Source: Gammaproteobacteria bacterium HGW-Gammaproteobacteria-1
GTDB lineage: Bacteria; Pseudomonadota; Gammaproteobacteria; Thiohalomonadales; Thiohalomonadaceae
Assembly: GCA_002840095.1 (NCBI GenBank)
Contig: PGZL01000007.1
Span: forward strand, 1-64,000
Direction of reading: 5' to 3'
Length of the DNA: 64,000 nt
Positions within the stretch are counted from its first letter, which is position 1. Every line of letters begins with the position of its first letter. Positions 1-64,000 of this stretch are shown here, piece after piece. The translations under genes and the position numbers were made by a program. The notes below the pieces were generated by a model. The model made no database searches and was not told where the DNA came from. It saw only the letters and a program-made list of their open reading frames with translations.

Positions 1-1129
1 CCCCGGCCGCCGCCAGCGCGTCGCCCAGCTGCGCGGCCGTCGCGCCGCGCGCCACGGCCAGGCCGGCGGGATACCAGTGATCGACGGCGCCGCTCACCTG
101 CCCGATGGCGCCGGCCATGTCCTTGTCCGCCAGCATGCCGAGCACCGCCAGGGTGCGGCCGCCGCAGGGCAGCGCCGCCAGATTGGCCGCCAGCTCCGCC
201 GCCGCCTGGGGATTGTGGGCCACGTCGAGGATCAGGCTGACCTCGCCCGGCAGCACCTGGAACCGCCCCGGCAGCGTCGCCGCCAGCAGCCCGGCGCGGA
301 TCTGCGCCTGGTCCAGCGGCAGGCGCTCCGCCAGCAGCTCCAGTGCCATCAGCACCCCGGCTGCGTTCTGCAATTGGGAGCGCCCGCGCAGGGCCGGCAG
401 CGGCAGGGTGTGGCGCTGCCGGGTACCGCCCCACCAGCGCCAGCCGCCCTCGCCCTCCGTTGCGCCGCCGAAGTCGCGGCCATAGCAGTACAGCCGGGCG
501 CCTATGGCGTCGGCGTGCTCACGCAGTGAACCGGGCACATCGGCAGCGCCGTAGATGGCCGGGCGGCCGCCGCGATAGATGCCGGCTTTCTCGAAGGCGA
601 TCTCCTCCCGCGTCTCGCCCAGCCATTGGGCGTGATCCACGTCGACGGTGGTGACCAGAGCCACGTCGGCATCCAGCACGTTGACCGCATCGAGCCGCCC
701 GCCCATGCCCACCTCCAGGATGGCCACGTCGACGCCGCAGCGATGGAAGATGTCGAGGGCGGCCAGGGTGCCGAATTCGAAATAGGTCAGTGAGATGTCG
801 CCGCGCGCCTGATCGATGCGCTCGAAACTGTCGCACAGCGTCGCATCGTCGATCTCCGCGCCGCCGAGGCGAATGCGTTCGTTGTAGCGCAGCAGATGGG
901 GCGAGGTGTAGGCACCGACGCGATAGCCGCCGGCGCGCAGGATAGCCTCCAGCATGGCCACGGTGGAACCCTTGCCATTGGTGCCGCCGACGGTGATCAC
1001 CGCGAAGGGAGCGGGGTCCGGGTGCAGGCGCCGCAACACGGCGGCAACCCGTTCCAGCCCCAGTTCAATCTCGCTGGGATGCAGGGTTTCCTGCCAGGCG
1101 AGCCAGTCGGCTAACGATGTGAAGCGCAT
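1..1129 (-). CDS. folC: Bifunctional dihydrofolate synthase / folylpolyglutamate synthase, 3' part missing
   Basis: Adds glutamate to dihydropteroate and to tetrahydrofolates in cytoplasmic folate synthesis. Translating the minus strand from the ATG at 1127-1129 gives MRFTSLADWLAWQETLHPSE and then a Mur-ligase-type P-loop, VGGTNGKGSTV, near residue 47. The YFEFGTLAALD and EVGMGGRLDAVN motifs follow, then VTTVDVDHAQWLG, all typical of FolC. About 376 codons are present and the frame runs off the left edge, so perhaps 50 C-terminal residues are missing (the family is about 420 aa). It is the last visible gene of the truA-trpF-trpB-trpA-accD-folC series. A class A inverted repeat lies directly upstream. 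Confidence 0.93.
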   Translation of the reverse strand, partial: MRFTSLADWLAWQETLHPSEIELGLERVAAVLRRLHPDPAPFAVITVGGTNGKGSTVAMLEAILRAGGYRVGAYTSPHLLRYNERIRLGGAEIDDATLCDSFERIDQARGDISLTYFEFGTLAALDIFHRCGVDVAILEVGMGGRLDAVNVLDADVALVTTVDVDHAQWLGETREEIAFEKAGIYRGGRPAIYGAADVPGSLREHADAIGARLYCYGRDFGGATEGEGGWRWWGGTRQRHTLPLPALRGRSQLQNAAGVLMALELLAERLPLDQAQIRAGLLAATLPGRFQVLPGEVSLILDVAHNPQAAAELAANLAALPCGGRTLAVLGMLADKDMAGAIGQVSGAVDHWYPAGLAVARGATAAQLGDALAAAG

Positions 1130-1135
1130 GGGAAT

Positions 1136-1213
1136 AGTTACAAGTCCCAAGTGACAAGTGACAAGTCAAGAAAGGCTTTCCTTCTTGCAACTTGAAACTT
1201 GTAACTTGCAACT
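1136..1213. repeat. Class A inverted heptad element (folC/accD)
   Basis: Left arm is several diverged CAAGTGA/CAAGTTA heptads; right arm is their reverse complement (cttgcaacttgaaacttgtaa). The arms flank a small core, caagaaaggctttccttcttg-like, which itself can pair. The element fills the accD-folC gap, so it would be transcribed as a hairpin between two genes of the same operon. Related elements are at 5741, 15986, 17246 and 61810. Confidence 0.85.
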
Positions 1214-1217
1214 GCCG

Positions 1218-2084
1218 TCAAGGGGCCGGCTGATGGGTGAATATGGCCAGCAGACTGGCGATGCGATCACGCATGTCGCGGCGATCGACGATGAGGTCGA
1301 TGGCGCCCTTCTCCAGCAGGAATTCGCTGCGCTGGAAGCCTTCCGGCAGGGTCTCGCGCACGGTCTGCTCGATGACGCGCGGACCGGCGAAGCCGATCAG
1401 CGCCTTGGGCTCGCCGATGTGGATGTCGCCCAGCATGGCGAAGCTGGCGGAAACTCCGCCCATGGTGGGATCGGTCAGCACCGAGATGAACGGCAGGCCG
1501 CGCTCGGACAGCTTGGTCAGCGCGGCGGAGGTCTTGGCCATCTGCATCAGGGAGAACAGGGCCTCCTGCATGCGCGCACCGCCGGAGGCGGAGAAGGATA
1601 CCAGGGGAATCTTGTGTTCGATGGCGGTGTTCACCGCGCGCACGAATTTCTCGCCCACCACCGAGCCCATGGAACCGCCCATGAAACTGAATTCGAATGC
1701 GGCGGTGACCAGGGGTACGCTCTTGACCTGCCCCATCATCACGACCAGGGCGTCGTTTTCCTCGGTGGCCTTCTGCGCGGCGAGCAGGCGATCCTTGTAG
1801 CGCTTGCTGTCCTTGAACTTGAGGATGTCCACCGGCTGCAGTTCGCCGGCGATTTCCACCCGCGGTTCCGGATCGAGAAAGGTTTCCAGGCGGCGGCGTG
1901 CACCGATGCGCATGTGGTAGCTGCACTTGGGGCAGACGTCGAGGTTGCGTTCCAGCTCGGCACGGTACAGCACGGCATTGCAGTCGGGGCACTTGGCCCA
2001 CAGGCCTTCCGGCACCGAACGGCGCGGACTGGCGCTGCTCTCGGTGCGGATGGTCGAGGGGAGAAATTTCTGTAACCAGCTCAT
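1218..2084 (-). CDS. accD: Acetyl-CoA carboxylase carboxyltransferase subunit beta
   Basis: Beta half of the carboxyltransferase that moves the carboxyl group from biotin-BCCP to acetyl-CoA to make malonyl-CoA for fatty acid synthesis. The 288-aa product has the four-cysteine zinc ribbon at the N-terminus (C32, C35, C51, C54) and the crotonase-fold carboxyltransferase domain with [12 protein letters not shown] and [13 protein letters not shown]. It is near the usual family length. It lies 30 bp downstream of trpA and upstream of folC, the normal gammaproteobacterial order. The ATG start is followed by [10 protein letters not shown], a usual AccD beginning. Confidence 0.97.
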
Positions 2085-2114
2085 GGTAGGGAATCCTTCG
2101 CTGCCGCCGTGGGG

Positions 2115-2924
2115 TTATCGGGCGCCGTCGAGGGCGCGGCGCAATTCACCGATAAGGCCGGCGGTCTGGGCCAATAGTGTATCAGGATCGTTGCGCAGTT
2201 CCTCGATACGGCGCACCAGGGCGCTGCCGACGATGACCGCATCGGCCACCTGGGCCACCGCCCGGGCGGAGGCGGCGTCCTTGATGCCGAAGCCGACGCC
2301 GACGGGCAGGTCAGTGCGGGCGCGGATGCGGGCCACCTGGGCGCGGACACCCTCCATGTCCAGGTGGGCGGCGCCGGTAACGCCCTTGACGGACACATAG
2401 TAGATGAAGCCGCTGGCCACCTGGCAGATGGTGGCGATGCGGCTGTCGGCGGTGGTCGGCGCCAGCAGGAAAATGGGGTCGATGCCGTGAGGGCGCAGCT
2501 GGTCCAGGAACGGCGCCGCCTCTTCCGGCGGCAGGTCCACGGTCAGCACGCCGTCCACGCCCTTTGCCGCCGCGTTGGCGGCAAAGGCGGCATAACCCAT
2601 GACCTCCACCGGGTTGAGGTAGCCCATCAGCACCACCGGCGTGTCGCTGTCCTGCTCGCGGAAGCGGCGCACCATGTCCAGCACGTTCCTCAGGCTGACG
2701 TGGTGTTCCAGGGCGCGCTCGCTGGCGCGCTGGATGACCGGGCCGTCGGCCATGGGGTCGGAAAACGGCACCCCCAGCTCGATGATGTCGGCGCCGTTTT
2801 CCACCATGGCGTGCATCAGCGGCACGGTGATCCCCGGCTGCGGATCGCCGGCGGTGACGAAGGGGATCAGGGCCTTGCGGCCGGCGGCCTTGAGATCGGC
2901 AAAGCGTTGTGCGAGGCGGCTCAT
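2115..2924 (-). CDS. trpA: Tryptophan synthase alpha chain
   Basis: Cleaves indole-3-glycerol phosphate to indole and glyceraldehyde 3-phosphate, passing indole to TrpB. The 269-aa TIM-barrel protein shows the catalytic region [15 protein letters not shown] (Glu and Asp acid/base residues), the LMGYLNPV loop and the phosphate-binding VGFGIKDAA segment. The ATG at 2924 has a good ribosome site (aaggag, about 6 bases upstream). It is separated from trpB by a class B hairpin element, unusual for a gene pair whose products form one enzyme complex and are normally tightly coupled. Confidence 0.97.
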
Positions 2925-2959
2925 CGTGCAACTCCTTCACGGTCGGCCCACAAAGGACT

Positions 2960-3066
2960 TCCAACACTTAACGCAGAGACGCAGAGGCGCGGAGCCCGCA
3001 GAGGAAATACAAATACATTCCTTAGCTCTGTGTTCTCTGCGCCTCTGCGTCTCTGCGTTGGATGTT
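2960..3066. repeat. Class B inverted octad element (trpB/trpA)
   Basis: Left arm is acgcagag-acgcagag-gcgcggag at 2971-2994; right arm ctctgcgcctctgcgtctctgcgt at 3035-3058 is its reverse complement, with a spacer of about 35 to 40 bp. It lies between trpB and trpA and would form a long hairpin in their shared mRNA. The same unit recurs at 10 or so other gaps in the window. Confidence 0.9.
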
Positions 3067-3099
3067 GTGTCCTGGCAGAGGCGCTACGACTCATATCCG

Positions 3100-4329
3100 T
3101 CATACCTTGATCCCCTCCAGCTCGGCCACGGTGTGGATGTCCTTGTCGCCGCGGCCGGACAGGTTGACGATGATGACTTTGTCCTGGCCCAGGATCGGGG
3201 CCAGCTTGGTGGCATAGGCCAGGGCGTGGCTGGATTCCAGCGCCGGCATGATGCCCTCGGTGCGGGTCAGGTCGTGAAAGGCGGCCAGGGCCTCCTCATC
3301 GGTGGCATAGACATACCGGGCGCGGCCGGTGTCCTTGAGCCAGGCGTGTTCCGGGCCGACGCCGGGATAGTCGAGACCGGCGGAGACCGAGTGGGACTCG
3401 ATGATCTGGCCGTCCTCGTCCTCCATCAGGTAGGTACGGTTGCCGTGCAGCACGCCGGGGCGGCCGGTGGCGAAGCGGGCCGCGTGGCGGCCGCTGGCGA
3501 TGCCCTCGCCGCCCGCCTCCACGCCGTACATCTGCACCGATTCGTCGGCGAGGAAGGGATAGAACAGGCCCATGGCGTTGGAGCCGCCGCCGACGCAGGC
3601 CACCAGGGCATCGGGCAGGCGCCCTTCCTGGGCCAGGATCTGCTCGCGTGCCTCGCGGCCGATGACCGACTGGAAGTCGCGCACCATGGCCGGATAGGGA
3701 TGGGGACCGGCCACGGTACCGATGATGTAGAAGGTGTCGTCGATATTGGTGACCCAGTCACGCATGGCCTCATTGAGCGCGTCCTTCAGGGTCTTGGAGC
3801 CGGAGGTCACCGGCACCACCTCGGCGCCGAGCAGGCGCATGCGGAACACGTTGATCTTCTGCCGCTCCACGTCGGTGGCGCCCATGTAGACCACGCACTT
3901 GAGGCCAAGGCGCGCCGCCACCGTGGCAGTGGCCACGCCGTGCTGGCCGGCGCCGGTTTCGGCGATGATGCGGGTCTTGCCCATGCGCTTGGCCAGCAAG
4001 GCCTGGCCGATGGTGTTGTTCACCTTGTGGGCGCCGGTGTGGTTGAGGTCTTCGCGCTTGAGATAAATCTTCGCCCCGCCCAACCGCTGGGTCCAGCGCT
4101 CGGCCAGGTACAGCGGCGAGGGACGGCCGACGAACTGCTTCAGGTCGTATTCGTATTCGGCGATAAATTCCGGGTCGTCCTTGTAGCGCCCATAGGCCTG
4201 GCGCAGCTCCTCCAGCGGTCCCATCAGGGTCTCGGCCACGAAGCGCCCGCCGTAGGGACCGAAATGGCCGTTGGCGTCGGGCAGCTGCAACAGCTCGGCG
4301 CCGGTCATGGGCTTATTGGAATTGGACAC
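3100..4329 (-). CDS. trpB: Tryptophan synthase beta chain
   Basis: PLP enzyme that condenses indole with serine to give tryptophan. The 409-aa product carries the PLP lysine in [19 protein letters not shown], the glycine-rich phosphate loop [10 protein letters not shown] and the family N-terminus [13 protein letters not shown]. The start is probably GTG at 4329 with gagagg 6 bases upstream; an in-frame ATG at 4308 is the alternative. The start overlaps the end of trpF by 17 bp, so the two are translationally coupled. The length is normal. Confidence 0.97.
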
Positions 4330-4939
4330 GCTCTACCTCTCGCATAAATGCCGCCATCTTGCCGGCACTCTTGATTCCCTTGGCCTGCTCCACCCCGCCG
4401 CTCACGTCGACCCCGTAGGGCCGGGCGACGGCGATGGCCTCGGCCACGTTGTCCGGCGTCAGGCCGCCGGCCAGGATGACGGGTTGGTTCAGATCCTGCG
4501 GTACGCGCTTCCAGTCGAAGGTCTGGCCGGTGCCCCCCGCCTGGCCCGGCTGGTAGGTATCCAGCAGCAGGCCCTGGGCCTTGGCGTAGCGCCGCGACTC
4601 CGCTGCCACGTCCAGCCCGTCGCGCATGCGCAGCGCCTTGAGCCAGGGCCGGGCGAAGGCCGCGCAATAGGCCGGCGCCTCGTCACCGTGAAACTGCAGC
4701 ACATCGAGGGGGACCGCCTGCAACACGGCCAGCACTTCCGGTGCCGGGGCGTCCACGAACAGCCCGACCACGTTGACGAAGGGCGGCAGTGCCGCGCACA
4801 CCGCCTGGGCCTGGGCCACGGTCACGTGGCGCGGGCTGGGGGCATAGAACACCAGGCCGATGGCATCGGCACCCAGGCGCGCGGCCTCGATACCGTCCTC
4901 GGGACGGGTAATACCGCAGATTTTTACTCTTGTACGCAT
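4313..4939 (-). CDS. trpF: Phosphoribosylanthranilate isomerase
   Basis: Converts N-phosphoribosylanthranilate to the ribulose phosphate form in tryptophan synthesis. The chosen ATG at 4939 gives 208 aa beginning [16 protein letters not shown], where the cysteine of KICGIT is the catalytic base. [10 protein letters not shown] and GVDVSGGVE are the C-terminal phosphate-binding strands. The reading frame is open upstream to 5116, but that part overlaps truA and has no similarity to the family, so the shorter start is right. It lies 13 bp after truA and overlaps trpB. Confidence 0.96.
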
Positions 4940-4952
4940 GGAGCCGTGCAGA

Positions 4953-5735
4953 TTACCAAACCAGGGCAGGGGGCGGAAGCTGCGGGATGGCGAACTCCGC
5001 CGGATAGTCGATGCGCACCAGGTACAGGCCCCAGGGCTGCGCGGTGACGCCCCCGGCGCTGCGGTCGCGTGACTCCAGCACCTCGCGGCTCCATTCCAGC
5101 GGCCGTTCCCCGGCACCGATGGCCAGCAGCACGCCGGCGATATTGCGCACCATGTGATGCAGAAAGCCGTTGGCCTCGATATCCAGCAGGATGAACTCCC
5201 CCTGCCGCCGCACCTCCAGCCGGTGGATGGTGCGCACCGGGCTGCGCGCCTGGCAGGCCACCGCGCGGTAGGAGGAAAAATCGTGCTCCCCCAGCAGGGG
5301 CAGCGCAGCCGCCGCCATGCGCTCGGCGTCCAGGGTACGGTAGTCGTAGCTGACCTTGCGCGACAACAGGGCCGGGCGCTGCTGGCGGTTGAGGATCACG
5401 TAGCGATAGGCCCGGCGCCGGGCCGAGAAGCGGGCGTGAAAGCCTTCCGCCACCGGCTGCGCCCAGCGCAGGGCGATATCCGGCGGCAGGTGGGAATTGC
5501 CCCCCATCACCCAGGCGTGCATGGGACGTTCGGCGGCAGTATCGAAATGGATCACCTGGCCGCTGGCGTGAACCCCCGCATCGGTGCGGCCACCGCAAAT
5601 CACCTCCACCGGATGATTGGCAATACGCGACAGCGCCTGCTGCACCCGCGCCTGCAAGGTGTTGGGGTCATGGGATTGCGCCTGCCAGCCGCCGTAACGG
5701 CTGCCATCGTATTCAACGCCTGCAGCGATACGCAT
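4953..5735 (-). CDS. truA: tRNA pseudouridine(38-40) synthase
   Basis: Makes pseudouridine at positions 38-40 of the tRNA anticodon arm. The 260-aa product begins [18 protein letters not shown] and has the TruA signature [14 protein letters not shown] with the catalytic Asp. YRYVILN, and the helix containing [15 protein letters not shown] near the C-terminus, also match the family. It is the first gene of the truA-trpF-trpB-trpA-accD-folC run. Class A and class B repeats lie between it and fimV. Confidence 0.96.
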
Positions 5736-5740
5736 AGGAA

Positions 5741-5765
5741 AGTTACAAGTTACAAGTTACAAGTT
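5741..5765. repeat. Short TTACAAG heptad run upstream of truA
   Basis: About three and a half perfect TTACAAG units directly before the truA start codon region, followed by tttaaaaagcc and then the class B-like element. It looks like a single arm of a class A element, with no second arm seen. Its position means it occupies the truA 5' untranslated region. Confidence 0.8.
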
Positions 5766-5766
5766 T

Positions 5767-5884
5767 AAAAAGCCTTAAACGCAAAGACGCGAAGGGCGCA
5801 AAGTTCGCAAAGGGAATAACTATAAAAAAACTTTGCGTCCTTGGCGTCCTTGGCGTCCTTCGCGTCTTTGCGTTGAAAGCTTTT
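5767..5884. repeat. Class B variant inverted element (fimV/truA)
   Basis: Left arm aaaagccttaaacgcaaag plus acgcgaag and gcgcaaag units; right arm has ctttgcgtc, cttggcgtc (twice) and cttcgcgtc units and ends ctttgcgttgaaagctttt. The outer ends pair as well as the repeat units, so the whole element folds as one hairpin of over 40 bp with a short loop near 5817-5830. The unit (acgcaaag) differs from the acgcagag of the other class B sites, showing that the architecture is kept while the unit changes. Confidence 0.88.
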
Positions 5885-5907
5885 GCCAGTTGTTTCCCCT
5901 GAAAAAC

Positions 5908-5943
5908 AAACGTCCCCGGCAGGAAATCCGGCCGGGGACGTTT
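5908..5943 (-). terminator. Intrinsic terminator after fimV
   Basis: A perfect 10-bp stem, cgtccccggc / gccggggacg, with a 10-base loop, extended by AAA/TTT on the flanks. On the minus strand it is followed by TTTGTTTTTC. It begins about 20 bp after the fimV stop codon. The flanking A/T tracts on both sides could let it work in both directions. Confidence 0.85.
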
Positions 5944-5961
5944 ATTGTACTGCGCCGGCGA

Positions 5962-8631
5962 TCAGGAAAGCTGGCCGAGCAGCTCCTGCGCCTGGGCCTT
6001 CTGCTTGTCGTCGCCTTCCGCCAGCACTTCGCTGAGGATGCTGCGTGCGCTGTCCGGCTCGCCCATGTCCACATAGGCCCTGGCCAGGTCCAGCTTGGTG
6101 CCGACGGCATCGAGATCGCCCAGGTCGAGATCACCCAGGTCGCCCAGGTCGCCGAAATCCGCTTCCTCAGCGGACGCCGTCCCCAGGTCCAGCGCGGCGG
6201 GCTCGCCGGCCCCCTCGTCCATGTCCAGGTTCAGCTCGCCCAGTTCAAAATCGAGTGCGTTTTCTTCCTTCTGCTCCGCCACCGCGGGCTGGGCGGCGGC
6301 GGCTTGTTCCGCCTCCTCGCCGAAATGGAAGTCACCCAGGTCGAAGTCCAGCGACTTCTCCGCGGTCTCGGCGGCCGGCTCGGCTGCGGCGGCGGGCGCC
6401 GCCTCGGGTTCCGGCATGGCTTCCGCCGCGGCGGACTCTTCCAGGCCGCCCAGGTCGAAGTCCATGTCGGACAGCGAGGTCTCCGCTTCCCGCGCACCGT
6501 CTCTGCGCACCATGGCCGGTGCCGCTTCCGCAGCGCCCTCTTCCAGGTCGGAGAAGTCCACGCCGAGGTCGAGATTGAAGGCGGCGCCGCCGCCTTCGGA
6601 GGAAGACTCCATGTCTTCCGCCAGGGCATCCAGATCCAGGCCGATATCCAGCACGTCGCCGCCGGCACCGTGGCCGCCCAGCTCCAGACCGGCGCCCGGC
6701 TCGGGCGCGGCGCTGAACATGGGATTGTCCGGGCACAGCTCGTGGCCCATCACCAGCACCTTGCCCCACAGCGGGCCGTTGCCCTCCACCGCGTTGAATA
6801 CCTCGTCGGCCAGCGGCTCGAAGGCGGCACGGTCCTTGGTGGAGTAATACACCTCCAGCAGCTTGACCTTGACGTCGTGGCGCTCGGGGTGGCTCTTCAG
6901 CGCCTCCTTGAGCAGCTCCTCGGCCTGCTGGTAGCGGCCGTAGGCCATGTAGACGTCGGCCTCGGTCAGCGGATCCACTTCGGTATCGGCGCCCTGCACG
7001 CTGTTCATGCCGCTGACGGCCAGGTCGCTGAACAGGGAACTTTCTTCCGACGGTGCACCGGAGGTGGTCTTGGAATTGAGCAGCGAGGTACCGCCCGCAG
7101 TGAGGATGCTTTCGCTGAAGCCCGGGCCACCGGAGCGGCGACGCTTCATGAACAGGCCGAGCAGCACCAGCAGGGCCACGACCACGGCAGCGGCGCCGCC
7201 GAGCATCATGGGATCGGCCAGCATTTCATCCAGGAAGCTGGGCTGCACCACCGGCGGCGGCGGTACCGGACGCACCGGCTTCGGCTTGGCGACCGGTTCC
7301 GCCGGCTTGGCCTCTTCGGCCATGGGCGCGACAGCTTCGGCAGCGGGCGCTTCGACGGCAGGGGCCGGCTGTTCCGCGGCGGCCGTTTCCGGCGCTGCGG
7401 CGGGTTCTGCGACAGGTGCCGCGGCCGGTTCCACGGCGGGAGCGGCCGGCGGCTCGGCTGCGGCCATCGGGGCGGCCGGGGTCTCGGCCGGCGCCGGAGT
7501 CTGGCCCATCTGCTGCTGCAGGGCGGCCAGGTCTGAATCCTTCAGGGACAGCAGGCGCTGCATGGAGGCCAGCTGGCCTTCCAGTTCCTGCATGCGGTTG
7601 CGCAGTTGCTCGTTTTCACGCAGCTGGGCCTCGGCACTCTCCTGCGCCAGCATCAGCTCCTGGCGCAGTTCGCCGGACGCGGCGTCGGTACCGGCGGCAC
7701 TGCCCGCAGCCTTGCCCTCGCCTTCCGGCGCTACCAGCTTGAGGCGCGGTTCGGCCGGTCCGGCCACGGCACGGGCGGCCTGGGCGCTGGTGGCGGTCAC
7801 CGGGCGGTCGGCGGCGCCGGTGCCGGCCTTGCCGACGTGGTCCTGCCAGGCCCGGTTCTGGGACCTGATGGCCCGTACCGCCTCGGCATGGCTCATGGCG
7901 GTGATCAGGGCCGGATCATCCACGCGCAGCACGTAACCCATCTTGAGGCGGTTGACGTTGTTGTCGTAGAAGGCCTCGGGATTGGCCTTGAGCAGCGCCA
8001 TCATCATCTGCTGCGTCGTCACCGAACGGTTGGGACGCATGCGGTTGGCGATGGCCCACAGGGTTTCGTCGGCCTTCACCGGGCCGTAGGTCAGGCCGCC
8101 GGAGGCGGTGGTGACAGCGGCCGGGCGGGCGGCGGCGGGTGCCGCACCGCTGACGATGGTCGGCGCAGAGCGGGTAGCGGTGGGCGCGGCCTGGGTGGCC
8201 ACGACAGGAGCCTGCACGGCCGGCGGCTCTTCCTGGCCCATGCCGGGCGGATCGATCAGCACGGTGTATTCGCGCAGCAGCCGCCCGGAGCGCCAGCTGG
8301 TTTCAACCAGGAAACTGAGGAAGGGCTCGCGGATGGGCTCGGTGGAGGTGATCTTGATGAACTGGCGATCGGCTCTCAGCTCGACGCTGAAGCGCAGGAA
8401 CATCAGCGCCGCCGGGCGATCCAGGCCCACCTTGGCGAAGGTCTCGTAGGGGGCGAGGCCGACCTTGAGGGATTCGGCCTCATCGGCGGCAAGGGACAAT
8501 AGTTCGATTTCAGCGTTAAACGGCTGGTTGAGGGCCGAATGCAGCCGGATGTCCCCCATCCCCAAGGCAAAGGCCGCTGACGGCAAAACGAACAATAGCG
8601 ACAGCAACGTGTAGGCCAGCTTTCGCACCAT
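5962..8631 (-). CDS. fimV: FimV/HubP family polar peptidoglycan-binding protein
   Basis: Inner-membrane landmark protein that in Pseudomonas and Vibrio relatives organises the cell pole, type IV pili and chemotaxis/flagellar factors. The 889-aa product has a signal peptide ending near ALG, the FimV N-terminal domain (RLHSALNQPFNAEIELL), and a LysM-like segment (KADETLWAIANRMRPN...MMMALLKANPEAF). A coiled coil follows, then a proline/alanine/glutamate-rich stretch and a transmembrane helix (AAAVVVALLVLLGLFMKRRR). The long acidic cytoplasmic part ends with the FimV C-terminal TPR-like domain (KLDLARAYVDMGEPDSARSIL). The ATG at 8631 has gggag 5 bases upstream; GTG at 8637 is less likely. The flagellar genes and ParA/ParP in this window suggest a polar flagellum it could help place. 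Confidence 0.92.
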   Translation of the reverse strand: MVRKLAYTLLSLLFVLPSAAFALGMGDIRLHSALNQPFNAEIELLSLAADEAESLKVGLAPYETFAKVGLDRPAALMFLRFSVELRADRQFIKITSTEPIREPFLSFLVETSWRSGRLLREYTVLIDPPGMGQEEPPAVQAPVVATQAAPTATRSAPTIVSGAAPAAARPAAVTTASGGLTYGPVKADETLWAIANRMRPNRSVTTQQMMMALLKANPEAFYDNNVNRLKMGYVLRVDDPALITAMSHAEAVRAIRSQNRAWQDHVGKAGTGAADRPVTATSAQAARAVAGPAEPRLKLVAPEGEGKAAGSAAGTDAASGELRQELMLAQESAEAQLRENEQLRNRMQELEGQLASMQRLLSLKDSDLAALQQQMGQTPAPAETPAAPMAAAEPPAAPAVEPAAAPVAEPAAAPETAAAEQPAPAVEAPAAEAVAPMAEEAKPAEPVAKPKPVRPVPPPPVVQPSFLDEMLADPMMLGGAAAVVVALLVLLGLFMKRRRSGGPGFSESILTAGGTSLLNSKTTSGAPSEESSLFSDLAVSGMNSVQGADTEVDPLTEADVYMAYGRYQQAEELLKEALKSHPERHDVKVKLLEVYYSTKDRAAFEPLADEVFNAVEGNGPLWGKVLVMGHELCPDNPMFSAAPEPGAGLELGGHGAGGDVLDIGLDLDALAEDMESSSEGGGAAFNLDLGVDFSDLEEGAAEAAPAMVRRDGAREAETSLSDMDFDLGGLEESAAAEAMPEPEAAPAAAAEPAAETAEKSLDFDLGDFHFGEEAEQAAAAQPAVAEQKEENALDFELGELNLDMDEGAGEPAALDLGTASAEEADFGDLGDLGDLDLGDLDAVGTKLDLARAYVDMGEPDSARSILSEVLAEGDDKQKAQAQELLGQLS

Positions 8632-8700
8632 CCTCACTCCCTAGTTGTCCCCCGGGACCGGCGTCCTCGTGGCGGGCTTTTAGTATTCCTGAACGGGCAG

Positions 8701-8720
8701 TTGAGACATGTTCCTCTCAA
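8701..8720. repeat. Small inverted repeat between usg and fimV
   Basis: ttgaga-catgttcc-tctcaa: six-base arms around an eight-base loop, 30 bp after the usg stop and about 70 bp before fimV. It lacks a T tract, so it is not a clear terminator and could be a protein-binding site. The rest of the 8632-8750 gap shows nothing recognisable. Confidence 0.35.
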
Positions 8721-8750
8721 CGAGCTTTATGTATCGGCAGTAACTTTAAC

Positions 8751-9758
8751 TCACATATAGCCTTTTACCAAGACCTGAGCGATTTGAATACAGTTTAATG
8801 CGCCTCCCTTGCGCACATTGTCCCCCACCAGCCACATATCCAGACCATTTGAGTGGGATATGTCCTGACGGATGCGCCCGACGAACACGGCGTCCTCCCC
8901 CGAGGCCTCGGTCACCGGGCTGGGCGCCTCTTCCGAGAGGTCCACGCCTGCGGCGTTTTGTAACAGTTCGCGCGCCCGGGCCGCTGTGATCCTGTCGCGG
9001 GTTTCGATGTGCAACGCCATGGCATGGCCGTAAAACACCGGCACGCGCACCGTGGTCGGGTTCACGCCGATTGCCTCGTCACCGAGTATCTTGCGCGTCT
9101 CGCGCACCATCTTCATCTCTTCATGGGTGTAGCCGTTGTCTTCCAGCTCACCGATGTGCGGCAGGATATTGAAGGCGATTTGCCTGGAAAAAACAGGGGT
9201 TTCCAGCCCCTGCATGTTGAGCAGTGCGGCGGTCTGGCGTCCCAGTTCCTCCAGTCCTTCACGGCCGACACCGGACACCGCCTGGTAGGTGGCGACGTTG
9301 ATGCGGGTGATGCCGACTGCGTCGTGTATCGGCTTGAGCGCCGTCAGCATCAGCACGGTGGAGGCATTGGGATTGGCGATGATACGCCGCTCGCGCCAGC
9401 AGGCGAGCGCCTCGGGATTGACCTCGGTCACCACCAGCGGCACGTCCGGCTCCAGGCGGAACAGGCCGCTGTCGTCGATGACCACGCAGCCGGCGGCCGT
9501 GGCCTGGGGTACCCAGGCGGCGGAAACATCGGCGTCAGAGCAGAAAAAGGCCAGCTGGGCCTGGGAAAAATCGAACCGGGCAATGTCTCCCACCCGCAGG
9601 TGGCTGCCCTTGAACTCCACCCGGCCGCCGGCCTGGTCGGCCGTGTCGAGGGGATAGAGAGTGCCGACGGGAAATCCCCGCTCGGCCAGGAGGGTCACCA
9701 GCGCCTCCCCCACCAGGGTGGAAACGCCGACCACGGCAACATCAAATACTCTGCTCAT
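8751..9758 (-). CDS. usg: Aspartate-semialdehyde dehydrogenase-like protein (Usg type), catalytic Cys absent
   Basis: Homologue of aspartate-semialdehyde dehydrogenase that sits next to asd in many gammaproteobacteria; its role is not well established. The 335-aa product from ATG 9758 has the NAD(P)-binding start VFDVAVVGVSTLVGEAL and the dimerisation/active domain (TYQAVSGVGREGLEELGRQ, FNILPHIGELEDNGYTHEE, VRVPVFYGHA). Where active enzymes have the nucleophile in NPNCST this one reads NPNAST, so it probably lacks dehydrogenase activity. It lies downstream of true asd, which keeps its Cys, across a variant inverted element. Confidence 0.85.
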   Translation of the reverse strand: MSRVFDVAVVGVSTLVGEALVTLLAERGFPVGTLYPLDTADQAGGRVEFKGSHLRVGDIARFDFSQAQLAFFCSDADVSAAWVPQATAAGCVVIDDSGLFRLEPDVPLVVTEVNPEALACWRERRIIANPNASTVLMLTALKPIHDAVGITRINVATYQAVSGVGREGLEELGRQTAALLNMQGLETPVFSRQIAFNILPHIGELEDNGYTHEEMKMVRETRKILGDEAIGVNPTTVRVPVFYGHAMALHIETRDRITAARARELLQNAAGVDLSEEAPSPVTEASGEDAVFVGRIRQDISHSNGLDMWLVGDNVRKGGALNCIQIAQVLVKGYM

Positions 9759-9774
9759 ATTGACCCACAAAAGT

Positions 9775-9855
9775 GATTAACCACGGGGCACGCGGGGTAC
9801 ACCGGGATATATAACTGCGTTTCCCCGTGCTCCCCGTGTGCCCCGTGGCTCAATC
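9775..9855. repeat. CCACGGGG-type inverted element (asd/usg)
   Basis: Left arm gattaaccacggggcacgcgggg and right arm ccccgtgtgccccgtggctcaatc are near-perfect reverse complements built from 9-bp ccacggggc/acrcggggt units. The outer gatt/aatc ends also pair. Same architecture as the class B elements but a wholly different unit. It fills the asd-usg gap. Confidence 0.85.
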
Positions 9856-9861
9856 TTTTAC

Positions 9862-10974
9862 TCAGCCTTCCAGCAGGATGCGCAGCATGCGGCGCAGCGG
9901 CTCGGCGGCGCCCCACAGCAGCTGGTCGCCGACGGTGAAGGCGGAAAGATACTCCTTGCCCATGTTGAGCTTGCGCATGCGGCCCACCGGTACGGTGAGG
10001 GTGCCGGTGACGGCGGCCGGGGTCAGCTGCTCCATGGTGATCTGGCGATCATTGGGCACCACCTTCACCCAGTCGTTGTGGGCGGCGATGATGCCGTGGA
10101 TCTCGTCCAACGGCACGTCCCTGGTCATCTTGATGGTCAGCGCCTGGCTGTGGCAGCGCATGGCGCCGACGCGCACGCACAGGCCGTCGATGGGGATCTG
10201 GCGGTCGGAGCGACCCAGGATCTTGTTGCACTCCACCTGCGCCTTCCACTCCTCCTTGGACTGGCCCGATTCCAGCTGCACGTCGATCCACGGGATCAGC
10301 GAGCCGGCCAGGGGCACCGGCCAGGCATCCAGCGGGTAGCGGTCGGAACGGATGAAATCGGCCACCTTGCGGTCGATCTCCAGAATGGCGGAGGCAGGGT
10401 CGTCGAGCAGGGACTTCACCTCGCCGTTGACGGCGCCCATCTGCTGGATCAGCTCGCGCATGTTGCGCGCACCGGCGCCGGAGGCCGCCTGGTAGGTCTG
10501 CGGGGCGATCCACTCCACCAGGCCCTTTTCGAACAGGCCGCCGATGGCCATCAGCATCAGGGACACGGTGCAGTTGCCGCCGACGTAGGTCTTGATGCCC
10601 TTGGCCAGGCCGTCCTTGATGACATTCTTGTTGACCGGGTCGAGGATGATGATCGCGTCATCCTTCATGCGCAGGGTGGAGGCGGCGTCAATCCAGTAGC
10701 CCTTCCAGCCGGCGGCCATCAGCTGCGGATACACCTCCTTGGTGTAGTCGCCGCCCTGGCAGGTGATGATCACGTCCATCGCCTTCAGCTCGTCGATGCT
10801 GTTGGCGTCCTTCAGCGGCGGCACGTCCTTGCCGATGTCGGGGCCCTTGCCGCCCACGTTGGACGTGGTGAAGAACACCGGATCGATGAGGTCGAAATCC
10901 TTCTCTTCGCGCATGCGCCCCATCAGCACCGAACCGACCATACCGCGCCAACCGACCAAGCCTACCCGCTTCAT
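9862..10974 (-). CDS. asd: Aspartate-semialdehyde dehydrogenase
   Basis: Reduces aspartyl phosphate to aspartate semialdehyde, the branch point for lysine, threonine, methionine and diaminopimelate. The 370-aa product starts [18 protein letters not shown] (NADP-binding glycine loop). It has the nucleophile in [13 protein letters not shown] and the [16 protein letters not shown] segment. It belongs to the Gram-negative Asd subgroup of about 370 aa. The ATG at 10974 is chosen over an upstream in-frame start at 11001 because family members begin MK-VG(L/F)VGWRGMVGS. It follows leuB in the leuCDB-asd-usg order. Confidence 0.96.
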
Positions 10975-10997
10975 GTCTCGTTCCTCTTGAAATAAAA

Positions 10998-11074
10998 CCA
11001 TTTAACGCAGAGACGCAGAGGTCGCAGAGAAAAACAACACCGCCATCTTTTCTCTGCGTCTCTGCGTTGGATGT
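10998..11074. repeat. Class B inverted octad element (leuB/asd)
   Basis: Left arm tttaacgcagagacgcagag plus gtcgcagag, right arm tctctgcgtctctgcgttgg, spacer about 20 bp. The right arm runs directly into the leuB stop codon, whose TAA begins the next base. It covers essentially the whole leuB-asd gap. Confidence 0.9.
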
Positions 11075-12139
11075 TTAATTCAATGCCGCCACCACGGCGT
11101 CGCCCATTTCGCTGCACGACACCTTCTTCGTTCCCGCCGTGTGGATGTCGGCGGTACGGATACCCTGCGCCAGTACCTTGCGCACCGCCGCCTCGATGCG
11201 TCCGGCGTTCGCTTCATCACCGAAGGTGTAGCGCAGCATCATAGCGGCCGAAAGGATGGTGGCCAAGGGATTGGCGATGTTCTTGCCGGCGATATCCGGC
11301 GCCGAGCCGTGAATCGGCTCGTACATGCCCTTGTTGTTTTCATCCAGGGAGGCCGAGGGCAGCATGCCGATGGAACCGGACAGCATGGAGGCCTGATCGG
11401 ACAGAATGTCGCCGAAGATGTTGCCGGTGACGATGACGTCGAACTGCTTGGGCCACTTCACCAGCTGCATCGCCGCATTGTCCACGTACATATGGGACAA
11501 TTCGACCTCGGGGTAATCCTTACTGACCTCCAACACCACCTCTTTCCACAGCTCGGAGCACTCCAGCACGTTGGCCTTCTCCACCGAGCACAGCTTTTTG
11601 CCGCGCTTCATGGCGATGTCGAAAGCCACGCGCGCCACGCGGCGCACCTCGGACTCGGAGTAGATCATGGTGTTGAAGCCGACGCGCTCGCCGTTGCGTA
11701 TTTCAATACCGCGCGGCTGGCCGAAATACACGTCGCCGGTGAGCTCACGCACGATCATGATGTCCAGACCGGAGACCACTTCCGGCTTGAGCGAGGAGGA
11801 CTCGGCCAGCTCCGGATACAGCAGCGCCGGACGCAGGTTGGCGAACAGGTTCAGTTCCTTGCGAATACGCAGCAAACCACGCTCGGGACGCAGCGGACGA
11901 TCCAGTTTGTCGTACTGCGGACCGCCCACGGCGCCGAGCAGCACCGCATCGGCGGCGCGCGCCAGCTTGAGGGTGGCCTCGGGCAGCGGGTCGCCGGCGG
12001 TGTCATAACCGGCGCCGCCGATGGCGGCCTCTTCCATCTCGATGTTCAGCTCCGGCATCGCCTTGAGCACCTTCACCGCCTGGGCCACGATCTCCGGGCC
12101 GATACCGTCACCGGGCAATACCGCAATCTTCTTGGTCAT
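11075..12139 (-). CDS. leuB: 3-isopropylmalate dehydrogenase
   Basis: NAD-dependent oxidative decarboxylation of 3-isopropylmalate in leucine synthesis. From ATG 12139 the product is 354 aa, with aaggaa 6 bases upstream deciding this start over 12157. It opens [18 protein letters not shown] and contains the substrate/metal motifs [39 protein letters not shown] and the [25 protein letters not shown] cofactor region. It is the third leu gene in the leuC-leuD-leuB order. Each junction of this series holds a class B hairpin. Confidence 0.97.
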
Positions 12140-12160
12140 ATCGTATTCCTTGGACATTCA

Positions 12161-12258
12161 AAATCTAACGCAGAGGCGCAGAGACGCGGAGGACGCAGAG
12201 AAAACCCTATTTCCTCTCATTCTTCTCTGCGCCTCTGTGTCTCTGCGTTGGGTGTTTG
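12161..12258. repeat. Class B inverted octad element (leuD/leuB)
   Basis: Left arm taacgcag-aggcgcag-agacgcgg-aggacgcag-agaaaa; right arm ttctctgcgcctctgtgtc followed by tctgcgttgggtgtttg. The right arm ends one base before the leuD stop codon. A spacer of about 25 bp separates the arms. It lies inside the leu operon. Confidence 0.9.
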
Positions 12259-12897
12259 TCACGCAAACAGCCAGGGCGCTTCCTGGCGGCGGCGCGTCTC
12301 GTAGGCCTTGATTTCGTCCACATGCTGCAGGGTCAGGCCGATGTCGTCCAGGCCGTTGAGCAGGCAGTGCTTGCGGAAGGCATCGACCTCGAACGGGATC
12401 ACCTCGCCGCCCGGCGTGGTGATGGTCTGCGCCGCCAGGTCCACCGTCAACTGATAGCCTTCCGTCGCCGCCGTTTCCTTGAACAACCGTTCGACGATGG
12501 CGCCGTCCAGCTTGATGGGCAGCAGGCCGTTCTTGAAGCAGTTGTTGAAGAAGATGTCGGCGAAGCTCGGCGCGATGATGACGCGGAAGCCGTAATCCTC
12601 CAGCGCCCACGGCGCGTGCTCACGGGAGGAGCCGCAACCGAAGTTGTCGCGTGCCAGCAGAATCTTCGCCCCCTGGTAGCGCGGCTGGTTGAGCACGAAA
12701 TCCGGGTTGAGCGGGCGCCCGGAGTTGTCCATGCCCGGCTCGCCGTGGTCGAGATAACGCCATTCGTCGAACAGGTTGGGGCCGAAGCCGCTGCGCTTGA
12801 TCGACTTGAGGAACTGCTTGGGGATGATGGCGTCGGTGTCCACGTTGGGACGATCCATCGGCGCCACGATGCCGGTCACCTTGTTCAATTTTTCCAT
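12259..12897 (-). CDS. leuD: 3-isopropylmalate dehydratase small subunit
   Basis: Swivel-domain partner of LeuC in the isomerisation of 2- to 3-isopropylmalate. The 212-aa protein has the LeuD signatures [32 protein letters not shown] and [18 protein letters not shown]. Length and ATG start are normal ([19 protein letters not shown]). It is flanked on both sides by class B elements within the leucine operon. Confidence 0.97.
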
Positions 12898-12902
12898 ATT
12901 AA

Positions 12903-13001
12903 AACCTCTTCAACGCAGAGACGCAGAGGCGCAGAGGACGCAGAGAAAATCCCATTCAGTTCTGTTTCTCTGCGCCTCTGCGCCTCTGCGTTGGGTTGCA
13001 T
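12903..13001. repeat. Class B inverted octad element (leuC/leuD)
   Basis: The cleanest class B copy: left arm caacgcag-agacgcag-aggcgcag-aggacgcag-agaaaat; right arm tttctctgcgcctctgcgc followed by ctctgcgttgggttg. Arms of about 35 bp pair with few mismatches around a spacer of some 15 bp. It occupies the entire gap between leuC and leuD. Confidence 0.92.
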
Positions 13002-13003
13002 AC

Positions 13004-14407
13004 TCAAAATTCCCGCACGTCGACGAAATGACCGGCAATCGCTGCCGCGGCCGCCATGGCCGGGCTGACCAGGTGGGTGCGCCCGCCCTGCCCTTGCCGC
13101 CCTTCAAAATTACGGTTGGAGGTGGAGGCACAGCGCTCGCCGGGCTCCAGGCGGTCGGCATTCATCGCGAGACACATGGAGCAGCCCGGCTCGCGCCATT
13201 CGAAACCGGCGCCGATGAACACCTTGTCCAGGCCCTCCGCCTCGGCCTGCTGCTTGACCAGGCCGGAGCCCGGCACGATCAGCACCTGCTTGACGTTGGC
13301 GGCCTTCCTGCGCCCCTTGATCACCGCCGCGGCGGCGCGGAAGTCCTCGATGCGCGCGTTGGTGCAGGAGCCGATGAACACCACGTCCACCGGAATGGCG
13401 GTGATCGGCGTGTTGGCTTCCAGGCCCATGTACTTGAGGGCGGCGCGCATGCCGGTGGCCTTCACCGCATCCGGCTCCTGCGCCGGATCCGGCACCTTGC
13501 CGTCCACCGCCACCACCATCTCGGGCGAGGTGCCCCAGGTGACCATGGGTTTGATCTTGCCTGCGTCGAGCCGGACGATGCGGTCGAAATCGGCGTCGAA
13601 GTCCGAGTGCAGGTTGAACCAGGAGGCCACCGCCTGATCCCACAGGTCGCCCTTGGGGGCATAGGGCTTGCCGTACAGATAGTCGATGGTGGTTTCGTCC
13701 ACCGCCACCATGCCGGCACGGGCGCCGGCCTCGATGGCCATGTTGCACACCGTCATGCGCCCTTCCATGGACAGGGCGCGGATCGCCTCGCCGCCGAACT
13801 CGATGGCGTAGCCGGTGCCGCCGGCGGTGCCGATCTCGCCGATGATGGCCAGCACGATGTCCTTGGCGGTGACGCCGGGGCCGACGTGGCCGTCCACCGA
13901 CACCAGCATGTTCTTCGACTTCTTCTGCACCAGGCACTGGGTGGCGAGCACATGCTCCACCTCGGAGGTACCGATGCCGTGGGCCAGGGCGCCGAAGGCG
14001 CCGTGGGTCGATGTATGGGAGTCGCCGCACACCACGGTCATGCCGGGCAGGGTGCCGCCCTCCTCCGGACCGACCACGTGGACGATGCCCTGGCGCACGT
14101 CACCCATGGGGAAATAGGTCAGGCCGAACTCGCGCACGTTGGCGTCCAGGGTCTCCACCTGGGTGCGGGCAATGGGGTCGGTAATCCCCTTGCTGCGGTC
14201 GTCGGTGGGCACGTTGTGATCGGGCGTGGCCAGCACGGTGTCTTTGCGCCACGGCTGGCGCCCGGCCAGACGCAGCCCTTCGAAGGCCTGCGGCGAGGTA
14301 ACTTCATGCACCAGGTGGCGATCGATATACAGCAGGCAGGTGCCGTCGTCGTCACAGCGCACCACGTGGGCATCCCACAATTTGTCGTACAGCGTCTTTC
14401 CGGCCAT
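13004..14407 (-). CDS. leuC: 3-isopropylmalate dehydratase large subunit
   Basis: Aconitase-family [4Fe-4S] subunit of isopropylmalate isomerase. The 467-aa product has the cluster cysteines in [14 protein letters not shown] and [10 protein letters not shown]. It also has the [32 protein letters not shown] region and the [21 protein letters not shown] end typical of LeuC. It is the first gene of the leucine operon; a LysR-type regulator is divergent from it across a 197-bp gap, which suggests control of leucine synthesis by that regulator. Confidence 0.97.
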
Positions 14408-14471
14408 TACCTACTCCTCTTGCAATGGGGCCATCCTAGCCCCGCATCATCCATGACACAAATTCATTAAT

Positions 14472-14497
14472 TTCATATACTGAATTCCCATATGGAA
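14472..14497. promoter_or_regulatory. Possible LysR-type operator between leuC and the regulator
   Basis: An imperfect dyad, ttcatat-N11-atatggaa, in an AT-rich stretch 65-90 bp upstream of leuC. Interrupted dyads of this type in a divergent LysR/target gap are usual LysR binding sites. No consensus promoter hexamers could be placed with certainty. Confidence 0.35.
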
Positions 14498-14498
14498 T

Positions 14499-14604
14499 AC
14501 TCAAAACCTAACGCATCGGCGCAGAGACGCCGAGGGCGCAGAGAACGAACAATCAACTCATGTTTTCTCTGCGCCTCTGCGCCTCTGCGTTAAAGTCTTT
14601 CAAA
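14499..14604. repeat. Class B inverted octad element abutting the LysR start
   Basis: Left arm ctaacgcatcggcgcagag plus acgccgagggcgcagag; right arm ctctgcgcctctgcgcctctgcgttaaag. The right arm ends a few bases before the ATG at 14605, so it occupies the place where the ribosome site of the regulator should be. Confidence 0.88.
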
Positions 14605-15480
14605 ATGGACATCAGCGCCCTGCAAGCCTTTCTCGCCGTCGCCGAGACCGCCTCCTTCTCCCAGGCGGCGGAGCGGCTGTTCCTGACCCAGCCGGCGGTG
14701 AGCAAGCGCATCGCCGCGCTGGAGGCGGAGCTGGGCACGGCGTTGTTCGACCGCGTCGGCCGCCAGGTGGGGCTGACCGAGGCAGGCCGCGCCCTGCTGC
14801 CGCGGGCGCGGCGCATCGTCGACGAACTGGAAGACAGCCGCCGCGCCATCGCCAACCTGTCCGGGAAGATAGAGGGCCGTCTGTCCTTCGGCACCAGCCA
14901 TCACATCGGCCTGCACCGCCTGCCGCCGGTATTGCGCGCCTATCACCAGCGCTACCCGCAGGTGGCCCTGGACATCCAGTTCATGGATTCGGAACAGGCC
15001 TGCCAGGCGGTGCTGCGCGGCGAACTGGAGCTGGGTGTGGTGACCCTGCCCACGGTCACGCCGCCGAGCCTGGAGACGCAGGTGGTCTGGCACGACAGCC
15101 TCGCCGTGGTCGTTGCCGCCGGCCACGACCTGGCCGGCAAGGCGCGGCCCACCCTGCGCGACCTCGCGCAGTGGCCCGCCATCATGCCGGCGCACGGCAC
15201 CTATACCCGCGAAATTGTCGAGGCCGCCTTCCGCCGCGAAGGACTTGCGCCGCAGGTCAGCATGTCGACCAATTACCTGGAGACCATCAAGATGCTGGTG
15301 GCGGTGGGCCTGGGCTGGAGCGTACTGCCGCGCACCATGCTCGACGCGCAATTGGCGGCACTGGAACTCCCCGCGCTCAAGCTTGAACGCCAGCTGGGCC
15401 TGGTCACCCATACCGGCCGCAGCCTGTCCAATGCCGCCCGGGCCTTGCAGCAGCTGCTGTTGGAGGAACCGCCGCCATGA
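14605..15480 (+). CDS. LysR-family transcriptional regulator
   Basis: DNA-binding regulator of 291 aa. Residues 1-60 form the winged helix-turn-helix (MDISALQAFLAVAETASFSQ, then LTQPAVSKRIAALEAELG); the rest is the periplasmic-binding-like effector domain. The ATG at 14605 is chosen because it is the canonical LysR start; the frame is open further upstream only through the class B repeat. It is divergent from leuC, so leucine operon control by 2-isopropylmalate or a similar effector is plausible but inferred. Its stop overlaps the next ATG (ATGA at 15477). No ribosome site is visible, which is odd. Confidence 0.9.
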   Translation: MDISALQAFLAVAETASFSQAAERLFLTQPAVSKRIAALEAELGTALFDRVGRQVGLTEAGRALLPRARRIVDELEDSRRAIANLSGKIEGRLSFGTSHHIGLHRLPPVLRAYHQRYPQVALDIQFMDSEQACQAVLRGELELGVVTLPTVTPPSLETQVVWHDSLAVVVAAGHDLAGKARPTLRDLAQWPAIMPAHGTYTREIVEAAFRREGLAPQVSMSTNYLETIKMLVAVGLGWSVLPRTMLDAQLAALELPALKLERQLGLVTHTGRSLSNAARALQQLLLEEPPP

Positions 15481-15983
15481 CCCTGCTGGGAGACTGGCAC
15501 GCCGATCCGCTGGACATGGAGGCGGCCCGTACGCTGCTGGCCGCGGCGCAGCAGCGGCGACGCCGCGGCACGCGCCAACGCCGCTGCCGCACCTGCCAGT
15601 TGCAGGAGATGATTGCCCGTTACTGGCTGGGTGAGGATATCGCCATGCTGTACCGGGACGCCGCGCCGTTGCTGCAGGGCAGCGCCCACGGCCGTGCCCT
15701 GCTGGAACTGGTCGTGGGGCAATTGTTGCAGAGCCGCCGCCGACGCGGTGCGCAGCAGCACCTGGAACGCGGCTTTCATCTGGGCAGCCGCCTGTTCACC
15801 CCCGCCGACTACCTGGCCGTGCTCAACCGCCACCAGCTGCTGGCGCGCCTGCCGCCGGGCGATGCGCCCCAGCCGGCGGCGACGCTGGCGCAGCTGCTCG
15901 TCACGGCCCGGGTCATTGAACGACTGGAAGGGCGCGCGCGGCGGCCACACGGAAAGCACGATCCGACGGATTTGTACGGCTAG
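15477..15983 (+). CDS. Unknown 168-aa protein coupled to the LysR regulator
   Basis: I do not recognise the family. The product is rich in Leu, Ala and Arg and predicted all-helical, with a basic patch (AAAQQRRRRGTRQRRCRTCQ) containing a CxxC pair. A second arginine cluster (QSRRRRGAQQHLERGFHLG) follows, then a helical C-terminus. It has no signal peptide or membrane helix. Overlap of its ATG with the LysR stop (ATGA) means the two are translated together, so it may act with the regulator. It ends in TAG immediately before the 11-unit TTACAAG array. Confidence 0.7.
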   Translation: MTLLGDWHADPLDMEAARTLLAAAQQRRRRGTRQRRCRTCQLQEMIARYWLGEDIAMLYRDAAPLLQGSAHGRALLELVVGQLLQSRRRRGAQQHLERGFHLGSRLFTPADYLAVLNRHQLLARLPPGDAPQPAATLAQLLVTARVIERLEGRARRPHGKHDPTDLYG

Positions 15984-15985
15984 GA

Positions 15986-16110
15986 AGTTACAAGTTACAA
16001 GTTACAAGTTACAAGTTACAAGTTACAAGTTACAAGTTACAAGTTACAAGTTACAAGTTACAAGTAAGACCCAGTCTATTCTTGTCTTGTAACTTGCTAC
16101 TTGTTGCTTG
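15986..16110. repeat. Class A element with 11 perfect TTACAAG heptads
   Basis: Positions 15987-16065 are about eleven uninterrupted copies of the heptad GTTACAA. After a spacer (gacccagtctatt) comes a short right arm, cttgtcttgtaacttgctac and ttgttgcttg, the reverse complement of four diverged units. The array fills the junction between two convergent genes. One arm has expanded and is perfect; the other is short and diverged. Confidence 0.95.
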
Positions 16111-16113
16111 CCG

Positions 16114-17238
16114 CTATTCTTTTAACCACCGCCAGCCGATGACGAAGGCCAGCGCGCTCAGGCCGGCCGCAATGACGAAGGCCGCCTCCGCCCCCAGCGA
16201 TTCCCACACCGCACCGCTGTAGTAACTGCCCAGGGCGCCGCCGGCACCGAAGGACAGCGAGGCGTACAGTGCCTGGCCGCGCCCTTGCAGGCGGCCGGGA
16301 AAAAATTTGTGGAACAGCGCTATGGCCGTGGCGTGGTAGACGCCGAAGCTGGCGGCGTGCAGTGTCTGCGCCGCAAGCACGATGGGCAGCGACTGCGGGT
16401 AGTGTCCGATGAGCAGCCAGCGCAAGGTCGTCAACACCATGCTCGTCAGCAGCAGGCTGCGCAGGCCGTAGCCGGCCACCAGGCGCGGCATCAGCAGGAA
16501 TATCCCCACCTCCGCCACCACCCCCAGGGCCCACAGTTGGCCGATGGCGCTGCGCGTATAGCCGTGGCCCTCCATGTACAGGGTGTAGAAGGTGTAATAG
16601 GGGCCGTGGCTCGCCTGCATCAGGAAACACACCGCCAGCAGCGCCAGCACCTGGGGTTTCAGCAACACCCGGCGCAGCGACTCGACCGGGGGCGGGTGCG
16701 GCGTACCGTCCTGGCGCGGCGCCAGCAGGCTGGCCAGCAATATGCCCACGAACAGCGCCAGCATCACCCCCGGCACGATCCCGGCATCGAAGCGATCGAG
16801 CAGCGGCCCCATGCCGGCCACCGTGGCGATGAAGCCGATGGACCCCCACAGGCGGATGGAACTGTAGCGATGCTGCTGCTCGCCCAGGTGGCTGAGGGTG
16901 TTGGCCTCGAACTGCGGCAGCACCGCATTCCAGAAGAAGCTGAACAGCACCATCACCAGCGCCGTAGGCCAGTAGCCGTCGACGAAAAAGATGGCGCCGA
17001 AGGTGACCAGGGCCAGCAAGGCGCCGGCGCGCACCACGCCCAGGCGCAGCCCGGTGTGATCGGCGATCCAGCCCCAGATGTTGGGCGAGACGATCTTGGT
17101 GGCCATGAGCAGCGCCATCAGCTCGCCGATTTGCGCCGCGCCGAAGCCCTGGTGCTTGAGATACAGGCTCCAGTAGGGCACCAGCACGCCGAGGCTGGCG
17201 AAGTGGAAGAGATAGAAGGTGGAGAGGCGCCAGTACAT
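16114..17238 (-). CDS. Major facilitator superfamily transporter (HcaT/PPP-like)
   Basis: Twelve-helix inner-membrane transporter of 374 aa. The N-terminus YWRLSTFYLFHFASLGVLVP, then YWSLYLKHQGFGAAQIGELM, and WGWIADHTGLRLGVVR in the loop between helices 2 and 3 match the phenylpropionate permease (HcaT) branch of the MFS. The substrate cannot be told from sequence. The start is ATG 17238, one codon after a TTG in the same frame. It is flanked by class A elements on both sides. Confidence 0.85.
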   Translation of the reverse strand: MYWRLSTFYLFHFASLGVLVPYWSLYLKHQGFGAAQIGELMALLMATKIVSPNIWGWIADHTGLRLGVVRAGALLALVTFGAIFFVDGYWPTALVMVLFSFFWNAVLPQFEANTLSHLGEQQHRYSSIRLWGSIGFIATVAGMGPLLDRFDAGIVPGVMLALFVGILLASLLAPRQDGTPHPPPVESLRRVLLKPQVLALLAVCFLMQASHGPYYTFYTLYMEGHGYTRSAIGQLWALGVVAEVGIFLLMPRLVAGYGLRSLLLTSMVLTTLRWLLIGHYPQSLPIVLAAQTLHAASFGVYHATAIALFHKFFPGRLQGRGQALYASLSFGAGGALGSYYSGAVWESLGAEAAFVIAAGLSALAFVIGWRWLKE

Positions 17239-17245
17239 CAAATCA

Positions 17246-17328
17246 GTCTCAAGTTACAAGTTGCAAGTGACAAGTTGAAAACAAGAACAGCCTTTTCTTG
17301 TCACTTGTAACTTGTCACTTGCAACTTT
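17246..17328. repeat. Class A inverted heptad element (piuC/MFS)
   Basis: Left arm ctcaagttacaagttgcaag plus tgacaag; right arm cttgtcacttgtaacttg plus tcacttgcaac. The core aacaagaacagccttttcttg is related to that of the element at 1136 when read on the other strand (AGAAAAGGCT against AGAAAGGCTT). It fills the gap between the MFS gene and the oxygenase gene and stops 1-2 bases before the latter's stop codon. Confidence 0.88.
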
Positions 17329-17329
17329 C

Positions 17330-18001
17330 TTATACTTCGCTCCACATGCGCACCAGGTTGATGTAGGCATGGTCGACCGCATCGGTCTCCGGCGCGCCGG
17401 CGTTGTCGGCCAGCAGCTTGTTGCGGGCGCCCGCCAGTTCGAACAGGATTTCGCGCTGGGCCGGGTCGCGCACCATGCTCTGGATCCAGCCGATGGAGAC
17501 CAGGCGCACGCCGCGGCTCACCTCGGCCACCTGGTGCAGGGTACCGGAAGGATAGATCACCGCATCGCCCGCCTTGAGCTTGACCTGCTTCTCGCCGAAC
17601 GAAGTGCGCACCACCAGCTCGCCGCCGTCGTATTCCTCCGGCTCGCTGAGAAACAGGGTGAAGGATACGTCGGTACGGTAATGCGGCCCCTGCCCCATCA
17701 CCGGGTCATCCACATGCCAGCCATAGGTCATGCCCGGCGTGTAGCGGGCAAAGATCGGCGTACCCAACTTGAGCGGCAACGCCGCAGTGCGGAAGGTTTC
17801 GCTGCGGTACAGTGCAGTAACCACGATCTGCGCCAACGCATCGCGTTGCGGCTGCTCGCGATCCAGCTCGGTGTTGTGCTTGACCCGCTCCGCCGCGCGG
17901 CCCGCGGAGAGCTTGCCGTCGACAAAGGCCGACTGGTCCAGCACGCGGCGCATGGCCTCCAGTTCGTTGGGCAGCAGGACATCAGGAATGTGCAGCAGCA
18001 T
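17330..18001 (-). CDS. piuC: PKHD-type Fe(II)/2-oxoglutarate dioxygenase (PiuC/YbiX family)
   Basis: Double-stranded beta-helix hydroxylase. The 223-aa product has the iron triad H96-x-D98 (YGWHVDDP) and H156 (PSGTLHQV), plus the 2-oxoglutarate arginine R166 in SRGVRLVSIGWIQS. Family members (PiuC, YbiX) are often linked to TonB iron uptake; no such receptor is nearby, so the role here is open. The N-terminus MLLHIPDVLLPNELEAMR is typical and the length is normal. Confidence 0.93.
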   Translation of the reverse strand: MLLHIPDVLLPNELEAMRRVLDQSAFVDGKLSAGRAAERVKHNTELDREQPQRDALAQIVVTALYRSETFRTAALPLKLGTPIFARYTPGMTYGWHVDDPVMGQGPHYRTDVSFTLFLSEPEEYDGGELVVRTSFGEKQVKLKAGDAVIYPSGTLHQVAEVSRGVRLVSIGWIQSMVRDPAQREILFELAGARNKLLADNAGAPETDAVDHAYINLVRMWSEV

Positions 18002-18017
18002 GGAAACCTCTGAAACA

Positions 18018-18094
18018 TAAAATCCGCCGCGGAGACGCAGAGAAAACTCAGGTCAACACCCTCTGCGTCTCCGCGTCTCTGCGACAGGTTGTTT
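18018..18094. repeat. Class B inverted octad element (aroC/piuC)
   Basis: Left arm ccgccgcggagacgcagag; right arm ctctgcgtctccgcgtctctgcgac; spacer about 15 to 20 bp. It fills the gap between aroC and the oxygenase gene and ends about 3 bases from the aroC stop codon. Confidence 0.87.
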
Positions 18095-18096
18095 GA

Positions 18097-19194
18097 CTAT
18101 ACGGCGCTGGCCGGGATGATCGGCGTGGCCGAGTGCACTTCGCCGTTCTGGCCGCGCTGGCGCAGGAGATGGTCCATCAGCACGATGGCCATCATCGCCT
18201 CGGCAATGGGCGTGGCGCGGATGCCGACGCAGGGATCGTGGCGGCCGGTGGTCACCACCTCCACCGGCTCGCCCGCCAGGTCCACGCTGCGGCCGGGGAT
18301 GCGCAGGCTCGAGGTGGGTTTGAGGGCGATGGAGGCGATGATGTCCTGGCCGCTGGAAATGCCGCCGAGAATGCCGCCGGCATGGTTGGACAGAAAACCC
18401 TGCGGCGTCATTTCGTCGCGGTGCTCGGTGCCCTTCTGCTCCACGCAGGCGAAGCCGGCGCCGATTTCCACGCCCTTCACCGCGTTGATGGACATCAGGG
18501 CATGGGCCAGATCGGCATCGAGGCGATCGAAGATCGGCTCGCCCAGTCCCGGCGGCACGCCGGTGGCGACGACGTTGATGCGCGCGCCGACGGAGTTGCC
18601 TTCCTTGCGCAGGGCGTCCATGTACTCCTCCAGCTGCGCCACCTTGGACGCATCGGGGAAGAAGAAGGCGTTCTGCTCCACGGCGTCCCAGTCGAACTGC
18701 TCCGCCGTGATGGGACCGAGCTGCATCATATAGCCGCGGATCTCGATGCCCTTGCGATGCAGGTATTTCTTGGCGATGGCGCCGGCGGCGACGCGCATCG
18801 CCGTTTCGCGCGCCGAGGAGCGCCCGCCGCCGCGATAGTCGCGGAAGCCGTATTTCTGCTGATAGGTGTAATCGGCGTGGCCGGGACGGAACTGCCGGGC
18901 GATGTCCGAGTAGTCCTTGGAGCGCTGGTCGGTGTTCTCGATGAGCAGGCCGATGGGCGTGCCGGTGGTGCGGCCCTCGAACACGCCGGAGAGGATGCGC
19001 ACGGCATCGTCTTCGCGCCGCTGGGTGGTATGGCGCGAGGTGCCGGGCTTGCGCCGGTCGAGGTCGCGCTGCAGATCCGCCTCCGACAGTTCCAGGCCCG
19101 GGGGACACCCGTCGACGATGGCGCCCAGCGCCGCGCCGTGGCTTTCGCCGAAGGTGGTGACGGTAAACAGTTTGCCGATGGTATTGCCTGACAT
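18097..19194 (-). CDS. aroC: Chorismate synthase
   Basis: Last step of the shikimate pathway, anti-elimination of phosphate from EPSP using reduced FMN. The 365-aa product from ATG 19194 starts [20 protein letters not shown]. It has the signatures [20 protein letters not shown] and [20 protein letters not shown], and ends with the [18 protein letters not shown] region. An earlier in-frame start at 19218 is less typical. It supplies chorismate for the trp genes nearby. Its right neighbours are unrelated. Confidence 0.97.
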
Positions 19195-19239
19195 AGTGGC
19201 GCCTATTGTAACGGACAACGAAGAAATCGTCCCCGTGTT

Positions 19240-20391
19240 TCAGAATCCCAGATAGAGTCCGATGCCGTAGTAACTGATGTAGTCGGCGTAGAACTGGCCG
19301 TGGGGCGCGTGGCCGCGGTAGCCCTCCAGCATCAGCCGCACCCGGCGCTGGCCGGGCTGGAAGGCGCCGAACTCCAGTCCCGCCTTGACGCTGACGTCCG
19401 GGCTCCAGTCATGTTCCTCCCAGGCCTTCACGTCGACGCCGCCGACCCAGTGGCCGGCGCCCCACACCGGCCGTGTGGTGCGCAATTCGACGCCGCCATG
19501 GAAACCGGCCGCCTTGAGATCGCCGGGCTCGCGGTGAAACAGGTATTCGCCGCCCAGATAGCCGCGCCACATCCCGCGCTGCTCCGACAGCAGCAGTTCC
19601 ACCGACTCGAAACTGAGGTTGACCCGCTCCGGCGCCGTGCGCAACAGGAACTCGTCGCCGAGATGCGAGCTCTGGTGGTACACCCGTAGCCGTGCCGAGG
19701 TGCTGCCGTTACGCCAGGAGATGGGTACGCCGATGGTGTAATCGGCGTTGATCAGGTCGGCGGAAGGGGCATCGAGATTGAACTGGGCGAACAGGGCGCC
19801 GGCAATGCCGATTTGCAGGCCGTCGCCGGGCTGCTGCCCGGGCTGGCGGTAGAAACCGAAGGTCTCGCCATAACCCACCGCCGCCACGTGGGCGCCGGCG
19901 ATGGGCGTATGGTAATAGCGGTAGCTGGTGAAGAACTGCGGCTGCTTGGGATCGGCCAGCAGGGGCAGGAACAGATCACCGGTAGGAAACGGCACCGAAC
20001 CCGGCGCCAGGCCCAGAAAGCTGTATACCGGCGCCACCGCCTCGTCGACCGCGGTAGCAGCGGCGACGGTCCCGATGACCACATTCAGCCCCTTGAGGTG
20101 ATCCAGCGTCGGCAACCGCTGCTCCAGCGTCGCGCGGCGTTCCGGATCGTCTTCCGGCAGGGTGACGGTGGCGATGCCGCCTTTCACCTCCAGCCGATAG
20201 CTGCCGCGCAGCCAGCCCAGATCCCGCTCCAGGAAATAGTCCAGCTGGCCGGCCAGGTAGGCGTCCTGCGCGGGATCGGCCGCCGCGGCCATGCCTGCCG
20301 GCAGCAGGAGAACGGCGCACAGCAGCGACACGAACAGGCGTTCAGAAACCAAAGTAGACACCGGCACCGATGGATTGCACCTTGTCGTCAT
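19240..20391 (-). CDS. DUF1207 family outer-membrane-type protein, copy 2
   Basis: Secreted protein probably forming an outer-membrane beta barrel; function unknown. It has a signal peptide (RLFVSLLCAVLLLPAGMAAA), then repeated amphipathic strands, the family signature RVYHQSSHLGDEFLL and a C-terminal aromatic residue (YYGIGLYLGF) as in barrel proteins. It is a diverged paralogue of the gene just upstream (YHNSSHLGEDYL, GAGVYFGF there), with an extra N-terminal segment of about 80 residues before the shared part. The start is uncertain: ATG 20391, GTG 20367 and TTG 20352 all precede the signal peptide, and all lie before or at the stop of the upstream gene, so the pair overlaps. Confidence 0.8.
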   Translation of the reverse strand: MTTRCNPSVPVSTLVSERLFVSLLCAVLLLPAGMAAAADPAQDAYLAGQLDYFLERDLGWLRGSYRLEVKGGIATVTLPEDDPERRATLEQRLPTLDHLKGLNVVIGTVAAATAVDEAVAPVYSFLGLAPGSVPFPTGDLFLPLLADPKQPQFFTSYRYYHTPIAGAHVAAVGYGETFGFYRQPGQQPGDGLQIGIAGALFAQFNLDAPSADLINADYTIGVPISWRNGSTSARLRVYHQSSHLGDEFLLRTAPERVNLSFESVELLLSEQRGMWRGYLGGEYLFHREPGDLKAAGFHGGVELRTTRPVWGAGHWVGGVDVKAWEEHDWSPDVSVKAGLEFGAFQPGQRRVRLMLEGYRGHAPHGQFYADYISYYGIGLYLGF

Positions 20392-21229
20392 AAAAGACGC
20401 CGCGGTTCTGGTGTCCGGTATACAGCTCGAGCAGAAGCTGCAGGTGCTGCTGCTGCCGCCGGCTGCCGCCGAGGGACAGGCCCGCCTTGAGGCTGTAATC
20501 CGGGGCATAGCCGTACTCGCCCCACGACTTCACGTCGAGCCCACCGATCCAGCGCCCCAGGCCGCCGAACAGGGTGCGGTCGCCGTAGTATTCCGCGCCG
20601 ACGTGCAGCCCCCAGGGCTCGAAGGACGGATAGTGGCGCAGTATCACCTCGGGGCCGAAGTAGAGCCGCCATTCCGGCTGATCGTAGCCGACGATGAAAT
20701 CGATGGATTCGTAACTGGCCTTGCTGCGCGGCGGCGTCTGATTCTGGTAGAGATAGTCCTCGCCCAGGTGCGAGCTGTTGTGATACAGGCGTGCCCGCCA
20801 CGACCAGGTGCCCTGCCGCCAGCTCAGCGGAACGGCGACGGTGAAGTCGCCGTCGATGAGATCGTTGCGGCCGTCGTCCAGGACGAAACGGGCCACGCCG
20901 CCGCCGTTCACGTCCAGTTGCATGCCGTCGGTGGAGCATCCCCCCACCCTGCGCCAGAGGGGAAAGGTCTCGCCGGCGCCGATGACGCCGGTATTCACCG
21001 TTTCTCCGTCCTTGCGGTAACTGCGGTAGCTGAGAAAGAAGTGCGGCTCGATGGGATCGGCGATCAGCGGCTGAAAGACATGGCCGCGCGGCAGCAGCAG
21101 CGTGCCGCCCGGCGGAACATCCTCCAGGGCGTCCTCCAGCGACGGGGGACAATAGGCCGCGGCGGTGGCGTTCAGTGCGAAGCTCCACAGCGCCAACGTC
21201 GCAACCAGCGTAAGCGGGATGTTACGCAT
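20342..21229 (-). CDS. DUF1207 family outer-membrane-type protein, copy 1
   Basis: Paralogue of the following gene. The 295-aa product from ATG 21229 (aaggag 6 bases upstream decides this over the ATG at 21235) has the signal peptide MRNIPLTLVATLALWSFALN ending at ATAA. The family motif RLYHNSSHLGEDYLYQN, the block LGRWIGGLDVKSWGEYGYAP (shared as HWVGGVDVKAWEEHDWSP in copy 2) and a terminal phenylalanine follow. A secreted or outer-membrane location is likely. The reaction or ligand is unknown. It overlaps copy 2 and lies 32 bp after hemN. Confidence 0.85.
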   Translation of the reverse strand: MRNIPLTLVATLALWSFALNATAAAYCPPSLEDALEDVPPGGTLLLPRGHVFQPLIADPIEPHFFLSYRSYRKDGETVNTGVIGAGETFPLWRRVGGCSTDGMQLDVNGGGVARFVLDDGRNDLIDGDFTVAVPLSWRQGTWSWRARLYHNSSHLGEDYLYQNQTPPRSKASYESIDFIVGYDQPEWRLYFGPEVILRHYPSFEPWGLHVGAEYYGDRTLFGGLGRWIGGLDVKSWGEYGYAPDYSLKAGLSLGGSRRQQQHLQLLLELYTGHQNRGVFYDDKVQSIGAGVYFGF

Positions 21230-21267
21230 ACCCATCTCCTTGTTGCGCCCGCCGTCCTCCGGCGCGT

Positions 21268-22671
21268 CTAGATGACTTTGGAGAAACGCTGGTTGGCCTT
21301 TTCCCGCAGGTAGCGATCGAAGGTCATGCAGATGTTGCGGATCAGCAGCTTGCCCACCGGATGCACCTGAATTCCGCCGGCGCTGACGCTGAGCAGCCCG
21401 TCGCCCTGCATGGCCTCCAGTTCCTTCAGTTCGGTGGCGAAGTAGCTGTCGAAGTCGATGCCGAACTGCGCGCTCACTTTCGCCTTGTCGAGATGGAAAT
21501 GGCAGATCAGTTCGGTGATCACCGCGCGGCGCAACACGTCGTCGTCGTTCAGGTCCACGCCGCGGAACACCGGCAACCGGCCGCCGTCGATGGCCGCGTA
21601 ATACTCCTCCAGTTCCTTCATGTTCTGCGCATAACAGCGGCCCACCTGGCCGATGGAGGTGCTGCCCAGGCCCACCAGATCGCAGTCGGCATGGGTGGAG
21701 TAGCCCTGGAAGTTGCGGTACAGGGTGCCGCTGCGCTGCGCCACCGCCAGCTCGTCGCCGGGTTTGGCGAAGTGATCCATGCCGATGTAGACGTAACCGG
21801 CGGCGGTGAGCTTCTCGATGGTCATCTGCAGGATGTTGAGCTTTTCCTGCGGCGCCGGCAGTTCCTCGACATTGATGCGCCGCTGCGGTTTGAACAGCTC
21901 GGGCAGGTGGGCATAGTTGAACACCGACAGGCGATCGGGGGAAATCTCCAGCACCTTGTCCAGGGTGGCGGAAAAGCTGACCACGCTCTGGAACGGCAGG
22001 CCGTAGATCAGGTCGATGCTGAGCGACTTGAAGCCTTCACGCCGCGCCGCGCCCAGCGCCGCCATGGTCTCCGCTTCGGATTGCAGACGGTTGACCGCTT
22101 TCTGCACCCGCGGGTCGAAGTCCTGCACCCCGAGACTCATGCGGTTGAAACCCAGCTTGCGCAGCAGGGCGATGGTGTCCACCTTCACCTCGCGCGGATC
22201 GATCTCGATGGAATATTCGCCGCTGTCGTCGTCGCGCAGGTTGAAGCACTGCCGCGTCTTGTCCATCAGCGCCGTCATCTCGCCGTGGCTGATGAAGGTG
22301 GGGGTGCCGCCGCCCCAGTGCAGCTGATCGACGGTGCGGTTGCGGTCGAACAGCGCGCCCTGCAATTCCAGCTCGCGGTGCAGCCGCTCAAGGTAGGGCG
22401 CGGCGCGGGTGCGGTCCTTGGTGACCACCTTGTTGCAGCCGCAATAGAAGCAGACGGTGTCGCAGAACGGGATGTGGAAATACAGCGACAGCGGATTGCC
22501 GCGCTGGTTGCTTTCCTCGGCATAACGGTGGTAATCATCGGCACCGAAGCCGCCATGGAACTGTACCGCCGTCGGATAGGAGGTGTAGCGCGGCCCGGAT
22601 TTGTCGTAACGCTTGATCAGTTCCGGGTCGAAGACGATCTGCTGATTGGTGCTGCCGTGCTGCTCACTCAT
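21268..22671 (-). CDS. hemN: Oxygen-independent coproporphyrinogen III oxidase
   Basis: Radical SAM enzyme that decarboxylates two propionates of coproporphyrinogen III without oxygen during haem synthesis. The 467-aa product has the cluster motif FHIPFCDTVCFYCGCN (C70, C74, C77 plus the HemN-specific C79). RYTSYPTAVQFH stands at the N-terminus, with the GLPFQ and SIGQVGRCYAQN segments and the HemN C-terminal domain following. Its length is normal for HemN rather than for HemW. Its presence suggests microaerobic or anaerobic growth. Confidence 0.96.
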   Translation of the reverse strand: MSEQHGSTNQQIVFDPELIKRYDKSGPRYTSYPTAVQFHGGFGADDYHRYAEESNQRGNPLSLYFHIPFCDTVCFYCGCNKVVTKDRTRAAPYLERLHRELELQGALFDRNRTVDQLHWGGGTPTFISHGEMTALMDKTRQCFNLRDDDSGEYSIEIDPREVKVDTIALLRKLGFNRMSLGVQDFDPRVQKAVNRLQSEAETMAALGAARREGFKSLSIDLIYGLPFQSVVSFSATLDKVLEISPDRLSVFNYAHLPELFKPQRRINVEELPAPQEKLNILQMTIEKLTAAGYVYIGMDHFAKPGDELAVAQRSGTLYRNFQGYSTHADCDLVGLGSTSIGQVGRCYAQNMKELEEYYAAIDGGRLPVFRGVDLNDDDVLRRAVITELICHFHLDKAKVSAQFGIDFDSYFATELKELEAMQGDGLLSVSAGGIQVHPVGKLLIRNICMTFDRYLREKANQRFSKVI

Positions 22672-22702
22672 GCCACTACCTCCCCACCGTTGCCGGCGGT
22701 GC

Positions 22703-23023
22703 TTATTCGCTTTCGGTGTCGAGACCTTCTTTATGGGTCTTGTTAATCATAGCCAGCAGATCCGCGAAAGGGATACGGCTGCGGAAGCGGTTGACCATGT
22801 CCATGAACGGCAGGTCGGCCTTGCCGAATTCGTAGCTGCCGTCGGCCATGGAGACACGCAGCGCCTTCAGCATCTGTTCCATGGTGTTGAGGTAGGGCGG
22901 CACGGCGCCCATCTCTTCCGCGTCGTATTCGTAGCTGGAACGCAGCTCGTCCACCTCGATGAGCGCGTTGTCCACCATCTTTACATATTGCTCTGCCGTC
23001 TTCGGCCGCAAACTCAATGCCAT
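22703..23023 (-). CDS. Small conserved-looking protein, function unknown
   Basis: A 106-aa acidic, predicted all-helical protein (MALSLRPKTAEQYVKMVDNA and on), with no signal peptide, membrane helix or known motif. The ATG at 23023 has a plausible ribosome site (caaggag, about 7 bases upstream). It lies between hemN (32 bp away) and prmB (after a class B element), in the same direction. I do not recognise the family and assign no function. Confidence 0.75.
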   Translation of the reverse strand: MALSLRPKTAEQYVKMVDNALIEVDELRSSYEYDAEEMGAVPPYLNTMEQMLKALRVSMADGSYEFGKADLPFMDMVNRFRSRIPFADLLAMINKTHKEGLDTESE

Positions 23024-23041
23024 TTACAAGCTCCTTGAACA

Positions 23042-23124
23042 CAATCTGCCGCAGAGACGCGGAGGCGCAGAGGATGTTGTATGAAACCCATACTCCGCGG
23101 CTCTGCGCCTCTGCGGCGGGTTTA
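23042..23124. repeat. Class B inverted octad element (prmB/unknown gene)
   Basis: Left arm ctgccgcagagacgcggag plus gcgcagagg; right arm ctctgcgcctctgcggcgggttt; spacer about 35 bp. The right arm ends against the prmB stop codon (TAG at 23125-23127 on the minus strand). Confidence 0.87.
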
Positions 23125-24048
23125 CTAACGAACCAGGCGGAACAGGCTGCGGTATTCGCGTACCTGCTCCGCCGTCAGCAGGAACACGCCGTGGCCGCCG
23201 CGCTCGAATTCCAGCCAGGTGAAGGGCACCTCGGGCAGGCGTTCGGCCAGGGCGTGCCAGCTGTTGCCCACTTCGACGATGAGGATGCCGTCGCGGGTCA
23301 GGTGCAGCGAGGCTTCCTGCAGGATGCGCAGGGCCAGGTCGAGGCCGTCGCTGCCCGCCTCCAGGGCCATACGCGGCTCGTGCAGGAATTCCGGCGGCAA
23401 CGCCGCCATGTCCTCGGCATCGACGTAGGGGGGATTGCTTACGATGATGTCGTACTTGCGGCCGGCAAGGTTCTGGAACAGATCGGACTGGATGGGGTGC
23501 ACCCTCCCCTCCATGCCATGCTTCTGCACGTTGAGCGTGACCACCTCCAGCGCCGCTTCGGAGATGTCCACCGCATCCACTTCCACATGGGGCAGGTATT
23601 CCGCGCAGGCGATGGCGATACAGCCGCCGCCGGTACACAGATCGAGCACGCGCTCCACCCGGTTGGGGTCGATCCACGGCTCGAAACCGTTTTCGATCAG
23701 CTCGGCGATGGGCGAACGCGGGATCAGCACGCGCTCGTCCACATGAAAGGTAAGGCCGGCAAACCATGCCTCGTGGGTCAGATAGGGTGCCGGCAGGCGC
23801 ACCTTGACGCGCCGTTCCAGGATGTCCAGCACCGCCTCCTTCTCCGCGGCGGTGAGGCGCGTGTCCAGGTAGGGCTCGGCGATGTCCGGCGGCAGGCGCA
23901 GGGTGTGCAGCACCAGATAGGCCGCCTCGTCCAACGCGTTGTCGGTGCCGTGGCCGAAATGCAGTCCCGCCTCGGCGAAGCGGCTCATCCCCCAACGGAT
24001 GAAATCACGTACGGTGCGCAACTGTTCCAGGGCGTCGCTGGTATCCAT
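23125..24048 (-). CDS. prmB: Ribosomal protein L3 glutamine methyltransferase
   Basis: S-adenosylmethionine-dependent N5-glutamine methyltransferase of ribosomal protein L3. The 307-aa product has the SAM loop [20 protein letters not shown] and the catalytic NPPY in [14 protein letters not shown]. The N-terminal [19 protein letters not shown] and [20 protein letters not shown] set it apart from release-factor methyltransferase PrmC. The gene starts 3 bp after mogA, so the two are probably cotranscribed. Confidence 0.93.
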
Positions 24049-24051
24049 GAT

Positions 24052-24600
24052 TCAGTCCTGCGGTTTCTTGGCGTGTTTGGGGCGGAAGGCGGCAATCACC
24101 TCCGGCCGGGTTTCGAGATAGGGGCCTTCGATCAGATCGATGCAGTAAGGCACGGCGGGAAACACCGCCTCGAGGCAATCCTTGATGGCCGACGGCTTGC
24201 CCGGCAGGTTGATGAGCAGCGAGCGGCCGCGGGTGCCGGCGATCTGGCGCGACAGGATGGCGGTGGGGACGAACTTCAGCGATACGGCGCGCATCTGTTC
24301 GCCGAAACCATCGAGGATCTTGTCGCACACCGCCGCCGTGGCCTCGGGGGTGATGTCGCGCGGCGCCGGTCCGGTGCCCCCGGTGGTTACCACCAGGCAG
24401 CAGCCCTCTTCGTCGCACAATTCGCGCAGCACCGCCTCCACCTGATCCTGCTCGTCGGGCACCAGCCGCGCCACGGCCTCCCACGGCGTGGCCAGGGCCT
24501 GCTCCAGCCAGTCGCGCATGGCGGGGCCGCCCAGATCCTCGTACTCGCCGCGGCTGGCGCGGTCGGAAACGGTGACGATGCCTATACGTACTTTCTGCAT
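24052..24600 (-). CDS. mogA: Molybdopterin adenylyltransferase
   Basis: Adenylates molybdopterin before molybdenum insertion. The 182-aa product shows IGIVTVSDRASRGEYEDLGG, the TTGGTGPAPRDITPEAT nucleotide/MPT loop and the MogA-type ending GTRGRSLLINLPGKPSAIKD. The length and the LPG-P motif favour MogA over MoaB. It lies immediately upstream of prmB. No other molybdenum genes are in view. Confidence 0.92.
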   Translation of the reverse strand: MQKVRIGIVTVSDRASRGEYEDLGGPAMRDWLEQALATPWEAVARLVPDEQDQVEAVLRELCDEEGCCLVVTTGGTGPAPRDITPEATAAVCDKILDGFGEQMRAVSLKFVPTAILSRQIAGTRGRSLLINLPGKPSAIKDCLEAVFPAVPYCIDLIEGPYLETRPEVIAAFRPKHAKKPQD

Positions 24601-24672
24601 GATGACGGGGACAGGTGGGTCGGGCCGGGTATTGTAACCGCATCCACGCCAAATAAGCGCCGGGCGGCAGGA

Positions 24673-25398
24673 TCAGAAATCGTAGACCAGGGTGACGGCA
24701 CTCATGCTGTCGGTATGCTCGACCCCGGCGGGGACCTCGCTGTTGTGTTTCACGGTCAGGGACAGCTTCATGGCGAAGCGGCTGTTGATCTTCACCCGCA
24801 ACGCCGCCACGGACTCGGTATAGGTATTGCTCTCGCCGCTCTCCACCAGGAGCTCTTCGCTGAACCGCGCGGTGGCGCTGACGTCCCAGCCCAGCCTGGC
24901 GGCACCGCGCACGATGCCCTCGTCCCGCGCCCTGCCGCCGGTCTCGCGGCTGTGGCGGCCACCGGCGCCGATTTCCAGGTCCAGGGTCACGCTGTCGCGA
25001 TTCACCAGGCGGTGGCCGTAGCCGACCGTCTCGGACATCTGGTAGTCGTAACCGCTGAAGCGGTCGTCCTCGTAGCGCACCGTGGCAAATACATAGTCGG
25101 TGGGGGTGTAGCGGTAATCGCTCTTGCCGCTGGCCAGATAGCGCTCGGCCGTCACGGTATCGCCGTCGGAGGTGCGCAGGCCTTCCAGCCGTCCTTCATG
25201 GCGCCAGGGACCGCTCAGGTAATGCAGTTTGGCCTTGGCGTTGACGCTGCGGGTGTTGGTGTTGCCGCTGGTGGTGACCATGCCCAGCTCGGCCTCGCCA
25301 CCCAGGCCCTCGGCCTCCTCCGCCGCCGGCGCGGCAGTCGCAAACCAGAACACTGCCAGCGCCGCCCAGGGCGCCCATTTCACTGTTGAATATCCCAT
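24673..25398 (-). CDS. DUF481 family outer membrane protein (YdiY-like)
   Basis: A 241-aa exported protein: signal peptide WAALAVFWFATAAPAAE, then GEAELGMVTTSGNTNTRSVNA, the standard opening of DUF481 barrels. Alternating strands follow, and the end is VTLVYDF with a terminal phenylalanine. Members are described as salt-induced outer membrane proteins; no more precise role can be given. It is a single gene between mogA and amrS, read in the same direction. Confidence 0.9.
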   Translation of the reverse strand: MGYSTVKWAPWAALAVFWFATAAPAAEEAEGLGGEAELGMVTTSGNTNTRSVNAKAKLHYLSGPWRHEGRLEGLRTSDGDTVTAERYLASGKSDYRYTPTDYVFATVRYEDDRFSGYDYQMSETVGYGHRLVNRDSVTLDLEIGAGGRHSRETGGRARDEGIVRGAARLGWDVSATARFSEELLVESGESNTYTESVAALRVKINSRFAMKLSLTVKHNSEVPAGVEHTDSMSAVTLVYDF

Positions 25399-25486
25399 CG
25401 CCGGACAGGCTACCGGCCACAGTCCGTCAATTCAACCCGCGGACGGCAGGGGAAAACGGGCTTTGTCCACATGGATTACCCGTGAT

Positions 25487-26608
25487 CTATCCGGTGCTGT
25501 GGGCGTAATCGCGCAGCCGCACCGGCAGGCGCCGGCCGCCCCAGTGGCCTGGCTCGGCCTCGAACACCCCGGCGCAGGCGCTGCCACAAAACTTGCACGC
25601 TCCGGCGGCGTTCAGGTTCCAGTCGGACAGCACGTAGCCGTCACGGCCGATGAGCTTCCTGCCGCAGGAATGGCACCAGGTGCTCTGCCCGCGCGGGTCG
25701 TGCACATTGCCGGTGTAGGCATAGCGCACGCCGTTGTCCATGGCGATGCGGCGCGCCTGCATCAGGGTCGCCGGTGGTGTCGGCGGCGTATCCAGCATCT
25801 TCCAGTCGGGATGGAAGGCGGTGAAGTGCATGGGCACGTCCGGCCCCAGTTCCTTGACCACCCACTTGGTCATGGCATCGAGTTCCGCGTCGGAGTCGTT
25901 CATGCCGGGGATGAGCAGCGTGGTCAGCTCCAGCCACACCCTGGTCTCGTGCTTCAGATACGCCAGGGTGTCGAGCACCGGCTGCAGATGGCCGCCGGTG
26001 ACCTTGTGGTAGAAGTCGTCGGTGAAGGCCTTCAGGTCGACGTTGGCCGCGTCCATGTAGTCGTAGAACTCGCGCCGCGGCTCGGAGCAGACGTAACCGG
26101 AGGTGACCGCCACCGACTTGATGCCGTGGCTGCGGCATTCCCTCGCCACGTCGATGGCGTATTCGTGAAAGATGATGGGGTCATTGTAGGTGTAGGCCAC
26201 GCTGCGGCAGCCCAGATCGGCGGCGGCGCGGGCGATCACCTCGGGCGTGGCCTGATCCAGCAGGGTGTCCAGTTCGCGTGACTTGCTGATGTCCCAGTTC
26301 TGGCAGAACTTGCAGGCCAGGTTGCAGCCCGCCGTGCCGAAGGACAGCACCGGGGTGCCGGGCAGGAAATGGTTGAGCGGCTTCTTCTCGATGGGGTCGA
26401 CGCAAAAGCCGCTGGAGCGGCCCCAGGTGGCGAGCACGATCCTGCCGCCCAGATTGCCGCGCACGAAACACAGGCCGCGCTGGCCCTCCTTCAGCTTGCA
26501 GTAGCGCGGACACAGATCGCACTGCACGCGGCCGTCGTCCAGCGCATGCCAGTACTGGGTGTCGACGATGCTGGACGGGTCCACATCGTCAAAGTTGGCT
26601 GTTTCCAT
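25487..26608 (-). CDS. amrS: AmmeMemoRadiSam system radical SAM enzyme
   Basis: Radical SAM protein of 373 aa with the cluster motif GTAGCNLACKFCQNWD (C95, C99, C102). An N-terminal cysteine group (CDLCPRYCKL, GLCFVR) and a C-terminal zinc-ribbon-like CHSCGRKL / CKFCGSAC follow the AmrS (PflA-like) pattern. It is divergent from amrB-amrA, whose products are the Memo and AMMECR1 homologues, so the full set is present. The reaction of the system is not settled to my knowledge. The gap to amrB is 93 bp with room for divergent promoters. Confidence 0.93.
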   Translation of the reverse strand: METANFDDVDPSSIVDTQYWHALDDGRVQCDLCPRYCKLKEGQRGLCFVRGNLGGRIVLATWGRSSGFCVDPIEKKPLNHFLPGTPVLSFGTAGCNLACKFCQNWDISKSRELDTLLDQATPEVIARAAADLGCRSVAYTYNDPIIFHEYAIDVARECRSHGIKSVAVTSGYVCSEPRREFYDYMDAANVDLKAFTDDFYHKVTGGHLQPVLDTLAYLKHETRVWLELTTLLIPGMNDSDAELDAMTKWVVKELGPDVPMHFTAFHPDWKMLDTPPTPPATLMQARRIAMDNGVRYAYTGNVHDPRGQSTWCHSCGRKLIGRDGYVLSDWNLNAAGACKFCGSACAGVFEAEPGHWGGRRLPVRLRDYAHSTG

Positions 26609-26701
26609 GGCTGTTCTCCGCCGTGAACCCGCGCCGCCGGGGCGCTATAGTCTGCATATGAATCCGCGATGTGATTAAGGATAGAAGACCGGGAGCCCAT
26701 C

Positions 26702-27490
26702 ATGCCGAAGATCCGCCAGCCCGCCGTCGCCGGCCTGTTCTACCCGGCCGACGCCATTCAGTTGCGCCGCATGGTGCAGGGCTTTCTGCGCGAGGCGCAC
26801 GGTGGCGAAGGCACCGCGCCCAAGGCCATCATCGCCCCCCATGCCGGTTACATCTATTCCGGCCCGGTGGCCGCCGCCGCCTATGCCCGCCTCGCCCCCT
26901 TGCGCGGCGTGGTGACGCGGGTGGTGCTGCTCGGCCCGTCGCACCGCGTCGGCTTTCTCGGCCTGGCCAGCAGCAGCGCCGATTTTTTCCGTACTCCGCT
27001 GGGCGACATTCCCCTCGATCGCGGCGCCATCGCCGGCCTGGACGGCCTGCCCCAGATACACGCCCTCGACGAGGCCCACGCCATGGAACACAGCCTGGAG
27101 GTACACCTGCCCTTTCTGCAGGAGGTGCTGGGCGATTTCAACCTGGTGCCGTTGGTGGTGGGCGACGCCGCGCCGCGGGAGGTGGAAGAGGTCTTGGAAC
27201 ACCTGTGGGGCGGGCCGGAGACGCTGATCGTCATCAGTTCCGATCTGTCGCACTACCACGACTACGCCACCGCCCAATCCCTGGACCACGCCACCGCCCA
27301 GGCCATCGAACAGTTGCGTTACCAGGACCTGCACAGCGAGGGCGCCTGCGGCCGCAACCCGGTACGCGGCCTGTTGCTGGCAGCGCAGCACTTCGGTCTC
27401 AAGGCCGATACCGTGGACCTGCGCAATTCCGGCGACACCGCCGGCCCACGCGACTCCGTGGTCGGCTACGGCGCCTGGCTGTTTCAATGA
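26702..27490 (+). CDS. amrB: AmmeMemoRadiSam system protein B (MEMO1 family)
   Basis: Homologue of human MEMO1, a fold related to extradiol dioxygenases. The 262-aa product opens MPKIRQPAVAGLFYPADAIQ and has the metal-site histidines in IIAPHAGYIYSGPVAA, HAMEHSLEVHLPFLQ and SSDLSHYHDY. Start ATG 26702 has gggag 6 bases upstream. It is followed by amrA after an unusual 173-bp inverted element. It ends VVGYGAWLFQ, as family members do. Confidence 0.93.
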   Translation: MPKIRQPAVAGLFYPADAIQLRRMVQGFLREAHGGEGTAPKAIIAPHAGYIYSGPVAAAAYARLAPLRGVVTRVVLLGPSHRVGFLGLASSSADFFRTPLGDIPLDRGAIAGLDGLPQIHALDEAHAMEHSLEVHLPFLQEVLGDFNLVPLVVGDAAPREVEEVLEHLWGGPETLIVISSDLSHYHDYATAQSLDHATAQAIEQLRYQDLHSEGACGRNPVRGLLLAAQHFGLKADTVDLRNSGDTAGPRDSVVGYGAWLFQ

Positions 27491-27491
27491 C

Positions 27492-27664
27492 CCTGAAAAC
27501 GGCAATGGAGTCCGCCAATAAACGCGAATGGACGCAAATGAGGCAACAATTCAAGGCCATGAGCAGCCGCACCGTTTCACCACGGGTGAGCAGTGCAACC
27601 CTTTGTGACACTATGAACATTTGCGTCTATTTGCGTTCATTCGCGGACTGATGAGGTTTTCAGG
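27492..27664. repeat. Class D inverted element (amrB/amrA)
   Basis: Outer ends CCTGAAAAC (27492) and GTTTTCAGG (27656-27664) are perfect inverted repeats. Inside them, agtccgccaataaacgcg plus aatggacgcaaatga pairs with catttgcgtctatttgcg plus ttcattcgcggact. The repeating unit is about 10-11 bp (gacgcaaatg / aacgcgaatg). The spacer is about 90 bp. The right end abuts the amrA ATG and supplies its ribosome site (gagg). Confidence 0.88.
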
Positions 27665-28240
27665 ATGATCAGTGAGAAAGCCCGCCGCCTGCTGCTCGAC
27701 GTGGCCGCCGAGTCCATCCGCCACGGCCTTGACCACGGCCGCCCCCTCACCGTATGTGCCGCCGACTATCCGGAGGAGTTGCGCGTGCCGCGCGCCACCT
27801 TCGTCACCCTGCATCGCCACGGTGAACTGCGCGGCTGCATCGGCATGCTGGAAGCGGTGCGCCCGCTGGTGGAAGACGTCGCCCACAATAGCTATGCCGC
27901 CGCCTTCGAAGACCCGCGCTTTGCGCCGCTCGCGGCATGGGAACTGGAAGGGCTGGATCTGCATATCTCGGTACTGAGCCCGCCGGAGTGCATGACCTGC
28001 GCCTCGGAAGCGGATCTGCTGCAACAACTGCGCCCCGGCATCGACGGCCTGATCCTGCGCGACAGCCACTGCCGCGGCACCTTTCTCCCCAGCGTGTGGG
28101 AATCGCTGAGCGATCCCTGCGACTTCCTGCGCCACCTCAAGCGCAAGGCCGGCCTGCCCGCCGACTGGTGGTCGGACACCCTGACGGTGGAGCGTTACAC
28201 CACGGAAAGCTTTGGGAGCCCCATTCGGGAGCAGGAGTGA
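27665..28240 (+). CDS. amrA: AmmeMemoRadiSam system protein A (AMMECR1 family)
   Basis: A 191-aa AMMECR1-domain protein: RATFVTLHRHGELRGCIGML is the family signature (LRGCIG), followed by EVAHN-like VEDVAHNSYAAAFEDPRF and GLDLHISVLSPPE. FLPSVWESLSDPCDFLRHLK comes near the C-terminus. It is the third member of the AmmeMemoRadiSam set with amrB just upstream and amrS divergent. The ATG at 27665 follows the inverted element directly. Function of the set is unresolved; a joint modification reaction is inferred from gene linkage. Confidence 0.93.
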   Translation: MISEKARRLLLDVAAESIRHGLDHGRPLTVCAADYPEELRVPRATFVTLHRHGELRGCIGMLEAVRPLVEDVAHNSYAAAFEDPRFAPLAAWELEGLDLHISVLSPPECMTCASEADLLQQLRPGIDGLILRDSHCRGTFLPSVWESLSDPCDFLRHLKRKAGLPADWWSDTLTVERYTTESFGSPIREQE

Positions 28241-28327
28241 CGCCCTGGCTTGTCCATTTGTACCATCAATGATACGCTTGACCGCACGATTATCAGCATT
28301 AAACACCTGAGTGCAAAGGGTGCCGCC

Positions 28328-28588
28328 ATGAACACGATCACAGCCAATGAACTGAAAACCAAAGGAATAGCCTCTATCGACACGGCACTGAAGGCACAGG
28401 AGGAAGCCATCATTTCTGTCCGCGGCAAGGGCCGCTACGTGGTCATGGACATGGAAACCTACAACCGCCTCCGTGTCTGCGAACTGGAGGCAGCCCTGTA
28501 TCAGGCACGCCGCGAAATCGCCGAAGGCCAGGGAACCGAGGAAAGCGTCGACGCACACATAGCTCGCGTGCAAAATCTGGAACCATGA
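28328..28588 (+). CDS. Type II antitoxin, RelB/Phd-like
   Basis: An 86-aa DNA-binding antitoxin: MNTITANELKTKGIASIDTA is the start of a ribbon-helix-helix or Phd/YefM-like fold, then VRGKGRYVVMDMETYNRL as in RelB/Phd partners. The acidic/helical C-terminus would wrap the toxin. The ATG at 28328 is chosen over upstream in-frame codons because family members begin MNTIT/S. Its stop overlaps the start of the toxin gene (ATGA at 28585). Such pairs normally repress their own promoter. It marks the left edge of the accessory island. Confidence 0.85.
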   Translation: MNTITANELKTKGIASIDTALKAQEEAIISVRGKGRYVVMDMETYNRLRVCELEAALYQARREIAEGQGTEESVDAHIARVQNLEP

Positions 28589-28866
28589 ACTACCGGATTA
28601 CCTACACACCGGGCTACAACCGGCGCGCCGCGCGCTTCCTGAAGAAACACCCCGATCTGCTGCCGCAGTACGAAAAAACCCTGAAACTGCTCGAACTCGA
28701 CCCCTTCCACCCCTCCCTGCGCCTGCATCGTCTGCAAGGCCGACTGGAACAACTCCACTCCATCTCGATCAACATCAGCTATCGCATTACGCTGGAATTC
28801 ATTCTGGAGGAAAAGCACATCATTCCTGTCAACGTCGGAAGCCATGACGACGTGTATCGGGAATGA
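28585..28866 (+). CDS. Type II toxin, RelE/ParE superfamily (YafQ-like)
   Basis: A 93-aa toxin of the RelE/ParE fold: FLKKHPDLLPQYEKTLKLLE, then DPFHPSLRLHRLQGRLEQLH and the strand block ISINISYRITLEFILEEKHI and PVNVGSHDDVY. The HRL-GRL and YRI patterns, with a terminal SHDDVYRE, are those of mRNA-interferase relatives. It overlaps the antitoxin gene by 4 bp. Whether it cuts mRNA on the ribosome or targets gyrase cannot be told from sequence. Confidence 0.87.
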   Translation: MNYRITYTPGYNRRAARFLKKHPDLLPQYEKTLKLLELDPFHPSLRLHRLQGRLEQLHSISINISYRITLEFILEEKHIIPVNVGSHDDVYRE

Positions 28867-29086
28867 TTTGGCCAGGGCAGCGGCTGCTGTTTGAGACGCC
28901 CCCACCAGACCGGCGCCTGCAATAACTGAACGGACGAGTCTGCGTAAGCTCCTCGACACGTGATAAATCCTTTACAACCAGCGTAACCTCGTGTCCTCGT
29001 CCCAGCAATTCTTCCACAACGGGCGCAAACCGCCCCAGATGACCAAGGTCCTCACCCAATTCCCACACACACAGGATTTTGCTCAT
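28864..29086 (-). pseudogene. Glycosyltransferase remnant, truncated and frameshifted
   Basis: From the ATG at 29086 the minus strand encodes MSKILCVWELGEDLGHLGRF, then APVVEELLGRGHEVTLVVKD and LSRVEEL, the N-terminal Rossmann fold of a UDP-sugar glycosyltransferase. Near 28945 a one-base shift moves the homologous reading into another frame, where SSVQLLQAPVWWGRLKQQPL continues the same family. After that nothing remains: the gene (normally about 400 aa) is cut off at the end of the toxin gene. The insertion of the toxin-antitoxin pair or a deletion probably removed the rest. Confidence 0.75.
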
Positions 29087-29212
29087 AAGATATAGCGACG
29101 ACTTAGTGAAGGAACCAAGCAACAAAGCGATTTATAAAGACTGCACGAGCCAAGAACGGAAATTTCAGCACCGACACTGAAACATGCGCCACTCACATCA
29201 GAGTCATCCCTG

Positions 29213-30157
29213 TCATGGCTCCCTGACCTGCTCGTCATGGGGAAGATCTCTGAACAGGTTCCGGTAGGTATCGAATTCAAGGTTGCGATCGTTTGGGGTT
29301 GGGTTGAAGTAATAATCGAACGCAACACCGGCGACGCCCCCCTTCTTGGTTTTGAAAAAGAAACGAATATCCCGGTATACCTTCGCATAGTTAGCCTCGA
29401 CCAACGCGCCATCCTTATCTGCGGAAGCCCTTAACCTAAGGACGTAATGTTTTCTTGGTGAAGGTCGGTGTTTCTCATCAACATCCCCCGACATTGATAA
29501 GCCCCACCACTGTTCACCGTTAGTATATCCATCCAAGGGAGCTTGGTGAGGAACGAGTAACTTACTCGCTTTGTCCACCTTATCTGATATATCCAAGATT
29601 CCATCCAAAGCGCTCGAGAACCTCATACGTAACTCGCCTTTAGCGTCCCAAAAACTATTGGCATACCCCTCATACCGGAATTGAACATCTGCCCGAAACC
29701 CCTGCCCATGCGGAGCCACCCAATCCGCCTTCTCCAAATCGAACCCAACCCATTGCTCCGCCACCGGTATCTCGCCCGAGTAGCGCTTCGCGTACAGCGG
29801 AATAGGATTGCGTTTCTCCTTAAGAACGACAGTGACTTTTCGATCGCGGAAGTACTCCTTGCCATCGACAATTTCTTTAGTATTAACTTCCGATCCACTC
29901 GGATAGTAACCAATCTTTCGCGCGACGATCCCAACGGGAAAGAAAGAATTCCCAGCGACTGCCGCAGTCCCATTACTATCGGTTCGTGCATTATCCGTAC
30001 TGAAATCAGTGACACCGAGGAATGTCCCTATCACCTCCGCTCCCTCTACCCGCTTTGAAAATTCGTCCACCACAATAACTTCGACCCCAACCCTAGGGGC
30101 AAACAGTCCATAGGATGGCGTACTAAATACAACCAGAAACATCAGCACCCAGCGCAT
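29213..30157 (-). CDS. Unknown secreted protein, tandem paralogue 1
   Basis: A 314-aa protein with a signal peptide (RWVLMFLVVFSTPSYG), then a beta-sandwich-like segment resembling carboxypeptidase regulatory domains (VEVIVVDEFSKRVEGAEVIG, TDSNGTAAVAG). A central block (KEKRNPIPLYAKRYSGEIPV) is nearly identical in the next gene, and the C-terminus includes YYFNPTPNDRNLEFD. A polar, tryptophan-bearing C-terminal domain of unknown type follows the central block. Base composition is visibly less GC-rich than the surroundings. The ATG at 30157 is chosen to give the signal peptide. Function unknown. Confidence 0.75.
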   Translation of the reverse strand: MRWVLMFLVVFSTPSYGLFAPRVGVEVIVVDEFSKRVEGAEVIGTFLGVTDFSTDNARTDSNGTAAVAGNSFFPVGIVARKIGYYPSGSEVNTKEIVDGKEYFRDRKVTVVLKEKRNPIPLYAKRYSGEIPVAEQWVGFDLEKADWVAPHGQGFRADVQFRYEGYANSFWDAKGELRMRFSSALDGILDISDKVDKASKLLVPHQAPLDGYTNGEQWWGLSMSGDVDEKHRPSPRKHYVLRLRASADKDGALVEANYAKVYRDIRFFFKTKKGGVAGVAFDYYFNPTPNDRNLEFDTYRNLFRDLPHDEQVREP

Positions 30158-30344
30158 TCTTCCAGCCCCCAAATTGGACAATTTTCGCCACATGAGCGAC
30201 ATCTAGGCAGTGCCATCCCCCGGGAATCGATATGCCGACACTCCCTCGCCATCGTTCCTGGTAGTGTCGACCGTTTGTCCGGCCACCAACCATAAAGGAG
30301 CGAATAGGTGACGGATTCATTTTCCAGCATGAGGGGAATCCTCA
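30158..30344. other. Gap between the two paralogues, diverged copy of an upstream region
   Basis: The sequence before paralogue 1 resembles, base by base in short patches, the sequence before paralogue 2 (for example the ttcgcc-acatg and gtccggccaccaaccat / gtggccaccgaccat patches). This indicates that the duplication included the upstream region. No gene is recognised in it. Confidence 0.4.
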
Positions 30345-31283
30345 TCACGGCTCCCATACCCGATCGTCATGGGGAAGGTCTCTGAACAGATTCCTATAGG
30401 CATCAAACTCTAGGTTGCGGTCGTTGGGGGTGGGGTTGAAGTAGTATGTAAACTGAAGGCGGGACATCCCTCCCTGCCGCCCTCTCAGGGAAAAGAATAC
30501 ATCTCCATATAATTTCCCGTAGTTTGCTGCTTCGATCTCATGCCGTGCATCAATTACGGTTCGTAGCCGTAGAAAATAGAATCTATTTCTGTTTGGCCGA
30601 CCTTCCACCTCTTTTCTTATGGCTTCGCGCCATACCTTTTCCTCGCTGACATAACCTTCAATGTGTGCTAGATGCGGTACTTTCAATTCGTTTTGCGCCG
30701 AGATATCTGATATCTCAGCGGCACCGTCATGCTCGCTAAACCTGAGCCTCAACTCCCCTTGCCCGCTATCGAAACTGTCAATCCCGCCTTGAAACCAAAA
30801 ATGAATATCTGACCTCCCACCCTTCCCATATGGAGCCACCCAATCCGCCTTCTCCAAATCGAACCCAATCCATTGCTCCGCCACCGGAATCTCGCCCGAG
30901 TAGCGCTTCGCGTAGAGCGGGATCGGATTGCGCTTTTCTTTCAGAACCAGTGAAACCGCCTGGTCGCGAATCTGCACCTCACCATCGACCGTCTCCCTAG
31001 TATTCACACTGGAGGCACTTGCGTAATATCCTTCCAAAACAGCGGAGACATCCACGGGAAAGATCGAGCGCCCAGAAACGGTCGCACGACCAGATGAATT
31101 GGTCCGAGTTCGGTCTACGCTCCCATCGTCGCTCCTTCCTCCGAGGAAGTTCCCTCTCACCATGGCATTAGCCAAGGGTGCACCAGCTTCGTCCAGTACC
31201 GTCACATCAACACGGACATATGGCAAGATAACACCGTGCGCATGGAACGAAATCGCACACAGCACGATTAGCAGCCAACGCAT
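30345..31283 (-). CDS. Unknown secreted protein, tandem paralogue 2
   Basis: A 312-aa protein, same plan as paralogue 1: signal peptide RWLLIVLCAISFHAHG, beta-sandwich-like region (VRVDVTVLDEAGAPLANAMV, TNSSGRATVSG), the shared block KEKRNPIPLYAKRYSGEIPV followed by EQWIGFDLEKADWVAP, and the C-terminal TYYFNPTPNDRNLEFDAYRN. Overall protein similarity to paralogue 1 is moderate, but the central DNA is nearly identical. The frame is open upstream into a transposase remnant; ATG 31283 is preferred because it gives the signal peptide. Function unknown. Confidence 0.75.
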   Translation of the reverse strand: MRWLLIVLCAISFHAHGVILPYVRVDVTVLDEAGAPLANAMVRGNFLGGRSDDGSVDRTRTNSSGRATVSGRSIFPVDVSAVLEGYYASASSVNTRETVDGEVQIRDQAVSLVLKEKRNPIPLYAKRYSGEIPVAEQWIGFDLEKADWVAPYGKGGRSDIHFWFQGGIDSFDSGQGELRLRFSEHDGAAEISDISAQNELKVPHLAHIEGYVSEEKVWREAIRKEVEGRPNRNRFYFLRLRTVIDARHEIEAANYGKLYGDVFFSLRGRQGGMSRLQFTYYFNPTPNDRNLEFDAYRNLFRDLPHDDRVWEP

Positions 31284-31451
31284 TCGCCCAGCCCTCCGAG
31301 GCCAATCAGTTTCTTCCACATGGGGAGCGCAGACAGGAGTGAAACAACACGGAAGTCGTTGTGCAACCACTTCGTTATCGAAGGGCCCACTTACGCGTTC
31401 GTGTGGCCACCGACCATCGTTCATACAAGCCAGCCCACGCCGCTGATTTTT

Positions 31452-31634
31452 CAGGGCAGGCAGCAGGTGCAGGGGTTGGTCATTGGATATGAAGGCGTAG
31501 AGCTCCACGCGATATTCCTCCTTGAACTCCCGTAGTGGTGCCAGATAGCGCTCGAAGACATCGGCGGCCGTAAATATCGCCTGTCGTTTTGTCTCGCGGG
31601 ACAACGTGGTGCAGGTTATGAGGTATGTCTGTTC
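31452..31634 (-). pseudogene. Decayed Y1 (REP-associated) transposase remnant
   Basis: The minus strand encodes EQTYLITCTTLSRETKRQAI, then FTAADVFERYLAPLREFKEE and YRVELYAFISNDQPLHLLPA. This resembles the N-terminal third of Y1/RAYT transposases (Y-hydrophobic-T at the start, then a MP(D/N)H-HLLL motif). The HUH pair is reduced to a single His (QPLHLL), and no catalytic Tyr region follows, so it cannot be active. It is in frame with paralogue 2 but probably not part of that protein. The rest of 31284-31789 shows no gene. Confidence 0.45.
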
Positions 31635-31789
31635 TTGCCATCCGTGGCATTGTCGCTCCTCATGTATCTGATCGAATGACACGCAGGGTAACAACGGACG
31701 ACGAGGCTGTCACCGTGTTCACCTTCGCCGAGAGTCACAGCATCCAGGTAAGTTTTTATGATTCCCTGGTGATGCCATAAGAAACGGTT

Positions 31790-32662
31790 TCACTGCACCT
31801 TGGCCGGCACGCACTCCCCCACCGACCCCGGCATGCATACCACGCCGCCGCCCCACACCGCATGGTCCAGCTTGGCGCCGGTGAGGACGGTGGCTTCCAG
31901 TTCGACGGTGCTGAGATCGGCGTAAGAAAGATCGGCGCCTTCCAGGTTGGCGTTGCTGAGATCGGTGTTGCGCAGGGTGGCGCCCTTGAGATTGGCCTGG
32001 CGCAGGTTGGCGCCGCGCAGATTGGCCAGGGTGAGGTTGGAATAGGACAGATCCGCGCCGGCCAGGTTGGCGGCGCGCAGGATGCCGCCGGTGAGGTTGG
32101 CGTTGCGCAGGTTGGCGCCGGCCAAATCGGCATTGGGATACTGCCGGCCTTCCAGGCGGCAGTTGCTCCAGTTGACGCCCGGTGCCGGCGGCGCCTCGCA
32201 TTGCGGCTCGGAGGGTTTGGGGCCGGAGGGCAACAGGAAGGGGATCGCCACCAGCACCACCAGGATCAGGACGACAACCATGTAGTCGCGGCGGCTGATC
32301 AGCGCGCGGGACGTCTCCGTCCCTTCCCGCGTCGGGTGGACGAAGACGGCCGTGCCGTCGCCGCGCCGTTCGCCGTCCTGCGGCGGCGTCCCTTTCACGT
32401 CGCGCCGTTCGTCGGCCCAGCGCCGCGCCGCCGCCAGGTGCTGCTGCGCCTCCTCGTCGCCGGGATTGGCGCGGGCAATGCGGATCACGTCGGGAACCAG
32501 TTCGGGAACGGCGGTGATACGCAGCCATTCCTGGCGGTCATGGCTCACCTCGTCCCGCTCACTGATACGGTCGAGCAGGATGTAGCGGGAGATCAGGCCG
32601 GCCGGGTACGGCCCCTTCACTTCCTTGCCGCGCCGCACATACCAGTTCTGAGTTTCCTTCAT
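31790..32662 (-). CDS. Membrane-anchored pentapeptide-repeat protein with GYF-like N-terminus
   Basis: A 290-aa protein of three parts: residues 6-50 resemble the GYF_2/DUF4339 domain (WYVRRGKEVKGPYPAGLISR); a single transmembrane helix at about 127-145 (YMVVVLILVVLVAIPFLLPS); and about 18 pentapeptide repeats at 175-265 (ADLAGANLRNANLTGG, ANLRGANLRQANLKG), which form a right-handed quadrilateral beta helix. The N-terminus would be cytoplasmic and the repeats probably periplasmic. No partner or function is evident. It is divergent from fliK. Confidence 0.87.
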   Translation of the reverse strand: MKETQNWYVRRGKEVKGPYPAGLISRYILLDRISERDEVSHDRQEWLRITAVPELVPDVIRIARANPGDEEAQQHLAAARRWADERRDVKGTPPQDGERRGDGTAVFVHPTREGTETSRALISRRDYMVVVLILVVLVAIPFLLPSGPKPSEPQCEAPPAPGVNWSNCRLEGRQYPNADLAGANLRNANLTGGILRAANLAGADLSYSNLTLANLRGANLRQANLKGATLRNTDLSNANLEGADLSYADLSTVELEATVLTGAKLDHAVWGGGVVCMPGSVGECVPAKVQ

Positions 32663-32765
32663 GGCCCGTGTGTACCCTTGTTGTTATGGTGAACCGCCGT
32701 GTTGGCAATAACTTATACTGCATCGTGACTACACCGCCAACCCCGACCGGAATCCGCTGACGCAC

Positions 32766-34046
32766 ATGCAAATCGGCTACTCCAGCACCGGCCCCTTGCT
32801 CACTCTCGCCCTCACCGGCGGCGGCGCCGCGAGCCCGCCGTGGCAGGACGGACAGATACTCAATGCCCGGGTGATCGAGGCACAGAGCGACGGCCGCCTG
32901 CTGCTGCAGCTGGAGGGTTACGGCAAGCCGGTGGAGGCGCGCAGCCCGCTGCCGCTCGCCGCCGGGCAACAGGTGAAGCTGACCGTGGCCGTCGAGTCCG
33001 ACCGTATCGTGCTGCGGCTGCTGGAACAGCCGGCGGAAGAACCGGCCGTGCAACAGGCCTGGCGTACGGCCCTGCCGCGGCAGGTGCCGCTGGCCAGCGT
33101 GTTGCAGACCATTGCCCGCCTGCTGCAACTGCCGCCGGCGCCTGCCGCGACCGGCACGCCGTCCCCCGCCGGCGCGGGCAGCAACCTCCCCCGGCTGCCG
33201 CCCGCCGCCGGCCTGCCGCTGACGCCGCCGCCCATCCGCCTGCCCGACACCCCGGCACAAGTACAGGCCCCCACCGCGCCACCGGCGGAGACACCGGCCC
33301 AGGCGCAGACGCCCGCGGCGGAAAAACTGACGGCCCTGGCACAACAGCTGCTGAACCGCAGCGCCGATCCGCAGCGCCTCACCACGGCCGAGGGTCTGCG
33401 GCAGGCACTGCTCAACTCGGGCGTGTTTCTGGAGGGGCGCCTGGCCCGGGGCGACACCGCCGCCTTGCAGGACGACTTCGGCGCCGGCCTGCTGCGTCTG
33501 CTGGGTGCCGTGCGCGAACAGGCCGCCGCACCGGCGGCCACCCAGCCCCGTAGTGCCGGCGCGCCGCCCGCGCCCCTGTCCGCCGGGTTGTTGCAGGAGT
33601 TGTCGCAGGCCATCGAGGGCGCGCTGGCGCGGGTGAAGGTCCAGCAGCTGCACACCCTGACGGCGCAAAACGCCTCCGATCCGGCCTGGCTGCTGGAACT
33701 GCCGCTGCGTCACGGCAATGAAGCCGAGGTGCTGCGCCTGCGCATCCGGCGTGAGGGCGGCAACGGCGGCGGCAACGCTGCTCCGGGCTGGTCGGTACGG
33801 CTGCACTTCGACAGCCCGCAACACGGCGGCGTCGACAGCGTCGTCACCCTGCTCGGCGGCAGGATCGGCGTCAGTTTCTGGGCCGAACAGCCGCACACCG
33901 CGGAACGCCTGGGCCTGCGCCTGGAAGAACTGCGCGGCCAGCTGCAGCACGCCGGACTGGAAGTGGAACACCTGCGCAGCGCCCCCGGCCGCGCCGCACC
34001 GGACGACGAACCCGTCCCCGGCGGACTGTTGAACCTGAGCGTATGA
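32766..34046 (+). CDS. fliK: Flagellar hook-length control protein FliK-like
   Basis: Export-switch ruler that ends hook growth. The 426-aa product has an N-terminal segment (MQIGYSSTGPLLTLALTGGG), a long proline/alanine-rich middle (residues about 120-200), and a C-terminal FliK globular domain (LELPLRHGNEAEVLRLRIRR, WSVRLHFDSPQHGGVDSVVT, IGVSFWAEQPHTAERLG, LRLEELRGQLQHAGLEVEHL). Identification rests on the C-terminal domain and on the overlap with the next gene, an FlhB-type switch partner. The ATG at 32766 is the first in the frame. Confidence 0.85.
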   Translation: MQIGYSSTGPLLTLALTGGGAASPPWQDGQILNARVIEAQSDGRLLLQLEGYGKPVEARSPLPLAAGQQVKLTVAVESDRIVLRLLEQPAEEPAVQQAWRTALPRQVPLASVLQTIARLLQLPPAPAATGTPSPAGAGSNLPRLPPAAGLPLTPPPIRLPDTPAQVQAPTAPPAETPAQAQTPAAEKLTALAQQLLNRSADPQRLTTAEGLRQALLNSGVFLEGRLARGDTAALQDDFGAGLLRLLGAVREQAAAPAATQPRSAGAPPAPLSAGLLQELSQAIEGALARVKVQQLHTLTAQNASDPAWLLELPLRHGNEAEVLRLRIRREGGNGGGNAAPGWSVRLHFDSPQHGGVDSVVTLLGGRIGVSFWAEQPHTAERLGLRLEELRGQLQHAGLEVEHLRSAPGRAAPDDEPVPGGLLNLSV

Positions 34047-34330
34047 GCCGCCGCCGCCCGCCACCGAAAAATGCCGTCGCCCTGCACTACGACGGCAAGG
34101 GCGCACCGCGCATCAGCGCCAAGGGCCGCGGCATCGTGGCCGAGGAAATCATCGCCCTGGCCGAGGCACACGGCATACCGCTGCACGAAGACAGTGAACT
34201 GGTGACGCTGCTGGCGCAGCTGGAACTGAACGAGGAAATACCGCGCGAGCTATACCTCGCGGTGGCCGAGGTGATCGCCTTTGCCTACATGATTACCGAG
34301 AAGTTTCCGCCGGGGTGGGGAAAGAAATAG
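34043..34330 (+). CDS. FlhB C-terminal-domain-like protein (FhlB type)
   Basis: A 95-aa protein resembling the cytoplasmic C-terminal domain of FlhB/YscU: AVALHYDGKGAPRISAKGRG corresponds to AVAL-Y at the autocleavage region, then IPLHEDSELVTLLAQLELNE and IPRELYLAVAEVIAFAYMI. The NPTH cleavage motif and all membrane helices are missing. It overlaps fliK (ATGA at 34043), consistent with FliK-FlhB interaction. Stand-alone FlhB-like proteins of this type are known beside fliK in several Gram-negatives; their role is not fixed. Its stop TAG merges into the first GTTTCGG unit of the repeat that follows. Confidence 0.85.
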   Translation: MSRRRPPPKNAVALHYDGKGAPRISAKGRGIVAEEIIALAEAHGIPLHEDSELVTLLAQLELNEEIPRELYLAVAEVIAFAYMITEKFPPGWGKK

Positions 34331-34527
34331 TTTCGGGTTTCGGGTTTCGGGTTTCGGGTTTCGGGTTTCGGGTTTCGGGTTTCGGGTTTCGGGTTTCGGG
34401 TTTCGGGTTTCGAGTTTCGAGTTTCGAGTTTCGAGTTTCGAGTTTCGAGTTTCGAGTTTCGAGTTTCGAGTTTCGAGTTTCGGCAAGAGTGTGTCGTGGT
34501 TTTTCGAAACTCCAAACCCGAAACTAT
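34330..34527. repeat. Class C element: 22-unit GTTTCGG/GTTTCGA array with core and short inverted arm
   Basis: Positions 34330-34482 hold eleven GTTTCGG then ten GTTTCGA heptads and one last GTTTCGG. The core CGGCAAGAGTGTGTCGTGG follows at 34481-34499, then a short right arm (tttcgaaactccaaacccgaaact). Read on the minus strand the right arm is GTTTCGG-GTTTGGA-GTTTCGA, the same unit order from outside in. Both ends read TAGTTTCGGG, and in both the TAG is the stop codon of the flanking gene (34328-34330 plus strand; 34524-34526 minus strand). Confidence 0.97.
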
Positions 34528-34913
34528 TCCTTCCCCAGCCGGTGCATCATCGCCACCAATTCGGCTTCGCCGCGGGACAGGCCGCACACTTCGATGAGGT
34601 CGTCCACCGCCGCGCCTTTGTGCGCCATCTTGATGGCCTGGGTGTAGGAACGTGCTTCCGGATCTTCCTGGTTGAGCTGGTCCTGGCGCAGTCCCAGCGC
34701 CTCCTGCCTTTCGGCCACCTGGCGCAGGCGCCGCTCCATCTGATTGACTCGGTCACCCATGCCCACCGCGGCATTGCACAGGGCGCGCAAATCGTTCTGC
34801 AACGTACGCAGCACGGCGTCCTGCCGCGCGGCGGTGCGGCGTTGCGCAGTGATGCCCGCCACGGCAATCAGTGCCACCAGCGCAAGCGCCGCCATCAGCC
34901 ACAGGTTATCCAT
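34524..34913 (-). CDS. DUF2802 protein, flagellar-cluster associated
   Basis: A 129-aa protein: one N-terminal transmembrane helix (LWLMAALALVALIAVAGITA), a long coiled coil (residues about 30-80), and the DUF2802 C-terminal segment AIKMAHKGAAVDDLIEVCGL plus SRGEAELVAMMHRLG, a helix-turn-helix-like fold. A protein of this family is found downstream of cheW in Pseudomonas flagellar clusters, and the same holds here. Function unknown. Its stop codon is part of the class C repeat. Confidence 0.85.
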   Translation of the reverse strand: MDNLWLMAALALVALIAVAGITAQRRTAARQDAVLRTLQNDLRALCNAAVGMGDRVNQMERRLRQVAERQEALGLRQDQLNQEDPEARSYTQAIKMAHKGAAVDDLIEVCGLSRGEAELVAMMHRLGKE

Positions 34914-34925
34914 TACGCAACGTCC

Positions 34926-35144
34926 TCAGACATAGACATCAATATGGGGCGCATCATCGTCGTCGCCGTGTTCCTCGTCCGGCGGCGGCATGTCGGCGGC
35001 CGGTTCGTCCCCAGCCTCGGGCGGGGCTTCGTCCTTATCTTCCGGCGGCGACTGCCGCTCCTTGTCACGCTCCTCGGCGGGCACGTGGCGCGGCCGGATC
35101 GCCGGACCCGGCGGTGTGGGATGGATGGGTCCGATCTCGGCCAT
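34926..35144 (-). CDS. Small acidic, proline-rich protein of unknown function
   Basis: A 72-aa, disordered-looking protein (MAEIGPIHPTPPGPAIRPRH, then charged P/E/D-rich sequence) ending HIDVYV. It lies between cheW (10 bp after its stop) and the DUF2802 gene (12 bp), in the same direction. The tight spacing and lack of an alternative reading support it as a real gene of the chemotaxis operon. A short C-terminal peptide like this could be a docking tag, but that is inference. Confidence 0.6.
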   Translation of the reverse strand: MAEIGPIHPTPPGPAIRPRHVPAEERDKERQSPPEDKDEAPPEAGDEPAADMPPPDEEHGDDDDAPHIDVYV

Positions 35145-35153
35145 GGCCGCGGC

Positions 35154-35615
35154 TCAGGAATCTTCCTTGCCGTTGAGCAGCTTGTTCAGATCGACCAGTA
35201 TCAGCAGGCCGTCGTCGCGATTGCTCACGCCCTGGATGAACTTGGCGCTTTCGTCGTTGCCGACGTTGGGCGCCGTTTCGATGGAAGAGGCGCGCAGGTC
35301 GACCACTTCCGCCACGCTGTCCACCATCATGCCCACCACCTCGTCGCCCGCCTCGAGGATGACGATGCGGCTCGCCTCGTCGATCGCCTTGGGCGGCATG
35401 CCAAAGCGCTTGCGCGTATCGATCACCGTCACCACGTTGCCGCGCAGGTTGATGATGCCGAGCACGAAATCGGGGGTACCCGGCACCGGCGCGATTTCGG
35501 TGTTGCGCAGCACCTCGCGCACCCGCATCACGTCGATGCCGTATTTTTCCGCATCAAGGCGGAAGGTCACCCATTCGGTGACCGGATCGCTGCCGGCCTG
35601 CATGCTTTCACTCAT
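35154..35615 (-). CDS. cheW: Chemotaxis coupling protein CheW
   Basis: SH3-like adaptor linking receptors to CheA. The 153-aa product from ATG 35615 (ggag 7 bases upstream) has EWVTFRLDAEKYGIDVMRVR, the PVPGTPDFVLGIINLRGNVV motif and DTRKRFGMPPKA, all standard CheW. It overlaps the preceding parP-like gene by 8 bp. It is the distal chemosensory gene of the cheYZAB-motCD-parA-parP-cheW series. Confidence 0.95.
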   Translation of the reverse strand: MSESMQAGSDPVTEWVTFRLDAEKYGIDVMRVREVLRNTEIAPVPGTPDFVLGIINLRGNVVTVIDTRKRFGMPPKAIDEASRIVILEAGDEVVGMMVDSVAEVVDLRASSIETAPNVGNDESAKFIQGVSNRDDGLLILVDLNKLLNGKEDS

Positions 35616-36267
35616 TGCCTCGCTCCTCATCCTGCGCGCCCGCTTCCGGCGCGTCCTCCAGCCCGCTGGCCAGCACGTCGGCAAATACCGGCGGGTCCAG
35701 CAGGGCGCACATATGTTCGATGACCGTGCCGGCCAGCCAGCGGCGCCGGGTGCGGCTGGTGCGCCAGCGCACCTCGTCGGGCCGCAGCGTCACCACTTGC
35801 GCCAGCTCGTCACAGGCCAGTCCCCAGCTGCCGTCACCAATCAGCACCACGTGGCGCAGGCGTTCCTGCCACGGCAGCAGCGTCCCCTGCCGATCTTCCG
35901 GCATCACCAGCTGCGCGGTGTCCACCACCGGCACGCTGCGCTCGCGATACTGCATCAGTCCCAGGTACCAGGGCACATGGCCCGGCAGCGGCGTCACCAT
36001 GCCGTCGCGCCACTCCTGCACACCGGTCAATTCCACCAGCGGCACGGCCAGGGTCAGACCGCCCACCTTGAACAGCAGGGCCTGGAAGGTGTCGTCGCCC
36101 CAGGCGGGACGGCCTTCGCTGCGCACCGGCGCGGCGACCGCCACCGGCTGCGGCGCCGCCAGGGCCTCGAGATCCAGTTCCGGCGGCGCCTCGCGCAGCA
36201 GTGCCTCGAAGTAGACGCTGAGCGCGTCCTTTTCGGCCACCAGTATCTGTTGCTTGTCCTGTTCCAT
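35608..36267 (-). CDS. parP: CheW-domain protein, ParP candidate
   Basis: A 219-aa protein with an N-terminal extension (MEQDKQQILVAEKDALSVYF) and a C-terminal CheW-like domain (FQALLFKVGGLTLAVPLVEL, HVPWYLGLMQYRERSVPVVD). In Vibrio and Pseudomonas the CheW-like gene right after parA (ParC) encodes ParP, which couples ParA to CheA and keeps chemosensory arrays at the pole. Order parA-this-cheW matches. It begins 2 bp after parA and overlaps cheW. The assignment rests mainly on order and on the extended CheW-like fold. Confidence 0.75.
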   Translation of the reverse strand: MEQDKQQILVAEKDALSVYFEALLREAPPELDLEALAAPQPVAVAAPVRSEGRPAWGDDTFQALLFKVGGLTLAVPLVELTGVQEWRDGMVTPLPGHVPWYLGLMQYRERSVPVVDTAQLVMPEDRQGTLLPWQERLRHVVLIGDGSWGLACDELAQVVTLRPDEVRWRTSRTRRRWLAGTVIEHMCALLDPPVFADVLASGLEDAPEAGAQDEERGNE

Positions 36268-36269
36268 GC

Positions 36270-37052
36270 TCACAGCCCGCCCGGCGCCTGGCCGTTGCCG
36301 CCGATCAGGGAGGCCAGCAGTGCCGTATAGGCGGCCACGCCACGCGCATGGGGATTGAGATAGGACAACGGCATGCCTTCGCGGCTGGCCTCGCGGAACT
36401 GGGTGTCCACCGGGATCACCGATTTCCACAACACGTCGGCATAGTTGTTGCGCAGGTTCTGCAAGGTCTCCAGCGAGGCGCGGGTGCGCCGATCGAACAT
36501 GGTCGGCACGATCAGATAGTTGAGCGGACGCTTGCGCGCCTTGGTCACCATCATCAGCGTGCGCATCATGCGCTCCAGGCCCTTGAGGGCGAGAAACTCG
36601 GTCTGCACCGGCACCAGCAGGTGACTGCTGGCGGCGAGGGCGTTGATCATCAATACGCCCAGCACCGGCGGACAGTCGATGAGCACGTAGTCGAAACGGT
36701 TGGCCAGCTGCACCAGGGCGCGACCGATGACCAGGCCCATACCCTCCTTGGAGCCCAGCTGGCGATCCAGCGTCGCCAGGGCGGTCGACGCGGGCAGCAG
36801 CGACAGCCGTTCGAAACGCGTATCGCGCACGATGTCGGACACCGGCTGGCGGCTGTCGTCCTGGAACAGGGAATACACGCTGTGTTCGATGCTGTCCGGG
36901 TCGTAACCGAAATAGCTGGTGAGGGAACCGTGCGGATCCAGATCCACCATCAGGGTATTGTGGCCGCGCGCCGCCAGCAGGCCGGCGAGGGTGACGGCGG
37001 TGGTGGTCTTGCCCACGCCGCCCTTCTGATTGGCTACCGACCAGACCTTCAT
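36270..37052 (-). CDS. parA: ParA-type ATPase for chemosensory array positioning
   Basis: A 260-aa Walker ATPase: deviant P-loop NQKGGVGKTTTAVTLAGLLA, the Walker A' DLDPHGSLTSYFGYDPD and Walker B VLIDCPPVLGVLMINAL. It is the homologue of ParC in Vibrio / PA1462 in Pseudomonas, which forms gradients to place Che arrays at the cell pole; location between motD and the ParP candidate supports this rather than chromosome partitioning. It overlaps motD by 4 bp. Confidence 0.88.
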   Translation of the reverse strand: MKVWSVANQKGGVGKTTTAVTLAGLLAARGHNTLMVDLDPHGSLTSYFGYDPDSIEHSVYSLFQDDSRQPVSDIVRDTRFERLSLLPASTALATLDRQLGSKEGMGLVIGRALVQLANRFDYVLIDCPPVLGVLMINALAASSHLLVPVQTEFLALKGLERMMRTLMMVTKARKRPLNYLIVPTMFDRRTRASLETLQNLRNNYADVLWKSVIPVDTQFREASREGMPLSYLNPHARGVAAYTALLASLIGGNGQAPGGL

Positions 37053-37864
37053 CCGCCCGCTCCGGCCGGCGCATTATTGCGCTGGATGTCCAGGGCGCGG
37101 CGTGCCTTTTCGTCGGCCAGAATCACCAGCACCACGCGGCGGTTGCTGCGCCGTCCTTCCGCCGTGGCGTTCTCGGCCACCGGCCGGTATTCGCCGTAAC
37201 CGATGGCGGCCATGCGATCGGGCTGCACGCCCTTGTCCATGAACAGGTGCACCACACTGGCGGCGCGATGCGCCGACAGCTCCCAGTTGGAGGGGAAGCC
37301 GGCAGTGGCGATGGGCACGTTGTCGGTGAAGCCTTCCACCTGGATATAGTTGGGATATTTCTTGAGCACGTCCGCCAGCTGTCCCAGCACCGGCATGGCG
37401 TCGTCCTCCAGCACCGCGCTGCCGCTGTCGAACAGGATGCTGGTGTTGATCTCGATCTCCACCCACAGTTCGTTGCGCGAAACGTTGATCAAATCCTTCT
37501 CGATGAGCGGCAGCATGGCGCGCTCGAAATCGCTGGCAATCTGCCCCAGCTCGTTGGACTGGGCCATTTGCGCCAGCTGCTCGATGACGCCGGGGGCGAC
37601 CGCCGCCGAGGCCTTGTCCGGCTTGATCGGCGAGGGCTCGCCGCTCACGCCCTCCTCGCCCACCTGGATCGGCTGCAAGGTCTTGGGCGGGGTGTTGAAG
37701 GCGGCCACCATGGTGTCGGACAGGACCCGGTACTTGCCCTCGTTGATGGATGAGATGGAGTACATCACCACGAAGAAGGCGAACAGCAGCGTGATGAAAT
37801 CCGCGTAGGAGATCAGCCAGCGCTCCAGGTTCTCGTGTTCTTCAGGGCGTTTTCTGCGTGCCAT
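37049..37864 (-). CDS. motD: Flagellar stator protein MotD (MotB-like)
   Basis: Peptidoglycan-anchored stator partner of MotC. The 271-aa product has the single membrane helix with the proton-carrying Asp (WLISYADFITLLFAFFVVMY) and an OmpA-like domain (QVEGFTDNVPIATAGFPSNW plus ELSAHRAASVVHLFMDKGV). The order motC-motD-parA is as in Pseudomonas, where MotCD supports swarming torque. It starts 8 bp after motC. Confidence 0.93.
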   Translation of the reverse strand: MARRKRPEEHENLERWLISYADFITLLFAFFVVMYSISSINEGKYRVLSDTMVAAFNTPPKTLQPIQVGEEGVSGEPSPIKPDKASAAVAPGVIEQLAQMAQSNELGQIASDFERAMLPLIEKDLINVSRNELWVEIEINTSILFDSGSAVLEDDAMPVLGQLADVLKKYPNYIQVEGFTDNVPIATAGFPSNWELSAHRAASVVHLFMDKGVQPDRMAAIGYGEYRPVAENATAEGRRSNRRVVLVILADEKARRALDIQRNNAPAGAGG

Positions 37865-37872
37865 GCCGGGTC

Positions 37873-38613
37873 CTAGTGCAGGTAACCCTGCAGCTTGGTC
37901 TGGATGTTGCGCGGATTCTCACCCTCGGCGATGGAGACGATGCCTTCGATGATCATCATGCGGAACTGGGTCTGGCCGTGGATGATGCTTTTCAGCTTGT
38001 TGGCCATGGGGATGAGCAGCAGGTTGGCGGCGCCCACGCCGTAGATGGTGGCGACGAAGGCCACTGCGATGCCGTGGCCCAGCTGGCTGGGATCGGCCAG
38101 GTTGTTCATCACCTGGATCAGGCCCATCACCGCGCCGATGATGCCAATGGTCGGCGTATAGCCGCCCATGCTGGCGTAGACGTTGGCCGCCTGCATGTCG
38201 TGATGCTCCTTGGCATCCACCTCCACTTCCAGGATGCCGCGCATCACTTCCGGCTCGGAGCCGTCCACCAGCAGCTGCAGGCCCTTGCGCGCAAAGGCGT
38301 CGGGTTCGGTCTCGGAGATGGCCTCCAGGCCGAGCAGGCCTTCCTTGCGCGCGATGTTGCTCCAGGTAATCAGTTTTTCGATGGCCTCGTCGGCGGCCAG
38401 CACCGGCGGGCGGATGATCCAGCCCAGTACGTGCAGCGAGCGCATGAAGGTGGGCATGGGCGCCTGCAACATGATGGCGCCCATGCTGCCGCCGAGTACG
38501 ATGACCGCCGCCGGTCCGTTGAGCAGTGCGCTGGCCTGGCCGCCCTCGAGGTATTGCCCGAGCAGCAGCGCACCGACACCGAAAATCAGACCGACGAGGC
38601 TGAGGATATCCAT
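37873..38613 (-). CDS. motC: Flagellar stator protein MotC (PomA-like)
   Basis: Four-helix stator subunit, PomA/MotA family, 246 aa. It starts MDILSLVGLIFGVGALLLGQ and contains GGYTPTIGIIGAVMGLIQVM with the family's conserved prolines and glycines in helices 3-4. The cytoplasmic loop carries the charged residues that contact FliG. It forms a stator with MotD; a second stator pair, MotAB, is encoded at 57-59 kb. It is 2 bp from cheB. Confidence 0.93.
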   Translation of the reverse strand: MDILSLVGLIFGVGALLLGQYLEGGQASALLNGPAAVIVLGGSMGAIMLQAPMPTFMRSLHVLGWIIRPPVLAADEAIEKLITWSNIARKEGLLGLEAISETEPDAFARKGLQLLVDGSEPEVMRGILEVEVDAKEHHDMQAANVYASMGGYTPTIGIIGAVMGLIQVMNNLADPSQLGHGIAVAFVATIYGVGAANLLLIPMANKLKSIIHGQTQFRMMIIEGIVSIAEGENPRNIQTKLQGYLH

Positions 38614-38614
38614 G

Positions 38615-39685
38615 TCACACTCTCTGGCTTAACGCCGCTCCGATCTCGGACAGGGGCAGGACGGCATCGGCCAGCCCCGCCTCCACGATGGCCGCCGGCA
38701 TGCCGTACACGACACAGCTGGCCTCGTCCTGGGCCCACACATTGGAACCGCCCTGCTTGAGCAGGCGCGCGCCCTCGCGGCCGTCGGCACCCATGCCGGT
38801 GAGCACCACCGCCAGCACCTGGCCGGGAAAGATGCGCGCCACCGAGTTGAAGGTGACGTCCACCGACGGTTTGTAGTTCTGGCCCGGCGCGCTTTCGGTA
38901 ATGCGCACCAGGGTGCGCCCGGCGCGCTGTTCCAGCACCATCTGCTTGCCGCCCGGTGCCAGCAGCGCCAGGCCCGGCTTCGGTTCGTCACCGTCCTGCG
39001 CCTCGCGCACTTCGATGGCGCATTGCTGGTTGAGGCGCTGGGCGAAGGCAGGGGTGAAACTGCCCGGCATGTGCTGGATCAGCAGCAGGGGCAGCGGGAA
39101 GTTGCCGGGCAGCTTGGTCAGCACCTGCTGCAACGCCACCGGCCCGCCGGTGGACGTGCCGATGGCGACCAGGCGGTATTGGCCGCGCCGCGCCGGCAAC
39201 ACCGGCGCCGGGCGTGCGGCGGGCGCCGCCGCCATAGCGGGGCGCGCCGCCGCAACGGCAGCAGGCGGCCGTTGCGGCCGTGCGCCGCGCTTGCTGCCGA
39301 TGGAATAGACGCGCTCGCACAGCATGCGCTTGGCTTCGTCCTGATCGCGGGAAATATCCTCGAATTTTTTCGGCAGGTAGTCCACCGCGCCGGCATCGAG
39401 GGCATCCAGCGTCGCCTTGGCGCCGTCGGTGGTGAGCGAGGAGAACATCAGTATCGGCGTCGGCGTGGCGCTCATGATGCGGCGCGTGGCGGCAATGCCG
39501 TCCATCACCGGCATTTCGATGTCCATGGTCACCACGTCGGGCCGCAGCTTCACCACCTGCTCCACCGCCTCGGCGCCATTGACCGCCGCGCCCACCACTT
39601 CGAGGCGCGGATCGGCGTTCAGCATCTCCGTCAGACGGCGGCGGAAGAATCCCGAATCATCGACTACCAGAACCCTCACGGGCAT
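38615..39685 (-). CDS. cheB: Chemotaxis protein-glutamate methylesterase CheB
   Basis: Phosphorylation-activated demethylase/deamidase of chemoreceptors. The 356-aa product has a receiver domain ([16 protein letters not shown], phospho-Asp in [13 protein letters not shown]) and a C-terminal serine-esterase domain with the catalytic Ser-His-Asp: [30 protein letters not shown] and [16 protein letters not shown] proline/alanine linker at about residues 140-180 joins them. The ATG at 39685 is preferred over TTG at 39688. No CheR is visible in the window. Confidence 0.95.
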
Positions 39686-39716
39686 CAATCACTCTCCTCA
39701 ATCATTCTGTCGTTGC

Positions 39717-41864
39717 TCACGCCTGGCGCCGCGCGTAGGCCTTCATCAGGCCCGGCACATCCAGGATGAGCGCTATCTTGCCGTCGCCGGTGATGGTGGC
39801 GCCGGCCATGCCGGGCGTGCCGTGCAGCATGCTGCCCAGGGGCTTGATCACCACCTCTTCCTGGCCGATGAGGTAGTCCACCACGAAACCCACCAGCTGG
39901 GTGCCGATGTGCACCACCACCACGTGCCCGGTTTGCGGCAGCGGCACGCCGCGCGCGCCGGCCACCAGCCAGCGCGTCAGGTAATACAGCGGCAGCGCCT
40001 TGCCGCGCACCATCACCACCAGCTGGCCGTCGACCACGTTGGTCTTGGTCAGGTCGAGATGGAAGATTTCGTTGACGCTCACCAGCGGCAGGGCGAAGGT
40101 CTGCTCGCGCAGCTTGATCATCAGCGTCGGCATGATCGCCAGGGTCAGCGGCACCTTGATCGCCAGGCGCGTGCCCTTGCCCTTTTCCGAATGGATGTCG
40201 ACGCTGCCGTTGAGCTGGGCGATGCGGGTCTTCACCACGTCCATGCCCACGCCGCGGCCGGACACGTCGGAGATCTCCGTCTTGGTGGAGAAACCGGCGG
40301 CGAAGATCAGGTTGAAGGCCTCCTTGTCGTCAAGGCGGGCGGCGGCATCGGCATCCATCATGCCCTTCTCCACCGCCTTGCGCCGCAGCACGTCCGGGTC
40401 CATGCCGGCGCCGTCGTCCTCGATGATGAGCAGGATGTGATCGCCCTCCTGCTCGGCGGCGAGCAGCAGGGTGCCCTGGCGCGGCTTGCCGGCCTTTTCG
40501 CGCACGTCGGGCATTTCCACGCCGTGGTCCACGGCATTGCGGACCAGGTGCACCATGGGATCGGCCAGGGCCTCGACCAGGTTCTTGTCCAGGTCGGTTT
40601 CCTCGCCCTGCATCACCAGGTTGACGTCTTTCTTGAGGTTGCGGGCAAGGTCGCGCACCACGCGCGGAAAGCGGCCGAACACTTTCTTGATCGGCTGCAT
40701 GCGGGTCTTCATCACCGAGGTCTGCAAATCGCCGGTGACCACGTCGAGATTGGCCACGGCCTTGACCATCTCCTCGCGCGCCTGGTTGATGTCGCCCACG
40801 TGGGCCAGGGTGGCGATGCGGTTGCGCACCAGCACCAGCTCGCCCACCATGTTCATGATGTCGTCCAGGCGCTTGGTGTCGACACGCACCGTGGTCTCCG
40901 CCTGGGCGGCGGCCTTGTCGCCGGCGGGTTCTGCCGCCGCCGCCGGGGCGGCGGCACGTGCCGGGGCCGCAGGCGCGGGGGCCGGTGCAGCAGCAGGCGT
41001 CGGCGCGACAGGCGCAGCCGCCGGGGCGGGCGCCTTGAACTTGCCCTTGCCGTGCAGTTCGTCCAGCAGGTTTTCGAATTCTTCCTCGGTGATCTCGTCG
41101 CCACCGCCGGCCGGCGCGGCCGGTGCCGCCGCAGCATCCACCACGGGCGGCTTGAACTTGCCCTTGCCGTGCAGCTCGTCCAGCAGGGCCTCGAACTCCT
41201 CCTCGGAAATATCGTCGCCGGACGAGGCGGCCGGGGCTTCCGCGGCGGGGGCCGCGGCAGCGGCCGCCGCCGGATTTTCCAGCGCATCGAGCAGCGCCTC
41301 GAATTCCTCGTCGGTGATGTCGCCCAGCTCACCTTCCACCATGGAGGCGACGGGCGCGGCCTTGGACGCAGCCGGGGCAACCGGCTCGGGCGCTGCGGCA
41401 ACCGGTGCGGGCGGCGGTTCGGGCGCCGGCGCCGGAGCGGCGGCCGGAGCGGGAGCGGCGGCCGGCTGCTCGGCGTCGGGATGGGCCAGGGCCTCCAGGG
41501 CCCGCAGCAGTTCCGGCGACGCCGGGCTCGGCTCTTCCGCCGCGCGCAGCTGCTCGAACTGGCCGTTGAGTACGTCCAGTACCGGCAGCATGGTGTCCAT
41601 CAGTTGCGCCGTCACCTGCTTGGCGCCGTTGCGCAGCAGGTTGAACACGTCCTCGGAGCGATGGCACACGTCCACCATGGCGTTGAGGCCGAGGAAGCCG
41701 GCGCCGCCCTTGATGGTGTGAAACCCGCGGAACACCGCGTTCAGCAGGTCGTGATCGTCGGGGCTGCGCTCCAGTTCCACCAGCTGCTCATTGAGCTGCT
41801 CCAGAATCTCGCCCGCCTCGACCATGAAGTCCTGCAGGATTTCATCATCCGCGTTCAATGCCAT
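39717..41864 (-). CDS. cheA: Chemotaxis histidine kinase CheA
   Basis: Kinase that phosphorylates CheY and CheB. The 715-aa product has the P1 HPt domain with H49 (RGFHTIKGGAGFLG) and a long Ala/Pro-rich linker (about 120-325) carrying three copies of an acidic motif (DITDEEFEALLDALE at 182, DISEEEFEALLDELHGKGKF at 218, EITEEEFENLLDELHGKGKF at 257). The P3 dimer helices, the P4 ATPase (VRNAVDHGVE, DDGAGMD, GRGVGMDVVK) and the C-terminal CheW-like P5 domain follow. It has no phosphatase or extra HPt domains. It lies in the cheYZAB order. Confidence 0.96.
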   Translation of the reverse strand: MALNADDEILQDFMVEAGEILEQLNEQLVELERSPDDHDLLNAVFRGFHTIKGGAGFLGLNAMVDVCHRSEDVFNLLRNGAKQVTAQLMDTMLPVLDVLNGQFEQLRAAEEPSPASPELLRALEALAHPDAEQPAAAPAPAAAPAPAPEPPPAPVAAAPEPVAPAASKAAPVASMVEGELGDITDEEFEALLDALENPAAAAAAAPAAEAPAASSGDDISEEEFEALLDELHGKGKFKPPVVDAAAAPAAPAGGGDEITEEEFENLLDELHGKGKFKAPAPAAAPVAPTPAAAPAPAPAAPARAAAPAAAAEPAGDKAAAQAETTVRVDTKRLDDIMNMVGELVLVRNRIATLAHVGDINQAREEMVKAVANLDVVTGDLQTSVMKTRMQPIKKVFGRFPRVVRDLARNLKKDVNLVMQGEETDLDKNLVEALADPMVHLVRNAVDHGVEMPDVREKAGKPRQGTLLLAAEQEGDHILLIIEDDGAGMDPDVLRRKAVEKGMMDADAAARLDDKEAFNLIFAAGFSTKTEISDVSGRGVGMDVVKTRIAQLNGSVDIHSEKGKGTRLAIKVPLTLAIMPTLMIKLREQTFALPLVSVNEIFHLDLTKTNVVDGQLVVMVRGKALPLYYLTRWLVAGARGVPLPQTGHVVVVHIGTQLVGFVVDYLIGQEEVVIKPLGSMLHGTPGMAGATITGDGKIALILDVPGLMKAYARRQA

Positions 41865-41881
41865 CTGTGTGCTCCGTTAAC

Positions 41882-42637
41882 CTAGAACCCGAGGCTCGAC
41901 AGCAGATCGTCGACCTCGTCCTGTCCGGCGACCGTGCCCGTATCCACCCCCGGCACCGGCGGGCCGCTGGCGGCGATGCGATCCTCTTTCTTCTCTTCCG
42001 GCCGCTCCGCCACCAGGCCCTGGCCGGAGATGCGCACCAGGTCGACCAGATTGCTTTCCACCTCATCCACCAGCTGCACCACGCGATGAATGATCTGGCC
42101 GGTGAGGTCCTGAAAATCCTGCGCCATCAGCACTTCCTGCAGGTTGGCGCGCAGCGTGGGGGCATCCTTGTTGACGCCGTCCAGGAAGTCGCCCAGGCGG
42201 CGGCTCAAATCACGGAATTCATCCGGGCTCATCTTGCGCTGGGTAAAGCGGCCCCACTCGGCCTTGAGGGCCGTGGCCCGCTCCTCCAGGGACTCGCAGA
42301 TGGGCATCGACTCTTCCACCGCCGTCATGGTGCGGTTGGCCGACTGCGCGGTCATGCTGACCACGTAGTTGAGTCGCTCGCGCGCGTCCGGGAATTCCTG
42401 CGAGGTCAGGGTGGCAATACGGGAATCGAGACGGAAGCTCTGCAACGCCTCGTGGAATTCACGGGTCAGGCGGCCCAGTTCCTGGAACAGGGTCTTTTCG
42501 CGCAGGCTGGTCAGCTCGTCGAGCAGGCGCGCCGCTTCCGTCGAATCGCCCGCCTCGATGGTCTGTGCCAGGGTGCGCACCCGGTCGATGTATTCTTCGC
42601 CCAGGGCGCCGGTTTCGTTAGTCATTATTTGGCTCAT
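41882..42637 (-). CDS. cheZ: Protein phosphatase CheZ
   Basis: Speeds dephosphorylation of CheY-P. The 251-aa, all-helical product has the active-site helix VLMAQDFQDLTGQIIHRVVQ with the catalytic D-x-x-x-Q pair, and the C-terminal CheY-binding peptide ending VDDLLSSLGF. ATG 42637 is used; a second ATG four codons on is possible. It is between cheY and cheA, and about 17 bp before cheA. Confidence 0.94.
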   Translation of the reverse strand: MSQIMTNETGALGEEYIDRVRTLAQTIEAGDSTEAARLLDELTSLREKTLFQELGRLTREFHEALQSFRLDSRIATLTSQEFPDARERLNYVVSMTAQSANRTMTAVEESMPICESLEERATALKAEWGRFTQRKMSPDEFRDLSRRLGDFLDGVNKDAPTLRANLQEVLMAQDFQDLTGQIIHRVVQLVDEVESNLVDLVRISGQGLVAERPEEKKEDRIAASGPPVPGVDTGTVAGQDEVDDLLSSLGF

Positions 42638-42664
42638 CCTTTGCTGCTGCCGGGAGGCCCGGGC

Positions 42665-43057
42665 TTACTGGCTGGATTCGATGCGTTCGAAGATTTTTTC
42701 CAGCTTCTCCTTGAGCGTGGCGGCGGTGAACGGCTTGACGATATATCCGTTCACCCCGGCCTTGGCCGCTTCGATGATCTGTTCCTTTTTCTGTTCGGCG
42801 GTAACCATCAGTACCGGCAGCGACGCCAGCTTGGGATCGGCGCGCACGGCCCGCAGCAGGTCGATACCCTGCATGCCCGGCATGTTCCAGTCGGTGACCA
42901 GCAGTTCGAAATTGCCCGATTGCAGCATGGGCAGGGCCGTGACGCCGTCGTCCGCCTCGGCGGTATTGGTAAAGCCAAGGTCGCGCAGCAGGTTTTTAAT
43001 GATGCGACGCATCGTGGAGAAGTCGTCCACAATGAGTATCTTTATGTTTTTATTCAA
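42665..43057 (-). CDS. cheY: Chemotaxis response regulator CheY, TTG start
   Basis: Single-domain receiver that binds FliM to change rotation. The 130-aa product has [20 protein letters not shown], phospho-acceptor D in [12 protein letters not shown], the switch T/S in [13 protein letters not shown], and the conserved K in [12 protein letters not shown]. The start codon is TTG at 43055-43057, preceded by a strong ribosome site (aggagg, 5 bases upstream); there is no ATG before residue 20. It is separated from fliA by 69 bp that hold no clear promoter. Confidence 0.95.
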
Positions 43058-43126
43058 GACAACCTCCTGACTCTTGCGTCCGGCCGGGCGACCGGAGCCA
43101 GCCTGATTGTTAGCATTTCGCCTATC

Positions 43127-43876
43127 TTAACCTGAATGATTCACGTATTGCGCGCCCTCCGCCAGCGCCGTACGCAGGCGCAGCAAGGCGCGGCCATGGA
43201 TCTGGCAGACCCGGGATTCGCTCACCCCGAGGACGGCGCCGATCTCCTTCAGATTCAGCTCCTCGTCGTAGTACAGGGACATGACCAGCCGCTCCCGCTC
43301 CGGCAACTCCCCGATGGCGCCGGTCAGGCGCGAGTGCAAATCGGCGGCCTGCAGGCCGTCCTCGACGCCGGGGCCGTTGTCGGCCAGGCGGTCGAGGATG
43401 GATTCGTCCTGGCCGTGGGCGAGATCGTCCAGGCTGAGCAGGCGATGGCTGCTGGAGTCGAGCAGAATCTGGTGGTATTCGTCGCTGTCTATGCCCAGCT
43501 CGGCGATGATTTCCTGCTCCGTGGCCTCGCGCCCTTCGCGGTGCTCGATGGCCCGGGTCACCTCCCCCAGCTCGCGCGCCTTGCGGTGCACCGAGCGCGG
43601 GGTCCAGTCGGTACGGCGCACCTCGTCCAACATGGCGCCGCGGACGCGGATACCGGCATAGGTTTCGAAGCTGGCGCCCTGGCCGTCGCGGTAATTGCGC
43701 GCGGCTTCCAGCAGGCCGATCATCCCCGCCTGGATCAGGTCGTCCGCCTGGATGTGTTCCGGTAGCCGCCCCAGCAGGTGGTAGGCGATGCGCTTGACCA
43801 GCGGGGCGTACTGTTCCACCAGTTCGTCGGACCAGGTGGTCTCCCGTTCAATGGCATAGGCCGCCAGACCATTCAT
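43127..43876 (-). CDS. fliA: Flagellar RNA polymerase sigma factor FliA (sigma-28)
   Basis: Late flagellar sigma factor. The 249-aa product has region 2 (LVKRIAYHLLGRLPEHIQAD and DLIQAGMIGLLEAARNYRDG), region 3 and region 4 (LPERERLVMSLYYDEELNLK plus EIGAVLGVSESRVCQIH). From ATG 43876 (ggaggagg 6 bases upstream) MNGLAAYAIERETTWSDELV is a normal start; the upstream extension is not. A matching sigma-28 promoter is found before motA. It is between flhG and cheY. Confidence 0.96.
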   Translation of the reverse strand: MNGLAAYAIERETTWSDELVEQYAPLVKRIAYHLLGRLPEHIQADDLIQAGMIGLLEAARNYRDGQGASFETYAGIRVRGAMLDEVRRTDWTPRSVHRKARELGEVTRAIEHREGREATEQEIIAELGIDSDEYHQILLDSSSHRLLSLDDLAHGQDESILDRLADNGPGVEDGLQAADLHSRLTGAIGELPERERLVMSLYYDEELNLKEIGAVLGVSESRVCQIHGRALLRLRTALAEGAQYVNHSG

Positions 43877-43892
43877 GTCTGCCTCCTCCGCT

Positions 43893-44777
43893 TCATGGCC
43901 ACACGCCCCAGTCCGCCGTTTCACTGCGTACCAGGCGCTCGACGAAGAATTCCAGGTAACCGCCGGCGGCGGTGGGCATGGGCCAGGTGTCGGCCTTTTT
44001 CGCCAGGCCGACGAAGGCCTGCGCCGCCTTGCTGCGCGGATAGGCCTCCACCACCGGGCGCTGCTTCTGCACCGCCTTGCGCAGGTATTCGTCGTAGGGA
44101 ACGCTGCCCATGAAGTCGAGCACCACGTCCTCCAGGAAACGGTCGGTGACCTTGACGATCTTGGCGAACAGTTCGCGCCCTTCCTGCGGGCTGTGGGCCA
44201 TGTTGGCCAGCACGCGGAAGCGACGCACGTTGTGTTCCTTGTTGAGCAGCTTGATCAGGGCATAGGCGTCGGTGATGGAGGCCGGTTCGTCGCACACCAC
44301 CACGATCACCTCCTGCGCCGCCTTGCAGAAGCTGACCACGCTGTCGGAGATGCCGGCGGCGGTATCCACCAACAGCACGTCGACGTCGGTGGACAGCTCG
44401 CTGAAGGCGCGGATCAGTCCGGCATGCTCCGCCGGCGCCAGTTCGGCCATGCGCTGGATGCCGGAGGAGGCGGGAATGATGCGCACCCCCGCCGGCCCTT
44501 CCACCAGTATTTCTTCCAGGGTGCGCTCGCCGGAGAGGACGTGGGACAGGTTGTACTTGGGTTGCAGGCCGAGCATCACGTCGACGTTGGCCAGACCCAG
44601 GTCGGCGTCGAACACCAGTACCTTGCGTCCCATCTGGGCCAGGGACACCGCCAGGTTGACCGATACGTTGGTCTTGCCGACGCCGCCCTTGCCGCTGGCA
44701 ACGGCAAGCACCCGCACCGGCTGGGGCCGGCTCATGCGGCGCAGGCCCGCCGCTTGATCCTTTGCTGTCTCGGACAT
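43893..44777 (-). CDS. flhG: Flagellar number regulator FlhG (FleN, MinD-like)
   Basis: MinD-type ATPase that limits the number of flagella and restrains the master activator FleQ in polar flagellates. The 294-aa product has the deviant P-loop VASGKGGVGKTNVSVNLAVS, Walker A' FDADLGLANVDVMLGL and VLLVDTAAGISDSVVSF. It follows flhF by 4 bp, as usual for polar flagellates, and precedes fliA. Confidence 0.95.
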   Translation of the reverse strand: MSETAKDQAAGLRRMSRPQPVRVLAVASGKGGVGKTNVSVNLAVSLAQMGRKVLVFDADLGLANVDVMLGLQPKYNLSHVLSGERTLEEILVEGPAGVRIIPASSGIQRMAELAPAEHAGLIRAFSELSTDVDVLLVDTAAGISDSVVSFCKAAQEVIVVVCDEPASITDAYALIKLLNKEHNVRRFRVLANMAHSPQEGRELFAKIVKVTDRFLEDVVLDFMGSVPYDEYLRKAVQKQRPVVEAYPRSKAAQAFVGLAKKADTWPMPTAAGGYLEFFVERLVRSETADWGVWP

Positions 44778-44781
44778 CGTT

Positions 44782-46110
44782 TTAGCTCACCATGCGACCG
44801 AAGGCCTCGGCCAGGATTTCTTCCCCGGGAATTTCGCTGTTATGACCCTGCATCAGCGCCACGCTGCCGCTGACCAGCTTGTTGGCGCGCGCCTGGTGCA
44901 GGTCCTCGGGCACCCGCTGGCCGTCGCTGACGTAGGCCACCGGCAGCTTCTGCTGCACCACCGCCGACAGTACCTCGCCCAGGCTGGCGGCCTCGTCCAT
45001 CTTGGTGATGACGCAGCCGGCCAGGTCCATGTGGCGGAAGGTACGCACGGTTTCGTCCAGGGCGGCGCGCTGTGCCGTCGCCGACAATACCAGATAGTTC
45101 TTCACCCGCGGCGCTCCCTGGCGCAATACGCCCAGCTGTTCGGTCAGGCGCATGTCGCGCTGGCTGACCCCGGCGGTGTCGATGAGCACCAGTTGCTTGT
45201 CGCGCAGGGTTTCAAGGGTGGTGCGCAGTTCGGCGGCATCGTTGGCCACGTGCACCGGCACGCCCAGCAGGCGGCCATAGGTGCGCAACTGCTGGTGGGC
45301 GCCGATGCGGAAGCTGTCGGTGGTCACCAGGGCGACGCGATTGGCGCCGTGACGCAGGATGAAACGGGCGGCCAGCTTGGCCACCGTGGTGGTCTTGCCG
45401 ACGCCGGTGGGGCCGACCAGGGCCACCACGCCGCCGCGGCTGAGAATGTCGTCTTCGGTAACCTGCACCTGGCGCGCCAGCAGGCCGAGGGCATGGCGCC
45501 AGTGATGTTCGTGGTCATTGGCATAGGACACCTGGTCGGCCAGCTGGCGGCACAGGACCGGGGCCAACCCCAGCTGGATCAGGCGTTGCAGCAACTTGGC
45601 GCGGGCGGGGTGGCGCAGGGTCTGGTCACGCCAGGCCATGCCGGTGAGCTGGCTCTCCAGCATGCCGCGCAGGGTCTTGATCTCGTCGCGCATGCCGAGC
45701 AGGGCCGGATCCTGGCTCCACTCAATCCTGCCGGCGGCGGAAGGCGGCGGGGCGAGCGGCGCCGGCTCCGGGGCGGAACCCTTGCGTTGCAGGGACGCGG
45801 CCACCGCATCGGCAAACTGTTCGGTGCCGGTGGCGGGTTCCTCCCGGCGCGGCTGGGGCGAGGGCTCGCTCACTGCATAGCGTGAGGCGGCGGTCTCGGG
45901 GGCGGACCGGGACTGCGGCGCGGCGGCCGGACGGCTTTCCTCCCCCGCCATCTTGCGCACCAGCGCCTCGTCGTAATCCACTGCCGCCACGATCTCGACG
46001 CCGCCGTTGACCTTGCGGTTGGAGAGTATGACTGCGTCCGGTCCCTGCTCATCGCGCACCAGGCGGATGGCCTGGCGCATGTCAGCGGCAAAGTAGCGTT
46101 TGATTTTCAT
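44782..46110 (-). CDS. flhF: Flagellar polar-placement GTPase FlhF
   Basis: SRP-type GTPase that marks the pole for flagellar assembly. The 442-aa product begins MKIKRYFAADMRQAIRLVRD (FlhF B domain), has a proline-rich linker (about residues 80-140), and the NG domain with VALVGPTGVGKTTTVAKLAA, DSFRIGAHQQLRTYG, LIDTAGVSQRDMR and TKMDEAASLG. It lies downstream of flhA (38 bp). Together with flhG it points to a polar flagellum. Confidence 0.96.
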   Translation of the reverse strand: MKIKRYFAADMRQAIRLVRDEQGPDAVILSNRKVNGGVEIVAAVDYDEALVRKMAGEESRPAAAPQSRSAPETAASRYAVSEPSPQPRREEPATGTEQFADAVAASLQRKGSAPEPAPLAPPPSAAGRIEWSQDPALLGMRDEIKTLRGMLESQLTGMAWRDQTLRHPARAKLLQRLIQLGLAPVLCRQLADQVSYANDHEHHWRHALGLLARQVQVTEDDILSRGGVVALVGPTGVGKTTTVAKLAARFILRHGANRVALVTTDSFRIGAHQQLRTYGRLLGVPVHVANDAAELRTTLETLRDKQLVLIDTAGVSQRDMRLTEQLGVLRQGAPRVKNYLVLSATAQRAALDETVRTFRHMDLAGCVITKMDEAASLGEVLSAVVQQKLPVAYVSDGQRVPEDLHQARANKLVSGSVALMQGHNSEIPGEEILAEAFGRMVS

Positions 46111-46148
46111 CCCGTCGACCCTCGCGCAGACCCGCCGCGCGGTCGCGG

Positions 46149-48254
46149 CTAGCCTGCCTGGTTACCTACCGTGGCCACGATGCGCAGCTGCTTGCTGTCC
46201 GGGACCTCGTTATAGGCCAGGACGTGCATGCCCGGAATCGTGTGCCGTACAAACCGCGCCAGCAGTTCACGCAAGGGGGCGGATACCAGCAGGACCGCCG
46301 GCTGCCCGGCCATTTCCTGCTTCTGGCTGCTCTGGGCCAGGCCGCGGTGGATACGTTCCGCCAGCCCCGGCTCGATGCCCGCGCCCCCTTCTTCTGACGC
46401 TCGAATACTCTTTAGCAATATCTGTTCCAACTCCGGCGCCAGCGTAATCACCGGCAATTCATTCGCCAAGCCATTGATTTTCTGAACAATCATTCGACCC
46501 AACGCGACACGGATGGCGCTCGTCAAAATCCCGGCATCCTGGGTGCGGGGGGCGTGCTCGGCCAGGGTCTCGGCGATGCTGCGCATGTCGCGAATGGGGA
46601 TGCCCTCGGCCAGCAGGTTCTGCAGCACCTTGACCACCACCGAGGTGGGCAGCAGCTTGGGCACCAGATCCTCCACCAGCTTGGGCGCGGCCTTGGCCAG
46701 CTGGCTCAGCAGGTGCTGCACCTCCTCATGGCCGAGCAGTTCGTGGGCGTGGGACTGCAGCAACTGGCTCAGATGGGTGGCCACCACGGTATTGGGATCG
46801 ACCACGGTATAGCCCAGCCCCTGCGCCTCTTCGCGCCGCCCCGGCTCGACCCACACCGCCTCCAGGCCGAAGGCCGGGTCGGTGGTCTTGATGCCGCTGA
46901 GCTGGCCGTAGACCTGGCCGGGGTTGATGGCCATTTCGCGGTCGGGGAAGATTTCCGCCTCCCCCACCGTGACCCCGAGCAGGGTGACGCGGTAGGCGGT
47001 GGGCGACAGGTCCAGGTTGTCGCGGATGTGCACCGCCGGCACCAGAAAGCCCAGTTCCTGCGACAGTTTCTTGCGTACGCCCTTGATGCGCGCCATCAGC
47101 TGGCCGCCCTGGGCCTTGTCCACCAGGGGGATCAGCCGGTAGCCCACCTCCAGACCCACCGGGTCCACCAGCGGCACGTCATCCCAGGTCAGTTCCTTCA
47201 GTTCGGTGCTCGGCTCCGCCGCAGCGGGCGCCACCGGAGGCGGTGCCGCCCTGGCCGCCGCCTCCGCCTTCTGCTTGCGGAACAGCCACCAGGCGCCGCC
47301 GCCCAATGCCGCCGCCAGCAGCAGGAAGGGCAGATTGGGCATGCCCGGAATCAGGCCCAGCAGCAGCAGCACACCGGCGGTGACCGTCAGCACGCGCGGA
47401 TTGGAGAACACCTGGGCGATGACCATCTCGCCCATGTCGCGGGAAGCCGAGACACGGGTGATGATGATGCCGGCGGCGGTGGACAGCACCAGCGAGGGGA
47501 TCTGCGCCACCAGGCCGTCACCGATGGTGAGCAGGGTGTAAACCTGGGCGGCGTCGCCGAAGGGCATGTCATGCTGCGCCACGCCCACGGTCAGGCCGCC
47601 GATGATGTTGATGATGGTGATCAGGATGCCGGCCACGGCGTCGCCGCGGACGAACTTGCTGGCACCGTCCATGGAACCGTAAAAGTCCGCCTCACGGGCG
47701 ATTTCGTCGCGCCGGGTGCGCGCCGTATCGGCATCGATCAGGCCGGCGTTGAGATCGGCATCGATGGCCATCTGCTTGCCGGGCATGGCGTCCAGGGTGA
47801 AACGGGCGCTCACTTCGGAGATGCGCCCGGCGCCCTTGGTCACCACGGCAAAGTTGATGATCACCAGGATGATGAATACCACCAGACCCACGGCGTAGTT
47901 GCCGCCCACCACGAACTCGCCGAAGGACTCAATCACCTGGCCGGCCGCGCCGGTACCGGTATGGCCCTCCAGCAGCACCACGCGGGTGGAGGCGACGTTG
48001 AGCGCCAGGCGCAGCAGGGTGGCGATGAGCAGCACCGTGGGGAAGACGGCGAAATCCAGCGGACGCAGGGCATACACCGTGACCAGCAGGATGATCAGCG
48101 ACAGCGCGATGTTGAAGGTGAAGAAGATATCGAGCAGGAACGGCGGCAGCGGCAGCACCACCATCGACAGCAGGATGAGCACGATGATCGGCGCACCGAG
48201 GCCCGAGGCCAGGACCATTCGTGTGGTGTGAAGAACTCCGCCAAATTGCGCCAT
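46149..48254 (-). CDS. flhA: Flagellar export gate protein FlhA
   Basis: Large inner-membrane channel component of the flagellar type III exporter. The 701-aa product has eight N-terminal membrane helices (LVSTVYAL-type region, VVFIILVIINFAVVTKGAGR), the FHIPEP signature GRISEVSARFTLDAMPGKQM and the cytoplasmic nonameric ring domain (LSQLLQSHAHELLGHEEVQH onwards). The length is normal. It lies downstream of flhB across a class B element (173-bp gap). Confidence 0.96.
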   Translation of the reverse strand: MAQFGGVLHTTRMVLASGLGAPIIVLILLSMVVLPLPPFLLDIFFTFNIALSLIILLVTVYALRPLDFAVFPTVLLIATLLRLALNVASTRVVLLEGHTGTGAAGQVIESFGEFVVGGNYAVGLVVFIILVIINFAVVTKGAGRISEVSARFTLDAMPGKQMAIDADLNAGLIDADTARTRRDEIAREADFYGSMDGASKFVRGDAVAGILITIINIIGGLTVGVAQHDMPFGDAAQVYTLLTIGDGLVAQIPSLVLSTAAGIIITRVSASRDMGEMVIAQVFSNPRVLTVTAGVLLLLGLIPGMPNLPFLLLAAALGGGAWWLFRKQKAEAAARAAPPPVAPAAAEPSTELKELTWDDVPLVDPVGLEVGYRLIPLVDKAQGGQLMARIKGVRKKLSQELGFLVPAVHIRDNLDLSPTAYRVTLLGVTVGEAEIFPDREMAINPGQVYGQLSGIKTTDPAFGLEAVWVEPGRREEAQGLGYTVVDPNTVVATHLSQLLQSHAHELLGHEEVQHLLSQLAKAAPKLVEDLVPKLLPTSVVVKVLQNLLAEGIPIRDMRSIAETLAEHAPRTQDAGILTSAIRVALGRMIVQKINGLANELPVITLAPELEQILLKSIRASEEGGAGIEPGLAERIHRGLAQSSQKQEMAGQPAVLLVSAPLRELLARFVRHTIPGMHVLAYNEVPDSKQLRIVATVGNQAG

Positions 48255-48269
48255 GTCGTTTTACCTATT

Positions 48270-48425
48270 CAAAACCAACTTGGCGCAGAGACGCAGAGAC
48301 GCGGAGATTTGGCCTGCAAACATCAGAGCGACGACGGTGTTTCCCTCGTCGACCTTCATACGTCCTGGTGCTTGCATATTCATTGCTCCGCGCCTCTGCG
48401 CCTCTGCGCCAATATGTGTTTACGC
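48270..48425. repeat. Class B inverted octad element (flhB/flhA)
   Basis: Left arm ttggcgcagagacgcagag plus acgcggag at 48281-48306; right arm ctccgcgcctctgcgcctc plus tgcgccaa at 48386-48412. The spacer is about 80 bp, much longer than in the leu and trp copies. It is the only intergenic element inside the otherwise tightly packed fliL-to-cheW block and fills the gap between flhB and flhA. Confidence 0.88.
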
Positions 48426-48427
48426 AT

Positions 48428-49555
48428 CTATTCGTCCCGCCGCAGGTCGTCCGGGATCGGCAGATCGGGCATGTTCACCACGCCCTCGCGGTTGTACACC
48501 GGTCCCTGGCGCAGGTGGTACACATAGGCCAGCACCATGGCCACCGCACGATACAGGCCGACGGGGATCGGCTGCTCCAGTTCCGTGCTGTGGTACAGCG
48601 CGCGCGCCAGCGGCGGCGCTTCCAGTACCGGCACGTCGTTGGCCTGCGCCACCGTGCGTATCTTCAGCGCGATCAGGTCGGCACCCTTGGCCACCACCAC
48701 CGGGGCATCGCCGCGCGACTGATCGTAACGCAGCGCCACGGCGTAATGGCTCGGGTTGGTCACCACCACGTCGGCCTTGGGCACCTCGGCCATCATGCGC
48801 CGCTGGGCGATTTCCATCTGCATGCGGCGGATACGCCCCTTCACTTCGGGGCTACCCTCGGTCTGCTTGTGCTCGTCGCGGACTTCCTGCTTGGTCATGC
48901 GCAGCTGGCGCTGGTGATCCCACAGCTGGAACGGCACGTCGATGAGCACCACTACCAGCAGTGTCGCGCTCAGCAGCAGAAAGGCCCACAACAACAGGTT
49001 GCCCATATGGGCCAGCCCCTGCGGCAAGGACTCGCGGCCCAGTCCCAGAAACTCGCCGCCCATCGCCTGCAACAACAGCAGGGCCGCAAAGGACACCAGC
49101 ATGAACTTGGCCATGCCCTTGAGCATCTCGATCAGGCCGCGCCAGGCGAATACGCGGCCCATGCCCTTGATGGGATCGAGCTTTTCCCACTTGAAACTGA
49201 GGGCGGAAAAAGCCCAACCGCCCAACACCGCCGAGGCGGCGATGGCTACCACCACCATCAAGGCAAAGAACGGCATCAGGGTCAGCAACGCCTCGACCAC
49301 CGCCTTCAGGAAATGCGCCGGCATCGCCGTGGCGTCGAACACCTGCTCCCGGCTCAGGCTCAGGCCGCGCCGCATCTGCTCCGCCAGCGCCGTCATGAGC
49401 GACTCACCCATGGTCATAAAACCGGTGGCCGCCGCCAGTAGCGCGGCCACCGTACCCAGTTCACGCGAACGCGGCACCTGCCCTTTTTCGCGCGCCTCCT
49501 GCTCGCGTTTGGGCGTTGCCTGTTCTGTACGTTCCTGGCCGTCGCTCTCCGCCAT
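48428..49555 (-). CDS. flhB: Flagellar export switch protein FlhB (NPSH variant)
   Basis: Membrane component of the flagellar exporter whose cytoplasmic domain cleaves itself to switch export from rod/hook to filament. The 375-aa product has the FlhB start (ERTEQATPKREQEAREKGQV), four membrane helices and the C-terminal domain. The cleavage motif is NPSH (VVVTNPSHYAVALRYD) in place of the usual NPTH. It lies 3 bp after fliR. The upstream part of the fliLMNOPQR-flhB run is very compact. Confidence 0.95.
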   Translation of the reverse strand: MAESDGQERTEQATPKREQEAREKGQVPRSRELGTVAALLAAATGFMTMGESLMTALAEQMRRGLSLSREQVFDATAMPAHFLKAVVEALLTLMPFFALMVVVAIAASAVLGGWAFSALSFKWEKLDPIKGMGRVFAWRGLIEMLKGMAKFMLVSFAALLLLQAMGGEFLGLGRESLPQGLAHMGNLLLWAFLLLSATLLVVVLIDVPFQLWDHQRQLRMTKQEVRDEHKQTEGSPEVKGRIRRMQMEIAQRRMMAEVPKADVVVTNPSHYAVALRYDQSRGDAPVVVAKGADLIALKIRTVAQANDVPVLEAPPLARALYHSTELEQPIPVGLYRAVAMVLAYVYHLRQGPVYNREGVVNMPDLPIPDDLRRDE

Positions 49556-49558
49556 GGG

Positions 49559-50335
49559 CTACTCCCGGGCCAGCAGACGCACGATAAGTCCGAAGCCGTC
49601 GTTTACCATCGACTCGAACTGTGGAACCACGGCGGGCAGGGTGAACAGGATCACCACGAAGCCCATCATCAATGTCACCGGGAAGCCGATGGCAAATATG
49701 TTCAGCTGCGGCGCGGCACGCGCCATCACGCCGAAGGCGATGTTCACCACCAGCAGCGAAGCCACGGCCGGCAGCGCCAGCCACAGGGCACCGGCAAACA
49801 TCTGGGTACCCAGGTTCGCCAGCGTCCACAGGCCGTTGCGCGTCAGTCCGTCCGCGGCCACCGGCAGGGCGGAGAAACTCTCGGCCACCATTTCTATCAT
49901 CACCAGGTGGCCGTTGAAGCCCAGGAACAGCAGGGTCACCAGCAACAGGTACAGCTGCGACAGCACCGGTACCTGGGTGCCGTTCTGCGGATCGACCATG
50001 GAAGCGAAACCCAGGCCCATCTGCATGGCGATGATCTGACCGCCGGTGGTGACGGCATTGAACACCAGCTGCATGGCAAATCCCATCGCCACGCCGATCA
50101 GGATCTGCTGCAACGCAATCAGCACGGCCTCCAGGCTGAGCGGATCGATCTGCTGCACCGCGGGCAACACCGGCGCGACGATGGAGGTGACGGCCAGCGC
50201 CAGCATCAACCGCACCCGTACCGGGATGAGGATGGAACCGAACACCGGCATCGCCACGATCATCGCGCCGACGCGGAACAGCGGCCACAGGTAGCTGCCG
50301 ATCCATGCTGCGATTTCGGCGCCGGTGAAATGCAT
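49559..50335 (-). CDS. fliR: Flagellar export gate protein FliR
   Basis: Single-copy export gate subunit that completes the FliP5Q4R1 helix. The 258-aa product is very hydrophobic with six helices; it has FRVGAMIVAMPVFGSILIPV, GVAMGFAMQLVFNAVTTGGQ and FGVMARAAPQLNIFAIGFPV as in FliR. It is 24 bp from fliQ and 3 bp from flhB. Confidence 0.94.
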   Translation of the reverse strand: MHFTGAEIAAWIGSYLWPLFRVGAMIVAMPVFGSILIPVRVRLMLALAVTSIVAPVLPAVQQIDPLSLEAVLIALQQILIGVAMGFAMQLVFNAVTTGGQIIAMQMGLGFASMVDPQNGTQVPVLSQLYLLLVTLLFLGFNGHLVMIEMVAESFSALPVAADGLTRNGLWTLANLGTQMFAGALWLALPAVASLLVVNIAFGVMARAAPQLNIFAIGFPVTLMMGFVVILFTLPAVVPQFESMVNDGFGLIVRLLARE

Positions 50336-50359
50336 GGCTAGCCTGCGCTGTTCATACGG

Positions 50360-50629
50360 CTAACCCAGCAGCGACGGTATGCTGCCGACCAGCCGCCGGG
50401 TGTAATCGAGCAACAGTTGCAGCATCCACGGCCCGGCGATCATCAGCACCGCCAGGGTCACCAGTATCTTGGGGATGAAGCTCAGGGTCATTTCGTTGAT
50501 CTGGGTCGCCGCCTGGAACATCGCCACCAGCAGGCCGACCAGCAAGGCCGGGATCAGCAGCACCAGGATCAGCGCCACCATCACCTCAAGGGCCTGCTGG
50601 AACAGGGTCAATACCGTTTCCGGCGTCAT
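50360..50629 (-). CDS. fliQ: Flagellar export gate protein FliQ
   Basis: An 89-aa two-helix protein (TPETVLTLFQQALEVMVALI, LLVGLLVAMFQAATQINEMT, FIPKILVTLAVLMIAGPWML), exactly the FliQ pattern and length. It forms the P5Q4R1 export gate together with the flanking FliP and FliR. The gaps on both sides (12 and 24 bp) are short. Confidence 0.94.
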   Translation of the reverse strand: MTPETVLTLFQQALEVMVALILVLLIPALLVGLLVAMFQAATQINEMTLSFIPKILVTLAVLMIAGPWMLQLLLDYTRRLVGSIPSLLG

Positions 50630-50641
50630 GGCGCGTTACCG

Positions 50642-51385
50642 TCAGACATAAAAACTGGCGGCCAGGGTGCCGACCACCATGGCCCAGCCGTCCACCAGCA
50701 CGAACAGCATCAACTTGAACGGCAGCGAGATGATCATCGGCGACAGCATCATCATGCCCATGGACATCAGGACGCTGGCCACCACGAGGTCGATGATGAG
50801 AAAAGGGATGAACAGCATGAAACCGATCTGGAAGGCGGTTTTCAGCTCGCTGGTAACGAAGGCGGGCACCACTACCGACAACGGCACGTCGTCGGGGCTG
50901 GCATAGCCTTCGCTGCCGGACAGGCGGCCGAACAGCTGGATATCACCTTCGCGGGTCTGCGCCAGCATGAAGCTGCGCAAGGGCACGCTGGCCTTTTGCA
51001 GGCCTTCCTGCAGATTGATCTTGTTGTCCATGTAGGGCTGCATCGCCTCGGTCTGGATGCGATCGAACACCGGCGCCATGACGAAGAAGGTGAGGAACAG
51101 GGCCAGCCCGATCAGGACCTGGCCGGACGGCGCCTGCATCAGGCCCACCGCCTGGCGCAGGATCGCCAGCACGATGATGATGCGGGTAAAGGCGGTCATC
51201 ATCATCACGGCGGCCGGCAGGAAGGTCAGTGCCGTCATCAGCAGCAGGACCTGAATGCTCAGGCTGTAGGTCTGGCCGCCGTCGGGACTGGTGGTTACCG
51301 TCACCGCCTCCAGGCCGCTCTGGGCCAGTGCGCTCATGGGCAGCAAGGCCGTCAACAGCAACAGGGGCAAACGCCAACGGTTCAT
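50642..51385 (-). CDS. fliP: Flagellar export gate protein FliP
   Basis: A 247-aa protein with a cleavable signal peptide ([20 protein letters not shown]), as is typical of FliP, then [40 protein letters not shown], the periplasmic loop and the C-terminal helices [18 protein letters not shown]. Its start overlaps the fliO stop (ATGA), so translation is coupled. Confidence 0.95.
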
Positions 51386-51819
51386 GAGCGCCCACCTTTT
51401 TTCAAAGCACTGCCCAGGCGCTCGGCGAAGCTTTCGCCGGGGGACGACGCCGTACCGACGCTGATGGGTTCTTCCAGCACGTGCAGGGTCTGCACCCGGC
51501 CCGGCGCCACGCCCAGCAGCAGCTGCTGTGAGCCGACCTGGATCAGCACCACGCGCTCACGCTGCCCCACCGGCACGCCGCCCAGCACCCGCACCACGCC
51601 GCCGCCCACCTGGGTCAGGCCGCCGACGCGGCGCATCAGCCAGGCCATGCCGACGATGAGCGCCAGTACCAGCATCAATGCCAGCAGCACCTGCACCAGG
51701 CTGGCGCCGGCAACGGGCTCCACCGGTGCCGGCGCGGGACGGCCGATGTCGGCCGCCCATACCGGCGCGCAGCAGATTGCCGACAGCAACCACGCCGACG
51801 CGATGCGTACCGTTTTCAT
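51382..51819 (-). CDS. fliO: Flagellar assembly protein FliO
   Basis: A 145-aa one-helix protein that helps FliP assemble. A signal-like start ([20 protein letters not shown]), a transmembrane helix ([20 protein letters not shown]) and the FliO domain ([20 protein letters not shown] plus QLLLGVAP) are visible. The frame is open well upstream, but that part overlaps fliN; the ATG at 51819 overlaps the fliN stop (ATGA) and is the correct start. The stop overlaps fliP. Confidence 0.92.
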
Positions 51820-52235
51820 TTCAGCTTTTTCACCCGCTCCACCGGACTGATCACGTCGGTCAGGCGGATGCCATATTTCTCGTTGACCACCACCACCTCG
51901 CCGTGGGCGATGAGGGTGCCGTTGACCATCACGTCCAGCGGTTCGCCGGCCAGCCGATCCAGTTCCACCACCGAGCCCTGGTTCAACTGCAGCAGGTTGC
52001 GGATGCTGATGCGGGTGCGGCCGATCTCCAGAGAGATGGTCACCGGCACGTCCAGGATCACGTCGAGGTTCACTTCCTCTGACTGCGGCGGATGATGCTC
52101 GTCGTGCAGATCCTGCAACGGTGCCTTCTGGTAGTCGGGCTTGGCGGCCGGCTTTTCTTCCTCGACGCCCGCCTCGGCCATCGCGGCGGCCCACTCGTCC
52201 ATCACTTCGCTGTCTTTGTCCGTCGTGTCGTTCAT
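51816..52235 (-). CDS. fliN: Flagellar motor switch protein FliN
   Basis: A 139-aa C-ring subunit. An acidic N-terminal tail (about residues 1-55) is followed by the SpoA domain LDVILDVPVTISLEIGRTRI, SIRNLLQLNQGSVVELDRLA, with GEVVVVNEKYGIRLTDVISP at the end. Four-base overlaps with both fliM and fliO (ATGA at each). The N-terminal tail is longer than in Escherichia. Confidence 0.95.
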   Translation of the reverse strand: MNDTTDKDSEVMDEWAAAMAEAGVEEEKPAAKPDYQKAPLQDLHDEHHPPQSEEVNLDVILDVPVTISLEIGRTRISIRNLLQLNQGSVVELDRLAGEPLDVMVNGTLIAHGEVVVVNEKYGIRLTDVISPVERVKKLK

Positions 52236-53245
52236 GATTTACTCCGCCCACTGTCGGCGCGTCCCTTGCCGGGACGCTCCACCTGTTTCACAACCTTGAT
52301 CGCCATGTTGTCGTTGGCGACCCCCAGCGTGCCGCGAAAAATCGGTATGCCTTCGGCGCGCAGCGTCACCAGATCAGGCATATCGATGGGGATGATGTCC
52401 CCCGGCTTCATGTTCATGATGTCGCGCAGGCTCAGTTCCGTTTCGGTGAGCCGGCTCTCCAGTTCCACCTCGGCGGTGCGGATTTCCTCGCGCAGCGCCA
52501 CCATCCAACGCTCGTCGGTGTCGGTACGATCGCTCTGCACGCCGGCATCGAGCATTTCGCGGATCGGTTCCAGCATCGAATACGGCATGGTTACATGCAG
52601 ATCGCCGCCGCCACCTTCCAGCTCGATATGGAACTTGGACGCCACCACCACCTCGGTGGGGCTGACGATGTTGGCGAACTGCGGATTGACCTCGGAATTG
52701 ATGTACTCGAAGTCCACGTCCATCACCGGCGCCCAGGCCTCGCGCAAATCCTTGAACGCCAGGTTGAGCAGCATCTGGATCACGCGCTGTTCGGTGGGGG
52801 TGAACTCGCGGCCTTCTATCTTGGCGTGGTAGCGACCGTCGCCGCCGAAGAAATTGTCCACCACGATGAATACCAGCTTGGGATCCAGCACCAGCAGGGC
52901 GGTGCCGCGCAGCGGCCGGATCTTGATCATGTTGAGGCTGGTGGGCACGTAAAGCGTGTGCACGTATTCGGCGAACTTCATCATCTCCACGCCGCCGACC
53001 GATATCTCGGCCGAGCGGCGCAGCATGTTGAACAGGCTGATGCGGAAATGACGCGAGAAACGTTCATTGATCATCTCTAGGGTCGGCATGCGACCGCGGA
53101 CGATGCGTTCCTCACTGGCGAAATCGTAGGAGCGTACCTCCCCCTCCGCCATCCCCTCGTCGGTTTCGGTTTCGATGTCGCCGCCCGAAACCCCGTGCAG
53201 CAGGGCGTCGATTTCGTCTTGCGATAGGAGGTCGTTGATGGCCAT
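52232..53245 (-). CDS. fliM: Flagellar motor switch protein FliM
   Basis: C-ring subunit that binds CheY-P. The 337-aa product has the CheY-binding N-terminal peptide (NDLLSQDEIDALLHGVSGGD), the middle domain (LNMIKIRPLRGTALLVLDPK) and the C-terminal SpoA domain (ELSLRDIMNMKPGDIIPIDM). ATG 53245, with the fliL stop 6 bp upstream and a ribosome site within the fliL end. It overlaps fliN by 4 bp. Confidence 0.96.
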   Translation of the reverse strand: MAINDLLSQDEIDALLHGVSGGDIETETDEGMAEGEVRSYDFASEERIVRGRMPTLEMINERFSRHFRISLFNMLRRSAEISVGGVEMMKFAEYVHTLYVPTSLNMIKIRPLRGTALLVLDPKLVFIVVDNFFGGDGRYHAKIEGREFTPTEQRVIQMLLNLAFKDLREAWAPVMDVDFEYINSEVNPQFANIVSPTEVVVASKFHIELEGGGGDLHVTMPYSMLEPIREMLDAGVQSDRTDTDERWMVALREEIRTAEVELESRLTETELSLRDIMNMKPGDIIPIDMPDLVTLRAEGIPIFRGTLGVANDNMAIKVVKQVERPGKGRADSGRSKS

Positions 53246-53250
53246 GGGCG

Positions 53251-53754
53251 TTACTGCATGACGAACTCGGTGAAATAGACGGCCTCGACCTTCCTGTTTT
53301 TCTCATGGCTGTCGAGGATGTGCTGCACCTTCTCCAGGATCGAGTTGCGCAGCCTTTCCTTGCCTTCCGGCGTGCTCACTTCTTCATACTTCTGGCCGCC
53401 CAGCAGCAGCAGGATGTCGTTGCGGATGGCCGGCATATGGGTTTCCATCGCCTTGAGCGCCTCGGGGTCGTAGCTCATCACCTGCAGATTGACCTGCATG
53501 AAGCGCACCGGTGCGCCCTGACTGAAATTCACCACCAGCTTGTCCAACGCCAGGTAGTGGGCGGTCTTTACCGCAGCATGTTCCTCCGCAACGGCCTCTT
53601 CCTCCCCGGCCGGCTTACCCTTGAGCAGGAAAAAGGCCGCACCCATGCCTGCCATGGCGAGCACCAGCAGAGCGATGACGATGTACAGAATCAGGTGCTT
53701 CTTGCCCGACGGCTTCTGCTGTACGTCGAGATCCAGTTCTTCTTTGTTTGCCAT
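53251..53754 (-). CDS. fliL: Flagellar basal body protein FliL
   Basis: A 167-aa inner-membrane protein that supports the stators. One transmembrane helix (LILYIVIALLVLAMAGMGAA) precedes a periplasmic domain (LALDKLVVNFSQGAPVRFMQ plus VNLQVMSYDPEAL) and the terminal YFTEFVMQ. The frame is open upstream to 54144, but that part is non-coding; ATG 53754 gives the normal start. It heads the export/switch operon and has a strong sigma-54 promoter 32 bp upstream. Confidence 0.94.
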   Translation of the reverse strand: MANKEELDLDVQQKPSGKKHLILYIVIALLVLAMAGMGAAFFLLKGKPAGEEEAVAEEHAAVKTAHYLALDKLVVNFSQGAPVRFMQVNLQVMSYDPEALKAMETHMPAIRNDILLLLGGQKYEEVSTPEGKERLRNSILEKVQHILDSHEKNRKVEAVYFTEFVMQ

Positions 53755-53785
53755 ATCCCTTACCCCCAAAGCGTTTAGCGGAATC

Positions 53786-53802
53786 AAGCAAGCGGTATGC
53801 CA
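53786..53802 (-). promoter_or_regulatory. Sigma-54 (RpoN) promoter of the fliL operon
   Basis: On the minus strand TGGCATACCGCTTGCTT matches the sigma-54 consensus YTGGCACG-N4-TTGCW, with GG and GC separated by exactly 10 bases. Transcription would start about 12 bases on, near 53774, leaving a short leader before the fliL ATG at 53754. Polar-flagellum cascades (FleQ/FlrA with RpoN) use such promoters for this operon. Confidence 0.85.
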
Positions 53803-53906
53803 GCCCAGAGACGCGGCATAATTTGCTTTATTTACAATGCATTGCAATCGCTCCAGGCATGCCGTTGCAGCACCGCAGCGCTCCTGCCGGAAATTTGGCG
53901 CCGGCG
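53803..53906. other. Upstream activating region of the fliL promoter / orn gap, nothing more recognised
   Basis: This stretch between the sigma-54 promoter and the orn stop codon is AT-richer than its surroundings (aatttgctttatttacaatg). It is where an enhancer-binding activator would act, but I cannot define a site. No gene or terminator is clear. Confidence 0.3.
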
Positions 53907-54455
53907 CTATGCCGGGACGAACAGCGTGCTGCGATAGTACTGCAGCTCGGCGATGGACTCCCGGATGTCGTCCATGGCCTGGTGGCTGCCGTTCTTCTTG
54001 AGCCCGGAAGCCACGGCCGGATACCAGCGCTTCGCCAGTTCCTTGACCGTGCTGACATCCAGGTTGCGGTAGTGAAAGAAGGCCTCCAGTTCGGGCATCC
54101 AGCGGGCCAGGAAACGGCGGTCCTGGCAGATGCTGTTGCCGCACATGGGGGACTTGCCCGCCGGCACATACTGTTGCAGAAACTCAATGGTGGCGCGCAC
54201 CGCCGCCCCTTCGTCCAGGGCGCTGTCCCGTACCCGCTGCACCAGGCCGGAGGCGGTGTGGGTGCGGGTGTTCCATTCGTCCATGCCGTTCAGTACGGTG
54301 TCGTCCTGGTGTATCGCCAGCACGGGGCCTTCCGCCAGCACATTGAGCTGGTTGTCGGTGACAATGGTGGCGATTTCGATGATGCGGTCGGACATCGGTT
54401 CGAGCCCGGTCATTTCCAGGTCGATCCAGATGAGGTTATCGGGGTTTGGTGCCAT
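53907..54455 (-). CDS. orn: Oligoribonuclease
   Basis: DEDDh exonuclease that degrades 2-5-nt RNA and pGpG. The 182-aa product from ATG 54455 begins [20 protein letters not shown] with the first Asp/Glu pair; [20 protein letters not shown] and the [20 protein letters not shown] end hold the other metal residues. The length equals the family norm (about 181 aa), so the upstream in-frame extension is excluded. It is divergent from the M48 protease gene. Confidence 0.96.
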
Positions 54456-54577
54456 GGATTCGGCTCGCTGCTGTGGGTTGCGGGCTATTCTATCAGAAGC
54501 CACGCCACCGCCTGCCTTTCCGCAGGCCCGGTCCGTTGTTTTCCGCGCCGCCCCGCAACCGCGTAGAGGTTTAGTGC

Positions 54578-55822
54578 ATGAATGAGTGGTCCCTGCTGTT
54601 TCTCGCCGCCCTGGCCCTGATGGTCGTCGTGCAGGCGTGGCTGGCCCGGCGCCAGCTGCGCCATGTCGCCGCCCATCGCGATGAAGTGCCGCCGGCTTTC
54701 GCTGCGCGCATCACCCTGGCCGAGCACCAGCGCGCCGCAGACTACACCCTGGCGCGTACCCGTCTCGGCCAGTGGGAACTCCTGTACGGCTGCGGACTGC
54801 TGCTGCTGTGGACCCTGGGCGGCGGCCTCGACCGGCTTGACCGCCTGTGGCGCATGGCGGACCTGCCGCCCCTGGCCGGCGGCGTCGGCCTCCTGCTCAG
54901 CGCCTTCCTGATCATGGCGCTGCTCGATCTGCCCTTCGCCCTGTACCGCGTCTTCAGCCTGGAGCAGCGCTTCGGCTTCAACCGCACCACGCCGGCGTTG
55001 TTTCTCGGCGACCTCGCCAAACAGACCCTGCTGCTACTGCTGCTCGGCGCCCCGCTGGCGGCCGCCGTGCTATGGCTCATGGCCGGCAGCGGAGCCTGGT
55101 GGTGGCTGTACGTCTGGCTGGTGTGGATGGGGTTCGGCCTGCTGCTGCTGTGGGCCTACCCGGCCTTTATCGCGCCCTTGTTCAACCGTTTCGAGCCGCT
55201 GCAGAACGACGCCCTGCGTGCCCGCATCGAGCTGCTGCTGCAGCGTTGCGGCTTCGCCGTCTCCGGCGTGTTCGTAATGGACGGCTCACGCCGCTCCGCC
55301 CACGGCAACGCCTACTTCACCGGTCTCGGCCGCAACAAGCGCATCGTCTTCTTCGATACCCTGCTGAAGACCCTAGGCGAAGATGAGGTGGAGGCGGTGC
55401 TGGCCCACGAGCTGGGCCATTTCCACCATCGCCACGTCCGCCAGCGTTTTATCGTCAGCGCCGCATTCAGTCTGGCCGGCCTGGCCCTGCTCGGCCTGCT
55501 GGCCCAGGCCGACTGGTTCTATCACGGTCTGGGGGTGACCCAGCCCTCGCTGCCCACGGCACTGCTGCTGTTCCTGCTGGTGGTCCCGGTGTTCACTTCG
55601 TTCCTGCAACCGCTGCTGGCGGCACGCATGCGCCGGCACGAATTCGAGGCGGACGACTTCGCCGCCCGGCAGAGCGACGCCGCCCATCTGGTAGGCGCGC
55701 TGGTGAAGCTGTATCAGGAAAATGCCAGTACCCTCACTCCGGACCCGCTTTATTCCGCCTATCACGACACGCACCCGCCGGCGCCGGTGCGCATCGCCCA
55801 CCTCACCAGCCAAGGGAGATGA
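54578..55822 (+). CDS. M48 family integral membrane zinc protease (Ste24-like)
   Basis: A 414-aa membrane metallopeptidase with several helices, the zinc motif [18 protein letters not shown] near residue 277, and the third zinc ligand in [17 protein letters not shown]. The layout (long N-terminal helices, [20 protein letters not shown]) is that of the CAAX-protease/Ste24 branch rather than HtpX. The start at 54578 has gagg 9 bases upstream. Its stop overlaps an in-frame ATG of the next gene. The substrate is unknown. Confidence 0.9.
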
Positions 55823-55827
55823 CCGTC

Positions 55828-56172
55828 ATGTCCGACACGCTCGCCACCCAGCACAGCCACCCCATCACGCGCGGCGCGCCGCCCCTCGACGCGGCCAAGG
55901 TGGCCGCGCTGCTGCCGCAGATCCCGCAGTGGATCCTCGCCGCCGACGGTGCCAGCCTGAGCCGCGAATTCCGCTTCCGCGACTTCCACGCCACCATGGC
56001 CTTCGTCAACGCCCTGGCCTGGATCGCCCATCAACAGGATCACCACCCGGATCTGCAGGTGGGCTACAATCGCTGCCTTGTCACCTGGAGCACGCATGCC
56101 GTCGGCGGGCTATCGCTCAACGACTTCATCTGCGCCGCCCGCACCGACACACTGCTGGAAACCGATACATGA
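55828..56172 (+). CDS. phhB: Pterin-4a-carbinolamine dehydratase
   Basis: Recycles the pterin-4a-carbinolamine cofactor. The 114-aa product has the active-site block AWIAHQQDHHPDLQVGYNRC and VTWSTHAVGGLSLNDF with the conserved histidines. ATG 55828 is preferred (ggag 9 bases upstream) over 55819, where the ribosome site would abut the start codon. No phenylalanine hydroxylase is in the window, so another pterin enzyme elsewhere or a moonlighting role is possible. Confidence 0.93.
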   Translation: MSDTLATQHSHPITRGAPPLDAAKVAALLPQIPQWILAADGASLSREFRFRDFHATMAFVNALAWIAHQQDHHPDLQVGYNRCLVTWSTHAVGGLSLNDFICAARTDTLLETDT

Positions 56173-56197
56173 GTTCACCTCTCCGACCCGTTCGCCG

Positions 56198-57211
56198 ATG
56201 AGCAAACGCAAGCTGACGCGCCAGCAGACCTGGCGCATCGACAAGATTCAGGAGGAGCGGCGCCAGCGTGCCCAGCGCAAGGCCGTCGACCTGGATCAGT
56301 ACGACGGCGAACAGCTGGGGCCGGAACAGGAAGGACTGGTCATCGCCAACTACGGCGCCACCCTCGACGTGGAGGCCGCAGACGGCAGCCTGCACCGCTG
56401 CCGTCTGCGGCAAAATCTGGAACTGCTGGTGCCGGGCGACCGGGTCATCTGGCAGGGCATCGGCCAGGAAAGTGCCGGCGTGGTGATTGCGCTGCTGCCG
56501 CGCCGCACCCTGCTCGCCCGTCCCGACGCCCTCGGCGCCTTGCGGCCGCTGGCGGCCAATATCGATCAAATCCTGGTGGTCGCCGCCCCGCGTCCGATCT
56601 ACAGCACCGACCTCATCGACCAGTATCTGGTTGCCGCGGAGAGCACCGGCATCACCCCGCTCATCGTGTTCAACAAGGTGGACCTGATCACCACCGACGG
56701 GGAGCGGGAACAAATCGAACGTGACCTGGAGCGCTACCGCCGCATCGGCTACCGCGTGATCCACGCCAGCACCGTCGCCCACCACGGCCTCGACGAGGTC
56801 ATCGCGGCCCTGCATGACAACAACAGCGTGTTCGTCGGCCAGTCCGGCGTCGGCAAATCATCCCTGGTCCACGCCCTGCTGCCGCAACAGGAGATCAAGG
56901 TCGGCGCACTGGCGGAGCGCAGCGGCCTCGGTCGCCACACCACCAGTGCGGCGCGCTACTACCGCCTCCCCGGCGGCGGCGCCATCATCGACTCGCCGGG
57001 GGTGCGCGAATTCAGCCTGTGGCACATGGAGGCACCCGCCCTGGCACAGGGCTTTGCCGAATTCCGCCCCTATCTCGGCGGCTGCCGCTTCCGCGATTGC
57101 AGCCACAGCCACGAGCCCGGCTGCGCCCTGCAACAGGCCGTGGCCGACGGCGCCATCAGCGCCGAACGACTGGCGAGTTTTCACCGCATGGTGGAAGAGG
57201 AAGGCCGCTAG
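56198..57211 (+). CDS. rsgA: Small ribosomal subunit biogenesis GTPase RsgA
   Basis: Circularly permuted GTPase that helps 30S maturation. The 337-aa product has an OB fold, then G4 (LIVFNKVDLI) before G1 (VFVGQSGVGKSSLVHALLPQ) and G3-type (DSPGVREFSLW), and a C-terminal zinc finger (GCRFRDCSHSHEPGCAL). ATG 56198, opening MSKRKLTRQQTWRIDKIQEE, is the normal start; the frame upstream overlaps phhB. It converges on motB. Confidence 0.96.
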   Translation: MSKRKLTRQQTWRIDKIQEERRQRAQRKAVDLDQYDGEQLGPEQEGLVIANYGATLDVEAADGSLHRCRLRQNLELLVPGDRVIWQGIGQESAGVVIALLPRRTLLARPDALGALRPLAANIDQILVVAAPRPIYSTDLIDQYLVAAESTGITPLIVFNKVDLITTDGEREQIERDLERYRRIGYRVIHASTVAHHGLDEVIAALHDNNSVFVGQSGVGKSSLVHALLPQQEIKVGALAERSGLGRHTTSAARYYRLPGGGAIIDSPGVREFSLWHMEAPALAQGFAEFRPYLGGCRFRDCSHSHEPGCALQQAVADGAISAERLASFHRMVEEEGR

Positions 57212-57221
57212 GAACTAACGG

Positions 57222-57312
57222 CAAAAAAACTGGCGCAGAGACGCAGAGATTTTGAATGGATCCCCTCTGTGCCCTCCGCGTCTCTGCGGCAAGGGTTTGA
57301 AGTTCTTGTGGT
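57222..57312. repeat. Class B inverted octad element at a convergent junction (rsgA/motB)
   Basis: Left arm ggcgcagagacgcagag; right arm ctccgcgtctctgcggc with outer flank gtttgaagttcttg pairing with the left flank imperfectly; spacer about 30 bp. It sits between convergent rsgA and motB and could end both transcripts. Confidence 0.83.
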
Positions 57313-57321
57313 GAATAACCT

Positions 57322-58356
57322 TCAGCGGCCCGGTGCCGGACCGAGGACACCTTCGATGGCGCTCTCCACGCCGTTGCCGTTACCGTTGGCGCGGGTCGGT
57401 GCCGGGCGCGGCGTGATGGCCGGCGCGGCCGGCGCCGCGGGTGCTGCCGGTGGCGGCGCTACAGGTGCAGCGGGAAGCGGCGGCGCAATGGCCGGCGGTG
57501 GCGCCACCACCGGCGCATCGTCGGTGAGGCCGATGGCGCGTTCCGTGGCCTTGTTCAGCACCACGATGCTGATGCGGCGATTCACCGGATTGAAACGGTT
57601 TTCCTTGTCGAACATCACCGAATCGGCCAGCCCCACCACGCGGCCGAATTTGCGTTCCGGCATGCCGGCCGCCACCATCTCGCGCCGCGCGGCATTGGCA
57701 CGATCGGAGGACAGCTCCCAGTTGCTGTAATCGGTACGTTCGCGGCTGAAGGGCGCGGCATCGGTATGGCCGGTCAGGCTGACGTGATTGGGCACCTCGT
57801 TGATGGTGCGGGTAAGCTCACTCAGGATGGCGCGGGTGTAGGATTTCAGCCGGGTGCTGCCCAGGTCGAACATCGGGCGGTTCTCCCGGTCCACGATCTG
57901 GATACGCAACCCCTCGCTGGTGATGTCCAGCAACAACTGGTCCTTGAAGTCTTTCAGGGTTGCACTGATTTCGATCTGTTCCTTCAGCTTCTGCATCAGT
58001 TCATCGAGGCGCGCCTTGTCTTCGATGATTTCAGAGATATCTTCCGGCGTGAGCTGGGACGGATCGCGCAACGGTTCACCCTCGCCGCGCGGCACTTCCA
58101 TGGCGCCGCCCAGCTCGATCATCGAGGTGGATGCCCCGCCCGGTCCCTCGATGGCACTGGGATTCTGGAAGAAGTCGGAGATACCGACGCGCTCCTCCTG
58201 GGTGGTGGAGCCGAGCAGCCACATGAGCAGGAAGAAGGCCATCATCGCCGTCACGAAGTCGGCATAGGCCACCTTCCAGGCGCCGCCATGGTGACCATGG
58301 CCGCCCTTCTTGATCTTCTTGACGACGATCGGCTGTTTTTTATCTTCCAATGCCAT
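57322..58356 (-). CDS. motB: Flagellar stator protein MotB
   Basis: A 344-aa stator subunit: membrane helix with the proton Asp (WKVAYADFVTAMMAFFLLMW), the plug/linker, an OmpA-like peptidoglycan domain (VSLTGHTDAAPFSRERTDYS plus NWELSSDRANAARREMV) and a long C-terminal proline/alanine tail (about residues 275-330) of low complexity. Forms a complex with MotA just upstream (21 bp). It is distinct from MotD at 37 kb. Confidence 0.95.
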   Translation of the reverse strand: MALEDKKQPIVVKKIKKGGHGHHGGAWKVAYADFVTAMMAFFLLMWLLGSTTQEERVGISDFFQNPSAIEGPGGASTSMIELGGAMEVPRGEGEPLRDPSQLTPEDISEIIEDKARLDELMQKLKEQIEISATLKDFKDQLLLDITSEGLRIQIVDRENRPMFDLGSTRLKSYTRAILSELTRTINEVPNHVSLTGHTDAAPFSRERTDYSNWELSSDRANAARREMVAAGMPERKFGRVVGLADSVMFDKENRFNPVNRRISIVVLNKATERAIGLTDDAPVVAPPPAIAPPLPAAPVAPPPAAPAAPAAPAITPRPAPTRANGNGNGVESAIEGVLGPAPGR

Positions 58357-58377
58357 TTTCCACCGGCCGCAGCACGC

Positions 58378-59229
58378 TTATTTTTTCTTGACGTGCTCTT
58401 CCAGTTCAGTGAAACCGGGACGCACGGTGGACGACAGCACCTTGCGGCCGAACTCCACGGCGATCTGCGGCGTGTAGCCGTTCAGCGTCGCCATGATGCA
58501 GACCTTGATGCAGGCGAGAAACTTGGCTTCGTCCTCGGCGCGGTGTTTGAGCGCGCTGGCCATGGGACCGACAAAACCGTAGGCCAGCAGGATACCGAGG
58601 AAGGTACCCACCAGGGCCGCCGCGATGTGGGCGCCGAGCACCTCCGGCGGCTCGCCGAGAGAACCCATGGTGATGACCACGCCCATGACCGCCGCCACGA
58701 TACCGAAGCCGGGCAGGCCGTCGGACATGGTCGTCACCGATTCGCTCGGCAGCAGGGCCTCGTGGTGATGGACCTCCAGTTCCAGGTCCATGAGGTTTTC
58801 CAGCTCGAAGGGATTCATGCTGCCGCCCACCATCAGGCGCATGTAGTCAGTGATGAATTCGAGGGCGTGGTGGTCGGCCATAACCTTGGGATACTTCTTG
58901 AATATCTCGCTCTGCTCGGGCTCCTCGATGTCGTTCTCCAGCGCCATCAGGCCTTCCTTGCGTGCCTTGGCGAACAGGTCGTACATCAGGGCCAGCAGAT
59001 CCATGTAGGACTGCTTGCTGTACTTCGCACCCTTCAGCAGGCTGGGCAAGCCCTTGAGTACCGCCTTGATGACGTGGGGAGGGTTGGCAATGATGAAGGC
59101 GCCCAGCGCGCCGCCGGCGATGATCAGCAGCTCGAAGGGCTGGAACAACGCCATCAGAATGCCGTGGGACAGGACATAGCCGCCGAACACGCTGCCGACG
59201 ACGACTAGAAAGCCGATGATGAGCTTCAT
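58378..59229 (-). CDS. motA: Flagellar stator protein MotA
   Basis: A 283-aa stator protein: helices MKLIIGFLVVVGSVFGGYVL and PFELLIIAGGALGAFIIANP, the cytoplasmic charged loop, and DGLPGFGIVAAVMGVVITMG as in MotA. Length and ATG start are as in Escherichia and Pseudomonas. It is followed by motB. A sigma-28 promoter-like sequence is 46 bp upstream. Confidence 0.96.
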   Translation of the reverse strand: MKLIIGFLVVVGSVFGGYVLSHGILMALFQPFELLIIAGGALGAFIIANPPHVIKAVLKGLPSLLKGAKYSKQSYMDLLALMYDLFAKARKEGLMALENDIEEPEQSEIFKKYPKVMADHHALEFITDYMRLMVGGSMNPFELENLMDLELEVHHHEALLPSESVTTMSDGLPGFGIVAAVMGVVITMGSLGEPPEVLGAHIAAALVGTFLGILLAYGFVGPMASALKHRAEDEAKFLACIKVCIMATLNGYTPQIAVEFGRKVLSSTVRPGFTELEEHVKKK

Positions 59230-59275
59230 CCGTTTGCGGTCCTTAAACTTAAATGCGGTGGTTGCTTGTCTGCGG

Positions 59276-59302
59276 ATATCGGCACAGACGCCCGCTTCTT
59301 AA
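59276..59302 (-). promoter_or_regulatory. Probable sigma-28 (FliA) promoter of motAB
   Basis: On the minus strand, TTAAGAAG-N11-GCCGATAT matches the FliA consensus TAAAGTTT-N11-GCCGATAA: the -10 is 7 of 8, the -35 weaker, the spacing exact. It lies 46 bp before the motA ATG. The rest of the 59230-59501 gap holds no gene. Confidence 0.6.
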
Positions 59303-59501
59303 TCCACCCGGATAGGGGCGGCGCCGAAACGGCGTCCGCGCATGCCGTCATGGAATGCGCAACGGGGCCAAGTGTACCAGTCCCGTGCCGCGAAGACACC
59401 CTTGCAGGCACTATAATCGGCTGTAATTCAACACAAAACGCCTTGCCGAGACACCGCCCAGCAGGCACACTCCCAACACGGAACGGTATCAAGGAACCGG
59501 A

Positions 59502-60992
59502 ATGCACAACACCCTCAACGCCTGGGCCGACAAGCTCCAGCATGCCGTCCTGCCGGCCCTGCCGCAGACCGTGGCGGACCTGGCGCGGCTCAGTGCGGAT
59601 GACAACGTTAACATGTGGAATCTGGCGCGGGTGCTGGAAAAGGATCCGGGCCTGTGCGTCGCCCTGCTGCGCCGGGTCAATGCCGGCGGCCAGAAGCGGC
59701 TGCGCACCGAAGTCACCACCGTGGAGCACGGCATGATGATGCTGGGGCTGACCCAGCTGCGCGCCCTGCCCAAGTCCGTTCCCCTCATTCAGCGCGCGGG
59801 CGACGCCACCGGCCGCGAGCGCGCCCTGCGCCTGATGGCGCGCAGTTACCACGCCGCCTGGCAGGCGCGGGAAATGGCGCGGCTGCGCAAGGACCTGGAG
59901 CCGGACGAAATATTCCTGCCGGCGCTGCTGCACCACCTGGGTGAGATACTGCTCTGGCTCTACGCCCCGGCCAAGATGGCCCAAATCGAGGAGCTCACCG
60001 CGCGGCAGCAGATCGAGCCGGAAGAGGCCCAATACGTGGTGCTCGGCTTCGGCATCGATCACCTCACCCTGTCGCTGGCACGGCGCTGGGGGCTGCCCAC
60101 CCTGCTGCAGGACAGCCTCAAATCGGAAAGCGCCCAGCAACCGCGCATCTACGGCGTCATGCTGGCGGTGCAACTGGCGCGCGCCGCCGAGCAGGGCTGG
60201 TATCGCGCCGCCACCACCGGCGTGCTGGAACATATGGCCGAGCACCTGGGCCACGACTTCGGCTACGTCACCAGCCACACCCACCGCTACGCGGTGGAGG
60301 CGGCCCGGCTGGCAGACTGTTATCCCTCCGACCCTGCCGCGGCGCTGCTGCTGCATCCGTCACAGCCGGAGGCCGCCCCGGGCTGGAAACCCGAGCCCGT
60401 CGCGGCAACGGTAGAGGCGCCGGGCCCGGCGCCGGAAGGGGAGGAGCCCGCCAGCGCCTTCTGCCTCGCGCCGCAGCTGCACATCCTGCGCCAGTCCCTG
60501 CAGGAATTGCAGGCCGGCATGAAGGCCCGCAACCTCACCCTGCAGAAAGTGCTGTCGCTGACCATGGACGGCATGCACGACGGCACCGGCCTGAACCGCG
60601 TGGTGTTTGCCCTGCTCACCCAGGAACGCCACCAGCTGCGCGCGCGCGCCATCGCCGGGGCCGACAACGACCCGGTGTTCGACCGCTTCCATATTGAACT
60701 GAACGGCGCCCACCTGTTCACCCGCCTGATGGAGAAACCGCAGGCACTGTGGATCAACGACACCAACCGGGTGAAGTTCTGGCCCATGGTGCCCAAACCG
60801 TTTCAGCGCATCGTCCGCTGCAACAGCTTCATGGTGCTGTCCATCTTCGTGAAGGACCGCCCGGTGGGATTGCTCTATGCCGACCGCCAGTGCGGCGGCT
60901 GCGGGCTGGACGCCCATGCCTACCACCGCTTCAAGCAGCTGGGCATGTTGGCGGCACAGGCCATGGAGATGGTTTCGGGGGAGAAGGTTTAG
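59502..60992 (+). CDS. HDOD-domain signalling protein with C-terminal GAF-like region
   Basis: A 496-aa cytoplasmic protein. Residues about 10-230 form an HDOD domain (LPALPQTVADLARLSADDNV, LARVLEKDPGLCVALLRRVN, LLHHLGEILLW), a degenerate HD fold found in bacterial signalling proteins; the catalytic HD pair is not evident. Residues about 330-490 look like a GAF-type sensor. No output domain is seen. It is divergent from motA, so a link to motility is possible but inferred. Ribosome site aagga upstream. Its stop TAG merges with the class C repeat. Confidence 0.8.
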   Translation: MHNTLNAWADKLQHAVLPALPQTVADLARLSADDNVNMWNLARVLEKDPGLCVALLRRVNAGGQKRLRTEVTTVEHGMMMLGLTQLRALPKSVPLIQRAGDATGRERALRLMARSYHAAWQAREMARLRKDLEPDEIFLPALLHHLGEILLWLYAPAKMAQIEELTARQQIEPEEAQYVVLGFGIDHLTLSLARRWGLPTLLQDSLKSESAQQPRIYGVMLAVQLARAAEQGWYRAATTGVLEHMAEHLGHDFGYVTSHTHRYAVEAARLADCYPSDPAAALLLHPSQPEAAPGWKPEPVAATVEAPGPAPEGEEPASAFCLAPQLHILRQSLQELQAGMKARNLTLQKVLSLTMDGMHDGTGLNRVVFALLTQERHQLRARAIAGADNDPVFDRFHIELNGAHLFTRLMEKPQALWINDTNRVKFWPMVPKPFQRIVRCNSFMVLSIFVKDRPVGLLYADRQCGGCGLDAHAYHRFKQLGMLAAQAMEMVSGEKV

Positions 60993-61154
60993 TTTCGAGT
61001 TTCGAGTTTCGAGTTTCGAGTTTCGAGTTTCGAGTTTCGAGTTTCGAGTTTCGAGTTTCGAGTTTCGAGTTTCGAGTTTCGAGTTTTCGAGTTTCGAGTT
61101 TCGGCAAGAGTGTGTCGTGGCCTTTCGAAACTTCAAACTCGAAACCCGAAACTG
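60992..61154. repeat. Class C element: GTTTCGA array with conserved core (HDOD/recR)
   Basis: Positions 60992-61103 hold about 16 GTTTCGA units (one has an extra T near 61084). The core CGGCAAGAGTGTGTCGTGG at 61102-61120 is identical to that of the element at 34330. The right arm (cctttcgaaacttcaaactc, then gaaacccgaaact) reads GTTTCGG-GTTTCGA-GTTTGAA-GTTTCGA on the minus strand. It lies at the convergent HDOD/recR junction, and its first base is the G of the HDOD stop codon. Confidence 0.97.
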
Positions 61155-61157
61155 TTC

Positions 61158-61754
61158 TTAAACTTCCCTTCTTCCATGAAAGGCATGGGACAGCGTGCCG
61201 CCATCAACATATTCCAGCTCGCCGCCCAGCGGCACGCCATGGGCGATGCGCGTGGCGCGAATGCCGCGGCTGTGTACCATCTCGCTGATGTAGTGGGCCG
61301 TGGCCTCGCCTTCCACCGTCGGGTTGGTCGCCAGGATCACCTCTTTCACTTCGCCGCCGTCGAGGCGGGCCGCCAGCCGATCCAGCCCGATGTCCTCCGG
61401 GCCGATGCCGTCCAGCGGCGACAGGTGTCCCAGCAGCACGAAATAGAGTCCCTGAAAACCGGTGGACTGCTCCAGCGCCTGCACGTCGGTGGGCGATTCC
61501 ACCACGCACAGCAGCGAGCGGTCACGGCGCGGGCTGCTGCACACCGGGCACACCTCCGCCTCGGTCAGGGTGCGGCAATCGCGGCAGTGGCCCACCTTGT
61601 CCACCGCCTCAATCAGCGCCTCCGCCAGGCGGCGTGCGCCGTCGCGGTTGCGCTCCAGCAGGTGATAGGCCATGCGCTGCGCCGACTTGGGGCCGACGCC
61701 GGGCAGGCTGCGTAGCGCCTCGATGAGGCGGCCGATCAGGGGGCTGTGCGACAT
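61158..61754 (-). CDS. recR: Recombination mediator protein RecR
   Basis: Works with RecFO to load RecA at gaps. The 198-aa ring protein has a helix-hairpin-helix ([20 protein letters not shown]), a four-cysteine zinc finger ([16 protein letters not shown]) and a TOPRIM domain ([38 protein letters not shown]). Normal length and start. It is the third gene of the dnaX-ybaB-recR order, but an unusual 232-bp gap separates it from ybaB. Confidence 0.96.
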
Positions 61755-61782
61755 GTACAGGAGCTCATTTCAGTTGACGCAG

Positions 61783-61964
61783 GGGGATAAGCGCAACCAT
61801 CACATGGCCGCGAGATACAAGACAAAACGGCAAGAGGATGAGGGCGCTACGCGCACGGTTGTTTGAATCAAAACCAGCACGAGCGCAGCGAGTTCATCCG
61901 CTTGTATCTTGCAACTTGCAACTTGTATCTCTGTTCCCGGTGGATGCGCTGTCGCTTATCCACC
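61783..61964. repeat. MITE-like inverted element between recR and ybaB
   Basis: Left end ggggataagcgcaaccat at 61784-61801; right end reads ggtggataagcgacagcgc on the minus strand (61939-61964), so the ends share GGATAAGCG in inverted orientation. The right end by itself folds into a hairpin (ggtggat-gcg-ctgt-cgc-tt-atccacc). Class A-like arms lie inside it. No open frame of note. Confidence 0.6.
61810..61933. repeat. Degenerate class A inverted element (recR/ybaB)
   Basis: Left arm cgagatacaagacaaaacgg; right arm gcttgtatcttgcaacttgc plus aacttgtatctct. The gatacaag / cttgtatc ends pair perfectly; spacer about 75 bp. It lies within the MITE-like pair above, so one may have inserted into the other. 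Confidence 0.65.
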
Positions 61965-61986
61965 CTACAGTTGTAAGCTACGCCGG

Positions 61987-62310
61987 TCAGAACGGCAGCT
62001 TCATCCCGCCGGGCAGGTTCATACCCGCCGTCACGCCGGCCATGCGTTCCTGGCTGGTCTTTTCGATCTGGCGCACGGCATCGTTCACCGCCGCGGCGAT
62101 CAGGTCTTCCAGCATCTCCTTGTCGTCCTGCATCAGGCTGGGATCGATGCCGACCCGCTTCACGTCGTGGCGGCCGTTCATCACCACCGTCACCATGCCG
62201 CCGCCGGACTGGCCGGTCACTTCCATATTGGCCAGCTCTTCCTGCATGCGCTGCATATCGGCCTGCATCTTCTGCGCCTGCCGCATGAGATTGCCCAATC
62301 CACCTTTCAT
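61987..62310 (-). CDS. ybaB: Nucleoid-associated protein YbaB/EbfC
   Basis: Small DNA-binding dimer. The 107-aa product has [40 protein letters not shown] and [17 protein letters not shown], characteristic of the family. ATG 62310 gives the normal length; the frame is open upstream into dnaX. It is 74 bp from dnaX, in the usual dnaX-ybaB-recR order. The ending GGMKLPF is typical. Confidence 0.96.
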
Positions 62311-62384
62311 CTTCGCTTTTTCCTCAACAGGTTTGTTGCCGTAAATTCGTCTGTCTGCCCGCGCCGCCGCCGGCGGGGGCAGGA

Positions 62385-64000
62385 TCACTCCACCGGCTGG
62401 ATCGAACCGGGCTCGATACGACCGTCGAAGCGATCCAGGATGGACTGCACGGTGGCGTCGCTTTCGATGGACGCCTGCGCCTCCGCCTGGCGTTCCTGGC
62501 CGCGGCGCTGCTGCGCCGCCATGGGCGTCTCGCCGCCCCCTGCGCCCAATTGTATGGTGAGGCGAATCGGCTGTCCCAGGTGCTCGGACAAGGCCTTGGC
62601 CAGGACCTCCTCCCATTTCTTGTTGTGCAGCGCACGCTGACCGGGATCGAGGGCCAGCTCGACGCTGTCGCCCTCGTGACGCAGCAGCGCACAGTTGAGC
62701 GCCAGCTGGCGCGCCAACCCGCCCAAGGGCAAGGCGGCCGCCAGTGTGGTCCAGTCGATGGATACCGGCGCCGCGGCCGGTGCGGAACGGGCCGCCGGGG
62801 CGGCATGCGCCTGCGGCGGCGGCTCGGCCACCGACGCCGGCACCGCCTCCGCGACCGCGGCTTGCGGCCGTGGAGGCGGTGCCGTGCGCGACGCTGCGGT
62901 TGCCGGGGTGGTGCCTGATGAGGCGGCTGCCGCTGACACGGGTTGGGTGCCGACACCGGCCGGACGGAAGGCCAGCATGCGCAGCAGGATCATCTCGAAA
63001 CCGCCGCGCGGCTCCGGCGCCAGGGGCAGATCGCGCCGCCCGGCCAGGCCGATCTGGTAGCAGAGCTGCACGTCCTCGGGACCCATGGTGCGCGCCAGCT
63101 CGGCCAGCGCCGTGCGCTCCTCCACCTCGTCACCCAATACGCCAGGCACGGCCTGGGCCAGGGCGATGCGGGTCAGTGCACTGTTCAGTTCGTTCAGCAC
63201 GCCGCCGTAATCCGGCGACAGTTCCGCCAGGGCCGCCGCTTCCGCCAGCAATGCCGCGGCATCACCGGCCGCCAGGGCACGCAGCAGCGCCACCACCCGG
63301 GTCCGGTCGATGGTGCCCAGCATGGCACGCACACCGTCTGCCGCGAGCGAGCCGCCGCCGTGGGCGATGGCCTGGTCCAGCAGGCTGAGCGCATCGCGCA
63401 TGCTGCCGTCAGCGGCGCGGGATATCTCGCCCACGGCAGCGGCCTCTGCGCTGATCCCCTCGCTGGCGAGGATGGCGATCAGGTGGTCGCGGATCTGCTC
63501 CAGCGGCAGACGCTTGAGGTTGAACTGCAGGCAGCGCGACAGAATGGTCACCGGCAGCTTTTGCGGATCGGTGGTGGCCAGCAGGAATTTGACGTGCGGC
63601 GGCGGCTCCTCCAGCGTCTTCAACAGGGCGTTGAAGCTGTGGTTGGAGAGCATGTGCACTTCGTCGATGAGATATACCTTGTAGCGGCCGCGGCTGGGGG
63701 CGTACTGCACGTTGTCGAGGATTTCGCGCGTATCCTCCACCTTGGTGCGCGAGGCCGCGTCCACCTCGATCATGTCCACGAAGCGCCCCTCGTCGATTTC
63801 GCGGCAGGCGCTGCACACGCCGCAGGGCCGGGAGGAAACGCCCTGCTCGCAGTTGAGCGACTTGGCCAGGATGCGGGCGATGGTGGTCTTGCCGACACCG
63901 CGGGTGCCGGTAAACAGAAAGGCGTGATGCAGGCGGTCGTTGTCCAGCGCATTGATCAGGGCGCGCAACACATGCTCCTGTCCCACCATTTCAGGGAAGG
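62385..64000 (-). CDS. dnaX: DNA polymerase III subunit tau/gamma, 5' end outside the window
   Basis: Clamp-loader ATPase. The frame continues past the right edge; residues [20 protein letters not shown] at the edge correspond to about residue 15-20 of the family, so roughly 15-18 residues are missing. P-loop [20 protein letters not shown], zinc module [15 protein letters not shown], Walker [15 protein letters not shown] motif [11 protein letters not shown]. The visible part is about 538 codons, so the whole protein would be about 555 aa, shorter than the 643-aa tau of Escherichia. No AAAAAAG-type slippery site was seen. Confidence 0.96.

What the first reader, a model, noticed from the sequence alone, without database searches (positions are those of the whole stretch)
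29213..31283. Tandem secreted paralogues with a near-identical central patch
The two proteins differ widely over most of their length, but about 100 bp of DNA (29712-29811 and 30832-30931) differ at only about five positions. This uneven similarity is expected from gene conversion or from a strongly constrained site. The family is not recognised, it has a signal peptide and a carboxypeptidase-regulatory-like domain, and it lies in a low-GC accessory island next to a toxin-antitoxin pair.
Basis: seen in the sequence. Interest (0 to 1): 0.5.

Follow-up and report, generated by a model that had tools for sequence, protein, structure and literature searches.

The report
Orphan toxin-immunity genes sharing recombination patch
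Two neighbouring bacterial genes look like leftover antidotes to a large exported lipase-like toxin, and the short stretch they share almost letter for letter is where such antidote genes appear to recombine and swap halves.

Summary
The two 100-bp stretches differ at 5 positions. Silent change between the copies is 0.18 per site in the patch against 0.73 and 0.87 in the parts on either side; identical silent codons are 26/30 in the patch and 46/127 outside (Fisher p 4e-7). It is not protein constraint alone: against another genus the patch is silently saturated (pS 0.72-0.80), and in four distant homologues it is only 27-39% identical. So gene conversion or recombination is supported. A relative shows the same patch as a crossover point: G384_2 joins one paralogue's N half to another's C half, the best single switch lying at nt 381-400, inside the patch (337-435) (trees).

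Related loci give the context. In several relatives the gene sits directly behind a giant alpha/beta-hydrolase on a trunk that elsewhere carries RHS repeats and a pretoxin HINT domain. Tandem copies alternate with 3' hydrolase fragments. The window keeps two intact copies and a decayed hydrolase tail; no trunk was found in its genome. Best reading: orphan immunity genes of a polymorphic toxin, shuffled like staphylococcal esaG. Toxicity and neutralisation are inferred, not shown.

The parts
29213..30157 (-). Gene A: 314-aa exported protein (likely orphan immunity protein), stop codon included
   Evidence: Open frame; start moved to 30157 by alignment with its relatives; one other copy in the own genome, gene B
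30345..31283 (-). Gene B: 312-aa exported paralogue (likely orphan immunity protein), stop codon included
   Evidence: Open frame; 52% identical to A; predicted beta-sandwich N domain, about residues 22-117, C domain unresolved
29712..29811 (-). Near-identical central patch in gene A
   Evidence: 5 of 100 positions differ from 30832-30931; pS 0.18
30832..30931 (-). Near-identical central patch in gene B
   Evidence: As above
29213..29302 (-). Conserved 3' block of gene A
   Evidence: 86% aa, 82% nt identical to the same block of B, but pS 0.63
30345..30434 (-). Conserved 3' block of gene B
   Evidence: As above
31283..31381 (-). Decayed 3' remnant of the giant alpha/beta-hydrolase directly upstream of gene B
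   Evidence: tblastn 59% over 32 aa, E 4e-8 in the window; 33 aa, E 1.9e-5 in the whole genome, the only match there to the 993-aa G384 query
30158..30202 (-). Possible shorter hydrolase-tail remnant upstream of gene A
   Evidence: Resemblance by eye to the tails aligned; not found by tblastn at E 0.05
28250..28866 (+). Neighbouring Phd/YefM-like and RelE/YafQ-like toxin-antitoxin pair (two ORFs), probably unrelated to A and B
   Evidence: Pfam matches below cut-off: PF02604 E 1.5e-5, PF15738 E 6.9e-4, PF05015 E 1.1e-3

Best explanation
A and B are two orphan immunity genes left from a polymorphic-toxin locus. In the intact system a giant exported protein carries a lipase-like alpha/beta-hydrolase at its C-terminus, and the next gene encodes an exported partner with a beta-sandwich N domain and a variable C domain that guards the producer's own envelope against it. 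New toxin/immunity units displace old ones: the old toxin survives as a 3' fragment and decays, while the immunity gene is kept. The tandem immunity genes then exchange sequence through a shared central block at the junction of the N and C domains. That keeps the block alike within a genome (the patch seen here) and makes new N/C combinations. Shown here: gene order, hydrolase fragments and remnants, no trunk or full hydrolase found in the own genome, silent-site likeness of the patch within the genome, and one clean N/C chimera whose switch lies in the patch. Inferred: that the hydrolase is toxic, that A and B neutralise it, that the site is the periplasm and that the targets are other bacteria.
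For: Patch: pS 0.18 against 0.73 and 0.87; 26/30 against 46/127 identical silent codons; the DNA tree of the patch puts W_A with W_B at 100/100, while W_A's C part is closer to G379_2 (60% aa) than to W_B (38%). Chimera: G384_2 matches G379_2 in the N part (97% nt) and G379_3 in the C part (82% aa) and tail (99% nt). Of the sites that tell the two parents apart, up to nt 381 161 of 167 match G379_2; from nt 472 on 166 of 215 match G379_3 (21 match G379_2, 28 neither); the best single switch is at nt 381-400 and the patch is nt 337-435. The AU test rejects the opposite groupings in the N and C parts, p 1.5e-39 and 2.6e-5. Setting: of 11 homologous genes, 4 lie directly behind an open hydrolase frame (G154, G335, Formivibrio, G384_2; the last two cut by contig ends), 3 behind a hydrolase fragment (G379_1, G379_2, G384_1), 2 behind a shorter remnant (G379_3, W_B), and for 2 none was found (W_A, G256). 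The hydrolase passes Pfam's cut-offs narrowly in G335 (Abhydrolase_6 27.4 against 26.3 bits, DUF900 20.7 against 20.5). The same trunk continues into RHS repeats and PT-HINT in G256 (E 1.6e-117 and 2.6e-18) and into RHS repeats in G240 (E 5.5e-101). No trunk and no hydrolase beyond the 33-aa remnant was found in the own genome, which is in 70 contigs. Partner genes stay open beside broken hydrolase pieces, with dN/dS about 0.1 between relatives (dN 0.11, dS 0.92 for the G379_3/G384_2 C part), which argues that they are kept for their own sake. Precedents: PMC9484751 (abstract and one results section read) and PMC5361080 (passages read).
Against: No member matches a Pfam immunity family (11 of 11 scanned at E 0.01). 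There are no toxicity or neutralisation data. The hydrolase could be a nutrient enzyme with a helper protein. That W_A and W_B are each other's nearest kin is not firmly rejected outside the patch: N part p 0.34, C part p 0.056; the claim that their C types are older than the genus split rests on identities and one weak branch (61/62). Pairs in G379 are less alike in the patch (15-19 of 27-29 shared codons identical). Toxin fragment and immunity type are not tightly coupled: the fragments before G379_1 and G384_1 are 77-95% identical, the immunity genes behind them only 35% (N) and 41% (C). Gene G256 has no hydrolase neighbour. Only one clean chimera was found.
Confidence: 0.74

Rival explanations
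1. The patch is a strongly constrained binding site; no recombination is needed.
For: Patch residues are 79-85% conserved against the sister genus; four residues invariant in 11 members lie in it; it is somewhat better kept than the N and C parts in distant members.
Against: Silent sites in the patch are saturated between genera but nearly identical within the window genome; in four distant homologues only 9-13 of 32-33 patch residues are kept.
Confidence: 0.06
2. The downstream protein is a dedicated chaperone, foldase or substrate-binding subunit of an exported lipase used for nutrition, not an antidote.
For: Overlapping genes and N-terminal export signals on both fit a lipase and its helper; the N domain resembles accessory domains such as that of SusC and of carboxypeptidase M (on the confident part of a model whose mean pLDDT is 46.6).
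Against: Open partner genes persist beside fragmentary hydrolases (3 in G379, 2 in the window) and in a genome where no full hydrolase was found; the trunk otherwise carries RHS/PT-HINT toxin architecture.
Confidence: 0.15
3. A and B are a recent tandem duplication whose flanks have diverged fast under diversifying selection, leaving the patch slow.
For: A and B as nearest kin is not rejected in the N part (p 0.34) and only borderline in the C part (p 0.056).
Against: Silent sites outside the patch are near or at saturation (pS 0.73-0.87), which positive selection on the protein alone does not produce.
Confidence: 0.05

Closest known systems
EsaG (and TipC) immunity-gene arrays of the type VII secretion system, Staphylococcus and Streptococcus (PMC9484751; abstract and one results section read)
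   Same: Tandem non-identical immunity paralogues; conserved blocks inside the gene where recombination breakpoints fall; variable regions with different trees.
   Different: No relation of the proteins is claimed; bearers here are Gram-negative, the genes have N-terminal export signals (by eye), the putative toxin is lipase-like instead of a nuclease, and old toxin 3' fragments lie between the copies.
Orphan immunity arrays of Vibrio cholerae T6SS clusters (PMC5361080; passages read)
   Same: Old immunity genes kept while new effector/immunity units displace old effectors.
   Different: Delivery there is by T6SS; here the trunk begins with a hydrophobic export-like signal (by eye). T6SS genes were not searched for.
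Rhs / pretoxin-HINT polymorphic toxins and AB-hydrolase toxin domains (Zhang et al. 2012, PMC3482391; passages read)
   Same: Common trunk with exchangeable C-terminal domains; alpha/beta-hydrolase toxin families with HSxG motifs and immunity partners are listed there.
   Different: No RHS match in the hydrolase-bearing proteins of G335 and G384 C28 (those of G154, Formivibrio and G384 C55 were not scanned with Pfam), and no member of the partner family matches a Pfam immunity family.

Membership tests
Immunity proteins of polymorphic toxins | Gene directly downstream of a toxin gene | tested here: met
   4 of 11 behind an open hydrolase frame, 3 of 11 behind a fragment, 2 of 11 behind a remnant, 2 of 11 none found. 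That the hydrolase is a toxin is inferred.
Immunity proteins of polymorphic toxins | Match to a known immunity family profile | tested here: not met
   Pfam scan of 11 of 11 members: only CarboxypepD_reg (6), Big_1 (5), DUF7382 (2) at E 0.01; NCBIfam none at E 0.1 for A and B. That Pfam holds many immunity families is recalled.
Immunity proteins of polymorphic toxins | Neutralises the cognate toxin | not testable with these tools
   Needs an expression or binding assay
Orphan immunity arrays with displaced toxin ends | Tandem immunity copies separated by 3' toxin fragments | tested here: met
   G379 L014 11172-10183 and 9174-8167, remnant 12714-12452; G384 L015 2966-1959; window 31378-31283
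EsaG-type recombining immunity genes | Breakpoints in conserved blocks, incongruent trees of variable parts | tested here: met
   G384_2 chimera; one clean case only
Pfam CarboxypepD_reg (PF13620) | Score above the curated cut-off | tested here: not met
   24.3 bits (B) and 13.2 (A) against 32.3; a fold search of a low-confidence model with a confident N domain finds beta-sandwich domains such as CnaB, the SusC NTE domain and carboxypeptidase M
Rhs/pretoxin-HINT toxins | RHS repeats and HINT on the shared trunk | tested here: inconclusive
   Met in G256 and, for RHS, in G240; not found in the hydrolase-bearing proteins of G335 and G384 C28
T6SS lipase effectors (Tle) | T6SS delivery parts or a known Tle domain | tested here: inconclusive
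   Pfam gives only Abhydrolase_6 and DUF900 for G335 at E 0.01, the same below cut-off plus chance-level Lipase and DUF676 hits for G384; T6SS genes were not searched for

The most novel reading that the evidence does not exclude
An undescribed polymorphic-toxin export system of Gram-negative bacteria: PPIC-type isomerases, a giant Ig-rich protein and an exported trunk protein form one gene cluster, and the trunk carries either RHS/HINT cargo or alpha/beta-hydrolases. Its antidotes are two-domain envelope proteins that acquire new specificity by swapping N and C domains at a built-in recombination block, and genomes that have lost the weapon keep the shuffled antidotes as a defence.
Probability: 0.35. 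Interest if true: 0.72.

Novelty: new variant of a known kind. Interest (0 to 1): 0.52.

Why it matters
If right, it gives an unnamed family of exported proteins a job (antidotes to a lipase-like toxin), points to a delivery gene cluster for which my searches showed no description, and shows in a Gram-negative family the block-mediated shuffling of immunity genes known from staphylococcal esaG. It would also explain why one short stretch of two otherwise unlike genes is almost identical.

Tried and rejected
Pure protein constraint: rejected by silent sites and distant homologues. Mobile carriage: gene B had no match in the plasmid or phage records, the G335 hydrolase domain none in the plasmids, the Formivibrio hydrolase domain none in the viral contigs. 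A hydrolase-domain search over 398 phylum genomes gave two weak partial hits (E 2e-5 and 2e-4), not used. Structure: three sequences in the alignment, mean pLDDT 46.6, N domain usable, C domain not. PDB profile searches: for the partner family 8qox_B over the N domain (E 2.4e-4) and three hits at E 0.056-0.11 taken as chance or fold-level; for the hydrolase one weak lipase match, 1bu8 (E 0.049). A decayed Y1 transposase upstream of gene B seemed likely by eye, but Pfam and tblastn gave no support, so it is not claimed. Two short N-domain hits of the G335 family search (E 9.7e-5 and 8.4e-4) were left out of the member counts. A short fragment of the family in G384 C108 and a 25-aa hit in L013 were left out of the 11-member alignment. 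Literature: seven searches ran; in their listings (titles and starts of abstracts; for, 15 of 205 papers) none was about this family or cluster, and (polymorphic toxin, immunity protein, carboxypeptidase regulatory-like) gave 0 papers. The library lacks most subscription journals, so this is no proof of absence. Fetched but not examined: L035 and L059.

Full report
Observation. Genes A (29213-30157, minus) and B (30345-31283, minus) are the only two members found in the window's genome. They are 52% identical. By codon, the patch (33 codons) has 97% identical residues, 95% identical bases and pS 0.18; the N part has pS 0.73, the C part 0.87, the tail 0.63. Of the 157 codons that encode the same residue in both genes (Met and Trp left out), 26 of 30 in the patch and 46 of 127 outside are the same codon; the best 30-codon window was reached in 3 of 100,000 shuffles.

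Constraint or conversion. Seven members from three genomes of one bacterial family were compared: A, B, three tandem copies in G379 and two in G384. Against the five from the other genus, the patch of A or B keeps 79-85% of residues, but silent sites are saturated (pS 0.72-0.80). In four distant members the patch keeps 9-13 of 32-33 residues of A or B (27-39%), against 20-30% in the N part, 18-31% in the C part and 38-61% in the tail (the tail is cut wider there than). Protein constraint therefore explains part of the shared residues, not the shared silent sites. A constraint on the DNA itself would be expected to show between genera, and does not. The patch tree groups A with B at 100/100. 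A's C part groups with G379_2 only weakly (61/62), and holding A and B together there gives p 0.056 (0.34 in the N part), so that part of the argument is suggestive only.

The patch as a crossover point. G384_2 is a chimera. Its N part is 97% identical in DNA to G379_2; its C part is 82% identical in protein, and its tail 99% in DNA, to G379_3. Of the sites that tell these two apart, up to nt 381 161 of 167 match G379_2 (2 match G379_3); between 382 and 471, 7 and 12 of 23; from 472 on 21 and 166 of 215. The best single switch is at nt 381-400; the counterpart of the patch is nt 337-435 (one search had marked a slightly wider stretch). Holding G384_2 with the other parent is rejected in both parts (p 1.5e-39 and 2.6e-5). 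This is one event; I did not find a second equally clean one.

What lies around the relatives. In G154, G335, the Formivibrio contig L012 and G384 the gene begins at or within a few bases of the stop of a hydrolase frame (1-nt overlap in G335, 4-nt in G154 and G384, 2-nt gap in Formivibrio). The hydrolase frames are 1611 and 1596 residues in G154 and G335, with hydrophobic N-termini; those of G384 and Formivibrio are cut by contig ends. All four share HSLGN. Pfam gives Abhydrolase_6 at 27.4 bits (cut-off 26.3) and DUF900 at 20.7 (cut-off 20.5) for G335, below cut-off for G384. In G379 and G384 the tandem copies alternate with hydrolase 3' fragments that start at or a little before HSLGN, some with stops or a frame break. 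In front of B is a remnant of 32-33 residues (E 4e-8), the only trace of the hydrolase found in the whole genome. In front of A a resemblance can be seen by eye but was not found by tblastn. For G256 no hydrolase neighbour was found.

The trunk. The part before the hydrolase domain also occurs in G384 contig C55 (77% identical over query residues 1-394), there with a different end that looks by eye like another alpha/beta-hydrolase and is followed by a different partner of 354 residues with a carboxypeptidase-regulatory-like match below cut-off. In G256 it continues into RHS repeats (E 1.6e-117), a pretoxin HINT domain (E 2.6e-18) and a further C-terminal stretch; in G240 into RHS repeats (E 5.5e-101). 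Before the trunk, in the same orientation, lie PPIC-type isomerases (Pfam above cut-off in all four genomes tested: two in G335, one each in G154, G256 and G384) and a giant protein: Ig-like by Pfam in G384 and related by sequence among G335, G384, G154 and G256. In G384 the contig with the trunk start ends in the sequence with which C28 and C55 begin, as expected if one trunk sequence has two continuations. In the window's genome (70 contigs) neither trunk nor Ig-rich protein was found.

Mechanism. The best-supported account is a polymorphic-toxin locus whose antidote genes outlive their toxins. Shown: order, fragments, remnants, shared trunk with RHS/HINT cargo, open partner genes with low dN/dS (0.11 against 0.92 for the G379_3/G384_2 C part), likeness of the patch within the genome, one chimera. 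Inferred: toxicity of the hydrolase, neutralisation, bacterial targets, and the periplasm as the site. The last rests on N-terminal signals read by eye in the sequences; G335 and G256 carry a lipobox-like LNAC or LSAC, a motif that I recall and did not test. The N domain is predicted as a beta-sandwich like CnaB and carboxypeptidase regulatory domains; the C domain is unresolved, and the model as a whole is of low confidence.

Spread. Members were found in 4 of 369 class genomes, 3 of 56 relatives and 3 of 20 family genomes, the own genome counted each time. In the families of G335, G256 and G154 (40, 21 and 41 genomes) the only full member each time was the centre genome itself. Of 58 candidate stretches in the genome contigs two encode a relative, one of them only 25 residues. 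A patchy spread suits a horizontally moving accessory locus; the low GC of the region agrees, but no mobile carrier was found.

Against the reading. No known immunity family matches. Toxin fragment and antidote type are not tightly linked. Copies in G379 are less alike in the patch than A and B. Nothing biochemical was tested. A lipase with a helper protein remains possible and is given 0.15.

Known kinds. The recombination pattern is that described for esaG and tipC (PMC9484751: abstract and one results section read). Retention of old immunity genes is that described for Vibrio cholerae (PMC5361080: passages read). AB-hydrolase toxins in polymorphic systems are in PMC3482391 (passages read). 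What seems new is the antidote family, the hydrolase on this trunk, and the cluster with isomerases and Ig-rich protein; seven literature searches showed no paper on them in their listings.

Noticed in passing
L034 862-14770; L041 1-7278; L058 4853-13073; L042 with L017: A gene cluster of PPIC-type isomerases, a giant Ig-rich protein and an exported trunk protein, seen in G256, G335, G384 and G154; may be an undescribed polymorphic-toxin export system.
   Followed up: partly
L033 3-4375: A second hydrolase-like end on the same trunk with a different 354-aa partner; by eye, partial relatives of that partner at L015 2-619 and L016 5692-6153.
   Followed up: partly
L013 5001-5075: A 25-residue stretch 84% identical to the 3' block of gene B lies outside the ORFs of 90 aa or more listed there, in an Opitutia MAG; possibly a remnant.
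   Followed up: no
window 34250-34590: Short tandem repeat that reads as TRNPKPE-like units in the listed ORFs, probably a repeat array and not a gene.
   Followed up: no
window 28829-29125 (-): Short ORF that looks by eye like the start of a glycosyltransferase, cut short; Pfam gives only a weak NAD-binding hit.
   Followed up: partly
L018 5211-6056; L019 5338-5757: IS200-like (Y1) transposase genes lie near the homologues in G335 and G256 (Y1_Tnp E 3e-12 and, below cut-off, 2e-3).
   Followed up: partly
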